From Pseudomonadota bacterium (GTDB lineage: Bacteria > Pseudomonadota > Gammaproteobacteria > Burkholderiales > Burkholderiaceae_C): a DNA stretch of 44,220 nt. The stretch covers positions 1-44,220 of the forward strand of contig JAJZEC010000031.1 in assembly GCA_021805825.1 (NCBI GenBank). The letters are read 5' to 3'. Position numbers and translations under genes: made by a program. Each line of letters starts with the position of its first letter. Position 1 is the stretch's first letter. Below the pieces are notes generated by a model. That model did not search any database, was not told the origin of the DNA, and was given only the letters and a program-made list of their open reading frames with translations. Positions 1 to 44,220 of the stretch are shown piece after piece.

Positions 1-78
1 GGGGGGGGGGGTGGGGCATCCAGCGGGCTGGCGGGCCGGAACCACACGAAGCCGGGATTTGTCGCGATACCGCGCCGC
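1..78. other. Left window edge, no gene identified
   Basis: The window opens with a run of eleven G followed by GC-rich sequence up to the cyaY stop codon. Short open frames cross the segment but none gives a recognisable protein tail. The G-run could be a real homopolymer or a contig edge. Confidence 0.4.
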
Positions 79-411
79 CTAGCGCCGGGAATCGTCGTCG
101 AGCGCCAGTTCCGGGCCGCCCTGCTCGCGCAGCGCCTGCTGCAGCAGGCCGACGAAACTGCGCCCTTCGCGGGTATCGAGCCAACGACCACCGCTGCACC
201 GAAAATGGAAGGCGCCCGACTTGCTCGCCAGCCACAATTCCTGCACCGGCGGCTGCAGGTTGATGATCACCTGCTCGCCGTTGTCCAGATCCAGGTACAG
301 CACCGAGCCTTCCCGGCGGGAGTCGATGTCGGCGGCATCGGCCGCGTTTTCCACCTGAAGGAGCGCGCGCTCGGCCAGATCCAGGTACTGGGATTGCGAA
401 AGGTCGTCCAT
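79..411 (-). CDS. cyaY: Frataxin-like iron donor CyaY
   Basis: A 110-residue protein, the usual CyaY length. CyaY is a small acidic cytoplasmic protein that binds iron and modulates the IscS/IscU cysteine desulfurase in Fe-S cluster assembly. Visible family features are the N-terminal acidic helix (MDDLSQSQYLDLAERALLQVE, with D and E spread along it), the beta-strand core around VLYLDLDNGEQVIINLQPP, and the QELWLASKSGAFHF strand with the later W-L-D-T-R-E-G segment. The start is an ATG at 409-411. Only 24 bases separate it from the divergent lptM start, so both promoters must lie close together or inside the neighbouring gene. This arrangement (cyaY opposite lptM-lysA) is common in proteobacteria and supports both calls. 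Confidence 0.95.
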   Translation of the reverse strand: MDDLSQSQYLDLAERALLQVENAADAADIDSRREGSVLYLDLDNGEQVIINLQPPVQELWLASKSGAFHFRCSGGRWLDTREGRSFVGLLQQALREQGGPELALDDDSRR

Positions 412-435
412 GGCGTCACTGATACACTCGAAGGC

Positions 436-624
436 ATGCTCGTCCCCTGCATTCTAGGTTCCTTGCGCGAGTCCGCCGCGCGCGTGGCATCCGCAGGCGC
501 AGCGTTGATGCTCGGTGCAGCGCTGTCGGGCTGCGGCCAGATCGGGCCGCTGTACCTGCCGTCGGCGCCCGCGGCCCAGGCGGCGCCGGCGGGCCATGCT
601 CCGCCCGCCCCCGCCCCGCGCTGA
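436..624 (+). CDS. lptM: Small outer-membrane lipoprotein LptM (YifL type)
   Basis: A 62-residue lipoprotein. From the ATG at 436 the signal peptide carries arginines (LRESAAR), a hydrophobic stretch (AGAALMLGAAL) and the lipobox L-S-G-C, with the lipidated cysteine at residue 33. The mature start CGQIGPLYLP is the hallmark of the family: LptM assists oxidative maturation of the LptDE lipopolysaccharide translocon. The rest is a low-complexity Ala/Pro tail. An internal ATG at 508 would give a shorter 38-residue product with too little positive charge before the hydrophobic core, so I prefer 436. It sits 42 bases upstream of lysA and is probably cotranscribed with it. Confidence 0.85.
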   Translation: MLVPCILGSLRESAARVASAGAALMLGAALSGCGQIGPLYLPSAPAAQAAPAGHAPPAPAPR

Positions 625-666
625 GCGCCCGGCCGCGGCCGCAGACGCTGTCCACCTCCACCTCCC

Positions 667-1965
<1,299 letters not shown>

Positions 1966-1986
1966 GACGGCGGTGCGGCGCTCAAG

Positions 1987-2976
1987 TCAGAAGTCCTTGC
2001 GCAGATCCATGCCCTTGTACAGCGCGGCCACCTGCTCGCCGTAGCCATTGAACATGCGCGTGGGTATGCGGGGCGTGAACAGGCCCCCGAACGCGCCCTT
2101 GCCGATCCGGCGCTCGGTCGCCTGGCTCCAGTTCTGCGGGCTGACGTTCGGATTCACATTGGAGTAGAACCCGTACCAACTCGGCGCGGCCCGCATCCAG
2201 GAGGTCACGGGCTGCTCGCGCAGCAGGCGGATGCGCACGATGGATTTGCCGCCCTTGAATCCGTACTTCCACGGAATCACCATGCGCAGCGGCGCGCCGT
2301 CCTGGTTGGGCAACACCTCCCCGTACAGGCCGAACGTCAGCAGCGTCAGCGGATGCATGGCCTCATCGATGCGCAGGCCCTCGCGGTAGGGCCATTGCAG
2401 CACCGAACTGTTCTGGCCCGGGAACATCGCCGGGTCGAGAAGGGTGAAGGTTTCCACGTAGCGCGCATTCGAGGTCGGCTGCACCGCATCCAGCAGATGC
2501 GACAGGGAGTAGCCGATCCAGGGGATGACCATCGACCAGGCCTCGACGCAGCGGTGGCGGTAGATGCGCTCCTGCATCGGCGCCAGACGCAGCAGATCCT
2601 CGATGCCGAAGGTACGCGGCTTGTGCACCTCGCCGTCGACGACCACCGACCATGGGCGGGTACGCAGGCTGCCGCCGTATTCCGAGGGGTCGCTCTTGCT
2701 GGTGCCGAATTCGTAAAAGTTGTTGTAGGTCGTGACGTCCTCGTAGGGGGTCAGCTGTTCCCGCGTCGAATATTGCTGGTTTCGCTGGGCTGGCAGCTTC
2801 GCCAACCCGCCCTGCGGCGCAACTTCCAGCGCCTGCGCAGAATCGGCCGGCAACAATCCGGCGAACGCCGCCGCACCGGCAGTGCCGAGGAACGCTCGGC
2901 GTCCGCGGTAGACATCCTGGGGGGTGATTTCCGACGGTACCGGATGCTCGAATCCTTGCTGCTGCCACTTGTTCAT
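1987..2976 (-). CDS. msrP: Methionine sulfoxide reductase catalytic subunit MsrP (YedY)
   Basis: A 329-residue periplasmic molybdenum-cofactor enzyme that repairs oxidised methionines in exported proteins. The start ATG at 2976 has an upstream GGAG and yields a Tat signal with twin arginines at 26-27 (RRAFLG) before a hydrophobic stretch ending near DSAQA. The molybdenum-ligating cysteine is C143 in HRCVEAW. Sulfite-oxidase-fold signatures are visible, including [11 protein letters not shown] and the K-Y-G-F-K-G-G-K-S segment near the C terminus. The usual membrane partner msrQ is not next to it: the upstream gene on this strand is ccsA. The reductase may have a distant msrQ or use another electron donor. 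Confidence 0.93.
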
Positions 2977-3079
2977 GACGTTGCGCTCCAGGGAAAGGAA
3001 GGCGGCGGCAACGGCGGTAGCGACGCTACCCGCTACCGTCGGGTCGGGCCGGGCGCGCAAACCTTAGCGTCGGCATTTC

Positions 3080-3100
3080 AACCATGTATGCAGCATGGTT
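3080..3100. repeat. Inverted repeat upstream of msrP
   Basis: Perfect 7-base inverted repeat AACCATG / CATGGTT with a 7-base spacer, 104 bases before the msrP start and just downstream of the ccsA terminator. It could be an operator for msrP or a weak hairpin. There is no direct evidence for either role. Confidence 0.35.
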
Positions 3101-3131
3101 TTGGCGCGGCTGCGCCGGAATGCCCGACCCG

Positions 3132-3158
3132 AAAAAAAGCCCGCGCAACGCGCGGGCT
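3132..3158 (-). terminator. Intrinsic terminator of resB-ccsA
   Basis: On the minus strand a 9-bp GC stem (AGCCCGCGC / GCGCGGGCT) with a 3-base loop is followed by a run of T (seven A on the plus strand, 3132-3138). It lies about 50 bases past the ccsA stop and is a textbook rho-independent terminator. It separates the cytochrome genes from msrP, implying msrP has its own promoter. Confidence 0.9.
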
Positions 3159-3207
3159 TCGGCAGCCGGAACAGCAGGCAGCCGCTGTGATGCGGCCACC
3201 GCGGCGA

Positions 3208-4620
3208 TCAGAGCCTGCCGTAGGAATGCAGCCCCGACAGGAACATGTTGACGCCCAGGAAGGCGAAGGTGGTCACCAGCAGGCCGGCCAACGCCCACCA
3301 GGCGGCAACCTGGCCGCGCAGGCCCTTGATCAGCCGCATGTGCAGCCAGGCGGCGTAGTTCAGCCAGACGATCAGCGCCCAGGTCTCCTTCGGATCCCAG
3401 CTCCAGTAGCCACCCCAGGCCTGCGCCGCCCACAGCGCGCCGAGAATGGTGGCGATGGTGAAGAACGTGAAGCCGATGGCGATGGCCTTGTACATCACGT
3501 CGTCCATCACCTCCGGCGCCGGCAGGTGCGCGGCGATGCGCCGCCGGCCGTAGAGGATGCCGGCCACGGCCAGCGCCGACACTCCGGCGAACACGCCCCA
3601 GTACTCGGAAATCCCGCCCTGGCGGAACACCAGGGGTTCGAAGAACATCACGAAGCCCAGCACCCACAGCGGAGCGAGCTTCCACCACGAGCTCTCGTTG
3701 CCGTTGATCTTCACCAGATAGGCAAAGCCGACCATCGCGGAAATCGAGAAGCAGCCGTAGCCGACGAAGTTGGCCGGCACGTGCAGCTTCATCCACCAGC
3801 TCTGCAGCGCCGGCACCAGCGGCTCGATGGTCGAGCCGTCCTGCACCAGGCTGAACCAGAGCAGGAAGCCGACCGCGGCACTGACCACCAGCATCGCGAA
3901 GGCGCCCATCGAGCGCGTGCGGTACTTCTGTTCGAAGAACAGATACAGGGTGGTCGTCAGCCAGGAGAACAGCACGAACACCTCGTACAGGTTCGACAGC
4001 GGAATGTGCCCGACGTCGGGGCCGACGAGGTAGCTCTCGAACCAGCGCATCATCGTGCCGGTCAGCGCCATGGTCACGCCGACCCAGGCCAGGCGCGAAG
4101 CGAAGTACTGCGGGAAGTTCGACTGCCACCCACGGGCGTCGCGCAGCGGCGTGCCGTCGGCCGTCGCGCCATGCCCGGTGAACATGCCGACCCAGTAGCT
4201 CGCCGTCGACAGGAAGAACAGCAGCGCCATCCACAGGATCGCGGTCTGGCTGGAGAGGAAGAACTTGAGCAGGAAGTTCTGGTCGCCGCGCGCCAGCACC
4301 GCGACGCCGCCCGGGCCGTAGTACTGGGAAATGCCGAGCAGCGACAGCGCCGCGACGGACAGCGACAGGTTCTTCAGGGACGTCCAACCCCAGCCGAACA
4401 GCAGCAAGGCGGTTGTCGCGCCCAGGAAGATCAGCTGCACCCAGTAACCCATCGCAGCACCGAAGCGGTGCAGCACGTACGCGTCGCCGCCGAGTATCAG
4501 CGCGAGGTACACCCAGTCGTAGGGCGTGCGCCGGCGCAGGTAGGCCACGGGCCCGGACTGGCGGGACGCCAGCTGGGCGCGGTCGCGCTCGATCAGCGGA
4601 TGCTTGGTGGTCCATTCCAT
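3208..4620 (-). CDS. ccsA: System II cytochrome c haem ligase subunit CcsA (ResC)
   Basis: A 470-residue polytopic membrane protein that with ResB exports haem and attaches it to apocytochromes c outside the membrane. The defining tryptophan-rich WWD motif WGGYWSWDPKETWALIVW begins at about residue 402. Conserved external histidines are seen in KLHVPANFVGYG and in the C-terminal GLHSYG. Multiple hydrophobic segments span most of the length. The ATG at 4620 is preceded by GAAGAGG, and only 14 bases separate it from the resB stop, so the two form an operon. Naming differs between systems: pipelines based on TIGR03144 call this family ccsB. Confidence 0.94.
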   Translation of the reverse strand: MEWTTKHPLIERDRAQLASRQSGPVAYLRRRTPYDWVYLALILGGDAYVLHRFGAAMGYWVQLIFLGATTALLLFGWGWTSLKNLSLSVAALSLLGISQYYGPGGVAVLARGDQNFLLKFFLSSQTAILWMALLFFLSTASYWVGMFTGHGATADGTPLRDARGWQSNFPQYFASRLAWVGVTMALTGTMMRWFESYLVGPDVGHIPLSNLYEVFVLFSWLTTTLYLFFEQKYRTRSMGAFAMLVVSAAVGFLLWFSLVQDGSTIEPLVPALQSWWMKLHVPANFVGYGCFSISAMVGFAYLVKINGNESSWWKLAPLWVLGFVMFFEPLVFRQGGISEYWGVFAGVSALAVAGILYGRRRIAAHLPAPEVMDDVMYKAIAIGFTFFTIATILGALWAAQAWGGYWSWDPKETWALIVWLNYAAWLHMRLIKGLRGQVAAWWALAGLLVTTFAFLGVNMFLSGLHSYGRL

Positions 4621-4634
4621 CGCTTGGATCCTCT

Positions 4635-6812
4635 TCAGGTTGGGTCGGCACCGGCTTCGGCAGGCCGGTCCGGGGGCTGCATCAGGGCGTCGCGCAGGGC
4701 GCCGAACTCACGCTCGAAATCCATCGTGCGCCGATTGGTACTCATCGCCATCAGGGTCTTGCTGCCACCTTCGGCGTCATCCTTGACCAGGAACCAGACG
4801 CGGCGTTCGCGGATGTAGAGCATCGAGAACACCCCGAGGATGAGCAGGCCGGCGCCGAAATACACGATCACCTTGCCGGGCGCGCGGGCGACCTGGAAGA
4901 CGCTGGCCTCGACCTGGTGGAATCCGGTCAGCTGCATGTACAGCGGTGCCGGGTAGAAGGCCGCATCCGACAGCGCCAGCACCGCGGCGTTGAAAAAGCG
5001 CTGGTTCGCCTCGTCGGCCTTGGCCGGCGGCAGTCCGGCCTGCCGGCGCTCGATCTGCCAGAGCTGCCACAGGGTACCGTTGAGCACGTCGATGAACACC
5101 TTCGACGCCTTCGTCAGCTGGTTCTTCGGCACCTCGCGCTGCAGGAATTCAGCCAGTGCCGGCAAGCCGCCTGGCGAACTGACCACCGGCTTGCCGGTGT
5201 GCGCATCGCGCGGCAGGTCGCCGGCGAACACGTCCAGCGTGCGCGCCGCGGTTTCACGCAGTTGCTGCGCCAGCTTGGGCGAGACCCCCGCGGGCAGCGC
5301 CTGCTGCACATAGGTCGCCACCGCCTGCGCGCGCAGTTGCGGGTTCTGCAAGGCCGCGCGCAGCCGCATCCAGCCGTCGATGCGGCCCTGGGAGTCGGCC
5401 GGGATGCGCAGGTAGCGGTAGGTGCCACCCAGTTCGCTGCGCTCGCCGGCGACGAACATGGGCATGCCGTCGAGGTCGATGGGCAGCATGTAGTTGAAGA
5501 ACTCGTCGGCCTGCCCCGCCGCATTGCGCAGTTTGTAGATCACCGCCGGGCCGACGTTGGTCGGGCGGTCGGCGCGGTTGGCGTTGACCGGCGCGCCCAG
5601 GTGGCGATCGAACACCGAGAACAGGCTCCGCGAGGCCTTGGTCGCGGATACCGAAGCGTCGGCGCGCTGCAGGTTTTCCACGTTGATCGCGCGAAACCCC
5701 GTGAGCTCCAGCGTCAGGCTGTGCTGCGCATCGCTGAGCTGGCGCGAGGAACCGACGTCGCCCTTCAGATCGAAGGCCTGGTCGCCCGCGCCACGCATCG
5801 GCCAGGCCTTGAGCTGCAGATGCGATCCGCCGTCGTCGAAGCCGGACTGGAAGATGGTGACGCCGTCGTAGGTCAACGGATGGTTGACCTTGATCACCGC
5901 CGGGAAGGTCTTGTGGGTGCGCGCGTCGGTGATCAGCACGTCGCTCTGGAACAGCCTGGGCATTCCGGTCGAGTAGTAGTCGATGCGGAATTTCTTCAGG
6001 GCGATGGTGAACGGCAGAGGCTGCAGCACCGAGCCGTCGCCGATGGTCAGGATCGCGGTGTTCGCGCTTCCGCCCTCGGGAATCTGCAGGTTGCCGCGGA
6101 AGCTCGGGTTGTGCACCGACAGCACGTGGCGCGGCGGAACCTGGGAGATCTGCATGTTGTGCGTCAGCAGGCTCTTGCCCGTCAGCAGCATCTGCAGGCG
6201 GATCATCATGTCGCCGTCGAGCAGTCCGCCGACGCAGATGAGCACGAAGGCGCTGTGCGCCAGGATGTAGCCGAGGCGGTTCAAGCTCCCGGTCTTGGCC
6301 GCCACCAGGGTCGCCCCCTCCTGCTCGCGCAGCTGCATGCGCCAGCCGCGGCTGCGCAGGCCCTGCTGGATCTGGCGCACCATCGATGCGCGCGGCAGCG
6401 CCACCGTGGACTCCGCGCGGTCGCGGAAGGAGCGCAGCCCCTGCTCGCGCACATGGGTCTTGTAGCTGCGGAAGTCGGCAAGCACCTTCGGCGTGTTGCG
6501 CACCAGGCACAGGGTGGTCGACACCACCAGAATGCCCATGATCAGCAGGAACCACCAGGAGCTGTAGACGTTGAACAGATCCAGGCTGTGGAACACTGAA
6601 GCCCAGAACGGGCCGAACTGGTCGACGTAGTTGCTCAGCGGCTCGCCCTGCTGCAGCACGGTGCCGATGATGCTGGCGATGGCCACCACCACCAGCAGGG
6701 AGATGGCGAAGCGCATCGACGACAGCAGCTCCACGCCGCTGCGCCAGGCTTTCGAACCGTGCCGCAACTGCAGGCCGGAGGTACTGAGGGTGGTGATCGG
6801 GGGGGAGGACAT
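4635..6812 (-). CDS. resB: System II cytochrome c biogenesis protein ResB (CcsB/Ccs1)
   Basis: A 725-residue partner of CcsA in haem delivery to apocytochrome c. N-terminal membrane segments (SMRFAISLLVVVAIASIIGT; a second in WWFLLIMGILVVSTTLCLV) are followed by a third (LAHSAFVLICVGGLLDGD), a large periplasmic domain, and a last C-terminal segment (VYFGAGLLILGVFSMLYI) before a cytoplasmic tail. This order matches ResB of beta-proteobacteria. A TTG lies directly before the ATG at 6812. I chose the ATG, although neither has a clear Shine-Dalgarno sequence, so the start is less certain than the gene. It is cotranscribed with ccsA. Confidence 0.93.
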   Translation of the reverse strand: MSSPPITTLSTSGLQLRHGSKAWRSGVELLSSMRFAISLLVVVAIASIIGTVLQQGEPLSNYVDQFGPFWASVFHSLDLFNVYSSWWFLLIMGILVVSTTLCLVRNTPKVLADFRSYKTHVREQGLRSFRDRAESTVALPRASMVRQIQQGLRSRGWRMQLREQEGATLVAAKTGSLNRLGYILAHSAFVLICVGGLLDGDMMIRLQMLLTGKSLLTHNMQISQVPPRHVLSVHNPSFRGNLQIPEGGSANTAILTIGDGSVLQPLPFTIALKKFRIDYYSTGMPRLFQSDVLITDARTHKTFPAVIKVNHPLTYDGVTIFQSGFDDGGSHLQLKAWPMRGAGDQAFDLKGDVGSSRQLSDAQHSLTLELTGFRAINVENLQRADASVSATKASRSLFSVFDRHLGAPVNANRADRPTNVGPAVIYKLRNAAGQADEFFNYMLPIDLDGMPMFVAGERSELGGTYRYLRIPADSQGRIDGWMRLRAALQNPQLRAQAVATYVQQALPAGVSPKLAQQLRETAARTLDVFAGDLPRDAHTGKPVVSSPGGLPALAEFLQREVPKNQLTKASKVFIDVLNGTLWQLWQIERRQAGLPPAKADEANQRFFNAAVLALSDAAFYPAPLYMQLTGFHQVEASVFQVARAPGKVIVYFGAGLLILGVFSMLYIRERRVWFLVKDDAEGGSKTLMAMSTNRRTMDFEREFGALRDALMQPPDRPAEAGADPT

Positions 6813-7167
6813 CAATGCCTATGGGATACCGGGGCGCAGGCCCCAAACGCCTGTGGCGCGCGTCGGTTGCGGCGCGCCGCGCCGCGCGCAGACCGCGCAC
6901 AGGCCGGCGGCTCGTTGCGGCCACCTCGCTGCGCCCGCGCCCGGCAACCGCCTGGCGGGCCGGAATCGCCCCGACCTCCGGCCGGGTCAGCCACCGCAGC
7001 GAACAGGGACGCGCGCACTATATCAAAGGCGCACTGACATCGTGGTAACGAATGCCGCACATGCAACATGGATTTTTCGACAGCGACGAGAGCGGGAGTT
7101 TTGCCGTGGGCAACGCACCCGGGGGCTAAGATCCACCGATGATAGCCATATATAAGCGAGAACGCAT
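6813..7167. other. Divergent intergenic region resB / engB
   Basis: About 355 bases with no convincing gene on either strand; open frames here carry no CXXCH and no family signature. It must hold the resB promoter (minus) and the engB promoter (plus). The plus side ends with an AT-rich TATATA at 7149-7154, which could be a -10 element but would leave only a very short leader. I found no well-spaced -35. Confidence 0.5.
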
Positions 7168-7881
7168 ATGGGGAATCCCAGCAAAACGGCGGCGCCATCC
7201 CCCGACACCTCGGTGCTGCTGCAATCGGCACGCTTCCTGACCACCGCGGCCGAGTGGTCGCAGTTGCCCCGACACGATCTGCCCGAGGTGGCCTTCGTAG
7301 GACGCTCCAACGCCGGCAAATCCAGCGCGATCAACGTGCTGTGCGGTCAGCGCCGACTGGCCTTCGCTTCCAAGACGCCCGGGCGCACGCAGCACATCAA
7401 CCTGTTCACCGTGGGCATGGGGGGTCTCGCGCAGGGCGTGCTGGCCGACCTTCCGGGCTACGGCTACGCCTCGGTGCCGCTGGCCACCAAGCAGCGCTGG
7501 CAGCGCTTCATCGCCCACTACCTGGCAGAGCGCGAGCAACTGGTCGGGCTGGTGCTGATCGTCGACATCCGCCACGGCCTGGGTGCGCTCGACTGGGAGC
7601 TGCTGCGCTATTTCGCGCCCGCGGGGCTGCCGGTGCACCTGCTGCTGACCAAGGCCGACAAGCTGTCGCGCAACCAGCAGCTGCGCCAGGCGCAGGCCGT
7701 GCGCGATGAGCTGCAGCGCAACGCCGCGCGCGCCGGACTGCTTGCAGGAACCTCGGCGCAAGTGTTTTCCTCGAGTACGCGCATCGGCTTGGTCGAAGCC
7801 GCGGCGCTGATCGAGGAATGGCTGGCCAACGGGCGCGCTGCGCCCGCGCCGAGCGCGCCGGAGATCGGCGACACCGCTTGA
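7168..7881 (+). CDS. engB: Ribosome biogenesis GTPase EngB (YihA/YsxC)
   Basis: A 237-residue Era-like GTPase needed for late assembly of the large ribosomal subunit. The G1 P-loop GRSNAGKSS is at 45-53, G3 DLPGYG at 94-99 and G4 TKAD at 161-164. The strand VDIRHG just before G4 is typical of this family. The C terminus ends in an Ala/Pro-rich tail. The ATG at 7168 gives the usual length with the P-loop near residue 45; the ribosome-binding site is weak. It converges on groEL, with a shared hairpin between the two stop codons. Confidence 0.95.
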   Translation: MGNPSKTAAPSPDTSVLLQSARFLTTAAEWSQLPRHDLPEVAFVGRSNAGKSSAINVLCGQRRLAFASKTPGRTQHINLFTVGMGGLAQGVLADLPGYGYASVPLATKQRWQRFIAHYLAEREQLVGLVLIVDIRHGLGALDWELLRYFAPAGLPVHLLLTKADKLSRNQQLRQAQAVRDELQRNAARAGLLAGTSAQVFSSSTRIGLVEAAALIEEWLANGRAAPAPSAPEIGDTA

Positions 7882-7908
7882 CTTCCCCGGCGCGCAATTC
7901 GTGAAAGG

Positions 7909-7936
7909 ACAAGGCCCGCGCGAGCGCGGGCCTTGT
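7909..7936. terminator. Hairpin between engB and groEL, probably bidirectional terminator
   Basis: Perfect 12-bp stem ACAAGGCCCGCG / CGCGGGCCTTGT with a CGAG loop, between the convergent engB and groEL stops. Neither side has a long T-run, though the AAGG/CCTT base gives a few U residues on either strand. Position and symmetry favour termination of both transcripts. Confidence 0.75.
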
Positions 7937-7992
7937 CGGGGTCGCAACGGCGGCGGCATGCGGAGCCCGGGCCCCGCGTGCCGCTGCGGACA

Positions 7993-9675
<1,683 letters not shown>

Positions 9676-9966
9676 TTACTTCTCGATGACGGCCATCAGG
9701 TCGTCTTCGCGCATGACCATCAGCTCGTCACCGTCGAGCTTGACGGTCTGCCCGGCATACTTGCCGAACAGCACGCGATCGCCGACCTTCACCGCCATCG
9801 GCAGCAGTTCGCCCTTGTCGTCGCGCTTGCCGGGGCCGACCGCCAGCACTTCGCCCTGATCGGGCTTCTCGGCAGCGTTGTCGGGGATGTAGATCCCGGA
9901 AGCCGTCTTGGTTTCCTGTTCCAGCCGCTTGACGATGACACGATCGTGCAGGGGACGCAATTTCAT
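9676..9966 (-). CDS. groES: Co-chaperonin GroES (10 kDa)
   Basis: A 96-residue co-chaperonin that caps GroEL. The family start [14 protein letters not shown] and the mobile-loop region [14 protein letters not shown] are intact, as is the roof segment [20 protein letters not shown]. The ATG at 9966 follows an AGGAG at good spacing. The frame stays open 41 codons further upstream but that extension carries no similarity. It is the first gene of groES-groEL and is about 135 bases downstream of the CIRCE operator. Confidence 0.99.
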
Positions 9967-10101
9967 GAAAGTGGCTCCTGAGGAGGGGTTCGGATTGTCC
10001 GTTCGGTTTGACCGATCGACGGACATGATGGAATGCAGGCCGCGCCAGGCGTCGCCTGCGCGACCGAGGAGCGCTGCGACCCACCGCATGCGGGGCGATC
10101 G

Positions 10102-10128
10102 CTAGCACTCATCTCTTGCGAGTGCTAA
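10102..10128 (-). promoter_or_regulatory. CIRCE operator for HrcA
   Basis: On the minus strand the sequence is TTAGCACTC, nine bases, GAGTGCTAG: the CIRCE inverted repeat with one end mismatch from the consensus GAGTGCTAA. HrcA binds it to repress groESL at normal temperature. It abuts the -10 element of the promoter described next. Confidence 0.95.
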
Positions 10129-10155
10129 TTGTAAGGGTGAAGTGGAGGATTTCAA
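10128..10155 (-). promoter_or_regulatory. groESL promoter, sigma-70-like
   Basis: Minus-strand TTGAAA (plus 10150-10155) and TACAAT (plus 10128-10133) are separated by 16 bases. The TACAAT shares its last base with the CIRCE repeat, so bound HrcA would cover the start site. The -35 reads CTTGAAA, which also fits the sigma-32 -35 consensus, but no matching sigma-32 -10 (CCCCAT) follows. Confidence 0.8.
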
Positions 10156-10237
10156 GAGCCGGGGCACCGAAACCCGGAGATGCGCGCCGCGCGCCCCCGC
10201 CAGAGCCCACGCATCGACAGGCGCCTCGGCCGGCGCT

Positions 10238-11593
10238 TCAACGCATGGTCACGAACTCCTCGGCAGCCGTCGGATGGATGGCCACGGTGTTGTCGAAGTC
10301 GCGCTTGGTGGCTCCCATTTTCAAGGCCACCGCGAAGCACTGAAGCATTTCATCCATCCCGTAGCCGATTCCATGGATACCAACGATGCGCTGCTCGGGG
10401 CCGGCGCAGACCAGTTTCATGCGCGCCGGCTGGCGCGCCCTGGTGACCGCGCTGTACATCGGGGTGAACGCCGACTGGTAGACCTTCACCTCCGCGTCGC
10501 CGAGCTGTTCGCGCGCCTGGGCCTCGCTCAGCCCCACGGTGCCGATCGGCGGATGGCTGAACACCACGGTCGGCACGTTGTCGTAATCCAGGCATTCGTC
10601 CGCCTTGCCGTTGAACAGGCGCTCGGACAATCGGCGGCCCGCGGCGATCGCCACCGGGGTCAGCGTCAGGCGGCCGGTGACGTCGCCCACCGCGTGGATA
10701 CCGGCGACGTTTGTATCCTGGTAGGCATCGACCAGCACATGGCCCGCGGCGTCGGTGGCGACCCCGGCCGCCTGCAGGCCGAGCCCGGCGGTGTTGGGCG
10801 CGCGGCCGACGGCCCAGACCACGCAGTCGGTGTTGTGCACGCGGCCGTCGGCGAACTGCAGATCCAGGCTGCCGTCCCGGTTCCTGCGCAGTGCCGCCGG
10901 CACGGCATGCGTGTGCAGTTGCGGGCCCTCGGACTGCATCACCTCGACCAGGGTCTGTCCGAGCAGGGCGTCGAAGTGGCGCAGCGGCGCCTCGTGGCGG
11001 ACGAACAGATGGGTCTGCGAACCCAGTGCGTTGAGCACTCCGGCGATTTCCACCGCGATGTAGCCGGCGCCGACCACCGCGGTGCGCGCGGGCATGTCGC
11101 GCAAGGCGAAGAAACCATCGGAATCGACGCCCAGTTCGGCCCCGGGAATGTCCGGCCGGATCGGCCTGCCGCCGGTGGCGATGAGGATGTGCGGGGCGCG
11201 CAACGTCTCGCCGCCGACCTCGACGGTATGCGCATCCACGAAACGGCCCAGTCCGTGGAGCAGCCGCACGCCGTTGCGCTGCAGGCCCGAGGCGTAACCG
11301 GCATGCATGCGCTCGATGTAGGCATCCCGGCTGGCACACAGCGTGGCCCAGTCGAACACGGCTGCCTGCGCGCGCAAGCCGTAATCGGGGCCGTAGCGGT
11401 GGACGGCGTCGGCGATCTGGCCGGCATGCCACATGATCTTCTTGGGCACGCAGCCCACGTTGACGCAGGTGCCGCCGATCGGCCCGGACTCGATCACCAC
11501 GCAGATCTTGCCGTGCATGGCCGCCCGGTTGGCCGAAGCGATGCCGCCGCTTCCCCCGCCGATGACCAGGTAGTCGTATGGTTGTGCTTTCAA
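10238..11593 (-). CDS. gor: Glutathione-disulfide reductase
   Basis: A 451-residue FAD-dependent enzyme reducing GSSG with NADPH. The FAD motif GGGSGG lies near residues 12-17, followed by the redox-active disulfide C43-C48 in GGTCVNVGC. The NADPH domain has GAGYIAVE and the arginines of VRHEAPLR that select NADPH. The C-terminal [12 protein letters not shown] supplies the catalytic His-Glu pair, in the form typical of glutathione reductase rather than mercuric or lipoamide enzymes. I chose a TTG start at 11593: an AAGGAG lies seven bases upstream and the protein then begins [14 protein letters not shown]. The frame continues open upstream but without support. It is on the same strand as, and upstream of, groES. 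Confidence 0.93.
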
Positions 11594-11784
11594 GCAGAGA
11601 CTCCTTTCGCCCTTGGATCGCGTTGCGTATTGCACGCAACTCGCCGAACATAACTCTGGATGCCGCAGACTGCAGGCAGCCTCCAGCCGCCCCTTCGATG
11701 TCGCGCTGCCGCGGAGCGCGGCGATGAACATCGCCCCGTTCCGGCGCACTACCATGAGGCGCAGCCCCTTCCCGGAGACCCGCG

Positions 11785-12231
11785 ATGCCCTACGACAACG
11801 CCAACCCCTTCGCCCGCATCCTGCGCGGCGAGCTACCCAGCATCCGGCTCGCCGAGGATGAGCACTCGCTCGCCATCATGGACATCATGCCGCAGGCCGA
11901 CGGCCATGCGCTGATCATCCCCAAGGCCGCCTGCGAGCAGTTGTACGACCTGCCCGACGCCGCACTGATCGGCGCCGCGCGCATGACCCGGCGCATCGCG
12001 GTGGCCGTGCGCGCAGCGCTGCGTCCGGACGGCCTGTTCATCGGCCAGTTCAACGGCGCCGCCGCCGGCCAGACGGTTCCCCATGTGCACTTCCACGTCA
12101 TCCCGCGCTGGAAGGGCAGCGAACTGCGCATGCACGCGCGCGAAGCGGCGCCGGCCGAACGCCTGCAGGAAATCGCCCAACGCATCCGCGCCCAGCTGGA
12201 AGGCCCGGCCCCGGGCACCGCTGCGGCCTAG
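11785..12231 (+). CDS. HIT-family nucleotide hydrolase/transferase
   Basis: A 148-residue histidine-triad protein. The triad is complete: H100-V-H102-F-H104-V, followed by IPRW. The upstream strand HALIIPK and the [12 protein letters not shown] opening are those of Hint/Fhit-type bacterial HIT proteins, which hydrolyse nucleoside phosphoramidates or dinucleoside polyphosphates. The substrate of this one cannot be told from sequence. The ATG at 11785 has a GGAG nine bases upstream. It is divergent from gor and converges on the large c-di-GMP gene. Confidence 0.9.
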
Positions 12232-12269
12232 TGTCCTGTCCCTGTCCTGCCCCGCGGCGCCGACCGAGC

Positions 12270-15200
12270 TCAGCCACCGGCTCCCGGGGCGCTGGCGCGC
12301 AGGGTCTGCTGCGCCAGCCACTGCAGCAGCTGCTGGGCGGCATCGTCCATCTGCTGCAGGTAGGCGCTGTGGTGCACCTGCGCATGCCAGCGCAGCGCCT
12401 GCGCGTGCTCGCAACCCTGCGCGCGCAGGAAACGGGTCAGCGGACAGGCTCCCAAGGGCCCCGGGTGGCGGGGATACGGTGGGTGGTGGATGGCCTCCCA
12501 GTGGTAGGCCAAGGCGCCCGGCCAGCTCTGCAGCTCGACGCCGCCGCTGGGCGCGATCGGCCGGCTGCGCGCCCAGTCGAGAAAGGCTTCGGGCGGCATG
12601 GGTCGGGCCAGCGCGTAGCCCTGCCCCAGGCGCGCACCGAGCAACCTTGCGGCTTCGCAGGCCCCGGGCTGTTCCAGTCCCTCGACCACGGTACCGTGCG
12701 CGAATTGCTGGCCGATGCGCAACAGCGCGGCCAGCAGCCGGATCGTCTTCACCGGGTCGCGCGGCAGTTCGCCGATCAGGCTCTGGTCGATCTTGACCGT
12801 GTCGATCGGCAGCGCCGCCAGGCGCCGCAGGCTGCCGTAGCCGGCGCCGAGGTCATCCAGCGCCAGGCGCACCCCCAGCGCGTCGATGGCGCCCAGCGCC
12901 CGGTCGCTGCGCAACTGATCCAGATCCTCGCTTTCCAGCACTTCCAGCGTCAGGTGGCACGGCGCCACCTGGGCGCGATGCAGGGCCTGCTCGATCCAGG
13001 ACGCGCAGTCGGGATGATGCAGCGTGGACGGCGCCAGGTTGATGCTGATGCCGATGTCCTGCCCGGCCTGCCGCCATTGCCGCAAGGACTCGAGCGCCAG
13101 ATCCAGGCCCTGCAGGAACAGCGCCTGGAGTTCCGGCTCGCCAAAGGCGGGCAGGAAGCTTGCCGGCGCCAGCACCCGATCCTCGGCGTCGACCAGGCGG
13201 GCCAGCGCCTCGAGCTTCACGGTGGTCCCGCTGTGCAGGTCGACGATCGGCTGCACCCACATCTGCAGACGACGCGCATACAGCAGTTCGCGCAGCGCGC
13301 GCACGCGCGCGGGTTCGACGAAGGCATGTCCGCGCGCGCTGGCGGAGAACTGGGCATCGAGCCGGCCGCGCAGCAGTTCCAGCCAGGAACGCGCCCATTT
13401 CGACGAGAACTGGTGGGGATAGGCTCCGAACAGCACCAGCACGCTGTCGATGTTCCCTGAGCTGATGATCGGCACGGTGGCCGCGCTGCGCCAGCCGCAG
13501 CGGGTCGCCACACCGCGCCAGCGCTCCAGCCGCGACTCCAGCGCGTAGGAATCGACGACCTCGACCTGGTGGCTGAACCAGGTCGCGGAAATCGGGCCAC
13601 GCTGCGCGTGCGGCCCGCCTTCGAGGTTCACGTAGAGGCTCTCGTCCTCCAGCAGTTCCGCGAGTCCTTCGTAATCGGCGCCGGCGCCGGCCTCGTGGCG
13701 CAGCACGCCCTGTTCGTCAGGCCGGAAGAGGATGGCATGGCGCAGTCCCGGCAGCTCGCCGAGCCGTTGCAGCGTGGCCGACAGCACATCGGCCCAGCAC
13801 GCGCCGGCCGTGTCCATCGTCTCGAGCAGAGCGAAGTACATCGCGCTGGTCTGGTCGATGGCGCTCAACTGGTTCTGCACGTCCAGCCGCAGTCGGCCGG
13901 AGGCCACGCGCAGCACGCGGTAGCGCTGGCGCGAGGAGATCAGTGCATCTTCCAGCGCGGCACGCAGCAGATCCTCGTAGCGGGCGAAGCTCTCTTCCAT
14001 CGCCGCGGCCGACACGCCGACCAGCAGGTGGATCCGTCCGGCGTGCCGCGCCTTGCGCTCCAGCGCCTCGCGGGTGGTGTCGGCGCGCAACAGAAAGCGC
14101 AGGTGCTCGACCTGCGCCCGCCGCAGCGCGGCCGACTCGTCCGCGCTCAGGCAGCGCAGGATGCCGGCGTTCTCCGCGGTGGCCGACAGGGCCTCGTAGA
14201 ACGCGCCGGTGAACTGCTCGGCCACCTGCTGCAGCATGCCAGCGTCCAGGGAGGCCAGCAAGGCCGCGGATTCGCCGCCGAACAGGTCGACCGCGGACTC
14301 GCGCAGGCCTTCCTCGACGCGCGCTTCGCCGCCGCCGCTGCCGATGCGCCACCAGCGCACGCGGTCGTGCTTGTGCAGCTTGCTGGCGTACATCGCCGCA
14401 TCCGCCAGGCGCAGCAGGGTATCGGGCTGGTCGGCGTGCATCGGGTACAGCGCCAGGCCCATGGTGACCCCGACCTGGGCGCTGCGCCCTTGGCCCAGGT
14501 CGAAGGGCGCCTGCACCGCCTCGTGCAGGCGCCCCAGCGCGGTTTCGAGCTGCTCGACATGGTGCCGTGCGTCCAGATCCTCGAACACCACCACGAGTTC
14601 GTCGCCGCCCAGGCGCGCGACGAAATCACCGCGCCGCAGCCGCAGCCGCAGGGCCTGGCCGAGCTTGCGCAGCAGCACGTCGCCCATGGCATGGCCAAGG
14701 CGGTCGTTGACCGGCTTGAAATCGTCGAGGTCGAGCACGCCCACCGCGACCACGCCTTGCCGGCGCCCGGCACGCGCCAGTGCGCCCGGCAGGTATTCAT
14801 CCAGCGCCAGGCGATTGGGCAGCCCGGTGAGGCTGTCGCTGCGGGCGCGGCGGCTTTCGGTGTCCTGCAGTTGCTGCAAGGCGGATTTGCGATCCAGCTC
14901 GTCCAGCCCATGCCCCAGCAGGCTGGCGATGCGCGTGCACAGGGCCACCGTGGCCTCGTCGAACACCGCGCGGCGCGCGGTGGCGAAGACCAGAATCGCC
15001 CAGCTCGCGCCGCCGCGCTGGATCGGCGCAGCCAGCAGCCCGGCCCAGTGTCGGCCGCCCGCCATCGCCTGCGCGGGTCGCGGATCGCAGTCGACCAGGG
15101 CGTCGTTGCAGACCACGACCTGTCCGTCGCTCCAGGCGCGGGCGATGATCGAGGCCGCAGAGCGTTCGCCCGGCCCCACGGGATCTCTCCGCGACAGCTG

Positions 15201-15941
15201 CCCGCCGCTACCGGCAACGGCCAGCACCTCGAAGTCCTGCGACGGGCCTGGCCGCCCGATCCACGCCGTGTGGAAAGGGGTGTCGCGGGTCAGGGTGTCG
15301 CACAGGCTGCCCAGCATGTCCTGCTCGCTGCGACTCTCGATGAGCACGTCGGCCGAGCGCAGCAGAGCGCGGTAGAGATCCTGCAGTTCCAGCAGCTTCT
15401 GGCGCTGCTCGATGAGGTCGGTGGTTCGCCGCCCCAGCACCTCGGTCAGCTGCCCCAGGATCTCGACCAGGTACTGCTGCGCGTCCGACGCCTGCGCAGC
15501 CGGGCCCGCGGCGGTCGGCTCGCCTTGCAGACCCCTGATCTCGCGCGCCATGCGGGCGTCCAGCCCCATGATGTGGTGCAGCAGCCATTGCGCCAGGAAG
15601 GCCAGCAGGTCGACGGTGAACTCCGCCGGGTGGCTGAGGGCGAGGCCTTCGACCTGCTCGAGATAGGCGAGGAAGCTGCGGTGGGCCTGCAGATGCTGCG
15701 TGCGGTGCTCCGCATCGAGACGCCACCGGCGCATCAACCGGGCTTCCTCGCGGAAGTGCTCGCGCGCATAGTCGAACAGGGACTGCAGCAGCGACGCAGC
15801 CTGTTCTCGGGTCGCGCCAGCGCCCTGCGCACCCACGGCCCGGTTGAAGATACCCAGCAGCCGCTCGTGCTGCTCGTCGACCAGCGGAATTCCGGTGGCC
15901 AGCGCGGCACTCCAGCGCAGCTGCCCGGGCGCGAGGCTCAC
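12270..15941 (-). CDS. Multi-sensor c-di-GMP protein: hemerythrin, GAF, GGDEF, globin, GAF, EAL, CZB-like
   Basis: A 1223-residue cytoplasmic protein with no membrane segment. Residues 10-135 are a bacteriohemerythrin with all seven di-iron ligands (H25, H62, E66, H83, H87, H123, D128). A GAF-like region (190-350) leads to a GGDEF domain (363-532) with GGDEL at 445-449 and an RxxD inhibitory site at 436-439. Residues 540-695 look like a globin-coupled-sensor globin, with proximal-histidine candidate H638 in GRIHLLVG. A second GAF-like region (715-870) precedes an EAL domain (885-1120) that keeps E911, N968, E1000, D1029, D1030, K1050, E1087 and Q1107. The tail (1140-1195) resembles a CZB zinc domain (H1147, C1166, H1186, H1190). 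Both synthesis and hydrolysis of c-di-GMP look possible. The GTG at 15941 follows a GGAG; longer starts lack one. Confidence 0.9.
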   Translation of the reverse strand: MSLAPGQLRWSAALATGIPLVDEQHERLLGIFNRAVGAQGAGATREQAASLLQSLFDYAREHFREEARLMRRWRLDAEHRTQHLQAHRSFLAYLEQVEGLALSHPAEFTVDLLAFLAQWLLHHIMGLDARMAREIRGLQGEPTAAGPAAQASDAQQYLVEILGQLTEVLGRRTTDLIEQRQKLLELQDLYRALLRSADVLIESRSEQDMLGSLCDTLTRDTPFHTAWIGRPGPSQDFEVLAVAGSGGQLSRRDPVGPGERSAASIIARAWSDGQVVVCNDALVDCDPRPAQAMAGGRHWAGLLAAPIQRGGASWAILVFATARRAVFDEATVALCTRIASLLGHGLDELDRKSALQQLQDTESRRARSDSLTGLPNRLALDEYLPGALARAGRRQGVVAVGVLDLDDFKPVNDRLGHAMGDVLLRKLGQALRLRLRRGDFVARLGGDELVVVFEDLDARHHVEQLETALGRLHEAVQAPFDLGQGRSAQVGVTMGLALYPMHADQPDTLLRLADAAMYASKLHKHDRVRWWRIGSGGGEARVEEGLRESAVDLFGGESAALLASLDAGMLQQVAEQFTGAFYEALSATAENAGILRCLSADESAALRRAQVEHLRFLLRADTTREALERKARHAGRIHLLVGVSAAAMEESFARYEDLLRAALEDALISSRQRYRVLRVASGRLRLDVQNQLSAIDQTSAMYFALLETMDTAGACWADVLSATLQRLGELPGLRHAILFRPDEQGVLRHEAGAGADYEGLAELLEDESLYVNLEGGPHAQRGPISATWFSHQVEVVDSYALESRLERWRGVATRCGWRSAATVPIISSGNIDSVLVLFGAYPHQFSSKWARSWLELLRGRLDAQFSASARGHAFVEPARVRALRELLYARRLQMWVQPIVDLHSGTTVKLEALARLVDAEDRVLAPASFLPAFGEPELQALFLQGLDLALESLRQWRQAGQDIGISINLAPSTLHHPDCASWIEQALHRAQVAPCHLTLEVLESEDLDQLRSDRALGAIDALGVRLALDDLGAGYGSLRRLAALPIDTVKIDQSLIGELPRDPVKTIRLLAALLRIGQQFAHGTVVEGLEQPGACEAARLLGARLGQGYALARPMPPEAFLDWARSRPIAPSGGVELQSWPGALAYHWEAIHHPPYPRHPGPLGACPLTRFLRAQGCEHAQALRWHAQVHHSAYLQQMDDAAQQLLQWLAQQTLRASAPGAGG

Positions 15942-16201
15942 GGCCGACTCCCCGGCCGGGACAAGGAAGGCCACGAGCGCGACGGGCGGCCGCCGCGGGC
16001 ATGGCGAGCGCAGCGCAGACCATCGATCACGAGGAGACGTTCCCGTCCGCCCTGCGGCAGCTTGCCGGTTCCCGGGAGCTTCACGGAGCACCGCGGGAAG
16101 GATTGTGTGATTCGGCGCACTCCGATGTTCTGTTGCCTATTGTTTCATTGTAACGCGCAAATGTTGTCGATCCGACCCGGAGATTACGGTCATCGTAGCT
16201 C

Positions 16202-16219
16202 CCGGGGCGATCGCCCCGG
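16202..16219. repeat. 18-bp perfect palindrome, possible weak terminator
   Basis: CCGGGGCGATCGCCCCGG is a perfect palindrome 15 bases past the stop of the unknown minus-strand gene and in the upstream region of the large c-di-GMP gene. No T-run follows on either strand. It may be a terminator stem or a protein-binding site. Confidence 0.4.
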
Positions 16220-16233
16220 ATCGGCTCCCGCGC

Positions 16234-16908
16234 TCAGGCCGATGCCGAGCGCGCCGAGAGCGGCGGCTGCCTGCGCGTTGTGGGCATGTCGGCCTGTCTG
16301 GCCGCGCAATCCTCGCGCAGTCGCTGCGCGTCGCGGCGCTCGGCGACCATCCCGACCACCCAGCGCTCGCCAACCTCGTGCTGTTGCAGCGCGCGGCTGC
16401 GCCGTTCGGCATGCCGCAGCAGTTGCGCCAGTTGCAACAGCTGCGCCAGGTGCGCGCCTTCCGGTGTTTCGGCGTCGATGCGCTGGCGCAGCGCCTGCCA
16501 TGCCGCGGCTTCGGGCTGCGCCACGGGCCTGGCCAGGCACAGGAACTCCAGCCCCGCGCCTGCGTCGACCTGCAGCGCCACCTTGACCTGCCTGCGCCGC
16601 TCGACGGCCTCGAACAGCCAGTCGCGCGCGGCCTGCACGAGCAGCGGAACGACCAGCACCACCTGCACGCCGCCCGCCTCCAGGCTGAGCAAGGCGCCGC
16701 GCAGGCCCGCATCGTCCTCCACCACGGCAAAGCCCTGCGCGTGCGGCAGGCCGGGGCTCGACAGGCGCTGCACCACATGGGCCGGCAGGCTGGCCAGCAG
16801 CACGTGCTGGTCGACCATGCCCGCGTGGGCCAGCCGCGTGCCGTGCGCGGCGCCGAACTGCTCGGCGCTGAGCAGCAGTCCGGATCGGCGTTGGGCCTTG
16901 CCTTGCAT
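16234..16908 (-). CDS. Protein of unknown function
   Basis: A 224-residue protein I do not recognise. From the ATG at 16908, which has a GGAG ten bases upstream, it begins [19 protein letters not shown]. The first half alternates hydrophobic strands and helices ([50 protein letters not shown]). The second half is helical and rich in Gln, Arg and Leu, possibly a coiled coil ([24 protein letters not shown]), followed by a basic tail. There is no signal peptide and no clear catalytic motif. It lies in the c-di-GMP block, divergent from the short-chain dehydrogenase, and is on the same strand as the large GGDEF-EAL gene, with about 290 bases between. It could be an accessory of the signalling proteins, but only position suggests that. 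Confidence 0.7.
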
Positions 16909-17157
16909 GGCTGCGGGTCTCCTCGATGCACACTGCGAAAACCAGGCGGCCAAGATAGCCGCGGCCGGACGCCGCTTCCTTGTTCCATGTCAGGCGGCGC
17001 TGCGGCCGGCCGCCGATGCCCGCGCCGAGCCGATCAGCGCGCGCGCGCCGCCTGGGCGAGAATTCCCTGCCAGCGCGGCGGGCACCGCGCGCGCAACCAC
17101 CGCAACCGACCGGCGCGCACCACCACCGCCGGTTCCGAACCACAGGGAGAAGCCAGC

Positions 17158-17898
17158 ATGGCCCAGGGCATCGAGGGCAAGGTCATCGTGATCACCGGAG
17201 CAAGCAGCGGATTGGGCGAAGCCGCCGCGCGCCACCTCGCGCGTCAAGGCGCGCGCCTGGTCGTCGGCGCGCGGCGCATGGATCGCCTGCGCGCGCTGGC
17301 GGCCGACATCGGCCTGCAGGACTCGGCGCTGCTGCAGACCGACGTCACGCGCGTCGATCAGGTGCGCGCACTGGTCGAGCGTGCGCTGCAACTGCACGGC
17401 AGGATCGACGTCATGATCAACAACGCCGGGCTCATGCCGCATTCGCTGCTCGAGCAGGGGCGCGTCGAGGACTGGGATCGCATGGTCGACGTCAACCTCA
17501 AGGGCGTGCTGTACGGCATCGCCGCGGCCTTGCCGCCGATGAAGGCCCAGCAAGGCGGGCACATCATCAACGTGTCGTCGGTGGCTGGCCACAAGGTGCG
17601 CCCGGGCAGCGCGGTGTATGCGGCCACGAAGACCGCGGTGCGCGTGATCTCCGAGGGCCTGCGGCAGGAGGTCAAGCCCTACAACATCCGCACCACCATC
17701 ATTTCTCCGGGCGCGGTGGAGTCGGAACTGCCGCTGAGCGTCACCGATCCTTCGATGGCCAAGGGCATCGAGGAACTCTACCGGCGCGTGGCCATCCCTG
17801 CCGAATCCTTCGCGCGCGTCGTGGCCTTCGCGATCAGCCAGCCGGAGGATGTCGACATCAACGAAATCCTGTTCCGACCGACGCGGCAGGAACTCTGA
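17158..17898 (+). CDS. Short-chain dehydrogenase/reductase (classical SDR)
   Basis: A 246-residue NAD(P)-dependent oxidoreductase. The cofactor motif TGASSGLG is at 13-20, with ARRMDRL after the second strand (basic residues that usually favour NADPH). NNAG lies at 88-91, the catalytic serine in NVSSVAG near 140-141, and Y154-x-x-x-K158 in YAATK. This set is complete, so the enzyme should be active. The sequence resembles the YdfG-like and serine/hydroxy-acid dehydrogenase group more than fatty-acid FabG, but I cannot name the substrate. The ATG at 17158 follows AGGGAG. Its stop is 17 bases from the convergent diguanylate cyclase. Confidence 0.93.
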
Positions 17899-17915
17899 GG
17901 CCGGAGCGACCGCGC

Positions 17916-20264
17916 TCAGGCGCCGCTGGAGCCCGGTTGCCGGGCCACCTCCCACCAGCGCAGGCGCTGGTGCTTGTGCGCCTTGACCGCGTACATCGCG
18001 GCATCGGCGCGGCGCAGCAGCCGCTCGGCGTCGTCGCCATGGGTGGGATACAGCGCCAGCCCGAGCGACAGGCCGATGCGGCCGATGCGCCCCTGCCCGA
18101 GGTCGAACGGCGCGTCCACCGCCTGGTGCAGGCGGCGCAGCGCGGTGTCGAGCTGCAGCACCGCCTGCGCGGCGTCGAGTTCCTCGAAGACGACGACGAA
18201 TTCATCGCCGCCCAGGCGGGCCAGGAAGTCCCCGCTGCGCAACAACCGGCGCAGGCGCTGCGCGAGCTGCTGCAGCAGCACGTCCCCGGCGGCATGGCCG
18301 TGGCTGTCGTTGACCGGCTTGAAGTCGTCGAGGTCGAGCAGTCCCACCGCCAGCAGCTTGCCGCTGCGCGAGGCCCGCGCCATGGCCTGCGGAAGATGCT
18401 GCTCCAGCGCGAAGCGGTTGGGCAGTTCGGTGAGGGCGTCGTGGCGGGCGCGGTGCGCGTCCTCCGACTGCAGCTGGCGCAGCCGCAGCTTGAGGTCGAG
18501 TTCGTCGAGGCCGTGGCCGAGCAGCTCGCAGACCTGCTCGCAGGTTCGCAGGGTCTGCTGCTGGAAGGCGTCGCGCACCGGGGCAATGAACACCAGCACC
18601 GCCCAGGGCTTGCCGCCGCGGTGCACCGGAGCCACCAGGGCCGACTCCCACCCAAGCTCGCGCATGGCCTGCAGCCATGGGGTTCCGCGGTGGGCCAGCA
18701 GATTGTCGTTGCGCAACACGGCGCGCGCCTCGCGCCAGGACTGGGCGACCAGCGAACGCGGGTCGTCCACGTGCACGCGCAAGCCCTCGAGCAGGTCGCT
18801 GCCCGGCCCGGCCCGAGCCAAGGTCTGCATCCAGCCTTGCGCATCGGGTCGGCGCAGCGCGGCGACGTGGAACGGGGTATCGCCGACCAGGCGCTCGCAG
18901 GTCTGCTGCAGCATCTGCGCCTCGTCGCGCGCGCGCAGCACCACGTCACCCTCCGCCAGCAGCGCGCGATACAGGCGTTGCAGCTGCTCGGTCTCCAGGC
19001 GCTGCGCCTCGCGGGCGGTGACGTCGAGCACCGTCCATACCGAGCGCTGCGCATCCAGGCGCACGCCGATGAGGTCGCACGACAGACTGCTGCCGTCGCG
19101 CCTGCGCACAGCCACCGCGGGCAGGCGCAACACGCCTTCGCTGGCCAGGCGCGGCAGGTCGCGGGCCACGGATTCCCAGGCGCCGTCGCCGACGAACAGC
19201 TCGCGCACATCCATTCCCGCCAGCTGGTCGCGGGAAGCAAAACCGAGCAGCTGCGCCATGCGGGCGTTGGCGAACACGCAGCGCCGCTCGCCGACCACCG
19301 CGACCCCGGCGTCGGTGTGATCGACGAGGGCCTTGTTCAGTTGCCGCAGCTGCAGGTGATCGAGGCCGTACTCGATGTCGGCGGCGAGCTCCAGCAGCAG
19401 CTCCTGCAGCAGGGAGTCGAAAAAGCCCTGCTCGTCGCTGAACAACGTGAGCACCCCCAGCATCGCCTGGCCGCGCCGGATCGGCAGCACGGCGCTGGCT
19501 TGCAATCCATGCTCCTCGGCGCGCCGCCGCCAGGGCAGCAGCATCGGGCTGGCGGCGAAACTGACGTTGAAGAAGGCATGCGCCTCGTTCCAGCAGCGCC
19601 CGATCGTGCCCTGGCCCAGCGGCACCCGCGGATCCGCGCTGATCTCGATGCCTTCGAGGTAGGCCCGTGCCGGCCCGGCCGCCGCGACGACCCGCATGCG
19701 CAATGCATCGTCGGGACTGGCCACCCAGGCCAGACACACCCCGGCATGGCGAACGGCCAGTTCGCATACCGATTGCAGCAGATCGGTATCGGAGTGGGCG
19801 CGCGCCATCGACGCTCCGGCCTCGGCGAGGAAGGTCCGGTAGCTGGCCAGCCGGGCGCTGCGGCGCGCCAGGCGATCCTGTTCGGTGATGTCGCTGCCGA
19901 CGGCCACCAGGTAGCGGGGCATGCCGTCCGGGCCATCCAGCAGCGCGTTGTTCCACCGCAACAAACGCGATTCTCCATGGGCATTGATCCAGTGATGGAT
20001 CGCCGTCGCCGGCGCACCCCGGGTGCGCAGGGCATCGAACCAGCCGCGCAGCTTCGCCCGATCCTCCGGCGGCACGAAACGCTCCCAGGCGAAGGGTTCC
20101 GACGCGGCCTCGGCACTCCTGCAGCCGGTGAATTCCTCGGCCGCGCGGTTCATGCGTACCAGCCGCCCGTCGACCTCGATGACCAGCGCCACCGCTCCCA
20201 GCGCGTCGAACAGCGCGTCGGCAACATCGCGTTGCGCAGGGTCGGGGGCCGGCAGTGGAGACAT
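17916..20264 (-). CDS. PAS-GAF-PAS-GAF-GGDEF diguanylate cyclase
   Basis: A 782-residue cytoplasmic sensor cyclase making c-di-GMP from two GTP. Order by eye: PAS about 13-135 (DGRLVRMNRAAEEFTG, ending GSDITEQDRLARR), GAF 145-305, PAS 312-425, GAF 430-590, GGDEF 605-772. The GGDEF signature is intact at 685-689 and the RxxD product-inhibition site is at 676-679, so it should be active and feedback-regulated. There is no EAL or HD-GYP domain. Residues from 430 on closely parallel residues 190-532 of the 1223-residue protein nearby, indicating a paralogous cassette. A TTG six codons upstream is an alternative start; I used the ATG at 20264. It is divergent from the HDOD gene, with 98 bases between. 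Confidence 0.92.
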   Translation of the reverse strand: MSPLPAPDPAQRDVADALFDALGAVALVIEVDGRLVRMNRAAEEFTGCRSAEAASEPFAWERFVPPEDRAKLRGWFDALRTRGAPATAIHHWINAHGESRLLRWNNALLDGPDGMPRYLVAVGSDITEQDRLARRSARLASYRTFLAEAGASMARAHSDTDLLQSVCELAVRHAGVCLAWVASPDDALRMRVVAAAGPARAYLEGIEISADPRVPLGQGTIGRCWNEAHAFFNVSFAASPMLLPWRRRAEEHGLQASAVLPIRRGQAMLGVLTLFSDEQGFFDSLLQELLLELAADIEYGLDHLQLRQLNKALVDHTDAGVAVVGERRCVFANARMAQLLGFASRDQLAGMDVRELFVGDGAWESVARDLPRLASEGVLRLPAVAVRRRDGSSLSCDLIGVRLDAQRSVWTVLDVTAREAQRLETEQLQRLYRALLAEGDVVLRARDEAQMLQQTCERLVGDTPFHVAALRRPDAQGWMQTLARAGPGSDLLEGLRVHVDDPRSLVAQSWREARAVLRNDNLLAHRGTPWLQAMRELGWESALVAPVHRGGKPWAVLVFIAPVRDAFQQQTLRTCEQVCELLGHGLDELDLKLRLRQLQSEDAHRARHDALTELPNRFALEQHLPQAMARASRSGKLLAVGLLDLDDFKPVNDSHGHAAGDVLLQQLAQRLRRLLRSGDFLARLGGDEFVVVFEELDAAQAVLQLDTALRRLHQAVDAPFDLGQGRIGRIGLSLGLALYPTHGDDAERLLRRADAAMYAVKAHKHQRLRWWEVARQPGSSGA

Positions 20265-20362
20265 GGGGAGATTTTCATACAAGCCGCCGTGTCGGCGCAG
20301 GGATCTCGCGGTCTGCGCTATGGTGTGGCCCGGCCGCGCCGCCTGCCCCTGGGTTCCCGCCG

Positions 20363-21787
20363 ATGCATCCGACCTACCGCCCCGATCCCGCTGCGCAACT
20401 CCACGAACTGGCTCGAGATATCGCCGAGCGGGATCTTCCGGCCTTCGGGCTCAGCCTGCGCCAGCTGCTCGAAGCCACCGCCAGCGACAGCAGTTCGGGA
20501 CAGCAGGTCGCGGAAATCGTCCTGCGCGATCCCGGCCTGACCTCGCGCGTGCTGCGCGCCGCCAACGCCGCCTACCTGGGCCTGGTCGGGGATGCGCGGG
20601 TGGTCACCGTGACCCGCGCGGTGGTGGTGCTCGGCCTCAACCCCATTCGCTCGCTGTGTGTCTCGGCGCTGGCCGTGGAAAGCCTGGGCAGCGGCGAGCA
20701 CCTGGCCAGCCGGGTGCATCAGACGCTGGCACGCGCACTGCATGCGGCGGTGCAGGCGCGCGACATCGGCCATCAACTGCAGGCGAGCAAGGCGACCTCG
20801 GAGCAGTGGTTCGTCGAGGCCATGCTGGGCCACCTCGGCGAGCTGGCCTTCTGGTGTTTCGGCGGCGAGCAGGCGCAGCGCCTGGACGAGGCGCTGCGCG
20901 CCGGGCAGGACGGCGAACAGGCCCAGCAGCGCATCCTCGGCGGATCCCTCGCCTCGTTCGGGCGCGCACTGCTGCACGCGTGGAAGCTCGACTCGGTGCT
21001 GCGCGACAGTCCGGAAGTGCTGCTGGCCATGCGGTTGAGCGAACAACTCGGTAGCGCCCCCCACCCGGCGGCCGCTTGGACACAGCCGCAGGTGCGGCAG
21101 ACGGTGCGACAGATCGCCGACCTGCTCGGCCGCGACGCCACGCAGACCCTCGATCGGCTGCGCGACAACGCGCTCCAGGCCCTGCAACTGGCACGCGCCC
21201 TGGGCGCGCCCGAGGCGGCGGCGGCCATCCCGGCCGATGCGGAACCCAGCCCGCCGGCGGCACCCGAGGCACCCCCTGCCGACCCCGCCTGGGCGCCCGA
21301 CCCGCAGCAGCAATTGCGGATGCTCGGCGAAATGGGGCAGGCGGCGCGCACGCGCAAGGAGCTGCCGCTGCTGCTGGAGACCTGCCTGGAAGGCCTGCAC
21401 CGCAGCGTGGGCCTGGATCGCTGCGCGCTGTGCCTGCTCAACCCGCCGCGCAACCGCCTGGTCGCACGCATGGCCATCGGCGTCGAAACCGCGGCCCTGC
21501 GCCAGGACCTGCAATGGGACTGGCATGCGCAGTGGCAGACGCGCCTGCCTCCGGATACGGCACGCTGGTGCAAGGCCGCAAGCTCCGAGGATCGCTGGTT
21601 GCTCGACGCCAGCGGCGCAGCACAAGGCTTTGTCGCGGCCTTCACCGTCGACGAGCAATTCCTGGGCTGCTTCTACGCCGACTGCCTGCCTTCCGGCCGC
21701 CAGCTCGCGGCCGGACAGTTCGAAGCCTTCCAGCGCTTCGTCTGGATGACCCACCTGATCGTGCGCGCGCTGCCCCGGGGCAGCTGA
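20363..21787 (+). CDS. HDOD domain protein with C-terminal GAF-like domain
   Basis: A 474-residue cytoplasmic signalling protein. Residues about 10-215 form an HDOD domain: LPAFGLSLRQLLEATAS, then VLRDPGLTSRVLRAANAAYLG and the VTRAVVVLGLNPIRSLCVS helix pair, which is the most conserved HDOD stretch. HDOD domains lack the catalytic HD metal site and act as regulators in bacterial signalling. A Pro/Ala linker at about 295-320 joins a GAF-like domain (about 330-470: LLLETCLEGLHRSVGLDRCALCLLNP). The ATG at 20363 is preferred over an in-frame GTG at 20255 that gives an unlikely extension. Its position opposite the cyclase suggests a shared regulatory region and role. Confidence 0.88.
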   Translation: MHPTYRPDPAAQLHELARDIAERDLPAFGLSLRQLLEATASDSSSGQQVAEIVLRDPGLTSRVLRAANAAYLGLVGDARVVTVTRAVVVLGLNPIRSLCVSALAVESLGSGEHLASRVHQTLARALHAAVQARDIGHQLQASKATSEQWFVEAMLGHLGELAFWCFGGEQAQRLDEALRAGQDGEQAQQRILGGSLASFGRALLHAWKLDSVLRDSPEVLLAMRLSEQLGSAPHPAAAWTQPQVRQTVRQIADLLGRDATQTLDRLRDNALQALQLARALGAPEAAAAIPADAEPSPPAAPEAPPADPAWAPDPQQQLRMLGEMGQAARTRKELPLLLETCLEGLHRSVGLDRCALCLLNPPRNRLVARMAIGVETAALRQDLQWDWHAQWQTRLPPDTARWCKAASSEDRWLLDASGAAQGFVAAFTVDEQFLGCFYADCLPSGRQLAAGQFEAFQRFVWMTHLIVRALPRGS

Positions 21788-21873
21788 AGTTCGGCCGGCT
21801 GGGGCCGCATACCCCCCGGCGGGAGACCGGAGTGGCCCGCGCGCCGTTGTTGCCCAGACGCAACAAAGGCCCT

Positions 21874-21914
21874 GCGCAGAGCCTGCGCGCCGGTCTTGCC
21901 CGCGGGCTCTGCGC
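21874..21914 (+). terminator. Large hairpin after the HDOD gene
   Basis: Perfect 10-bp inverted repeat GCGCAGAGCC (21874-21883) / GGCTCTGCGC (21905-21914) with a 21-base loop, about 90 bases past the HDOD stop. Only TT follows the stem, so it is a weak intrinsic terminator at best. It could also belong to the porin promoter or leader region. Confidence 0.4.
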
Positions 21915-21935
21915 TTAGGATTGCTCTGTCTGGCA

Positions 21936-21967
21936 CCGGCCGAAGCGCAGCGTCTGGGTTCGGCCGG
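21936..21967 (+). promoter_or_regulatory. Stem-loop in the porin 5' region
   Basis: Perfect 9-bp inverted repeat CCGGCCGAA (21936-21944) / TTCGGCCGG (21959-21967) with a 14-base loop, 76 bases before the porin start. If transcription starts upstream it would form a stable hairpin in the porin mRNA leader, where mRNA stability or small-RNA control is common. I could not place a confident promoter. Confidence 0.4.
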
Positions 21968-22043
21968 AGCAGTGTTCCGACCCGGAAAGGGCGGTTCGAG
22001 CATCAAACGGTCCCCAAGGGCCACAACTCTGGAGATGTTCACG

Positions 22044-23198
22044 ATGAAAAAAACCCTGATCGCTTTGGCTGTTTTCGGCACCTTCTCGGGCGCCGCCCTG
22101 GCCAACGGCAACAACGTCCAGCTGTACGGCCTGATCGACATGGGCGTGACCCATTTCGACGGCATCAGCAACGGCAAGGGCGGTACCACCAGTTCCACCG
22201 GCGTCAGCTCCGGCGTGCAATCGGGCTCGCGCATCGGCCTGAAGGGCACCGAGGATCTGGGCGGCGGCATGTCGGTGTTCTTCGACGCTGAAACCGGCTT
22301 CTGCGCGGCCGGCACCACCCAAGCGGCTGTCGTCGGCAGCGGCAAGGTTGCCTCGGGCGGCTACTGCACCGGCGGCGGCTTCATGCAGCGCCAGTCCTAT
22401 GTCGGCCTGCAGGGCGACTTCGGCCAGGTCATCGGCGGCCGCATGTACAACGCCGACTTCAACAACGAAGCCAACATGGATCCGTTCGGCTACGGCCTGA
22501 CCGGCGACATCGGCAACATGGGCCTGGCCGGCGCGCGTTCCGACCAGGTTCTGGCCTATGTGACCCCGAACCTGTCGGGCTTCACCGGCGTGGCCGCCTA
22601 CGTGTTCAGCATCAACGGCACGGTGGCCAATGACGCCGCGGCGAGCACCAGCAACGTGCCGCGTGCCTGGACCGTGAACGGCGAGTACGACAACGGCCCG
22701 ATCACCGCCGGCCTGAACTACACCCAAGCCACCAACGTCACCCAGGCCTCGGCCGCCGCGGTCAACGACGGCAAGATGGATCTGTACCAGATCTACGGCG
22801 CCTACAACTTCGGTGTCGCGAAGGTCTCCGGCATCTACGAACACCAGAAGATGGACTACTACAACGGCGCCAACAAGTTCTGGATGCTGGGCCTGACGGT
22901 TCCGGTGGGCCCGGGCTCGATCCTGGCCTCGTACAGCGAACGCCAGAACGACATGTCGACGACGACGGCCCCGGCTGTCACGTCGCAAGGCACCGCCAAG
23001 CAGTACGCGATCGGCTACACCTACAGCCTGTCGAAGCAGACCAACCTGTACGCGTCCTACGCGCACATCAGCAACAACGCCGCCACGGCCACCCAAGTGG
23101 GTACCGCGTTCGCGGTGGGCGACTCGACCGACGGCTTCACCGGCGTGACCGGCCAGAGCTCGACCGGTCTGGCCGTGGGCATCCGTCACCAGTTCTGA
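22044..23198 (+). CDS. Outer-membrane porin, Gram-negative trimeric type
   Basis: A 384-residue general porin of the kind abundant in Burkholderiales. A Sec signal peptide (MKKTLIALAVFGTFSGAALA) is followed by NGNNVQLYGLIDMGV, the first strand of the 16-strand barrel. Family marks include SRIGLKGTEDLGGGMSVFFDAE and QRQSYVGLQGDFGQVIGGR, and the barrel ends with phenylalanine in GIRHQF, the signal for BAM-mediated insertion. An in-frame ATG lies at 22035; I prefer 22044 because GGAG then sits nine bases upstream. Codon use is strongly biased to C-ending codons, as expected of a highly expressed gene. Two hairpins follow the stop. Confidence 0.96.
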   Translation: MKKTLIALAVFGTFSGAALANGNNVQLYGLIDMGVTHFDGISNGKGGTTSSTGVSSGVQSGSRIGLKGTEDLGGGMSVFFDAETGFCAAGTTQAAVVGSGKVASGGYCTGGGFMQRQSYVGLQGDFGQVIGGRMYNADFNNEANMDPFGYGLTGDIGNMGLAGARSDQVLAYVTPNLSGFTGVAAYVFSINGTVANDAAASTSNVPRAWTVNGEYDNGPITAGLNYTQATNVTQASAAAVNDGKMDLYQIYGAYNFGVAKVSGIYEHQKMDYYNGANKFWMLGLTVPVGPGSILASYSERQNDMSTTTAPAVTSQGTAKQYAIGYTYSLSKQTNLYASYAHISNNAATATQVGTAFAVGDSTDGFTGVTGQSSTGLAVGIRHQF

Positions 23199-23221
23199 TC
23201 GCCTTTGCGCGATGCAGTTCC

Positions 23222-23276
23222 TGCTGCCGCCTGCGGGCGGCAGCAACTCTCAAGCCGCCTTCGGGCGGCTTTTTTT
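23222..23276 (+). terminator. Tandem hairpins ending the porin transcript
   Basis: A 10-bp perfect stem (TGCTGCCGCC, loop TGCG, 23222-23245) is followed by AGCCGCC-TTCG-GGCGGCT at 23253-23270 and seven T to 23276. The second is a classic UUCG-capped rho-independent terminator. The first may protect the mRNA 3' side. Confidence 0.95.
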
Positions 23277-23366
23277 CGCACCTGCGCGCTGCGTCGCATC
23301 CCGCCGTCGGGGCGCTTTTGCGCGAAAATGGTGTCTGCCCGCAGCCACCAGCGAACGCTCTCCGCC

Positions 23367-24035
23367 ATGGATTCCCGCTCTCCTTTTCCCGTCGATGCCA
23401 GGCAGCGCCCCGCTTCCCTCGGGGATCGCCTGCTGGGCGTGGCCGACAATGCGCTGAAGACCCTGGTCGGCGGCCTGCACCCGGCACGGCCCCTGCCGCG
23501 GGCCGCCGCCGAATCCGAACTCGAGCCCGCGCAACGCGAGCTTTCGGGTCGGCTGATGCGGGTCAACCATGTCGGGGAGATCTGCGCCCAGGCGCTCTAC
23601 CAGGGCCAGGCGCTGGTCGCCCGCGATCCCGCGTTGCAGGCGCATTTCCTGCAGGCTGCGCGCGACGAATGCGACCACCTCGCCTGGTGCAGCCAGCGCC
23701 TGCAGGCGCTGGGCAGTCGGGCAAGCCTGCTGGATCCGCTCTGGTACGCCGGCGCGCTGGGCCTGGGCGCGGTGGCCGGGAGCCTGGGCCGCCGCCTGAG
23801 CCTGGGCTTCGTGGTGGAAACCGAGAACCAGGTCGAGCAGCACCTGGCCTCGCATCTGCAGCGCCTGCCGCAGGCCGACCACGCATCCCGCGCGGTGGTC
23901 GAGCAGATGCGCGACGACGAAGTCGGGCATGCGCTGGCGGCCGAGAAACTCGGCGCCGTGGAACTGCCCGCCCCGATGCGCTGGGCGATGCGCGCGGCGG
24001 CCCGGGTCATGACCACCACCGCCCACTGGATCTGA
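23367..24035 (+). CDS. coq7: Ubiquinone biosynthesis hydroxylase Coq7 (3-demethoxyubiquinol 3-hydroxylase)
   Basis: A 222-residue di-iron monooxygenase performing the last ring hydroxylation in ubiquinone synthesis. The carboxylate-bridged di-iron ligands are all visible: E71 in VGEICAQ, E101 and H104 in DECDHLAW, E153 in ETENQVE, and E185 and H188 in DDEVGHA. The hydrophobic stretch WYAGALGLGAVAGSLG is the membrane-associating segment. The ATG at 23367 begins about 90 bases past the porin terminator. The longer frame upstream runs through that terminator and is not credible as protein. It converges on the OsmC-like gene. Confidence 0.95.
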   Translation: MDSRSPFPVDARQRPASLGDRLLGVADNALKTLVGGLHPARPLPRAAAESELEPAQRELSGRLMRVNHVGEICAQALYQGQALVARDPALQAHFLQAARDECDHLAWCSQRLQALGSRASLLDPLWYAGALGLGAVAGSLGRRLSLGFVVETENQVEQHLASHLQRLPQADHASRAVVEQMRDDEVGHALAAEKLGAVELPAPMRWAMRAAARVMTTTAHWI

Positions 24036-24061
24036 GCCCGGCGGCGCGGGCCCGGTCGGTC

Positions 24062-24508
24062 TCAGACTTCCTGCACCTCGACGCTGGTGGTGATGGCGGC
24101 GGTGGCGCCGAGCATCGCCACCGCAGAGCAGTACTTGTCGTGCGAAAGCTGCACCGCCCGCTCGACACGGGCGCGATCGAGGCCGCGCCCGGCGACGACG
24201 AAATGCATGTGGATGCTGGTGAACACCTTGGGGTCGCTGGCCGCGCGCTCGGCGCGCAGGCGCACGCTGCAATCGCGCACGTCCTGACGCCCCTTCTTCA
24301 GGATGTACACCACGTCATAGGCGCTGCATCCGCCGGCCCCGGCGAGCACGGTTTCCATCGGGCGCGGCGCCAGGTTGCGCCCGCCCGGCTCACCCGGCTG
24401 CGTGGCCGGGGCACCATCCATCACCACCACATGCCCACTGCCGGTGGTGGCGACGAAGGCCATGCCCTCGCCCCCGGCGGGCTGCATCCACTGCACTGTG
24501 CATTCCAT
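24062..24508 (-). CDS. OsmC/Ohr-family protein
   Basis: A 148-residue protein of the OsmC superfamily, thiol peroxidases or related proteins acting on organic hydroperoxides. The two family cysteines are present: C61 in GAGGCSAYDVV and C127 in DKYCSAVAML. The NLAPRPMETVLAG segment and the central long helix are typical. The SAYDVVYILKKGRQ helix and SHDKYCSAVAML place it with the YhfA-like branch rather than Ohr, so peroxidase activity is less certain. The ATG at 24508 is the only sensible start. The gene converges with coq7. Confidence 0.92.
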   Translation of the reverse strand: MECTVQWMQPAGGEGMAFVATTGSGHVVVMDGAPATQPGEPGGRNLAPRPMETVLAGAGGCSAYDVVYILKKGRQDVRDCSVRLRAERAASDPKVFTSIHMHFVVAGRGLDRARVERAVQLSHDKYCSAVAMLGATAAITTSVEVQEV

Positions 24509-24658
24509 GGCATCGGTTCCTTGCGTTCATTGCTTGTGCGCCTGGCCCGCCCGGCGCGCGTCCGGCGCGCGCTCCGGGCCCTGCGCGCATTGTCCACCAG
24601 GCAGGGCCGGCAGCGCCGCAGCCCTGGAGACGGCCGGCGGGCAGTGGCGGGGAGTAGT

Positions 24659-24818
24659 CCATGTCTAGGACATGGTCTTTCCTGTTTATCGGGGTTTGTA
24701 CTAGGATTGTCCTCGTAGTGATGAGGTGCTCCGAGGGCATCCCGTCATTTCCTCTTGTCTCCTCCACCCTCCTCCATAGGTGGATTCGAACCCAGGCCGA
24801 TGTGCCTGGGTTTTTTTT
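24659..24818 (+). ncRNA. Candidate small RNA or ilvA leader ending in a strong terminator
   Basis: Between the osmC start and ilvA lies a less GC-rich segment with no recognisable gene but several RNA-like structures. These are a 7-bp hairpin CCATGTC-TAG-GACATGG (24659-24675), a long pyrimidine-rich stretch with repeated CCTCC (24750-24776), a hairpin TCCACC / GGTGGA (24763-24784) and the terminator at 24791-24818. The CCTCC motifs could pair with Shine-Dalgarno sequences. A weak promoter match, TTTCCT (24678) then TAGGAT (24702) with an 18-base gap, would give a transcript of about 105 nt. I do not recognise a known RNA family. The alternative is a 5' leader of ilvA with conditional termination. 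Confidence 0.45.
24791..24818 (+). terminator. Strong intrinsic terminator upstream of ilvA
   Basis: CCCAGGC, loop CGATGT, GCCTGGG, then eight T: a textbook rho-independent terminator on the plus strand. No plus-strand protein gene precedes it after coq7, whose stop is about 750 bases upstream with an oppositely oriented gene between. It therefore ends either a small RNA or an ilvA leader. Confidence 0.92.
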
Positions 24819-24853
24819 GCCCGCCCGCGGCGGGGCGCGCGACGCTGCCCGGA

Positions 24854-24859
24854 TAAAAT
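24854..24859 (+). promoter_or_regulatory. Possible -10 element of ilvA
   Basis: TAAAAT stands out in GC-rich sequence, 26 bases before the chosen GTG start. It would put the start of transcription near 24866, after the terminator. No -35 is visible at the right distance, so the assignment is tentative. Confidence 0.4.
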
Positions 24860-24885
24860 GGGGGTCTTTGCCCACCGCGCTGCAC

Positions 24886-26427
24886 GTGACCCGCAAGCCC
24901 ATCGACTACCTGCAAGCCATCCTGACCGCCAGGGTGTACGACGTCGCGCACGAGACCGCGCTGGACACCGCGCACAATCTCGGCCGCCGATTGCACAACA
25001 CCGTGCTGCTCAAGCGCGAGGATCAGCAACCAGTGTTCAGCTTCAAGCTGCGCGGCGCCTACAACAAGATGTCGCGCCTAGGCGAGGAGGAGCGCAAGCG
25101 CGGGGTGATCTGCGCCTCGGCCGGCAACCATGCGCAGGGGGTGGCGCTGGCGGCGCGCAAGCTGGGCTGCCGGGCGGTGATCGTCATGCCCCTGACGACG
25201 CCAAGGGTCAAGGTGGACGCCGTGCGCGCCTTCGGCGGCAACGCGGTGGACATCGTGCTGCACGGCGACAGCTACAGCGATGCCGCGGCGCATGCCGCCG
25301 AACTGCAGCAACAGCGCGGGCTGAGTTTCGTCCACCCCTTCGACGACCCCGACGTGATCGCCGGCCAGGGAACCATCGGCATGGAGATCCTGCGCCAGCA
25401 TCCGGGGCCGATCCACGCTGTGTTCTGCGCCATCGGCGGCGGCGGCCTGATCGGCGGCGTCGGGGCCTACATCAAGGCGGTGCGCCCGGAGGTACGGGTG
25501 ATCGGGGTGCAGACGGTGGACTCCGACGCCATGCTGCGCAGCGTGCACGCCGGGCGGCGCATCGAACTCGCCGAAGTCGGGCTGTTCGCCGACGGCACCG
25601 CGGTCAAGCGCGTGGGGGAGGAAACCTTCCGCCTGGCGCGCGAGGTCGTCGACGACTTCGTGGTGGTCGACACCGACGCCGTCTGCGCGGCGATCAAGGA
25701 TGTGTTCGCCGACACCCGCTGCGTGCTCGAGCCGTCGGGAGCGATGGCGGTGGCCGCGCTCAAGCAGTATGTCGAGACCCGCAAGCTCAAGGCACAGACC
25801 CTGGTGGCCATCACTTGCGGGGCCAACATGAACTTCGACCGCCTGCGCTTCGTCGCCGAACGGGCCGAGGTGGGCGAAGCGCGCGAGGCGCTGTTCGCGG
25901 TGAGCATCCCGGAGCGACCCGGCAGTTTCCGCAAGCTGTGCGCGCTGCTCGGCCCGCGCGCCGTCACCGAATTCAACTACCGCCTGGGCGACCCGCAGCA
26001 GGCGCAGGTCTTCGTCGGCATCGCGGTCAGCGGCCGTGACGATGCCCGCCGCATCGCGTCCCACCTGGCGCGCGCCGGCTACGAAAGCCTGGATCTCAGC
26101 GACGACGAACTGGCCAAGCAGCATGTGCGTCACCTCGTGGGCGGGCGCGCGCCGCGCGCCGCAGACGCCACGCCCCTGCACGAGCGCCTGCTGCGCTTCG
26201 ATTTTCCCGAACGCCCGGGTGCGCTGATGCGCTTTCTCGAGCACCTGAAGCCGGACTGGAACATCAGCCTGTTCCACTACCGCAACCAGGGCGGCGACAG
26301 CGGGCGGGTTCTGGTCGGCATCCAGGTACCTCCTGCCGACCGACGGCGCTTCGGCGAGTTCCTCGACTCCCTGGGCTACTCCCATGTCGAGGAAACCCAC
26401 AACCCGGTCGTGAAGCTCTTCCTGTAG
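24886..26427 (+). CDS. ilvA: Threonine ammonia-lyase, biosynthetic, with two ACT-like domains
   Basis: A 513-residue PLP enzyme that deaminates threonine to 2-oxobutanoate, the first committed step to isoleucine. The PLP lysine is K54 in SFKLRGAY, preceded by LLKREDQQP. The PLP phosphate loop is IGGGGLIGG. SAGNHAQGVA and the C-terminal pair of ACT-like regulatory modules (IPERPGSFRKL and FPERPGALMRF, each followed by the EFNYR / SLFHYR strand) show the long, isoleucine-inhibited biosynthetic form. Length equals that of E. coli IlvA. I chose the GTG at 24886 (MTRKPIDYLQAILTARVYDV); no good Shine-Dalgarno precedes it. The frame is open to 24661 but that part overlaps a terminator. Confidence 0.95.
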   Translation: MTRKPIDYLQAILTARVYDVAHETALDTAHNLGRRLHNTVLLKREDQQPVFSFKLRGAYNKMSRLGEEERKRGVICASAGNHAQGVALAARKLGCRAVIVMPLTTPRVKVDAVRAFGGNAVDIVLHGDSYSDAAAHAAELQQQRGLSFVHPFDDPDVIAGQGTIGMEILRQHPGPIHAVFCAIGGGGLIGGVGAYIKAVRPEVRVIGVQTVDSDAMLRSVHAGRRIELAEVGLFADGTAVKRVGEETFRLAREVVDDFVVVDTDAVCAAIKDVFADTRCVLEPSGAMAVAALKQYVETRKLKAQTLVAITCGANMNFDRLRFVAERAEVGEAREALFAVSIPERPGSFRKLCALLGPRAVTEFNYRLGDPQQAQVFVGIAVSGRDDARRIASHLARAGYESLDLSDDELAKQHVRHLVGGRAPRAADATPLHERLLRFDFPERPGALMRFLEHLKPDWNISLFHYRNQGGDSGRVLVGIQVPPADRRRFGEFLDSLGYSHVEETHNPVVKLFL

Positions 26428-26446
26428 GGCGCCGCCCCGGCTTCTC

Positions 26447-26959
26447 TCAGCGCGGGGACGGCTGCTGCGGCTCGACGCCCGGGCGCGCGCCGGCAGACTG
26501 CGAGCCGGTGTCCAGGCGCAGGCCCTCGCCATGCTGCTCGATCTCCACCTGGCCAAAGCCGGTCGACGACAAGCGCACGCCGGGCGCGATCCACGACCCC
26601 ACTGCGAAGGCCTGCGCCGGCTTGCCGTCGATGCTGATCAACGCCGCCCCGGCCCGTCGACCACCGCCGATCACTCCGACCAGGTGGAAGCGCCGCGGCG
26701 CCCGCTGCATCGGCCGGGGGCCCTGGGCGAACAGCCTCGCGCCCTCGGCTGCCGCGGCGTCGATGGCATCCGCGGAGGACTGCAGCGCGCCTGCAGGCAC
26801 CGCCTGCGCGCGCGCCAGCAGGAGCAGTGCCCAGTGCACCGAGACCTCGGCGCAGGCGAACAGCAGCAGCAGGCGCAGCCAGCGCGCCGCGCGATCCCAG
26901 CGGCGCCTGGCGGCAGCCGGATCGAAGTCGCCGCGTGGAAGATGGGAAAAGCCTTTCAT
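26447..26959 (-). CDS. gspC: GspC-like type II secretion inner-membrane protein, copy 1
   Basis: A 170-residue bitopic protein. From the ATG at 26959 (GAGGAC upstream) a basic cytoplasmic stretch ([12 protein letters not shown]) leads to one membrane segment ([20 protein letters not shown]). The homology-region domain follows at about 95-155: [43 protein letters not shown]. In type II secretion GspC links the inner-membrane platform to the GspD secretin through this domain. There is no C-terminal PDZ domain, only a short Gln/Pro tail. It is transcribed away from gspG, 95 bases apart. A second, clearly related gene lies after gspF (37751). Confidence 0.88.
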
Positions 26960-27054
26960 CGTCCTCGTATCATGGTTCGGGCCATTCCACCGGGAGGCCT
27001 CGGCCCGTCGCCGAACGACCGCACCAGACGTCCCTTTTCGAGACGAAAACCAGC

Positions 27055-27498
27055 ATGCACATCGCGCATTCCCCCTCTGCAAGACCCCGCCGCAGCCGAG
27101 GCTTCACCCTGATCGAACTCATGGTGGTGCTGGTCATCATGGGCGTGCTGGCGGCACTCATCGTACCCAACATCATCGGCCGAACCGACGAAGCAAGGGT
27201 GACCGCGGCCAAGACGGACATCGGCACCATCATGCAGGCGTTAAAGCTCTATAAGCTGGACAATGGTTTCTATCCAAGCCAGCAACAGGGCCTGGAGGCA
27301 CTGGTCGTCAAGCCCTCGACCCCGCCGGTGCCCGGCAACTGGAAGCCCTACCTGGAAAAGCTGCCGAACGACCCCTGGGGTCGCCCGTACCTCTACTTGA
27401 ACCCCGGAATCAAGGGCCCGGTGGACGTGTTCAGCTACGGGGCCGACGGCAAGCCCGGAGGAGAGGGGTCGAATGCCGACATCGGCAGCTGGCAATAA
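27055..27498 (+). CDS. gspG: Type II secretion major pseudopilin GspG
   Basis: A 147-residue major pseudopilin. The prepilin peptidase site is G16-F17 in RGFTLIEL, with the Glu at mature position 5 (E21), then the hydrophobic helix [20 protein letters not shown]. The C-terminal domain shows the GspG calcium-site region: [38 protein letters not shown]. These D and E residues are the ones that coordinate calcium in GspG structures. It is the first gene of the plus-strand gsp operon, and the ATG at 27055 gives the short leader usual for the family. The last 26 bases overlap gspH. Confidence 0.97.
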
Positions 27499-28060
27499 GC
27501 CGCCGTGGCCCTCCGCCGCCCCCGGAGGTGGCGGCGCACAGGCAGGGTTTACCCTGCTCGAGGTTCTGGTCACCCTGCTCATCATGGCCCTGCTCACCGG
27601 GCTCGCGGCGCTGGCGCTGCCGGGCGGCGACGAGCAGGACGCGCGCACCGAGGCCCAGCGCCTGGCCGCGCTGTTCGATACCGCGCGCGAACAGGCCGCG
27701 GCACTGTCGATGCCGGTGGCCTGGGCGGCCGGGCCCTCCGGCTACGCCTTCCTGCGCCCTTCGCCGCGCGGCTGGGTCGCGCTGCACCAGCCCCCGCTGG
27801 TCGCCCGCTCATGGTCCTGGCTGGACGCGCGCCTTCCCGCCGACTACCGGCCTCCCGACAGCGCATCGACCTGGCGCGCCGGCGATGTGCGCCTGCGCGT
27901 CCGCGGTGGCGGTGGGGCGTTGGGCGCCGCTCCGGGCTGGCTGGTGTTCGGATCCGAACCGGTTTCGCAACCGATGCAGGTGCAGATCGACATCGACGGG
28001 GTGCGCCTGAGCGTGTACAGCAACGGCGCGCAGCCCTTCCGCGTGCTCGAGCAGCGCTGA
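27473..28060 (+). CDS. gspH: Type II secretion minor pseudopilin GspH
   Basis: A 195-residue minor pseudopilin. The ATG at 27473 lies inside the end of gspG and is preceded by GGAGGAG, so translation is probably coupled. The peptidase site is G25-F26 in [15 protein letters not shown], with E30 at mature position 5. The leader is long and Gly/Pro-rich for a pseudopilin (25 residues). The globular part, with W and Y residues around [16 protein letters not shown], fits GspH, which sits near the tip of the pseudopilus. Confidence 0.88.
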
Positions 28061-28077
28061 GCCGACGAAGCGCCGCG

Positions 28078-28461
28078 ATGCACGCCCCGCGCCTCGATGC
28101 CCGCCGCCGCGCCCGCGGTTTCACCCTGCTGGAGGTGCTGGTCGCCCTCGCGGTGGTCTCGCTGGCCCTGCTGGCCGCGCTGCGCGCCGGCGGCGCGCTG
28201 CAGGACGATGCGCAGCGTTACCACACCACCGTGCTGGCCGAGCAGTGCGCACAGAACTACCTGGTCGACCAGCGCCTGCGGCAGGCCTTCGTCCCGGTGG
28301 GCGTCACCCAGGAGCGCTGCACCGAGGCCGACACCCCATTTCTCCTGCACATCGACGTGCGTCCCACGCCGAATCCCAACTTCCGTCGCATCGACCTGCG
28401 GGTGCTCGACGCCTCGGGCTGGACGGCGTGGCAGGTCGTGGCCATCGCATGGAACCAGTGA
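28078..28461 (+). CDS. gspI: Type II secretion minor pseudopilin GspI
   Basis: A 127-residue minor pseudopilin. The peptidase site is G14-F15 in [25 protein letters not shown], with E19 at mature position 5. The segment LAEQCAQNYLVDQRL and the short C-terminal sheet ending TAWQVVAIAW match GspI, which nucleates the GspI-J-K tip complex. It starts 17 bases after gspH. Its stop codon overlaps the gspJ start by one base. Confidence 0.92.
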   Translation: MHAPRLDARRRARGFTLLEVLVALAVVSLALLAALRAGGALQDDAQRYHTTVLAEQCAQNYLVDQRLRQAFVPVGVTQERCTEADTPFLLHIDVRPTPNPNFRRIDLRVLDASGWTAWQVVAIAWNQ

Positions 28462-29159
28462 TGCACTCCCGGTCCGGCGCGCGCGGCTTCACCTTGCTGG
28501 AAATGCTGGTGGCCGCGTTCATCATGGCCATCGTCGCCGGCCTCGGCTGGCGCGGCCTGGACAGCGTGGCGCAATCGCGCAGTTCCGCGGCCCAACGCAT
28601 GGACGAAGCCACGCAGTTGCAACTGGCCATGCAGCAGATGCGCGCCGACCTGGCCGCGGCCATCGACGGCGGAGCCCAGCTGCCCGCGGTCAGTCTGGCC
28701 GGCAACGGCGATCTGCTGATCCTGCGCAGGGTCGAGGAGCCGCTGGGCGCCGACCTGCGCGCGTGGTCGACCGCCCTGCCCGAGCATGCCGGGGACTTGC
28801 AGGTGGTGCGCTGGGGCCTGCGCGACGGCCAGCTGCTGCGCTGGGCCGGCGCACCTGCGGCCGCCACGGGGCCACTGCTGCAGTCGATGCGGCAGGCCAG
28901 CGGCGCCGGCATCGTGCTGCTCGACTCGGTGCAGGCGATGAAGGTGCTGGTGTTCCGCTACGCCGGCACCGGAGCACAACGGCAATCGGGAGCATGGGTC
29001 AACCCCTATACCGCGGCCGACGGCCTGCAGGGCGGCGCCGGCAACCCCCTGCTGGCGCTGTTGCGCACGCCGGCGGCGGTGCGCCTCGAACTGCAGTTGC
29101 AGGGCCGCACGCTGCGCGGCTGGGTGCAGCGCGCATTCCTGCTGGAGGCCCGGCAATGA
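28461..29159 (+). CDS. gspJ: Type II secretion minor pseudopilin GspJ
   Basis: A 232-residue minor pseudopilin. The peptidase site is G9-F10 in ARGFTLLEMLVAAFIMAIVAGLGWRG, with E14 at mature position 5. The motif W-R-G-L-D-S after the hydrophobic helix and the arginine-rich QQMRADL region are typical of GspJ. An alternative ATG at 28449 would add four residues and overlap gspI by 13 bases. I use the ATG at 28461, which overlaps the gspI stop by one base. The gspJ stop overlaps the gspK ATG (ATGA). Confidence 0.92.
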   Translation: MHSRSGARGFTLLEMLVAAFIMAIVAGLGWRGLDSVAQSRSSAAQRMDEATQLQLAMQQMRADLAAAIDGGAQLPAVSLAGNGDLLILRRVEEPLGADLRAWSTALPEHAGDLQVVRWGLRDGQLLRWAGAPAAATGPLLQSMRQASGAGIVLLDSVQAMKVLVFRYAGTGAQRQSGAWVNPYTAADGLQGGAGNPLLALLRTPAAVRLELQLQGRTLRGWVQRAFLLEARQ

Positions 29160-30094
29160 GCGCCCGACGCGCGCATCGCGGCGCGGCGCTGATCACCGCC
29201 CTGCTGCTGGCGGCGCTGGCCGCGGTGATGGTGTCGGGCATGATGTGGGGTGAATGGGGCGCCATCCAGCGCGAGCAGGCGGCACGCCAGAGCGAACAGG
29301 CGCGCTGGCTGCTGCGCGGCGCGCTCGACTGGGCGCGCCTGATCCTCAACGAGGCGGCGCAGCATGGCCAGGTCGTTGCCCTCGACCAGCCCTGGGCGGT
29401 GCCGCTGGCGGAGTCGGATCTCACGCGTTTCCTGGCGGCGAGTGGGCATTCCGCGCTCGGGCAGGCCTGGCTGGAAGGGCGCATCGAGGATGCGCAGAGC
29501 CGCTTCAACCTCACCGACCTCGCGCTGTTCGGGACGCCCTACGCCAACGCCGTGCAGACCCTGCAGCGACTGTGCACCGCGGTGGGGGTGGATCCGTCGC
29601 TGGCGCAGACCCTGGCCCAGGCCATCGTGTCGGCGCGCGCCGCGGGTTCGCTCGACCTGCCGATCTTCCAGTTGCAGGATCTGGCGCGCCTGTCGCCGGC
29701 CGTGGCCGCGGCGCTGCCGCGGCTGGCCCCGGTCGTCACGGTGCTGCCGCAGGCCACCCCCGTGAACCTCAACACCGCCGGCCCGGTCGTGCTGGCTGCG
29801 GTACTGGACATCAGCACGCAGCAGGCGGCGCAACTGGTGGCGGCGCGCACGCAGCACCACTTCGACAATGTGCAGCAGGTGCGCGACGCCCTGAAAAGCA
29901 ACGCCACCACGCTGCCCATCGATCCGGTTCTGGCGGGAGTGACCAGCAACTACTTCGAAGCGGTGGCAAGGGTCCGCATCGCGGATTTCGAATACGCCGA
30001 GCGCGCACTCGTGCAGCGCACCGGGGCGCTGAGCCAGACGGTGCGCATGCAGCGTGTCGCTCCCTGGCTGGCCGACCCCGTCCCCCGCGACTGA
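29156..30094 (+). CDS. gspK: Type II secretion minor pseudopilin GspK
   Basis: A 312-residue pseudopilin, the large tip subunit. The leader is MSARRAHRG with cleavage before A10. As in other GspK proteins the mature position 5 is not glutamate (T14). The hydrophobic helix ALITALLLAALAAVMVSGMMWG follows. The helix-hairpin-rich domain is recognisable from SRFNLTDLALFGTP, PVNLNTAGPVVLAAVL and AAQLVAARTQHHFDNVQQV. It closes the first translationally coupled group (G to K). The 124-base gap to gspL holds hairpins. Confidence 0.94.
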   Translation: MSARRAHRGAALITALLLAALAAVMVSGMMWGEWGAIQREQAARQSEQARWLLRGALDWARLILNEAAQHGQVVALDQPWAVPLAESDLTRFLAASGHSALGQAWLEGRIEDAQSRFNLTDLALFGTPYANAVQTLQRLCTAVGVDPSLAQTLAQAIVSARAAGSLDLPIFQLQDLARLSPAVAAALPRLAPVVTVLPQATPVNLNTAGPVVLAAVLDISTQQAAQLVAARTQHHFDNVQQVRDALKSNATTLPIDPVLAGVTSNYFEAVARVRIADFEYAERALVQRTGALSQTVRMQRVAPWLADPVPRD

Positions 30095-30135
30095 AGACGA
30101 CACGAACGTCAGCCACACATGATCTTCCCATGACC

Positions 30136-30180
30136 GGGAGCGTTTTCACGGCTCCCTCCCCCGCGCCGGGCCCGGCGCGG
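30136..30180 (+). repeat. Hairpins between gspK and gspL
   Basis: GGGAGC (30136-30141) pairs with GCTCCC (30151-30156). Directly after, CCGCGCCGGGCCCGGCGCGG (30161-30180) is a perfect 20-base palindrome. No T-run follows. A TACAAT at 30205-30210 lies nine bases before gspL, too close for a normal leadered promoter. The structures may attenuate transcription or mark an mRNA processing point between the pseudopilin and platform genes. Confidence 0.5.
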
Positions 30181-30218
30181 CGCGCAACCGCCATGCGCCC
30201 TCCTTACAATCCCCGCGC

Positions 30219-31382
30219 ATGATGCGCCTTGTGTTCCGACTGCCCGCCAACGAGTCCTCGACCGCCGTCGAGTACCTGCGCCTGGATGCGGGCGCGCACG
30301 GCGCCGAAACCGGCTACGCCCAGCTTGCGCTGCTGCCGCGCGTCGCGCAGAGCATCGGGGTATGGCCGGCCGAGCGCCTGAGCCTGCTCGCGGTGCGCTT
30401 GCCGGCGATGCCGCAGGCGCGCTGGCAGGCCGCGCTCGCCGGTGCGCTCGAGGATCGCCTGCTGGGCGACATCGCGCAGCAGCACCTGGCTGCCGGCCCG
30501 CGCGAGACCGACGGAGGCCTGCGCTGGGCCGCCTGCTGCGAGCGCTCGGCGCTGCGCGCGGCGCTGCAGCAGGTCGAACAGGCCGGGCGCGAAGTGTCCC
30601 GGGTGGTTCCGGAAAGCGCCTTGCTGGAACCCGGCTGGGCCTGCCTGCAGCGCCTGGACGAGTCCCGGCTGCGCCTGCTGTGGCGCGATGCCGCGGGCGA
30701 AGCCGCGTGGCTGCACCTGCAAGCCGACGACCAGACTCCCGCCTGCCCGCTGGCCCCCGAAGGCGTGCTGTGCGAACCCGGGCTGGAGGATCTGGCCCGG
30801 CGCTGGTTCGGTGCGCAGGCGCCGCTGCAGCCTTGCGATCGCGGGCAATGGCTGGCGCGCGCGACCGAGTCGCGCTGGGATCTGCGGCAGTTCGAGCTCG
30901 CGCCCCGCGCCGCGGCGCAGCGCCTGTGGTCGAACCTGCGCGAGCAGGCGGGCAGCCGCGCCTGGCGACGCGTGGCCTGGCTCGCGGCCACGCTGGCCGG
31001 GCTGCAACTGCTCGGCCTGAACCTGCACGCCATGCAACTGCGCGGTCAGCTCGACCGGTTGCAGCAGCAGATGCAGACGACCGTGGCGCAGGCACTGCCC
31101 GGCACCCCGGCACTGCTCGACCCGCATCTGCAACTCAGCCGTGCACTCGACGAAGCGCGCCAGCGCGTGGGCCAGCCCACGGGGAGCGGACTGGAAGTGC
31201 TGATGGGACAGGCCGCGCGGGTGCTTGGCGGCACCCGCCCGCTGGCGCTGGATTTCGCGCCCGGCAAGCTGCGCCTGCAGTTGCCCACGGGCCAGGCGAA
31301 CGCGGCCGCCCTGCGCTGTGCCGAGGGCGGGCTGCGCTGCAGCGTCCAGGGCGACAGCCTGCTGGTGCAGGCGGCGGACTGA
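30219..31382 (+). CDS. gspL: Type II secretion assembly-platform protein GspL
   Basis: A 387-residue bitopic platform protein that recruits the GspE ATPase. The N-terminal two thirds form the actin-like cytoplasmic domain (RLVFRLPANESSTAVEYLRL; LLAVRLPAMPQARWQAALAGALED; VPESALLEPG). One membrane segment lies at about 252-270 (AWLAATLAGLQLLGLNL), followed by a coiled coil (QLRGQLDRLQQQMQT) and a small periplasmic ferredoxin-like domain. Two adjacent ATG codons (30219 and 30222) are both possible starts. gspM begins 18 bases after the stop. Confidence 0.93.
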   Translation: MMRLVFRLPANESSTAVEYLRLDAGAHGAETGYAQLALLPRVAQSIGVWPAERLSLLAVRLPAMPQARWQAALAGALEDRLLGDIAQQHLAAGPRETDGGLRWAACCERSALRAALQQVEQAGREVSRVVPESALLEPGWACLQRLDESRLRLLWRDAAGEAAWLHLQADDQTPACPLAPEGVLCEPGLEDLARRWFGAQAPLQPCDRGQWLARATESRWDLRQFELAPRAAAQRLWSNLREQAGSRAWRRVAWLAATLAGLQLLGLNLHAMQLRGQLDRLQQQMQTTVAQALPGTPALLDPHLQLSRALDEARQRVGQPTGSGLEVLMGQAARVLGGTRPLALDFAPGKLRLQLPTGQANAAALRCAEGGLRCSVQGDSLLVQAAD

Positions 31383-31400
31383 GCAGGAGCGCCCGAGACC

Positions 31401-31970
31401 ATGGCCTTCAACCCGCGCAACCGCAGAACCTCGGCGCTGGCCCCTCTGTGGGCTGCGGCCGGTGCGCGCTGGCAGGCGATGTCGGCACGCGAGCGCCGCA
31501 TGGTCGCGCTGGCCGCCGCGGCCGTCGGCGGCATGCTGTTGTGGCTGCTGCTGCTGCGGCCCGCCTTGCGCACCGAGGTCGACGCCCCGCCGCGCATCCA
31601 GCAGCTGCGTGGCCAGCTCGCACAGGCACAGGCGCAGGCCGACCAGCTCGCGCGCCTGGCCAGCCTGCCGCCGCGCGCGTCGCAGGTCAGCGACCTGCAG
31701 GGCGCGGTGCGGCAGTGGCTGCAGGATCACGGCGCGAAGGCCGGGGTGGTGTCGCTGCCGGGCGCGGTGAACCTGCAGCTGCAGCAGCTGCCTCCGGCTG
31801 CGCTGGTCGAACTGGCACGCACCGCCCGCCGCGACTGGAGTGCGCAGGTGGTGGCGGCCAAGCTGCGCATGGGCAAGGACGGCATGCTGGAGGGCAGCCT
31901 GCAACTGCAATCGGTGCTGCAGCCGGGCGCGCAGTCGCAGGCCGCGCCGCCGGGGCAGGAAAGCCCATGA
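31401..31970 (+). CDS. gspM: Type II secretion assembly-platform protein GspM
   Basis: A 189-residue partner of GspL. The pattern is characteristic: a short cytoplasmic start with ARWQAMSARERRMVALAAAAVGG, one membrane segment (LLWLLLLRPAL), a coiled-coil periplasmic stretch (QQLRGQLAQAQAQADQLARLA), and a small C-terminal domain. The C terminus is Gln/Pro-rich. The ATG at 31401 lies 18 bases after gspL. The stop overlaps the gspN start (ATGA), so translation is probably coupled. Confidence 0.9.
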   Translation: MAFNPRNRRTSALAPLWAAAGARWQAMSARERRMVALAAAAVGGMLLWLLLLRPALRTEVDAPPRIQQLRGQLAQAQAQADQLARLASLPPRASQVSDLQGAVRQWLQDHGAKAGVVSLPGAVNLQLQQLPPAALVELARTARRDWSAQVVAAKLRMGKDGMLEGSLQLQSVLQPGAQSQAAPPGQESP

Positions 31971-32788
31971 CTCGCCTCGTGCGCACCGCCCGCGCAGCCA
32001 CCGCGCGCACGCCGCGCTGGCCGGCGCTGGCCGCGGTGCTGCTGGGTGCGGCCTGGGCGCTGGTGGCCTACGCGCCGGCGACCTGGGTCGCCAACGCCGT
32101 AGCGCACGCCTCGGCCCGGCGCCTGCTGCTGTGCGACGCCCAGGGCAGCTGGCTGGATGGCTCGGCGCGCGTCGTGCTCAGCGCCGGCGCGCAGGGTCGC
32201 GATGCCGCGGTGCTTCCCGGCACCTTGCACTGGGAACTCGGTCTGCGCCGGATCTGGCGTGGCGCGCTCGATCTGCAACTGCGCTGGCCGCGGCTGGCGC
32301 AAGGCCCGCTGAACTGGCGCCTGCAAGCGACGATCGGCGGCTGGAAGCTACGCCAGCTGGCGGGCGAGCCCTGGCAGGCGGCCCTTCCGGCGGCCTTGCT
32401 GCAGGGCCTGGGCACGCCCTGGAACACCCTTGCGCCACGCGGAATGCTGCACCTCGAGCTGCAGCGCGCCGAGCTGTCGTCGAGCGCCGGCAGGTTGAAT
32501 CTGCAGGGCCTGGTGCGCATCGACGCGCTGGACATGAGCTCGCGCCTGAGCACCCTGGCTCCGCTGGGCAGCTACCGCGTGCTGCTGCAGGGCCGCGGCG
32601 CCACCGCGGAGCTGCGACTGCGAACCCTGTCAGGCGCCCTGCTGCTGACCGGGGACGGGGTCTGGAACGGAAACCGCCTGCAGTTCTCCGGCACCGCGCG
32701 CGCCGCCGCGGGACGGCAGCAGGAACTGGCGACGCTGCTCGGCCTGCTCGGGCAGCCCGACGGCGATCACGTGCGCATCGCCTTGTGA
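31967..32788 (+). CDS. gspN: Type II secretion protein GspN
   Basis: A 273-residue GspN, an accessory found in only some type II systems. One N-terminal membrane anchor (WPALAAVLLGAAWALVAYAPATWV) is followed by a periplasmic beta-rich domain. GSWLDGSA, LGLRRIWRGALDLQLRWP, GPLNWRLQATIGGW and ARGMLHLELQRA-like strands repeat along it, as in GspN. The exact role of GspN is not settled. It is dispensable in several systems. The position between gspM and gspD supports the call. Confidence 0.88.
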   Translation: MTRLVRTARAATARTPRWPALAAVLLGAAWALVAYAPATWVANAVAHASARRLLLCDAQGSWLDGSARVVLSAGAQGRDAAVLPGTLHWELGLRRIWRGALDLQLRWPRLAQGPLNWRLQATIGGWKLRQLAGEPWQAALPAALLQGLGTPWNTLAPRGMLHLELQRAELSSSAGRLNLQGLVRIDALDMSSRLSTLAPLGSYRVLLQGRGATAELRLRTLSGALLLTGDGVWNGNRLQFSGTARAAAGRQQELATLLGLLGQPDGDHVRIAL

Positions 32789-32807
32789 CTTTTTGGGACG
32801 GATATCG

Positions 32808-35066
32808 ATGAGTGCCAATTGCTTCTCCAGCCACCAACGTCCCTTCGCGCGTCCGGGCTGCGTGCTGCTGGCCGCGCTGCTGGCCTGCGCGCCGCTGCTT
32901 GCGCCGCCGGCCTCCGCCGCGCCTTCGCGGCCGCGACATGGCGGCGCAGCGTCGACGCCGATGACCATCGACCTCGTGCACGCCGACATCGCCGGTGCGG
33001 TGCAGGCGGTGGCAGCGGCGACCGGGCGCAATTTCATCGTCGATCCACGGGTCAAGGGGCAGATCTCCCTGCAGTTCAAGACTCCCGTACCCCCGGAGGA
33101 GGTGTACCTGGCGCTGCTCACCCAACTGCGCCTGGCGGGCTACTCGGTGGTCGAGCACGACGGCGTGTACAAGGTGGTTCCCGAAGCCGATGCGCGACTG
33201 CAGACGACGCCGGTCGGGGTAGGCAATGCGCCGCGTCGCATCCCGGGGCACGGCGACCAGGTGGTGACCCAGGTCTTCGAACTGCGCAACCAGGCGGCCA
33301 GCAACCTGCTGCCGGTGCTGCGCCCGCTGATCTCGCCCAACAACACCATCAACGTCGAGCCCGGCAGCAACGCCCTGGTGATCACCGACTACTCCGACAA
33401 TCTGCGCCGCCTGGCACGCATCATCGCCGGACTGGACGTGCCCACCGGCAGCTCGGTCGACATCGTGCCCCTGCGCTACGCGGTGGCCACCGAGATCGCG
33501 CCCACGCTGGACAAGCTCATCACCCTCGAGGGCGGCGGCCGCGCGCCGGGGGCGCCGCGCGGTGGGCCGCCGGGCGCTGTGGTGGCCGGCGCCAACGGCA
33601 TGCGCGCCGTGGTGCTGGCCGATGCGACGAGCAACTCCCTGATCGTGCGCGCGACCAACGGCGCCCAGCTGATGCAGATCGAGCGCATGATCCACAAGCT
33701 CGACCGTCCCACCCAGGATGACGACAACATCCATGTCGTCTACCTGCACAACGCCACCGCGGAGTCGCTGGCCCGCGTGCTGCGCGGGGTGCTGGCGAAT
33801 GCCGGCAGCGGCGAGCCGGGCAGCGGCGGTGGATCGCTGCAACAGGCGGCGCAGCGCAACCTGGGCGCAGCATCCGGGGGCGGTGCCTCCGCTGCCTCCG
33901 CATCGCTGAGCGGTGCCGGCTACGGATCGTCGTCGGGTAGCAGCGGAAGCAGCAGCATGGGCATCACGCCGGACTTCGGGCCCGGCGCGCAGAGCCAGGA
34001 GGTGGCGCTGCCGCAGGGCGGCTCGGTCTACGCGGACGTGGGCATGAATGCCCTCATCATCAATGCGCCACCGCCGGTCTACCGCCAGCTCAAGGCGGTC
34101 ATCGCCAAGCTCGACGTGCGACGTCCGCAGGTCTACGTCGAGGCGCTGATCGCCGAGGTCAACGCCACCAAGGCGGCCCAGCTGGGCGTGCAGTGGCAGG
34201 CCGCGGGCGGCAGCGCAGGCGGCAACAACGCGCTGTTCGGGGGCAGCAACTTCGGCAGCGGTGGCTCCAACATCATCAACCTGCAGGCCGCCATCGCCAG
34301 CGGCAACGCCGGCACCGCGATCGCCAGCGGAACGCTGCCCTCGCCGGGGTTGAACATCGGCCTGCTGCACAAGATCGCCGGGGTCACCACCCTGGGGCTG
34401 CTGGCCAACTTCCTGCAGAGCGACGTCGGGGCGAACATCCTGTCCGAGCCCAATCTGATGACCCTGGACAACGAGACGGCGAAGATCGTCGTCGGGCAGA
34501 ACGTTCCCTTCCTGACCGGCTCGTACAGCCAGGCCGGAACCACCAGCGGCACCGTCAACCCCTTCCAGACCTACCAGCGCCAGGACGTCGGCCTGACGCT
34601 GAAGATCCGCCCGCAGATCACCGCCGGCGGGGTGATCAAGATGCAGGTCTACCAGGAGGTGTCGAGCATCGCCAGCGCCACCAACCCGGGGGGCATCATC
34701 ACCAACAAGCGATCGATCGACACCACGGTGCTGGTCGACAGCGGGCAGACCATCGTGCTGGGCGGATTGATGCAGAACGAGGTCGATCGCAACAACAGCA
34801 AGGTTCCCGGACTGGGGGACATCCCGGTGCTCGGGCTGCTGTTCGGCGCCAAGTCGCACACCGCGGCGAAGACCGACCTGATGGTGTTCCTGCGGCCGGT
34901 GATCGTGCGCACCCAAGGGGAGGGCAGCGCGGTGTCCGAACAGCGCTACCGCAAGATGCAGGGTCTGGAGCGCGGCGCGCAACTGCTGCCCTCGTTCGGC
35001 CTGCCGGAAATGCCCGGACCGGTGCTTCCCGACCTCGGTCCGGAAGCGCCGGCCAAGGCGCACTGA
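32808..35066 (+). CDS. gspD: Type II secretion outer-membrane secretin GspD
   Basis: A 752-residue secretin forming the outer-membrane channel. The signal peptide ends near PPASAAPS. By eye N0 spans about 50-125 (NFIVDPRVKGQISLQF), N1 150-212, N2 215-299 and N3 305-437. The secretin core runs from about 440 (VYVEALIAEVNATKAAQLGVQW) to 700, with VPFLTGSY and the conserved IVLGGLMQNEVDRNNSKVPGLGDIP region (split here as LGGLM and VPGLGDIPVLG). N3 carries a Gly/Ser/Ala-rich insert at 333-397, common in this family. Nearly all of the sequence is full-length and intact. I moved the start to the ATG at 32808 from an upstream TTG. Confidence 0.96.
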   Translation: MSANCFSSHQRPFARPGCVLLAALLACAPLLAPPASAAPSRPRHGGAASTPMTIDLVHADIAGAVQAVAAATGRNFIVDPRVKGQISLQFKTPVPPEEVYLALLTQLRLAGYSVVEHDGVYKVVPEADARLQTTPVGVGNAPRRIPGHGDQVVTQVFELRNQAASNLLPVLRPLISPNNTINVEPGSNALVITDYSDNLRRLARIIAGLDVPTGSSVDIVPLRYAVATEIAPTLDKLITLEGGGRAPGAPRGGPPGAVVAGANGMRAVVLADATSNSLIVRATNGAQLMQIERMIHKLDRPTQDDDNIHVVYLHNATAESLARVLRGVLANAGSGEPGSGGGSLQQAAQRNLGAASGGGASAASASLSGAGYGSSSGSSGSSSMGITPDFGPGAQSQEVALPQGGSVYADVGMNALIINAPPPVYRQLKAVIAKLDVRRPQVYVEALIAEVNATKAAQLGVQWQAAGGSAGGNNALFGGSNFGSGGSNIINLQAAIASGNAGTAIASGTLPSPGLNIGLLHKIAGVTTLGLLANFLQSDVGANILSEPNLMTLDNETAKIVVGQNVPFLTGSYSQAGTTSGTVNPFQTYQRQDVGLTLKIRPQITAGGVIKMQVYQEVSSIASATNPGGIITNKRSIDTTVLVDSGQTIVLGGLMQNEVDRNNSKVPGLGDIPVLGLLFGAKSHTAAKTDLMVFLRPVIVRTQGEGSAVSEQRYRKMQGLERGAQLLPSFGLPEMPGPVLPDLGPEAPAKAH

Positions 35067-35079
35067 GCCGGGGCACCCG

Positions 35080-36504
35080 ATGGCGGCGCGCTATCCCCTG
35101 CCCTACGCCTTCTGCCGCGACCAGGCGCTGCTGGCCGAACGCGAGGGCGACGATCTGCGACTGTGGGTCAGCGAGGCCACGCACGCCGGCGCGATCGCCG
35201 AGGTGCAGCGCACCCATGCGGTGCGCGAAGTCTCGCGCATCGCCCAGCAGCAACTGGTCGAGCGCATCGGCGTCGCCTACGCGGCGCGCGAGGGCAGTGC
35301 GGCCGAGGTCGTCAGCGAAGTCGAGGGCGATGTCGACCTGTCGCGCCTGCTGCAGGATCTGCCGGCGGTGGAGGATCTGCTGGAGACGGCCGATGACGCG
35401 CCGATCATCCGCATGCTCAACGCCCTGTTCACCCAGGCCGCGCGCGACGGTGCCAGCGACATCCACGTCGAACCCTTCGAGACCTCCTCGGTGGTGCGCT
35501 TCCGCATCGACGGCACCCTGCGCGACGTGGTGCGCCCGAACAAGGCCTTGCATGCGGCGATGATCTCCCGGGTGAAGATCCTGGCCCAGCTCGACATCGC
35601 GGAAAAGCGCCTGCCGCAGGACGGACGCATTTCCCTGCGCATCGGCGGGCGCGCGCTGGACGTGCGGGTCTCGACCCTGCCCTGCGCCCACGGCGAGCGC
35701 GCGGTGCTGCGCCTGCTCGACAAGTCGGCGGCGCGCCTGGATCTGCGCGTGGTGGGCATGGCACCGGGCATGCTCGAGCGCTTCGATGCCCTCGTTCGGC
35801 ACCCCCACGGGCTGCTGCTGGTCACCGGGCCCACCGGCAGCGGCAAGACCACCACCCTGTACTCTGCGCTGACGCGCCTGGACGCCTCGCAGACGAACAT
35901 CATGACCGTCGAGGATCCGGTCGAGTACGACCTGCCGGGGATCGGCCAGACGCAGGTGAACCCGCGTATCGACCTGAGCTTCGCGCGCGCGCTGCGCGCG
36001 ATCCTGCGGCAGGATCCCGACGTGGTGATGATCGGCGAAATCCGCGACTTCGAGACCTCACAGATCGCCATCCAGGCCTCGCTGACCGGCCACCTGGTGC
36101 TGGCCACGCTGCACACCAACGACTCGGCTTCGGCGGTGACCCGGCTCATCGACATGGGCGTCGAGCCCTTCCTGCTCGCCTCCTCGCTGCTGGGGGTGCT
36201 GGCGCAGCGCCTGGTACGCCAGCTCTGCCCGCACTGCCGCCGTCCGGCCAGCGACGGGCCCGGCTTCGTCGCCGACGGCTGCAGCGCGTGCAACCAGACC
36301 GGCTATCGCGGGCGTACCGGGGTGTTCGAACTGCTGGAGGCCGACGACGCCATCCGCGCCGCGGTGCACGAACGCGCCGCCGAGGCCGAACTGCGGCGGC
36401 TGGCCGGGCTGGCCGGCATGCGCAGCATGCGCGAGGATGGCATGCGCTGGGTGGACGACGGCCAGACCTCGCTGGCCGAACTGCTGCGGGTCACCCGCGA
36501 ATAG
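35080..36504 (+). CDS. gspE: Type II secretion ATPase GspE
   Basis: A 474-residue secretion ATPase powering pseudopilus assembly from the cytoplasm. Walker A GPTGSGKT is at 250-257, the Asp box around VEDPVEYDLPG, and Walker B DPDVVMIGE at 312-320. The His box appears in LATLHTNDS. The zinc-binding tetracysteine that distinguishes GspE from pilus retraction ATPases is complete: C383, C386, C401, C404. The N1E region that contacts GspL is short. It follows gspD by 13 bases. Confidence 0.97.
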   Translation: MAARYPLPYAFCRDQALLAEREGDDLRLWVSEATHAGAIAEVQRTHAVREVSRIAQQQLVERIGVAYAAREGSAAEVVSEVEGDVDLSRLLQDLPAVEDLLETADDAPIIRMLNALFTQAARDGASDIHVEPFETSSVVRFRIDGTLRDVVRPNKALHAAMISRVKILAQLDIAEKRLPQDGRISLRIGGRALDVRVSTLPCAHGERAVLRLLDKSAARLDLRVVGMAPGMLERFDALVRHPHGLLLVTGPTGSGKTTTLYSALTRLDASQTNIMTVEDPVEYDLPGIGQTQVNPRIDLSFARALRAILRQDPDVVMIGEIRDFETSQIAIQASLTGHLVLATLHTNDSASAVTRLIDMGVEPFLLASSLLGVLAQRLVRQLCPHCRRPASDGPGFVADGCSACNQTGYRGRTGVFELLEADDAIRAAVHERAAEAELRRLAGLAGMRSMREDGMRWVDDGQTSLAELLRVTRE

Positions 36505-36524
36505 CCGGCCCCGGGCCCCTTCCG

Positions 36525-37739
36525 ATGCCAGCCTACCGTTTCGTGGCCATCGACTCCGCCGCCGCCGAGCAACGCGGGGTGCTGGAAGCCGACAGCGCGC
36601 GCGGCGCGCGCACGCTGTTGCGCTCGCGCGGGCTGATTCCGCTGCAGGTCGATGCCATCGTCGCCGAGGCGGCTGCGCCGGGCTCACGGCGCTTCGCGCG
36701 CAAGCGCATGAACGCCCAGGAGCTGACGCTGTTGACGCGCCAGCTCTCGGGACTGCTGGTATCGGGACTTCCACTGGAGCGCGCGCTGGCCGCGCTGGCC
36801 GACGATGCTGACCGTGCCGAGGTCGCCGACCTGCTGCAGGCCGTCAAGAGCGAGGTCTCCGGGGGCCACAGCCTGTCGGCGGCGCTGGCCCAGCATCCAC
36901 GGGAATTCTCCGAGGTCTACCGCGCGCTGGTCGCCGCGGGAGAAGACAGCGGTGACCTCGGACTCGTGCTGGGCAGCCTGGCCGACCATCTGGAGAGCAG
37001 CCAGCAGTTGCGCTCCAAGCTGCTGCAGGCGGTGGCCTACCCGGTGATCGTGGTGCTGGTCGCGGTGGCCGTGATCGTCCTGCTGCTGACCTACGTGGTG
37101 CCGCAGGTGGTGGGGGTGTTCCAGGGTGCGCACCAGAAACTGCCGCTGCTGACCGTGCTGCTGATCGCCTTCAGCAGCTTCCTGCGCCAGTGGGGCTGGC
37201 TGCTGTCGGCCGCACTGGTCGGCGGGCTGGTCGCCCTGCGCCAGGCGCTGCGGCTGCCCGGGCCGCGCGCCGCCTTCGACGCCTCGCTGCTGCGGCTGCC
37301 ACAGCTCGGCCGACTGCTGCGCGGCCTCGACACCGCGCGCTTCGCCTCCACGCTGGCCATTCTCACCGCGGCCGGGGTACCGATCCTGCGCGCCTTGCAG
37401 GCGGCGATCGACACCGTCTCCAACCGCGTGCTCAAGGCCGACGCGCAGGAAGCGCTGGCGCTGCTGCGGGAGGGCTCGTCGCTGGCCTCGGCACTGGCCC
37501 TGCACAAGCGCTACCCGCCGGTGCTGATCACCTTCATCCGCCTGGGCGAGCAGACCGGAACCCTGCCGCAGATGCTGCAGCGCGCGGCCAACCAGCATGC
37601 GCAGGAAGTGCAGCGCCGCGCCTTCACCCTGGTGACCATTCTCGAACCGCTGCTGATCCTGGGCATGGGGGTGGTCGTGCTGCTCATCGTGCTGGCGGTG
37701 ATGATGCCCATCATCCAGATGAACAACCTGGTCAAGTGA
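36525..37739 (+). CDS. gspF: Type II secretion inner-membrane platform protein GspF
   Basis: A 404-residue polytopic protein at the centre of the inner-membrane platform. Two repeated cytoplasmic helical domains (each with a phenylalanine/leucine-rich LLTRQLSGLLVSGLPLERAL or ARFASTLAILTAAGVPILRAL segment) alternate with three membrane segments: VIVVLVAVAVIVLLLTYVV, LLSAALVGGLVAL and the C-terminal LLILGMGVVVLLIVLAVMMPI. The opening MPAYRFVAIDSAAAEQRG is standard for GspF. The ATG at 36525 lies 20 bases after gspE. A gspC-like gene follows. Confidence 0.96.
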   Translation: MPAYRFVAIDSAAAEQRGVLEADSARGARTLLRSRGLIPLQVDAIVAEAAAPGSRRFARKRMNAQELTLLTRQLSGLLVSGLPLERALAALADDADRAEVADLLQAVKSEVSGGHSLSAALAQHPREFSEVYRALVAAGEDSGDLGLVLGSLADHLESSQQLRSKLLQAVAYPVIVVLVAVAVIVLLLTYVVPQVVGVFQGAHQKLPLLTVLLIAFSSFLRQWGWLLSAALVGGLVALRQALRLPGPRAAFDASLLRLPQLGRLLRGLDTARFASTLAILTAAGVPILRALQAAIDTVSNRVLKADAQEALALLREGSSLASALALHKRYPPVLITFIRLGEQTGTLPQMLQRAANQHAQEVQRRAFTLVTILEPLLILGMGVVVLLIVLAVMMPIIQMNNLVK

Positions 37740-37750
37740 GTCCCGGCACG

Positions 37751-38338
37751 ATGAGCGAGTCGACGCTGCCCCCGAGCGCCATGCCACGACGACCCCGGCA
37801 GATCGGCGCGCACGTCGCGGCGGCACTGCTTGCGCTGGCCTGCGCGCTCAGTTGCGCGCTGTGGGGCCTGCGCATCTGGAAGCAGATGCACCGGACGCCG
37901 CCCGCGGTGCCGACGCTGTCGGCCCCGCAGGCGGTGGCGGCCGACGCAGCGCGCCTTTTCGGCGCCGCTGCGGCGCGGCAGGTCGCCGCGCGGCAGCGAC
38001 TGCATCTGCAGGGCGTGATCGGCGGCGGCCCGCACGCCGGCGCTGCGCTCATCGGCATGGACGGCAAGCCGGCGCAGGCCTATGCGGTCGGCGCCGCCAT
38101 CGCCCCGGGCCTGCGCCTGGTGGATACCGGTTTCGGCCAGGCGGTGGTGGAGCATGACGGTGTGCGCGAGGTGCTGCACACGCCGTCGGCACCGCCGGCC
38201 ACGCGTCCTGCGGGAATCGGTGCCGCGGGCGCGGCACGGGCCGCCGCGGCCTCCGGGCAGGATCTGCAGGCCATGCGGCCGCCGGGCCTGCCCGACGAAT
38301 CCGCCGCGCTCGCGCAGCGCCGCTACCGCGGCCCCTGA
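37751..38338 (+). CDS. gspC: GspC-like type II secretion protein, copy 2
   Basis: A 195-residue bitopic protein 11 bases after gspF and in the same operon. A short cytoplasmic start leads to one membrane segment (HVAAALLALACALSCALWGLRI). The homology-region domain is at about 82-142: LHLQGVIGGGPHAGAALIGM, DGKPAQAYAVG, DTGFGQAVVEHDG. Aligned by eye it matches copy 1 (26447-26959) at about 38 of 59 positions in this domain. Like copy 1 it has no PDZ domain; the tail is Ala/Pro-rich. Either copy could serve as the working GspC, or both could share the role. Confidence 0.87.
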   Translation: MSESTLPPSAMPRRPRQIGAHVAAALLALACALSCALWGLRIWKQMHRTPPAVPTLSAPQAVAADAARLFGAAAARQVAARQRLHLQGVIGGGPHAGAALIGMDGKPAQAYAVGAAIAPGLRLVDTGFGQAVVEHDGVREVLHTPSAPPATRPAGIGAAGAARAAAASGQDLQAMRPPGLPDESAALAQRRYRGP

Positions 38339-38346
38339 GAACGCCC

Positions 38347-38363
38347 CCCCCCGAAACGGGGGG
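38347..38363 (+). terminator. Weak stem-loop after the gsp operon
   Basis: CCCCCCG-AAA-CGGGGGG forms a 7-bp GC stem eight bases past the second gspC stop. No T-run follows, so termination here would be inefficient and some read-through into the phosphoesterase gene is possible. Confidence 0.5.
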
Positions 38364-38384
38364 CAAGGTGCAAAAGTGACGCTG

Positions 38385-38418
38385 CTGTCATCAAGCTGCA
38401 GCCTGGGGTTCCTACAAC
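38385..38418 (+). promoter_or_regulatory. Possible PhoB-dependent promoter of the phosphoesterase
   Basis: CTGTCAT (38385-38391) is a perfect Pho-box half. Four bases later CTGCAGC (38396-38402) is a degenerate second half. TACAAC (38413-38418) follows after ten bases, the usual distance from a Pho box to a -10 element. No sigma-70 -35 is visible, as expected where PhoB replaces it. The weak second repeat keeps this tentative. Confidence 0.4.
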
Positions 38419-38487
38419 ATGTACCCGGGCGCAACAAAAAGAACAGCAAGCGACTCGCCCTTCCTGCACCTTTCTCTGAGGACGACG

Positions 38488-39831
38488 ATGAAACGCAAAA
38501 CCCTTGCCGCGCTGGCCGGCGCGATGTTCCTGGCCTGCGGCGCCGCGCGCGCCGACCAGGGCCCGGTTCCCGCCGGCGTACCCCACCTGGATCATGTCTG
38601 GGTGATCATGATGGAAAACGAGCCCATCACTTCCGAAGTGGGCAACAAGGACGTTCCGTACATCAACTACCTGTACGACAAGGTCGCCAATGTGGCGACG
38701 AACTACTACGGCGTGGGCCATCCCAGCCTGACCAACTACCTGGAAATGGTCGGCGGCTCCAACTTCGGCGTGCGCGCCGACGACATGCCCGACTGGCACA
38801 GCAGCACCTGCCAGTCGACGCTGGCGCCGACCGCGGCCGACTCGATCAACTACCAGATCCTCGACCAGTACCACCCCGTGGGCCAGGCCACGGTGGTCTG
38901 CCCGATCGCCGGCAAGGGCTATGACGCCGCGACCCCGGCCGTCGACTGGGTCAACGAGGACTACCCGGCAGTTCTGGATCCGTCGCAGCGCACGATGGCC
39001 AACGGTTCCTGGGACATCGACGGCAAGATGTCCTTGGCCTCCGCGCCGACGGTGGGCATGACCATCGCCGACCAGCTGATGCACGCCGGCATGAGCTGGA
39101 AGACCTACCAGCAGAGCCTGCCGCTGGGAGGCCCCGACCGCGTCGACTACAGCGACGGCGTGTTCACCGACAACAACGACGTGGGTGCCGATGCGGTCAC
39201 GGGCGCGCCGATGGCGCTGCAGAACGCCGCCACCCAGTCCTACATCACCGGCAGCAACCCACCGGCATTCGGCGACCCCATGGTGCAGCTGTACGCGGCC
39301 AAGCACGACCCCTTCATCTATTTCCGCAGCATCCAGGATGGCCCGGGCCGGAAGAACATCGTCGGCTTCGGCGGTCCCCGCGGCCTGTTCGCCGATCTGC
39401 GCAGCGGCCATGTGCCGAACTTCTCCTTCATCGCCCCGAACCAGTGCAACGACCAGCACGGCAAGGGCAATGCGGGCGGGGACTGCGCCGGAGACGCGCT
39501 GCTGTACCGCGGCGACGTGATGGTGCACCGGCTGGTCGATGCCATCCAGGCCTCGCCGGCGTGGCGCCATGGGCACGATGCCATCGTGATCACCTGGGAT
39601 GAGAACGACTACAGCGCCGGCATCCGCAACCAGGTTCTGACCATGGTGATCAACAACCACCCGGGCCCGAAGGTCATGGACGCCACCATGTACACCAGCT
39701 TCTCGCTGCTGCGCACCCTGGAGGGCGGCTTCGGTCTGCCGTGCCTGAACCACGCCTGCGATCGCGACACCGCGACCATGTCTGCGCTGTTCGCCAGCGC
39801 AGACGGCGACGACGGCTACGATCGTCGCTGA
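38488..39831 (+). CDS. Exported phosphoesterase (phospholipase C / acid phosphatase family)
   Basis: A 447-residue exported hydrolase of the PF04185 phosphoesterase family, which includes phospholipases C and AcpA-type acid phosphatases. A Sec signal peptide (MKRKTLAALAGAMFLACGAARA) precedes the catalytic opening HVWVIMMENEPITSE, where N and E are metal and catalytic-site residues in this family. GVGHPSLTNYLEMVGG, FSFIAPNQCNDQHG and ITWDENDYSAG supply further conserved active-site segments. No lipobox or membrane anchor is visible, so it should be released to the periplasm or beyond. It lies directly after the type II secretion operon and is an obvious substrate candidate, though only position supports that. 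The ATG at 38488 follows TGAGGA. Confidence 0.88.
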   Translation: MKRKTLAALAGAMFLACGAARADQGPVPAGVPHLDHVWVIMMENEPITSEVGNKDVPYINYLYDKVANVATNYYGVGHPSLTNYLEMVGGSNFGVRADDMPDWHSSTCQSTLAPTAADSINYQILDQYHPVGQATVVCPIAGKGYDAATPAVDWVNEDYPAVLDPSQRTMANGSWDIDGKMSLASAPTVGMTIADQLMHAGMSWKTYQQSLPLGGPDRVDYSDGVFTDNNDVGADAVTGAPMALQNAATQSYITGSNPPAFGDPMVQLYAAKHDPFIYFRSIQDGPGRKNIVGFGGPRGLFADLRSGHVPNFSFIAPNQCNDQHGKGNAGGDCAGDALLYRGDVMVHRLVDAIQASPAWRHGHDAIVITWDENDYSAGIRNQVLTMVINNHPGPKVMDATMYTSFSLLRTLEGGFGLPCLNHACDRDTATMSALFASADGDDGYDRR

Positions 39832-39842
39832 AGTCCGGGCGT

Positions 39843-39869
39843 ACGGGCCGGTGCTTGCCACCGGCCCGT
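39843..39869 (+). terminator. Terminator of the phosphoesterase gene
   Basis: Perfect 11-bp stem ACGGGCCGGTG / CACCGGCCCGT with a CTTGC loop, 12 bases after the stop, followed by GGCTTTCC. The stem is strong and the T-tract short. Confidence 0.8.
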
Positions 39870-39940
39870 GGCTTTCCGGCGCCGGGCGGCGCCGGCATCG
39901 GCTACAGTGGCGGGCAGCCTGCCCGTCCCCGTATCCCGCG

Positions 39941-40903
39941 ATGAGCTCCGAGACCAAGCCCTCGCCTGCCGCCGATACCGATCGCGCGCGCGCGCCCGCC
40001 GAGCCCGAGCGCCTGGTGGTGGCGATCTCCTCGCGCGCCCTGTTCGACTTCGAGGAAGAGAACCGGGTGTTCGAGACCGCCGACGACACCGCCTACATGG
40101 CGCTGCAGCTCGAGCGTCTGGACGTGCCTGCGCCTCCGGGGGTGGCGCTGCAGCTGGTGCGCAAGCTGCTGGCCTTCAACACCAGCGCCAGCGAACGCGA
40201 CCGCGTCGAGGTCGTGCTGTTGTCGCGCAACGATCCGGTGTCGGGCCTGCGGGTGTTCCGCTCGGCGCGCCACCACGCGACGGCCATCGAGCGTGGGGTC
40301 TTCACCCGCGGACGGCCTCCCTACCACTACCTGCGCGCGCTCGGCGCCAGGCTGTTCCTGTCGACCAACGTCGACGACGTGCGCGCCGCGCTGGCGGCGG
40401 GTTTCCCGGCGGCGCAGGTCTACCCCCAGTCGGTGCGCGCCGGGCAGGCCCACCCGCAGGAGGTGCGCATCGCCTTCGACGGCGACGCGGTGCTGTTCTC
40501 CGACGAGGCCGAACGCGTCTACCAACGCGACGGGCTGCCGGCGTTCACCCGCCACGAAGCCCGCAAGGCCGCGCTGCCGCTGCCTCCGGGGCCCTTCAAG
40601 CCCTTGCTCGAAGCGCTGCACCGGCTGCAGCACGCGGCGAGCAGCGGCGCGGTGGCCATGCGCCTGCGCACCGCACTGGTCACCGCGCGCAGCGCGCCGG
40701 CGCACGAACGCGCGATCCGCACCCTGATGGCCTGGAACATCGAGGTCGATGAAGCGATGTTCCTCGGCGGCCTGGACAAGGGGCCGTTCCTGCGCGAATT
40801 CCAGCCGGATTTCTTTTTCGACGACCAGACCCGGCATGTGGAATCGGCCGCGCGCCACGTCCCGGCCGGGCGCGTGCACGCCGGCGTGCACGACAAGCCG
40901 TGA
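39941..40903 (+). CDS. Cytosolic 5'-nucleotidase
   Basis: A 320-residue protein of the PF06189 family (related to mammalian cytosolic 5'-nucleotidase IA), which dephosphorylates nucleoside monophosphates. The haloacid-dehalogenase-type nucleophile motif is F-D180-G-D182-AVLFSDEAE. A C-terminal FLGGLDKGPFLREFQPDFFFDDQ segment supplies the later catalytic lysine and aspartates. There is no signal peptide. The ATG at 39941 gives a short charged leader before LVVAISSRALFDFEEE, typical of the family. It lies downstream of the exported phosphoesterase behind its own terminator, so the two may be separately transcribed. Confidence 0.9.
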   Translation: MSSETKPSPAADTDRARAPAEPERLVVAISSRALFDFEEENRVFETADDTAYMALQLERLDVPAPPGVALQLVRKLLAFNTSASERDRVEVVLLSRNDPVSGLRVFRSARHHATAIERGVFTRGRPPYHYLRALGARLFLSTNVDDVRAALAAGFPAAQVYPQSVRAGQAHPQEVRIAFDGDAVLFSDEAERVYQRDGLPAFTRHEARKAALPLPPGPFKPLLEALHRLQHAASSGAVAMRLRTALVTARSAPAHERAIRTLMAWNIEVDEAMFLGGLDKGPFLREFQPDFFFDDQTRHVESAARHVPAGRVHAGVHDKP

Positions 40904-40931
40904 ACGCAACCCGGATCGTGGCCGGCGGAAT

Positions 40932-40940
40932 TGCGATAAT
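40932..40940 (+). promoter_or_regulatory. Possible extended -10 promoter of the trp genes
   Basis: TGCGATAAT (TG, one base, then GATAAT) fits an extended -10 element. No good -35 lies 15 to 19 bases upstream, which extended -10 promoters can tolerate. Transcription would start near 40947. Confidence 0.45.
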
Positions 40941-41128
40941 CGCCGCCATGCACGCACGGCTCCCACTCCTGCACAAGCCCGGCGACAGCCAGGCGGCGCA
41001 ACGGCGGCGCTGGCGCAAGCCTGCCGCCTGAATCCCCTCCCCCGCCCAAGCACCGGCGCCGCCATCCAGGCCGCGCCGCCAGCGCGCCACCCCGCGGCGC
41101 GCGCCCGCAGAACCAGGAGCGCCACTCC
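40941..41128 (+). promoter_or_regulatory. trpG leader region with a small open frame
   Basis: The stretch holds a 27-codon frame, ATG at 40948 to TGA at 41031, with a single Trp codon near its end, and a GC hairpin GCGCGCC / GGCGCGC at 41082-41102 just before the trpG AGGAG. One Trp codon and no T-run argue against a classic attenuator. The frame may be chance. Confidence 0.3.
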
Positions 41129-41701
41129 ATGCTGCTGATGATCGACAACTACGACAGCTTCACCTTCAACCTCGTGCAATACCTGGGCGAACTCGGACAG
41201 GACGTGCACACCGTGCGCAACGACCAGTTGAGCCTGCAGGACATCGAGCGTCTGCGACCGCAGCGCATCGTGATCTCCCCCGGCCCCTGCTCGCCTGCCG
41301 AAGCCGGCATCAGCGTGGCCGTGCTGCGGCATTTCGCCGGTACGCTGCCGATCCTCGGCGTCTGCCTGGGCCACCAGGCGATCGCCACCGCCTTCGGCGG
41401 CGCGGTGGTGCGCGCGCGCGCCATCATGCACGGCAAGACCAGCGAGGTCGAGCATGACGGTCGCGGAGTGTTCGCCGGACTGCCCAGCCCCTACACCGTG
41501 GTGCGCTACCACTCGCTGGCCATCGAGGCGGCCAGCCTGCCCGATTGCCTGGAGATCTCGGCGCGCAGCCCCGACGGCGAGATCATGGGGGTTCGCCACC
41601 GCGAGCACGCCATCGAAGGCGTGCAGTTCCACCCCGAATCCATCGAAAGCGAGCACGGCCACCGGCTGTTGCGCAACTTCCTCGACCTGCCCGCGCATTG
41701 A
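41129..41701 (+). CDS. trpG: Anthranilate synthase glutamine amidotransferase subunit (component II)
   Basis: A 190-residue class I amidotransferase that releases ammonia from glutamine for anthranilate synthesis. The catalytic triad is present: C79 in GVCLGHQ, H168 and E170 in FHPES. The opening [19 protein letters not shown] and ISPGPCSP are signatures of TrpG/PabA. The same family can also serve p-aminobenzoate synthesis. The following trpD and trpC favour TrpG. The partner trpE is not in the window, unlike the common trpE-G-D-C order of Burkholderiales. AGGAG precedes the ATG. Confidence 0.94.
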
Positions 41702-41711
41702 GTCCGCAGCC

Positions 41712-42770
41712 ATGACCATCACGAATCAGGAGGCCCTGGTGCGGGTGATCGAGCACCGGGAGATCTTCCACGACGAAATGCTCGCGCTGATGCGGCGCAT
41801 CATGCAGGGCGAGATGTCCCCGGTGATGATGGCCGCGCTGATCGCCGGCCTGCGGGTGAAGAAGGAAACCGTGGGCGAAATCACCGCCGCAGCGCTGGTG
41901 ATGCGGGAATTCGCGACCCGCGTCGTGCTCGAGGACACCGAACACCTGGTGGACATCGTCGGCACCGGGGGCGACGGCGCGCACACCTTCAACATCTCCA
42001 CCGCCAGCATGTTCGTCGCCGCAGCGGCCGGCGCGCGCGTGGCCAAGCATGGCGGGCGCGGGGTCAGTTCCTCGTCCGGATCGGCCGACGTGATCGAGGC
42101 CCTCGGCGGCCACCTGCAACTCGACGGCGCGCAGGTCGGGCAATGCCTGCGCGAAACCGGCATCGGCTTCATGTTCGCCCCCAACCACCACAGCGCGATG
42201 CGATTCGCAGCTCCGGTGCGCAAGGAACTGGGCGTGCGCACGCTGTTCAACATCCTCGGCCCGCTGACCAACCCGGCCGGCGCGCCGAACCAGTTGCTGG
42301 GGGTGTTCCACGCCGACCTCGTCGGCATTCTGGTGCGCGTGCTGCAACGCCTGGGCAGCCGCCATGTGCTGGTGGTGCACGGCGAGGACGGCCTCGACGA
42401 GGTCTCGCTGTGCGCCCCCACGCGGGTGGGTGAGCTGCGCGACGGGCAGGTGCGTGAATACGAGGTGCGCCCGCAGGATTTCGGGCTGCAGCCCTGCTCG
42501 CTGCAGGATCTGCAGGTGGACTCCCCGGCCGCCTCGATGCGGCGCCTGCGCGAGGTGCTCGACGACCGCCCCGGCGCGGCGCGCGACGTGGTGCTGCTCA
42601 ACGCCGGCTTCGCGCTGTACGCGGCCGATGTCGCCGCGGACGTCGGTGCCGGCATCGAAAGCGCGCGCCAGGCGCTGGCCAGCGGTGCGGCACGCGCCAA
42701 GGCCGAGGAATTCATCCGCTGCACGCGCCGCCTGGGCGCGTCCCCGGCGGCAACCGCGGAGGCGCGATGA
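41712..42770 (+). CDS. trpD: Anthranilate phosphoribosyltransferase
   Basis: A 352-residue enzyme transferring phosphoribose from PRPP to anthranilate. The PRPP-binding motif [14 protein letters not shown] and the [21 protein letters not shown] loop are intact. [35 protein letters not shown] and [12 protein letters not shown] complete the family pattern. It begins 10 bases after trpG with a weak ribosome-binding site. Its TGA overlaps the trpC start (ATGA). Confidence 0.97.
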
Positions 42771-43582
42771 GCGACATCCTGCGGCGCATCCTGGCCACCA
42801 AGGAGCGTGAAGTCGCGGAGGCCCGCGCGCAGCTGCCGCTGGCCCGGCTGGAACAGCAGGCGCGCCAGCGCGGCGACGCTCCGCGCGGATTCGCCACCGC
42901 GTTGCGCCGCAGCATCGCCGAGGGCCGCGCGGCAGTCATCGCCGAAGTGAAGAAGGCGAGCCCCTCGAAGGGCCTGCTGCGGGCCGACTTCGATCCGGCG
43001 GCCATCGCCTCCAGCTACGCTGCCCACGGCGCCAGCTGCTTGTCGGTGCTCACCGATCGCGAATATTTCCAGGGCTCGCCGCAATTCCTGCGCGAAGCCC
43101 GGGCGGCCTGCGCATTGCCGGTGCTGCGCAAGGACTTCCTGATCGACCCCTACCAGGTGTTCGAGGCCGCCGCGATGGGCGCCGACTGCGTGCTGCTGAT
43201 CGTTGCCGCCCTCGACGACGCGCGGCTGGCCGAACTCGAGGACTGCGCGTCGCGGCTGCAGCTCGACGTGCTCGTGGAGGTGCACGACGGTGACGAACTC
43301 GAACGCGCGCTGCGCCTGCGCACCCCGTTGCTGGGCATCAACAACCGCGACCTGCGCAGCTTCGAGACCCGGTTGGAGACGACCCTCGATCTGCTGCCGC
43401 GCATCCCGGCGTCGCGCCTGGTGATCACCGAAAGCGGGATCGCCACCCCCGCCGACGTCGCCCGCATGCGCGCGCGCGGCGTGCACGCCTTCCTGGTCGG
43501 CGAGGCGCTGATGCGCCGCGCCAACCCCGGGGTGGCCTTGCGGGAACTCACCGCCCCCGCGGAGCCCCCGCCGGGGTGTTGA
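42767..43582 (+). CDS. trpC: Indole-3-glycerol-phosphate synthase
   Basis: A 271-residue TIM-barrel enzyme making indole-3-glycerol phosphate. The catalytic lysine lies in [11 protein letters not shown], the second in [12 protein letters not shown], with the later [13 protein letters not shown] and VITESGI strands. This is the monofunctional TrpC of proteobacteria, not the TrpC-TrpF fusion. The ATG overlaps the trpD stop, implying coupled translation. The stop codon at 43580-43582 lies inside the -35 box of the next promoter. Confidence 0.97.
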
Positions 43583-43607
43583 CAAAGCCGGGCTGTACCC
43601 GGAAAAT
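43579..43607 (+). promoter_or_regulatory. Promoter of the tRNA-tuf block
   Basis: TTGACA (43579-43584) and GAAAAT (43602-43607) are 17 bases apart, a strong sigma-70 match. The -35 overlaps the trpC stop codon. Transcription would start near 43614, eight bases before tRNA-Tyr. The GC-rich discriminator is consistent with stringent control. Confidence 0.75.
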
Positions 43608-43621
43608 CTTAGGTTCGCCTC

Positions 43622-43707
43622 GGAGGGGTGCCCGAGTGGCTAAAGGGGGCAGACTGTAAATCTGTTGGCTTACGCCTACGTTGGTTCGAATCCAACCTCC
43701 TCCACCA
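43622..43707 (+). tRNA. tRNA-Tyr (anticodon GTA)
   Basis: An 86-nt class II tRNA with a long variable arm. The acceptor stem GGAGGGG pairs with CTCCTCC (one G-U). The anticodon loop is CTGTAAA with GTA as anticodon. The T arm is GTTGG TTCGAAT CCAAC and CCA is encoded. It leads the Tyr-Gly-Thr-tuf cluster. Confidence 0.97.
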
Positions 43708-43814
43708 GGGCCTGAACAAGGTTTGACAGATCGGGAGTTCTCCGGCCGGGGTTCGTCGGTTCGTTGGGGTCGTCGGGTCAGCGGAAAGGTGCAGGAACCC
43801 GGGCAGCAACACGG

Positions 43815-43888
<74 letters not shown>

Positions 43889-43965
43889 CGAACTGCACCG
43901 CGACCCGCATCGTTCCCGGCGCGGCCTCCCGGATCTGCGGCCCTCGGTTCGGCAGACATGCATGC

Positions 43966-44220
<255 letters not shown>

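Follow-up and report, generated by a model that had tools for sequence, protein, structure and literature searches.

A hemerythrin- and globin-containing GGDEF-EAL protein predicted to couple two oxygen-binding folds to c-di-GMP turnover

Background

Classical globin-coupled sensors carry their globin at the N-terminus. In the account given in PMC8846402, the protoglobin protein Chp1 is a c-di-GMP phosphodiesterase on which O2 acts positively. The diferrous form of VcBhr-DGC is described in PMC9388753 as 10 times more active, and for DcpG the description in PMC10882959 has the Fe(II)-O2 state switching the EAL domain on. Related module sets are also on record: a Protoglobin-GGDEF-EAL-CZB protein (AFE_1712) and GCS-GAF-GGDEF-EAL proteins are described for Acidithiobacillus in PMC6416229, and a single hemerythrin-GGDEF-EAL chimaera is counted in the relevant passage of Bailly et al. 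2008 (PMC2556348).

Here we report the computational analysis of a gene on a 44,220-nucleotide stretch of DNA, hereafter the window, that comprises contig JAJZEC010000031.1 of a Pseudomonadota bacterium (Burkholderiaceae_C; assembly GCA_021805825.1). An initial annotation, made from the sequence alone, had proposed that its product joins two oxygen-binding folds, both c-di-GMP activities and a zinc-type tail.

Results

Gene, domain order and alignment set

The open reading frame occupies positions 12270..15941 of the minus strand, as originally annotated, and encodes 1,223 amino acids (ORF listing and Pfam). Its GTG start is in line with the close relatives P0004 and P0005, which start likewise. 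Another in-frame GTG lies upstream, at 16091, and would give an alternative product of 1,273 amino acids. All features below are on the same strand. The domain order is hemerythrin-GAF-GGDEF-globin-GAF-EAL-tail by Pfam scan, the globin fold being assigned from predicted structure. The hemerythrin, GGDEF, globin and EAL domains of the initial annotation are thus recovered, and two GAF domains that it had missed are added, one at 14901..15329 (residues 205-347; Pfam GAF_2, 75.6 bits) and one at 13374..13787 (residues 719-856; Pfam GAF, 50 bits). The profile search that it had suggested returned matches for Hemerythrin, GGDEF and EAL, a borderline one for Protoglobin and none for CZB. Profiles, residue conservation and the predicted globin structure together support a single chain with two oxygen-binding folds and the enzyme domains for both making and breaking c-di-GMP. 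Chance or artefact as the source of this order was ruled out because it recurs as intact long frames across many genomes.

Conservation was read from 120 rows, namely the window protein and 119 of the 120 listed matches of 1185, with the window's own copy (P0003) excluded. Hemerythrin-bearing rows, selected by profile and counting the window protein, number 54, and other rows 66. These are referred to below as the listed rows.

Hemerythrin and globin

The hemerythrin domain (15531..15920; residues 8-137) exceeds the cut-offs of both Pfam Hemerythrin (37.5 bits against 25.3) and TIGR02481 (86 bits against 51.75), and falls below that of the narrower bacteriohemerythrin model NF033749 (77.9 against 84). 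All seven di-iron ligands are present, as first noted: five His, one Glu and one Asp. Among the 54 listed hemerythrin rows, H62, E66, H87, H123 and D128 are retained in every one, H83 in 53 and H25 in 51.

The globin (13842..14297; residues 549-700) lies internally, at the head of a globin-GAF-EAL block, rather than in the N-terminal position of a classical sensor. It scored 24.2 bits against Pfam Protoglobin in the whole-protein scan, slightly below the cut-off of 25, and 29.8 bits, above it, in a six-frame scan. The predicted structure of the region has a sensor-globin fold, closest to sensor globins, and ends in a long helix (45 residues inside the modelled piece); alignment puts the domain in register with sensor globins 8h17 and 2w31. 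The candidate proximal (F8) histidine proposed at the outset, H638 (14028..14030), is His in all 120 listed rows, and the distal (B10) tyrosine position, Y582 (14196..14198), is kept in 103 of them. The globin alignment used 57 of 62 stretches (L009, L013, L019, L029 and L052 excluded) and, with L009 and L013 left out, appears slightly more uniform than the family. Those two look divergent in the B-helix region. The structural model settles the assignment to the globin-coupled-sensor fold, with haem binding as a prediction.

GGDEF and EAL domains

The GGDEF domain (14361..14840; residues 368-527) scored 128 bits in Pfam, and its inhibitory RxxD site, R436-D439 (14625..14636), is intact, as had been claimed; R436 occurs in 113 and D439 in 110 of the 120 listed rows. 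R436 is kept in 47 of the 54 hemerythrin rows versus all 66 others listed. The motif itself needs correcting: the signature at residues 445-449 (14595..14609) reads GGDEL, not GG(D/E)EF. Position 449 is Phe in 113 listed rows and Leu in seven, the window protein included, with Leu in 5/54 hemerythrin rows versus 2/66 others. D447 and E448 are invariant across the 120 listed rows, and the remaining metal and GTP positions are kept in 112-119 of them.

The EAL domain (12597..13298; residues 882-1115; Pfam 165 bits) has every catalytic and metal position checked, in agreement with the earlier reading. E911, N968, E1003, D1029, D1030, K1050 and D1052 are identical in all 120 listed rows, E1000 and E1087 in 119, Q1107 in 118 and E1090 in 110.

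C-terminal tail

Residues 1140-1212 (12306..12524) form a tail that AF2 models as four helices (pLDDT 84.1), in which C1166, H1186 and H1190 occur together in 102 of the 120 listed rows. The initial annotation had read the His/Cys spacing here as that of a CZB domain, and with it a zinc input; neither is borne out. In CZB domains the ligands follow H-(27-30)-C-(27-28)-H-x3-H, the Cys-to-His distance being 27-28 in all 30 distinct domains compared, from 31 loci that had all passed a motif filter permitting 22-32. In the tail the candidate first His lies 14 or 19 residues before the Cys, and the distance from Cys to the next His is 20, as it is in 92 of the 96 pattern-bearing rows among the 120 listed. 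Pfam CZB gave no match in the window protein's tail; when 55 members of the tail family were scanned, one matched (E 0.025).

Profile-profile comparison was marginal. With 39 hemerythrin rows selected by regular expression, hhalign gave CZB the lowest E-value of seven domain profiles (0.021) and placed the Cys and the two His of the tail over their CZB counterparts, at a probability of 2%; the EAL control had the higher raw score (15.9 versus 14.9), and column-shuffled tails built from the same rows attained the CZB score in 10 of 300 trials. The tail alignment took in all 54 tail stretches. A sequence-profile search of the PDB with the tail yielded weak matches only, to enterobactin synthase component E, at E 0.12 or worse, and no CZB chain appeared among the matches listed in a fold search with the tail model (21 Foldseek and 50 VIA rows), a result that excludes nothing. 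The paralog C16 and its counterparts have a Pfam CZB match 109-118 bases past the core, at 24.4-29.7 bits, in 19 of the 28 genomes of the genus (the window's own among them); in three of these 19 the match is marked as exceeding the cut-off. We regard the tail as a conserved Cys/His segment resembling CZB and possibly forming a metal site.

Two blocks, and the distribution of the full order

Within the same genome, C10 (674 amino acids) and C77 (689 amino acids) consist of globin-GAF-EAL without GGDEF, and C10 is 36% identical to the window protein over residues 548-1213. The C77 tail reads without the Cys. The neighbouring gene P0002 (17916..20282, minus strand; Pfam, BLASTP) encodes a PAS-GAF-PAS-GAF-GGDEF protein whose last GAF-GGDEF portion is 51% identical to residues 179-540 over 362 aligned positions (BLASTP); the rest of the window protein's order is absent from it, and it is a relative of the GGDEF-side block that lacks the globin-GAF-EAL block. 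Hemerythrin-GAF-GGDEF-EAL proteins with no globin match occur in two genomes from other families of the class, and of ten stretches measured, median identity is lowest at the joint between the two blocks (536-548), at 11% over 51 rows. As globin-GAF-EAL and GAF-GGDEF proteins each stand alone in this genome, sequence comparison supports a chain of two separable blocks, one running through GGDEF and one starting at the globin. C45, a hemerythrin paralog from the same genome, scores poorly as a globin (18 bits), and neither the B10 Tyr nor the H613 position survives in it (row L108).

The initial annotation knew of no published protein in which all these domains follow one another. A search of open-licence papers agrees; the order itself is not unique, because dozens of proteins in the databases share it. 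It is present in many metagenome-derived genomes and in the isolate Acidithrix ferrooxidans, which belongs to another phylum (Actinomycetota) and whose protein has a first GAF below cut-off and no second GAF found. In a class-wide survey that scored two candidates per genome, matches at 1e-100 came from 11 of 369 genomes, counting the window's own, and every scored match that ran full length and included the hemerythrin part belonged to the window's own genome. Within the genus, where up to 11 candidates per genome were scored, at least nine matches ran full length (from query position 10 or earlier to 1190 or later), in at least six of 28 genomes, own included, and 32 further genomes in the genus-level survey had no match at 1e-60.

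Relatives have PAS, MASE1 or CHASE as the front sensor in place of hemerythrin. On a FastTree core tree the presence of hemerythrin changes eight times, at least six of these forced by starred branches; several long branches are flagged, and the tree was used for repeated gain or loss, not direction. Hemerythrin-bearing and other proteins intermix on it, so hemerythrin and globin do not form a fixed pair.

Discussion

Our preferred reading, to which we give a little less than an even chance, is that the chain holds two oxygen-gated enzymes, the hemerythrin switching c-di-GMP synthesis and the globin, with its predicted haem, switching breakdown. VcBhr-DGC and DcpG are the precedents from which both activity and direction are deduced. 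With little oxygen, a diferrous hemerythrin would keep the cyclase active, as in VcBhr-DGC, and a globin without ligand would leave the phosphodiesterase off. With ample oxygen, the oxidised hemerythrin would stop synthesis and the O2-bound globin would switch on the EAL, following DcpG; the long last helix of the globin model would carry the signal into the second GAF and the EAL. By this analogy c-di-GMP would likely be raised when oxygen is scarce and destroyed when it is plentiful, and since both sensors would push the same way, the oxygen or redox switch would be steeper than with either one alone. It is possible that oxygen is read at two affinities or redox states, as originally suggested. 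Direction is not readable from sequence, given that the globin cyclases DgcO/DosC and BpeGReg are listed as O2-activated in PMC8846402. Also counting against this reading are the internal position of the globin, the poor globin of C45, the first GAF below cut-off and the absence of a second in the Acidithrix protein, the Cys-less tail of C77 and the unfixed pairing of the two sensors. More tentative, and distinctly short of even, is the broader proposal of a push-pull switch with two chemically different oxygen receptors on opposite enzymes, exchangeable front sensors among acidophiles from different phyla and a further metal input from the tail. The two oxygen folds and both enzyme domains of the earlier interpretation are retained here, and its zinc input is not.

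Doubt about the cyclase arises from GGDEL. According to PMC5549716, changing the GGDEF Phe of EcGReg/DosC to Ala abolished activity in vivo, so the GGDEL cyclase may be weak or dead; Leu appears to be a milder change than Ala. The protein might then be a phosphodiesterase in effect, its GGDEL domain a GTP- or c-di-GMP-binding regulator, with hemerythrin and globin both feeding the EAL. The rarity of Leu among the listed rows, its higher share in hemerythrin rows and the less constant R436 of those rows fit such an arrangement, which we nonetheless judge unlikely: the strongly kept metal and GTP positions, D447 and E448 without exception among the listed rows, are unlike a decayed cyclase, and the window protein retains its inhibitory site. 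A somewhat better prospect, still on the doubtful side, is that the tail represents a genuine CZB zinc sensor in shortened form, gating the EAL, which would make this the three-sensor protein first proposed. The joint conservation of C1166, H1186 and H1190 in the listed rows, their register with CZB at the best E-value of the seven profiles and the CZB matches behind the C16 cores speak for it; the near-absence of Pfam matches, the 2% probability, the stronger EAL control, the shuffled tails that equal the score, the Cys-to-His distance of 20 and, though they exclude nothing, the listed fold-search matches, none of them CZB, speak against.

The same two sensors could instead weigh different signals rather than oxygen twice, the globin binding a ligand other than O2, such as NO, and the hemerythrin reporting redox state or peroxide. 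DcpG, which PMC10882959 describes as using O2 and NO for opposite outputs, gives this some footing, but the O2-stabilising distal Tyr described for EcGReg in PMC5549716 has its counterpart in Y582, conserved in most of the listed rows, and we think the idea improbable. Least credible, at a very low probability, is a globin that binds no haem and has a structural or dimerising role, as the RsbR N-terminal domain does, leaving the hemerythrin as the only oxygen sensor.

On the preferred reading this would be the first described polypeptide, among the open-licence papers searched, to contain both a hemerythrin and a haem globin, and each oxygen fold would be wired to one of the opposing enzymes that make and break a single second messenger. 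The means by which cells make an oxygen threshold sharper would become a testable question, relevant to iron oxidisers that need to settle where Fe(II) meets O2. Because this genome also encodes versions of each block apart from the other, what their fusion adds is directly measurable.

Comparison with known systems

Likened by description, VcBhr-DGC of Vibrio cholerae shares an N-terminal hemerythrin with GGDEF output; the window protein differs in the GAF between the two and in the globin-GAF-EAL block that follows. DcpG of Paenibacillus dendritiformis, in which GGDEF and EAL are both active, shares, again by description, a globin-coupled-sensor globin, GGDEF and EAL in one chain, whereas the window protein has its globin after GGDEF and before EAL, together with two GAFs and another oxygen-binding fold. 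DosC/EcGReg and BpeGReg share the globin fold, proximal His and distal Phe-Tyr pair, but their globin drives a GGDEF, whereas that of the window protein is internal and precedes GAF-EAL. The Acidithiobacillus proteins of the AFE_1712 and GCS-GAF-GGDEF-EAL types, likened by the domain list of PMC6416229 alone, share the core module set and acidophile hosts; the main text of that paper has no occurrence of hemerythrin. A Bhr-HD-GYP protein of Ferrovum, an acid-mine iron oxidiser, is described in PMC8846402 and shares the coupling of hemerythrin to a c-di-GMP phosphodiesterase, with HD-GYP instead of EAL and without globin. The chimaera of Bailly et al. shares hemerythrin, GGDEF and EAL, the passage that counts it making no mention of a globin. 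Set beside these systems, the protein is a new combination of known modules.

Domain order and start of the gene

The minus-strand ORF at window positions 12270-15941 begins with a GTG codon and encodes 1,223 residues. A second in-frame GTG lies beyond this assigned start, at window position 16091, and the N-termini of two close relatives (P0004 and P0005) coincide with the shorter, 1,223-residue form. Pfam assigns Hemerythrin to residues 17-131, GAF_2 to 205-347, GGDEF to 368-527, Protoglobin to 557-690 (24.2 bits against a cut-off of 25 in the whole-protein scan, 29.8 bits in the six-frame scan), GAF to 719-856 and EAL to 882-1115. The hemerythrin, GGDEF, globin and EAL domains of the initial annotation were recovered, and the two GAF domains, absent from its list, are added here. 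Mean hydropathy in 19-residue windows reaches a maximum of 1.47, so no membrane segment is apparent.

Family and paralogs

A homology search at 1e-20 returned 1185 matches, of which 120 were listed; residue counts below refer to 120 sequences, the window protein and 119 of these matches. Hemerythrin was detected by profile in 54 of these 120 sequences; among the remainder, Pfam entries in its place include PAS, MASE1 (PF05231) or CHASE (PF03924). At 28 of 33 loci the match spans the window protein from residue 10 or earlier to residue 1190 or later. Named records comprise many 'Proteobacteria bacterium' bins, Rhodanobacter, Oleiagrimonas and 'Muproteobacteria' bins, and Acidithrix ferrooxidans strain PY-F3. 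Judging by sampling names, the bins presumably originate from mine drainage; one listed match that lacks hemerythrin, P0098, has a record name referring to a mine drainage metagenome. In profile scans the Acidithrix, Rhodanobacter-bin and Muproteobacteria-bin proteins each combine Hemerythrin, GGDEF, Protoglobin (29.6, 29.9 and 25.0 bits, respectively) and EAL. The Acidithrix protein (L056:3510-7244), from the Actinomycetota, a phylum other than that of the window, is 33% identical to the window protein over residues 6-1190; the scan placed its first GAF below the cut-off and did not find the second.

Within the E limits used, the window's own genome yielded 33 GGDEF, 27 EAL, 9 Protoglobin and 7 Hemerythrin profile matches, including one EAL, one Protoglobin and one Hemerythrin match below their cut-offs. 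The order hemerythrin-GAF-GGDEF-globin-GAF-EAL occurs in three of its proteins, encoded on contigs C83 (the window protein), C33 and C45, the Protoglobin match of the last being below cut-off at 18 bits. This third hemerythrin-globin-EAL paralog (G000:C45:4492-8106; L133, L108) retains the proximal His, whereas its distal Phe-Tyr pair and its counterpart of H613 are gone.

A proposed two-block architecture

The window protein reads as an [input-GAF-GGDEF] block followed by a [globin-GAF-EAL-tail] block, a reading that rests on several sequence comparisons. The neighbouring gene (17916-20282, minus strand; Pfam, BLASTP) encodes a PAS-GAF-PAS-GAF-GGDEF cyclase, P0002, with an intact GGDEF motif, whose GAF-GGDEF part is 51% identical to residues 179-540, is preceded by PAS-GAF-PAS and is followed by nothing. 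The same genome encodes two globin-GAF-EAL proteins that lack GGDEF, one of 674 aa on C10 and one of 689 aa on C77; the former is 36% identical to residues 548-1213, tail included, and the tail of the latter reads without Cys. Two genomes from other families of the class encode hemerythrin-GAF-GGDEF-EAL proteins in which no globin profile match was found; their EAL motifs deviate, with DK for DD (the second Asp being Lys) in L135 (G177:C5) and EAF in L136 (G266:C104). The joint at 536-548 has the lowest median identity among the stretches measured along the chain, and hemerythrin changes at least six times on the core tree.

Conserved residues of the catalytic and di-iron sites

The hemerythrin scores 86 bits with TIGR02481 (cut-off 51.75). 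All seven di-iron ligands claimed initially are present, and among the matches listed they are kept in 51 (H25), 53 (H83) or all (H62, E66, H87, H123, D128) of the 54 hemerythrin-bearing sequences. The GGDEF metal and GTP positions are identical in 112-120 of the 120 sequences among the matches listed; the predicted inhibitory site is likewise there, the Arg and Asp of its RxxD being kept in 113/120 and 110/120, respectively, of the same set. The motif itself is GGDEL, its final Leu common to 7/120 among the matches listed. A Phe-to-Ala exchange at the last motif position abolished the in vivo activity of EcGReg (PMC5549716). Overall, c-di-GMP synthesis by this domain is likely, though not safe to assume. 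The conserved EAL catalytic and metal positions also held: among the matches listed, E911, N968, E1003, D1029, D1030, K1050 and D1052 are invariant (120/120), with E1000 and E1087 in 119, Q1107 in 118 and E1090 in 110.

The C-terminal Cys/His tail

Residues 1140-1212 form four helices in the predicted structure (pLDDT 84.1). Among the matches listed, W1148 is kept in 116, C1166 in 110, H1186 in 108 and H1190 in 104 of 120 sequences; the Cys and both His are complete in 102 and wholly absent in 5, and 5 further sequences retain the Cys with both His gone. The same C..H..H is readable in the Acidithrix tail. In the tails of L011 and L014-L019, Tyr replaces the first His and the second position is Arg (Leu in L017), with the Cys kept in six of the seven; both His of what may be a metal site have thus been lost together.

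The tail resembles CZB in having a Cys, an aromatic residue five positions on, and then HxxxH. A paralog of the same genome (G000:C16:41608-44724; L003, L134), ordered GAF-GGDEF-globin-EAL, has a CZB match C-terminal to EAL (27 and 21.5 bits in two scans). Such a locus occurs in 19 of 28 same-genus genomes, its own counted, at 24.4-29.7 bits; three matches are flagged above the cut-off of 29.4 bits. In the window protein, by contrast, Pfam gave no CZB match in the tail. The CZB-like His/Cys spacing described initially does not hold, as Cys and His are 20 apart versus 27-28 in the CZB domains compared; hhalign of tail against CZB gave an E of 0.021 and a probability of 2%, and column-shuffled tails equalled its score in 10 of 300 shuffles. 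We therefore name this region a conserved Cys/His tail that resembles CZB.

Other features of the window

An HDOD-domain ORF (20255-21787, plus strand) is divergent from the neighbouring cyclase ORF, and the two overlap by 28 bases as listed with predicted starts. An Rfam match to RF02278, 'Betaproteobacteria toxic sRNA' (24756-24819, plus strand; 68.3 bits), covers codons 32-53 of ORF 24661-26427. As the threonine-dehydratase match of this ORF begins only at residue 98, its true start may lie downstream of the sRNA. The sRNA match also hints at Betaproteobacteria as the source of the DNA. At 3208-6815 on the minus strand lie two adjoining genes for cytochrome c assembly, one for a ResB-like and one for a Cytochrom_C_asm protein.

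Comparison with known systems

A 2008 count gave one hemerythrin-GGDEF-EAL protein (PMC2556348), and PMC9388753 states that, as of 2022, no EAL-bearing hemerythrin phosphodiesterase had been discovered. Protoglobin-GGDEF-EAL-CZB (AFE_1712) and GCS-GAF-GGDEF-EAL proteins are given for Acidithiobacillus (PMC6416229, whose main text does not contain the word 'hemerythrin'), and the partner domains given for A. caldus include Protoglobin and CZB (PMC4331095). In agreement with the initial annotation, which knew of no described protein of this full order, titles and abstract openings of the open-licence papers retrieved yielded no description of hemerythrin and globin in one protein; the two folds sit in separate proteins in the portions consulted of PMC8846402, PMC12442639, PMC13401364 and PMC3770913.

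Domains and residues are what we observe; every further mechanistic step we infer by analogy. In a Vibrio cholerae hemerythrin-DGC the diferrous form is ten times as active as the diferric (PMC9388753), in DcpG the EAL is active with O2 on the haem and the GGDEF with NO (PMC10882959), and the protoglobin phosphodiesterase Chp1 is entered as O2 (+), an entry shared by DgcO and BpeGReg, which are globin cyclases (PMC8846402). Carried over from the hemerythrin-DGC, DcpG and Chp1, the window protein would synthesise c-di-GMP without breakdown at low oxygen, and would break it down without synthesis at high oxygen.
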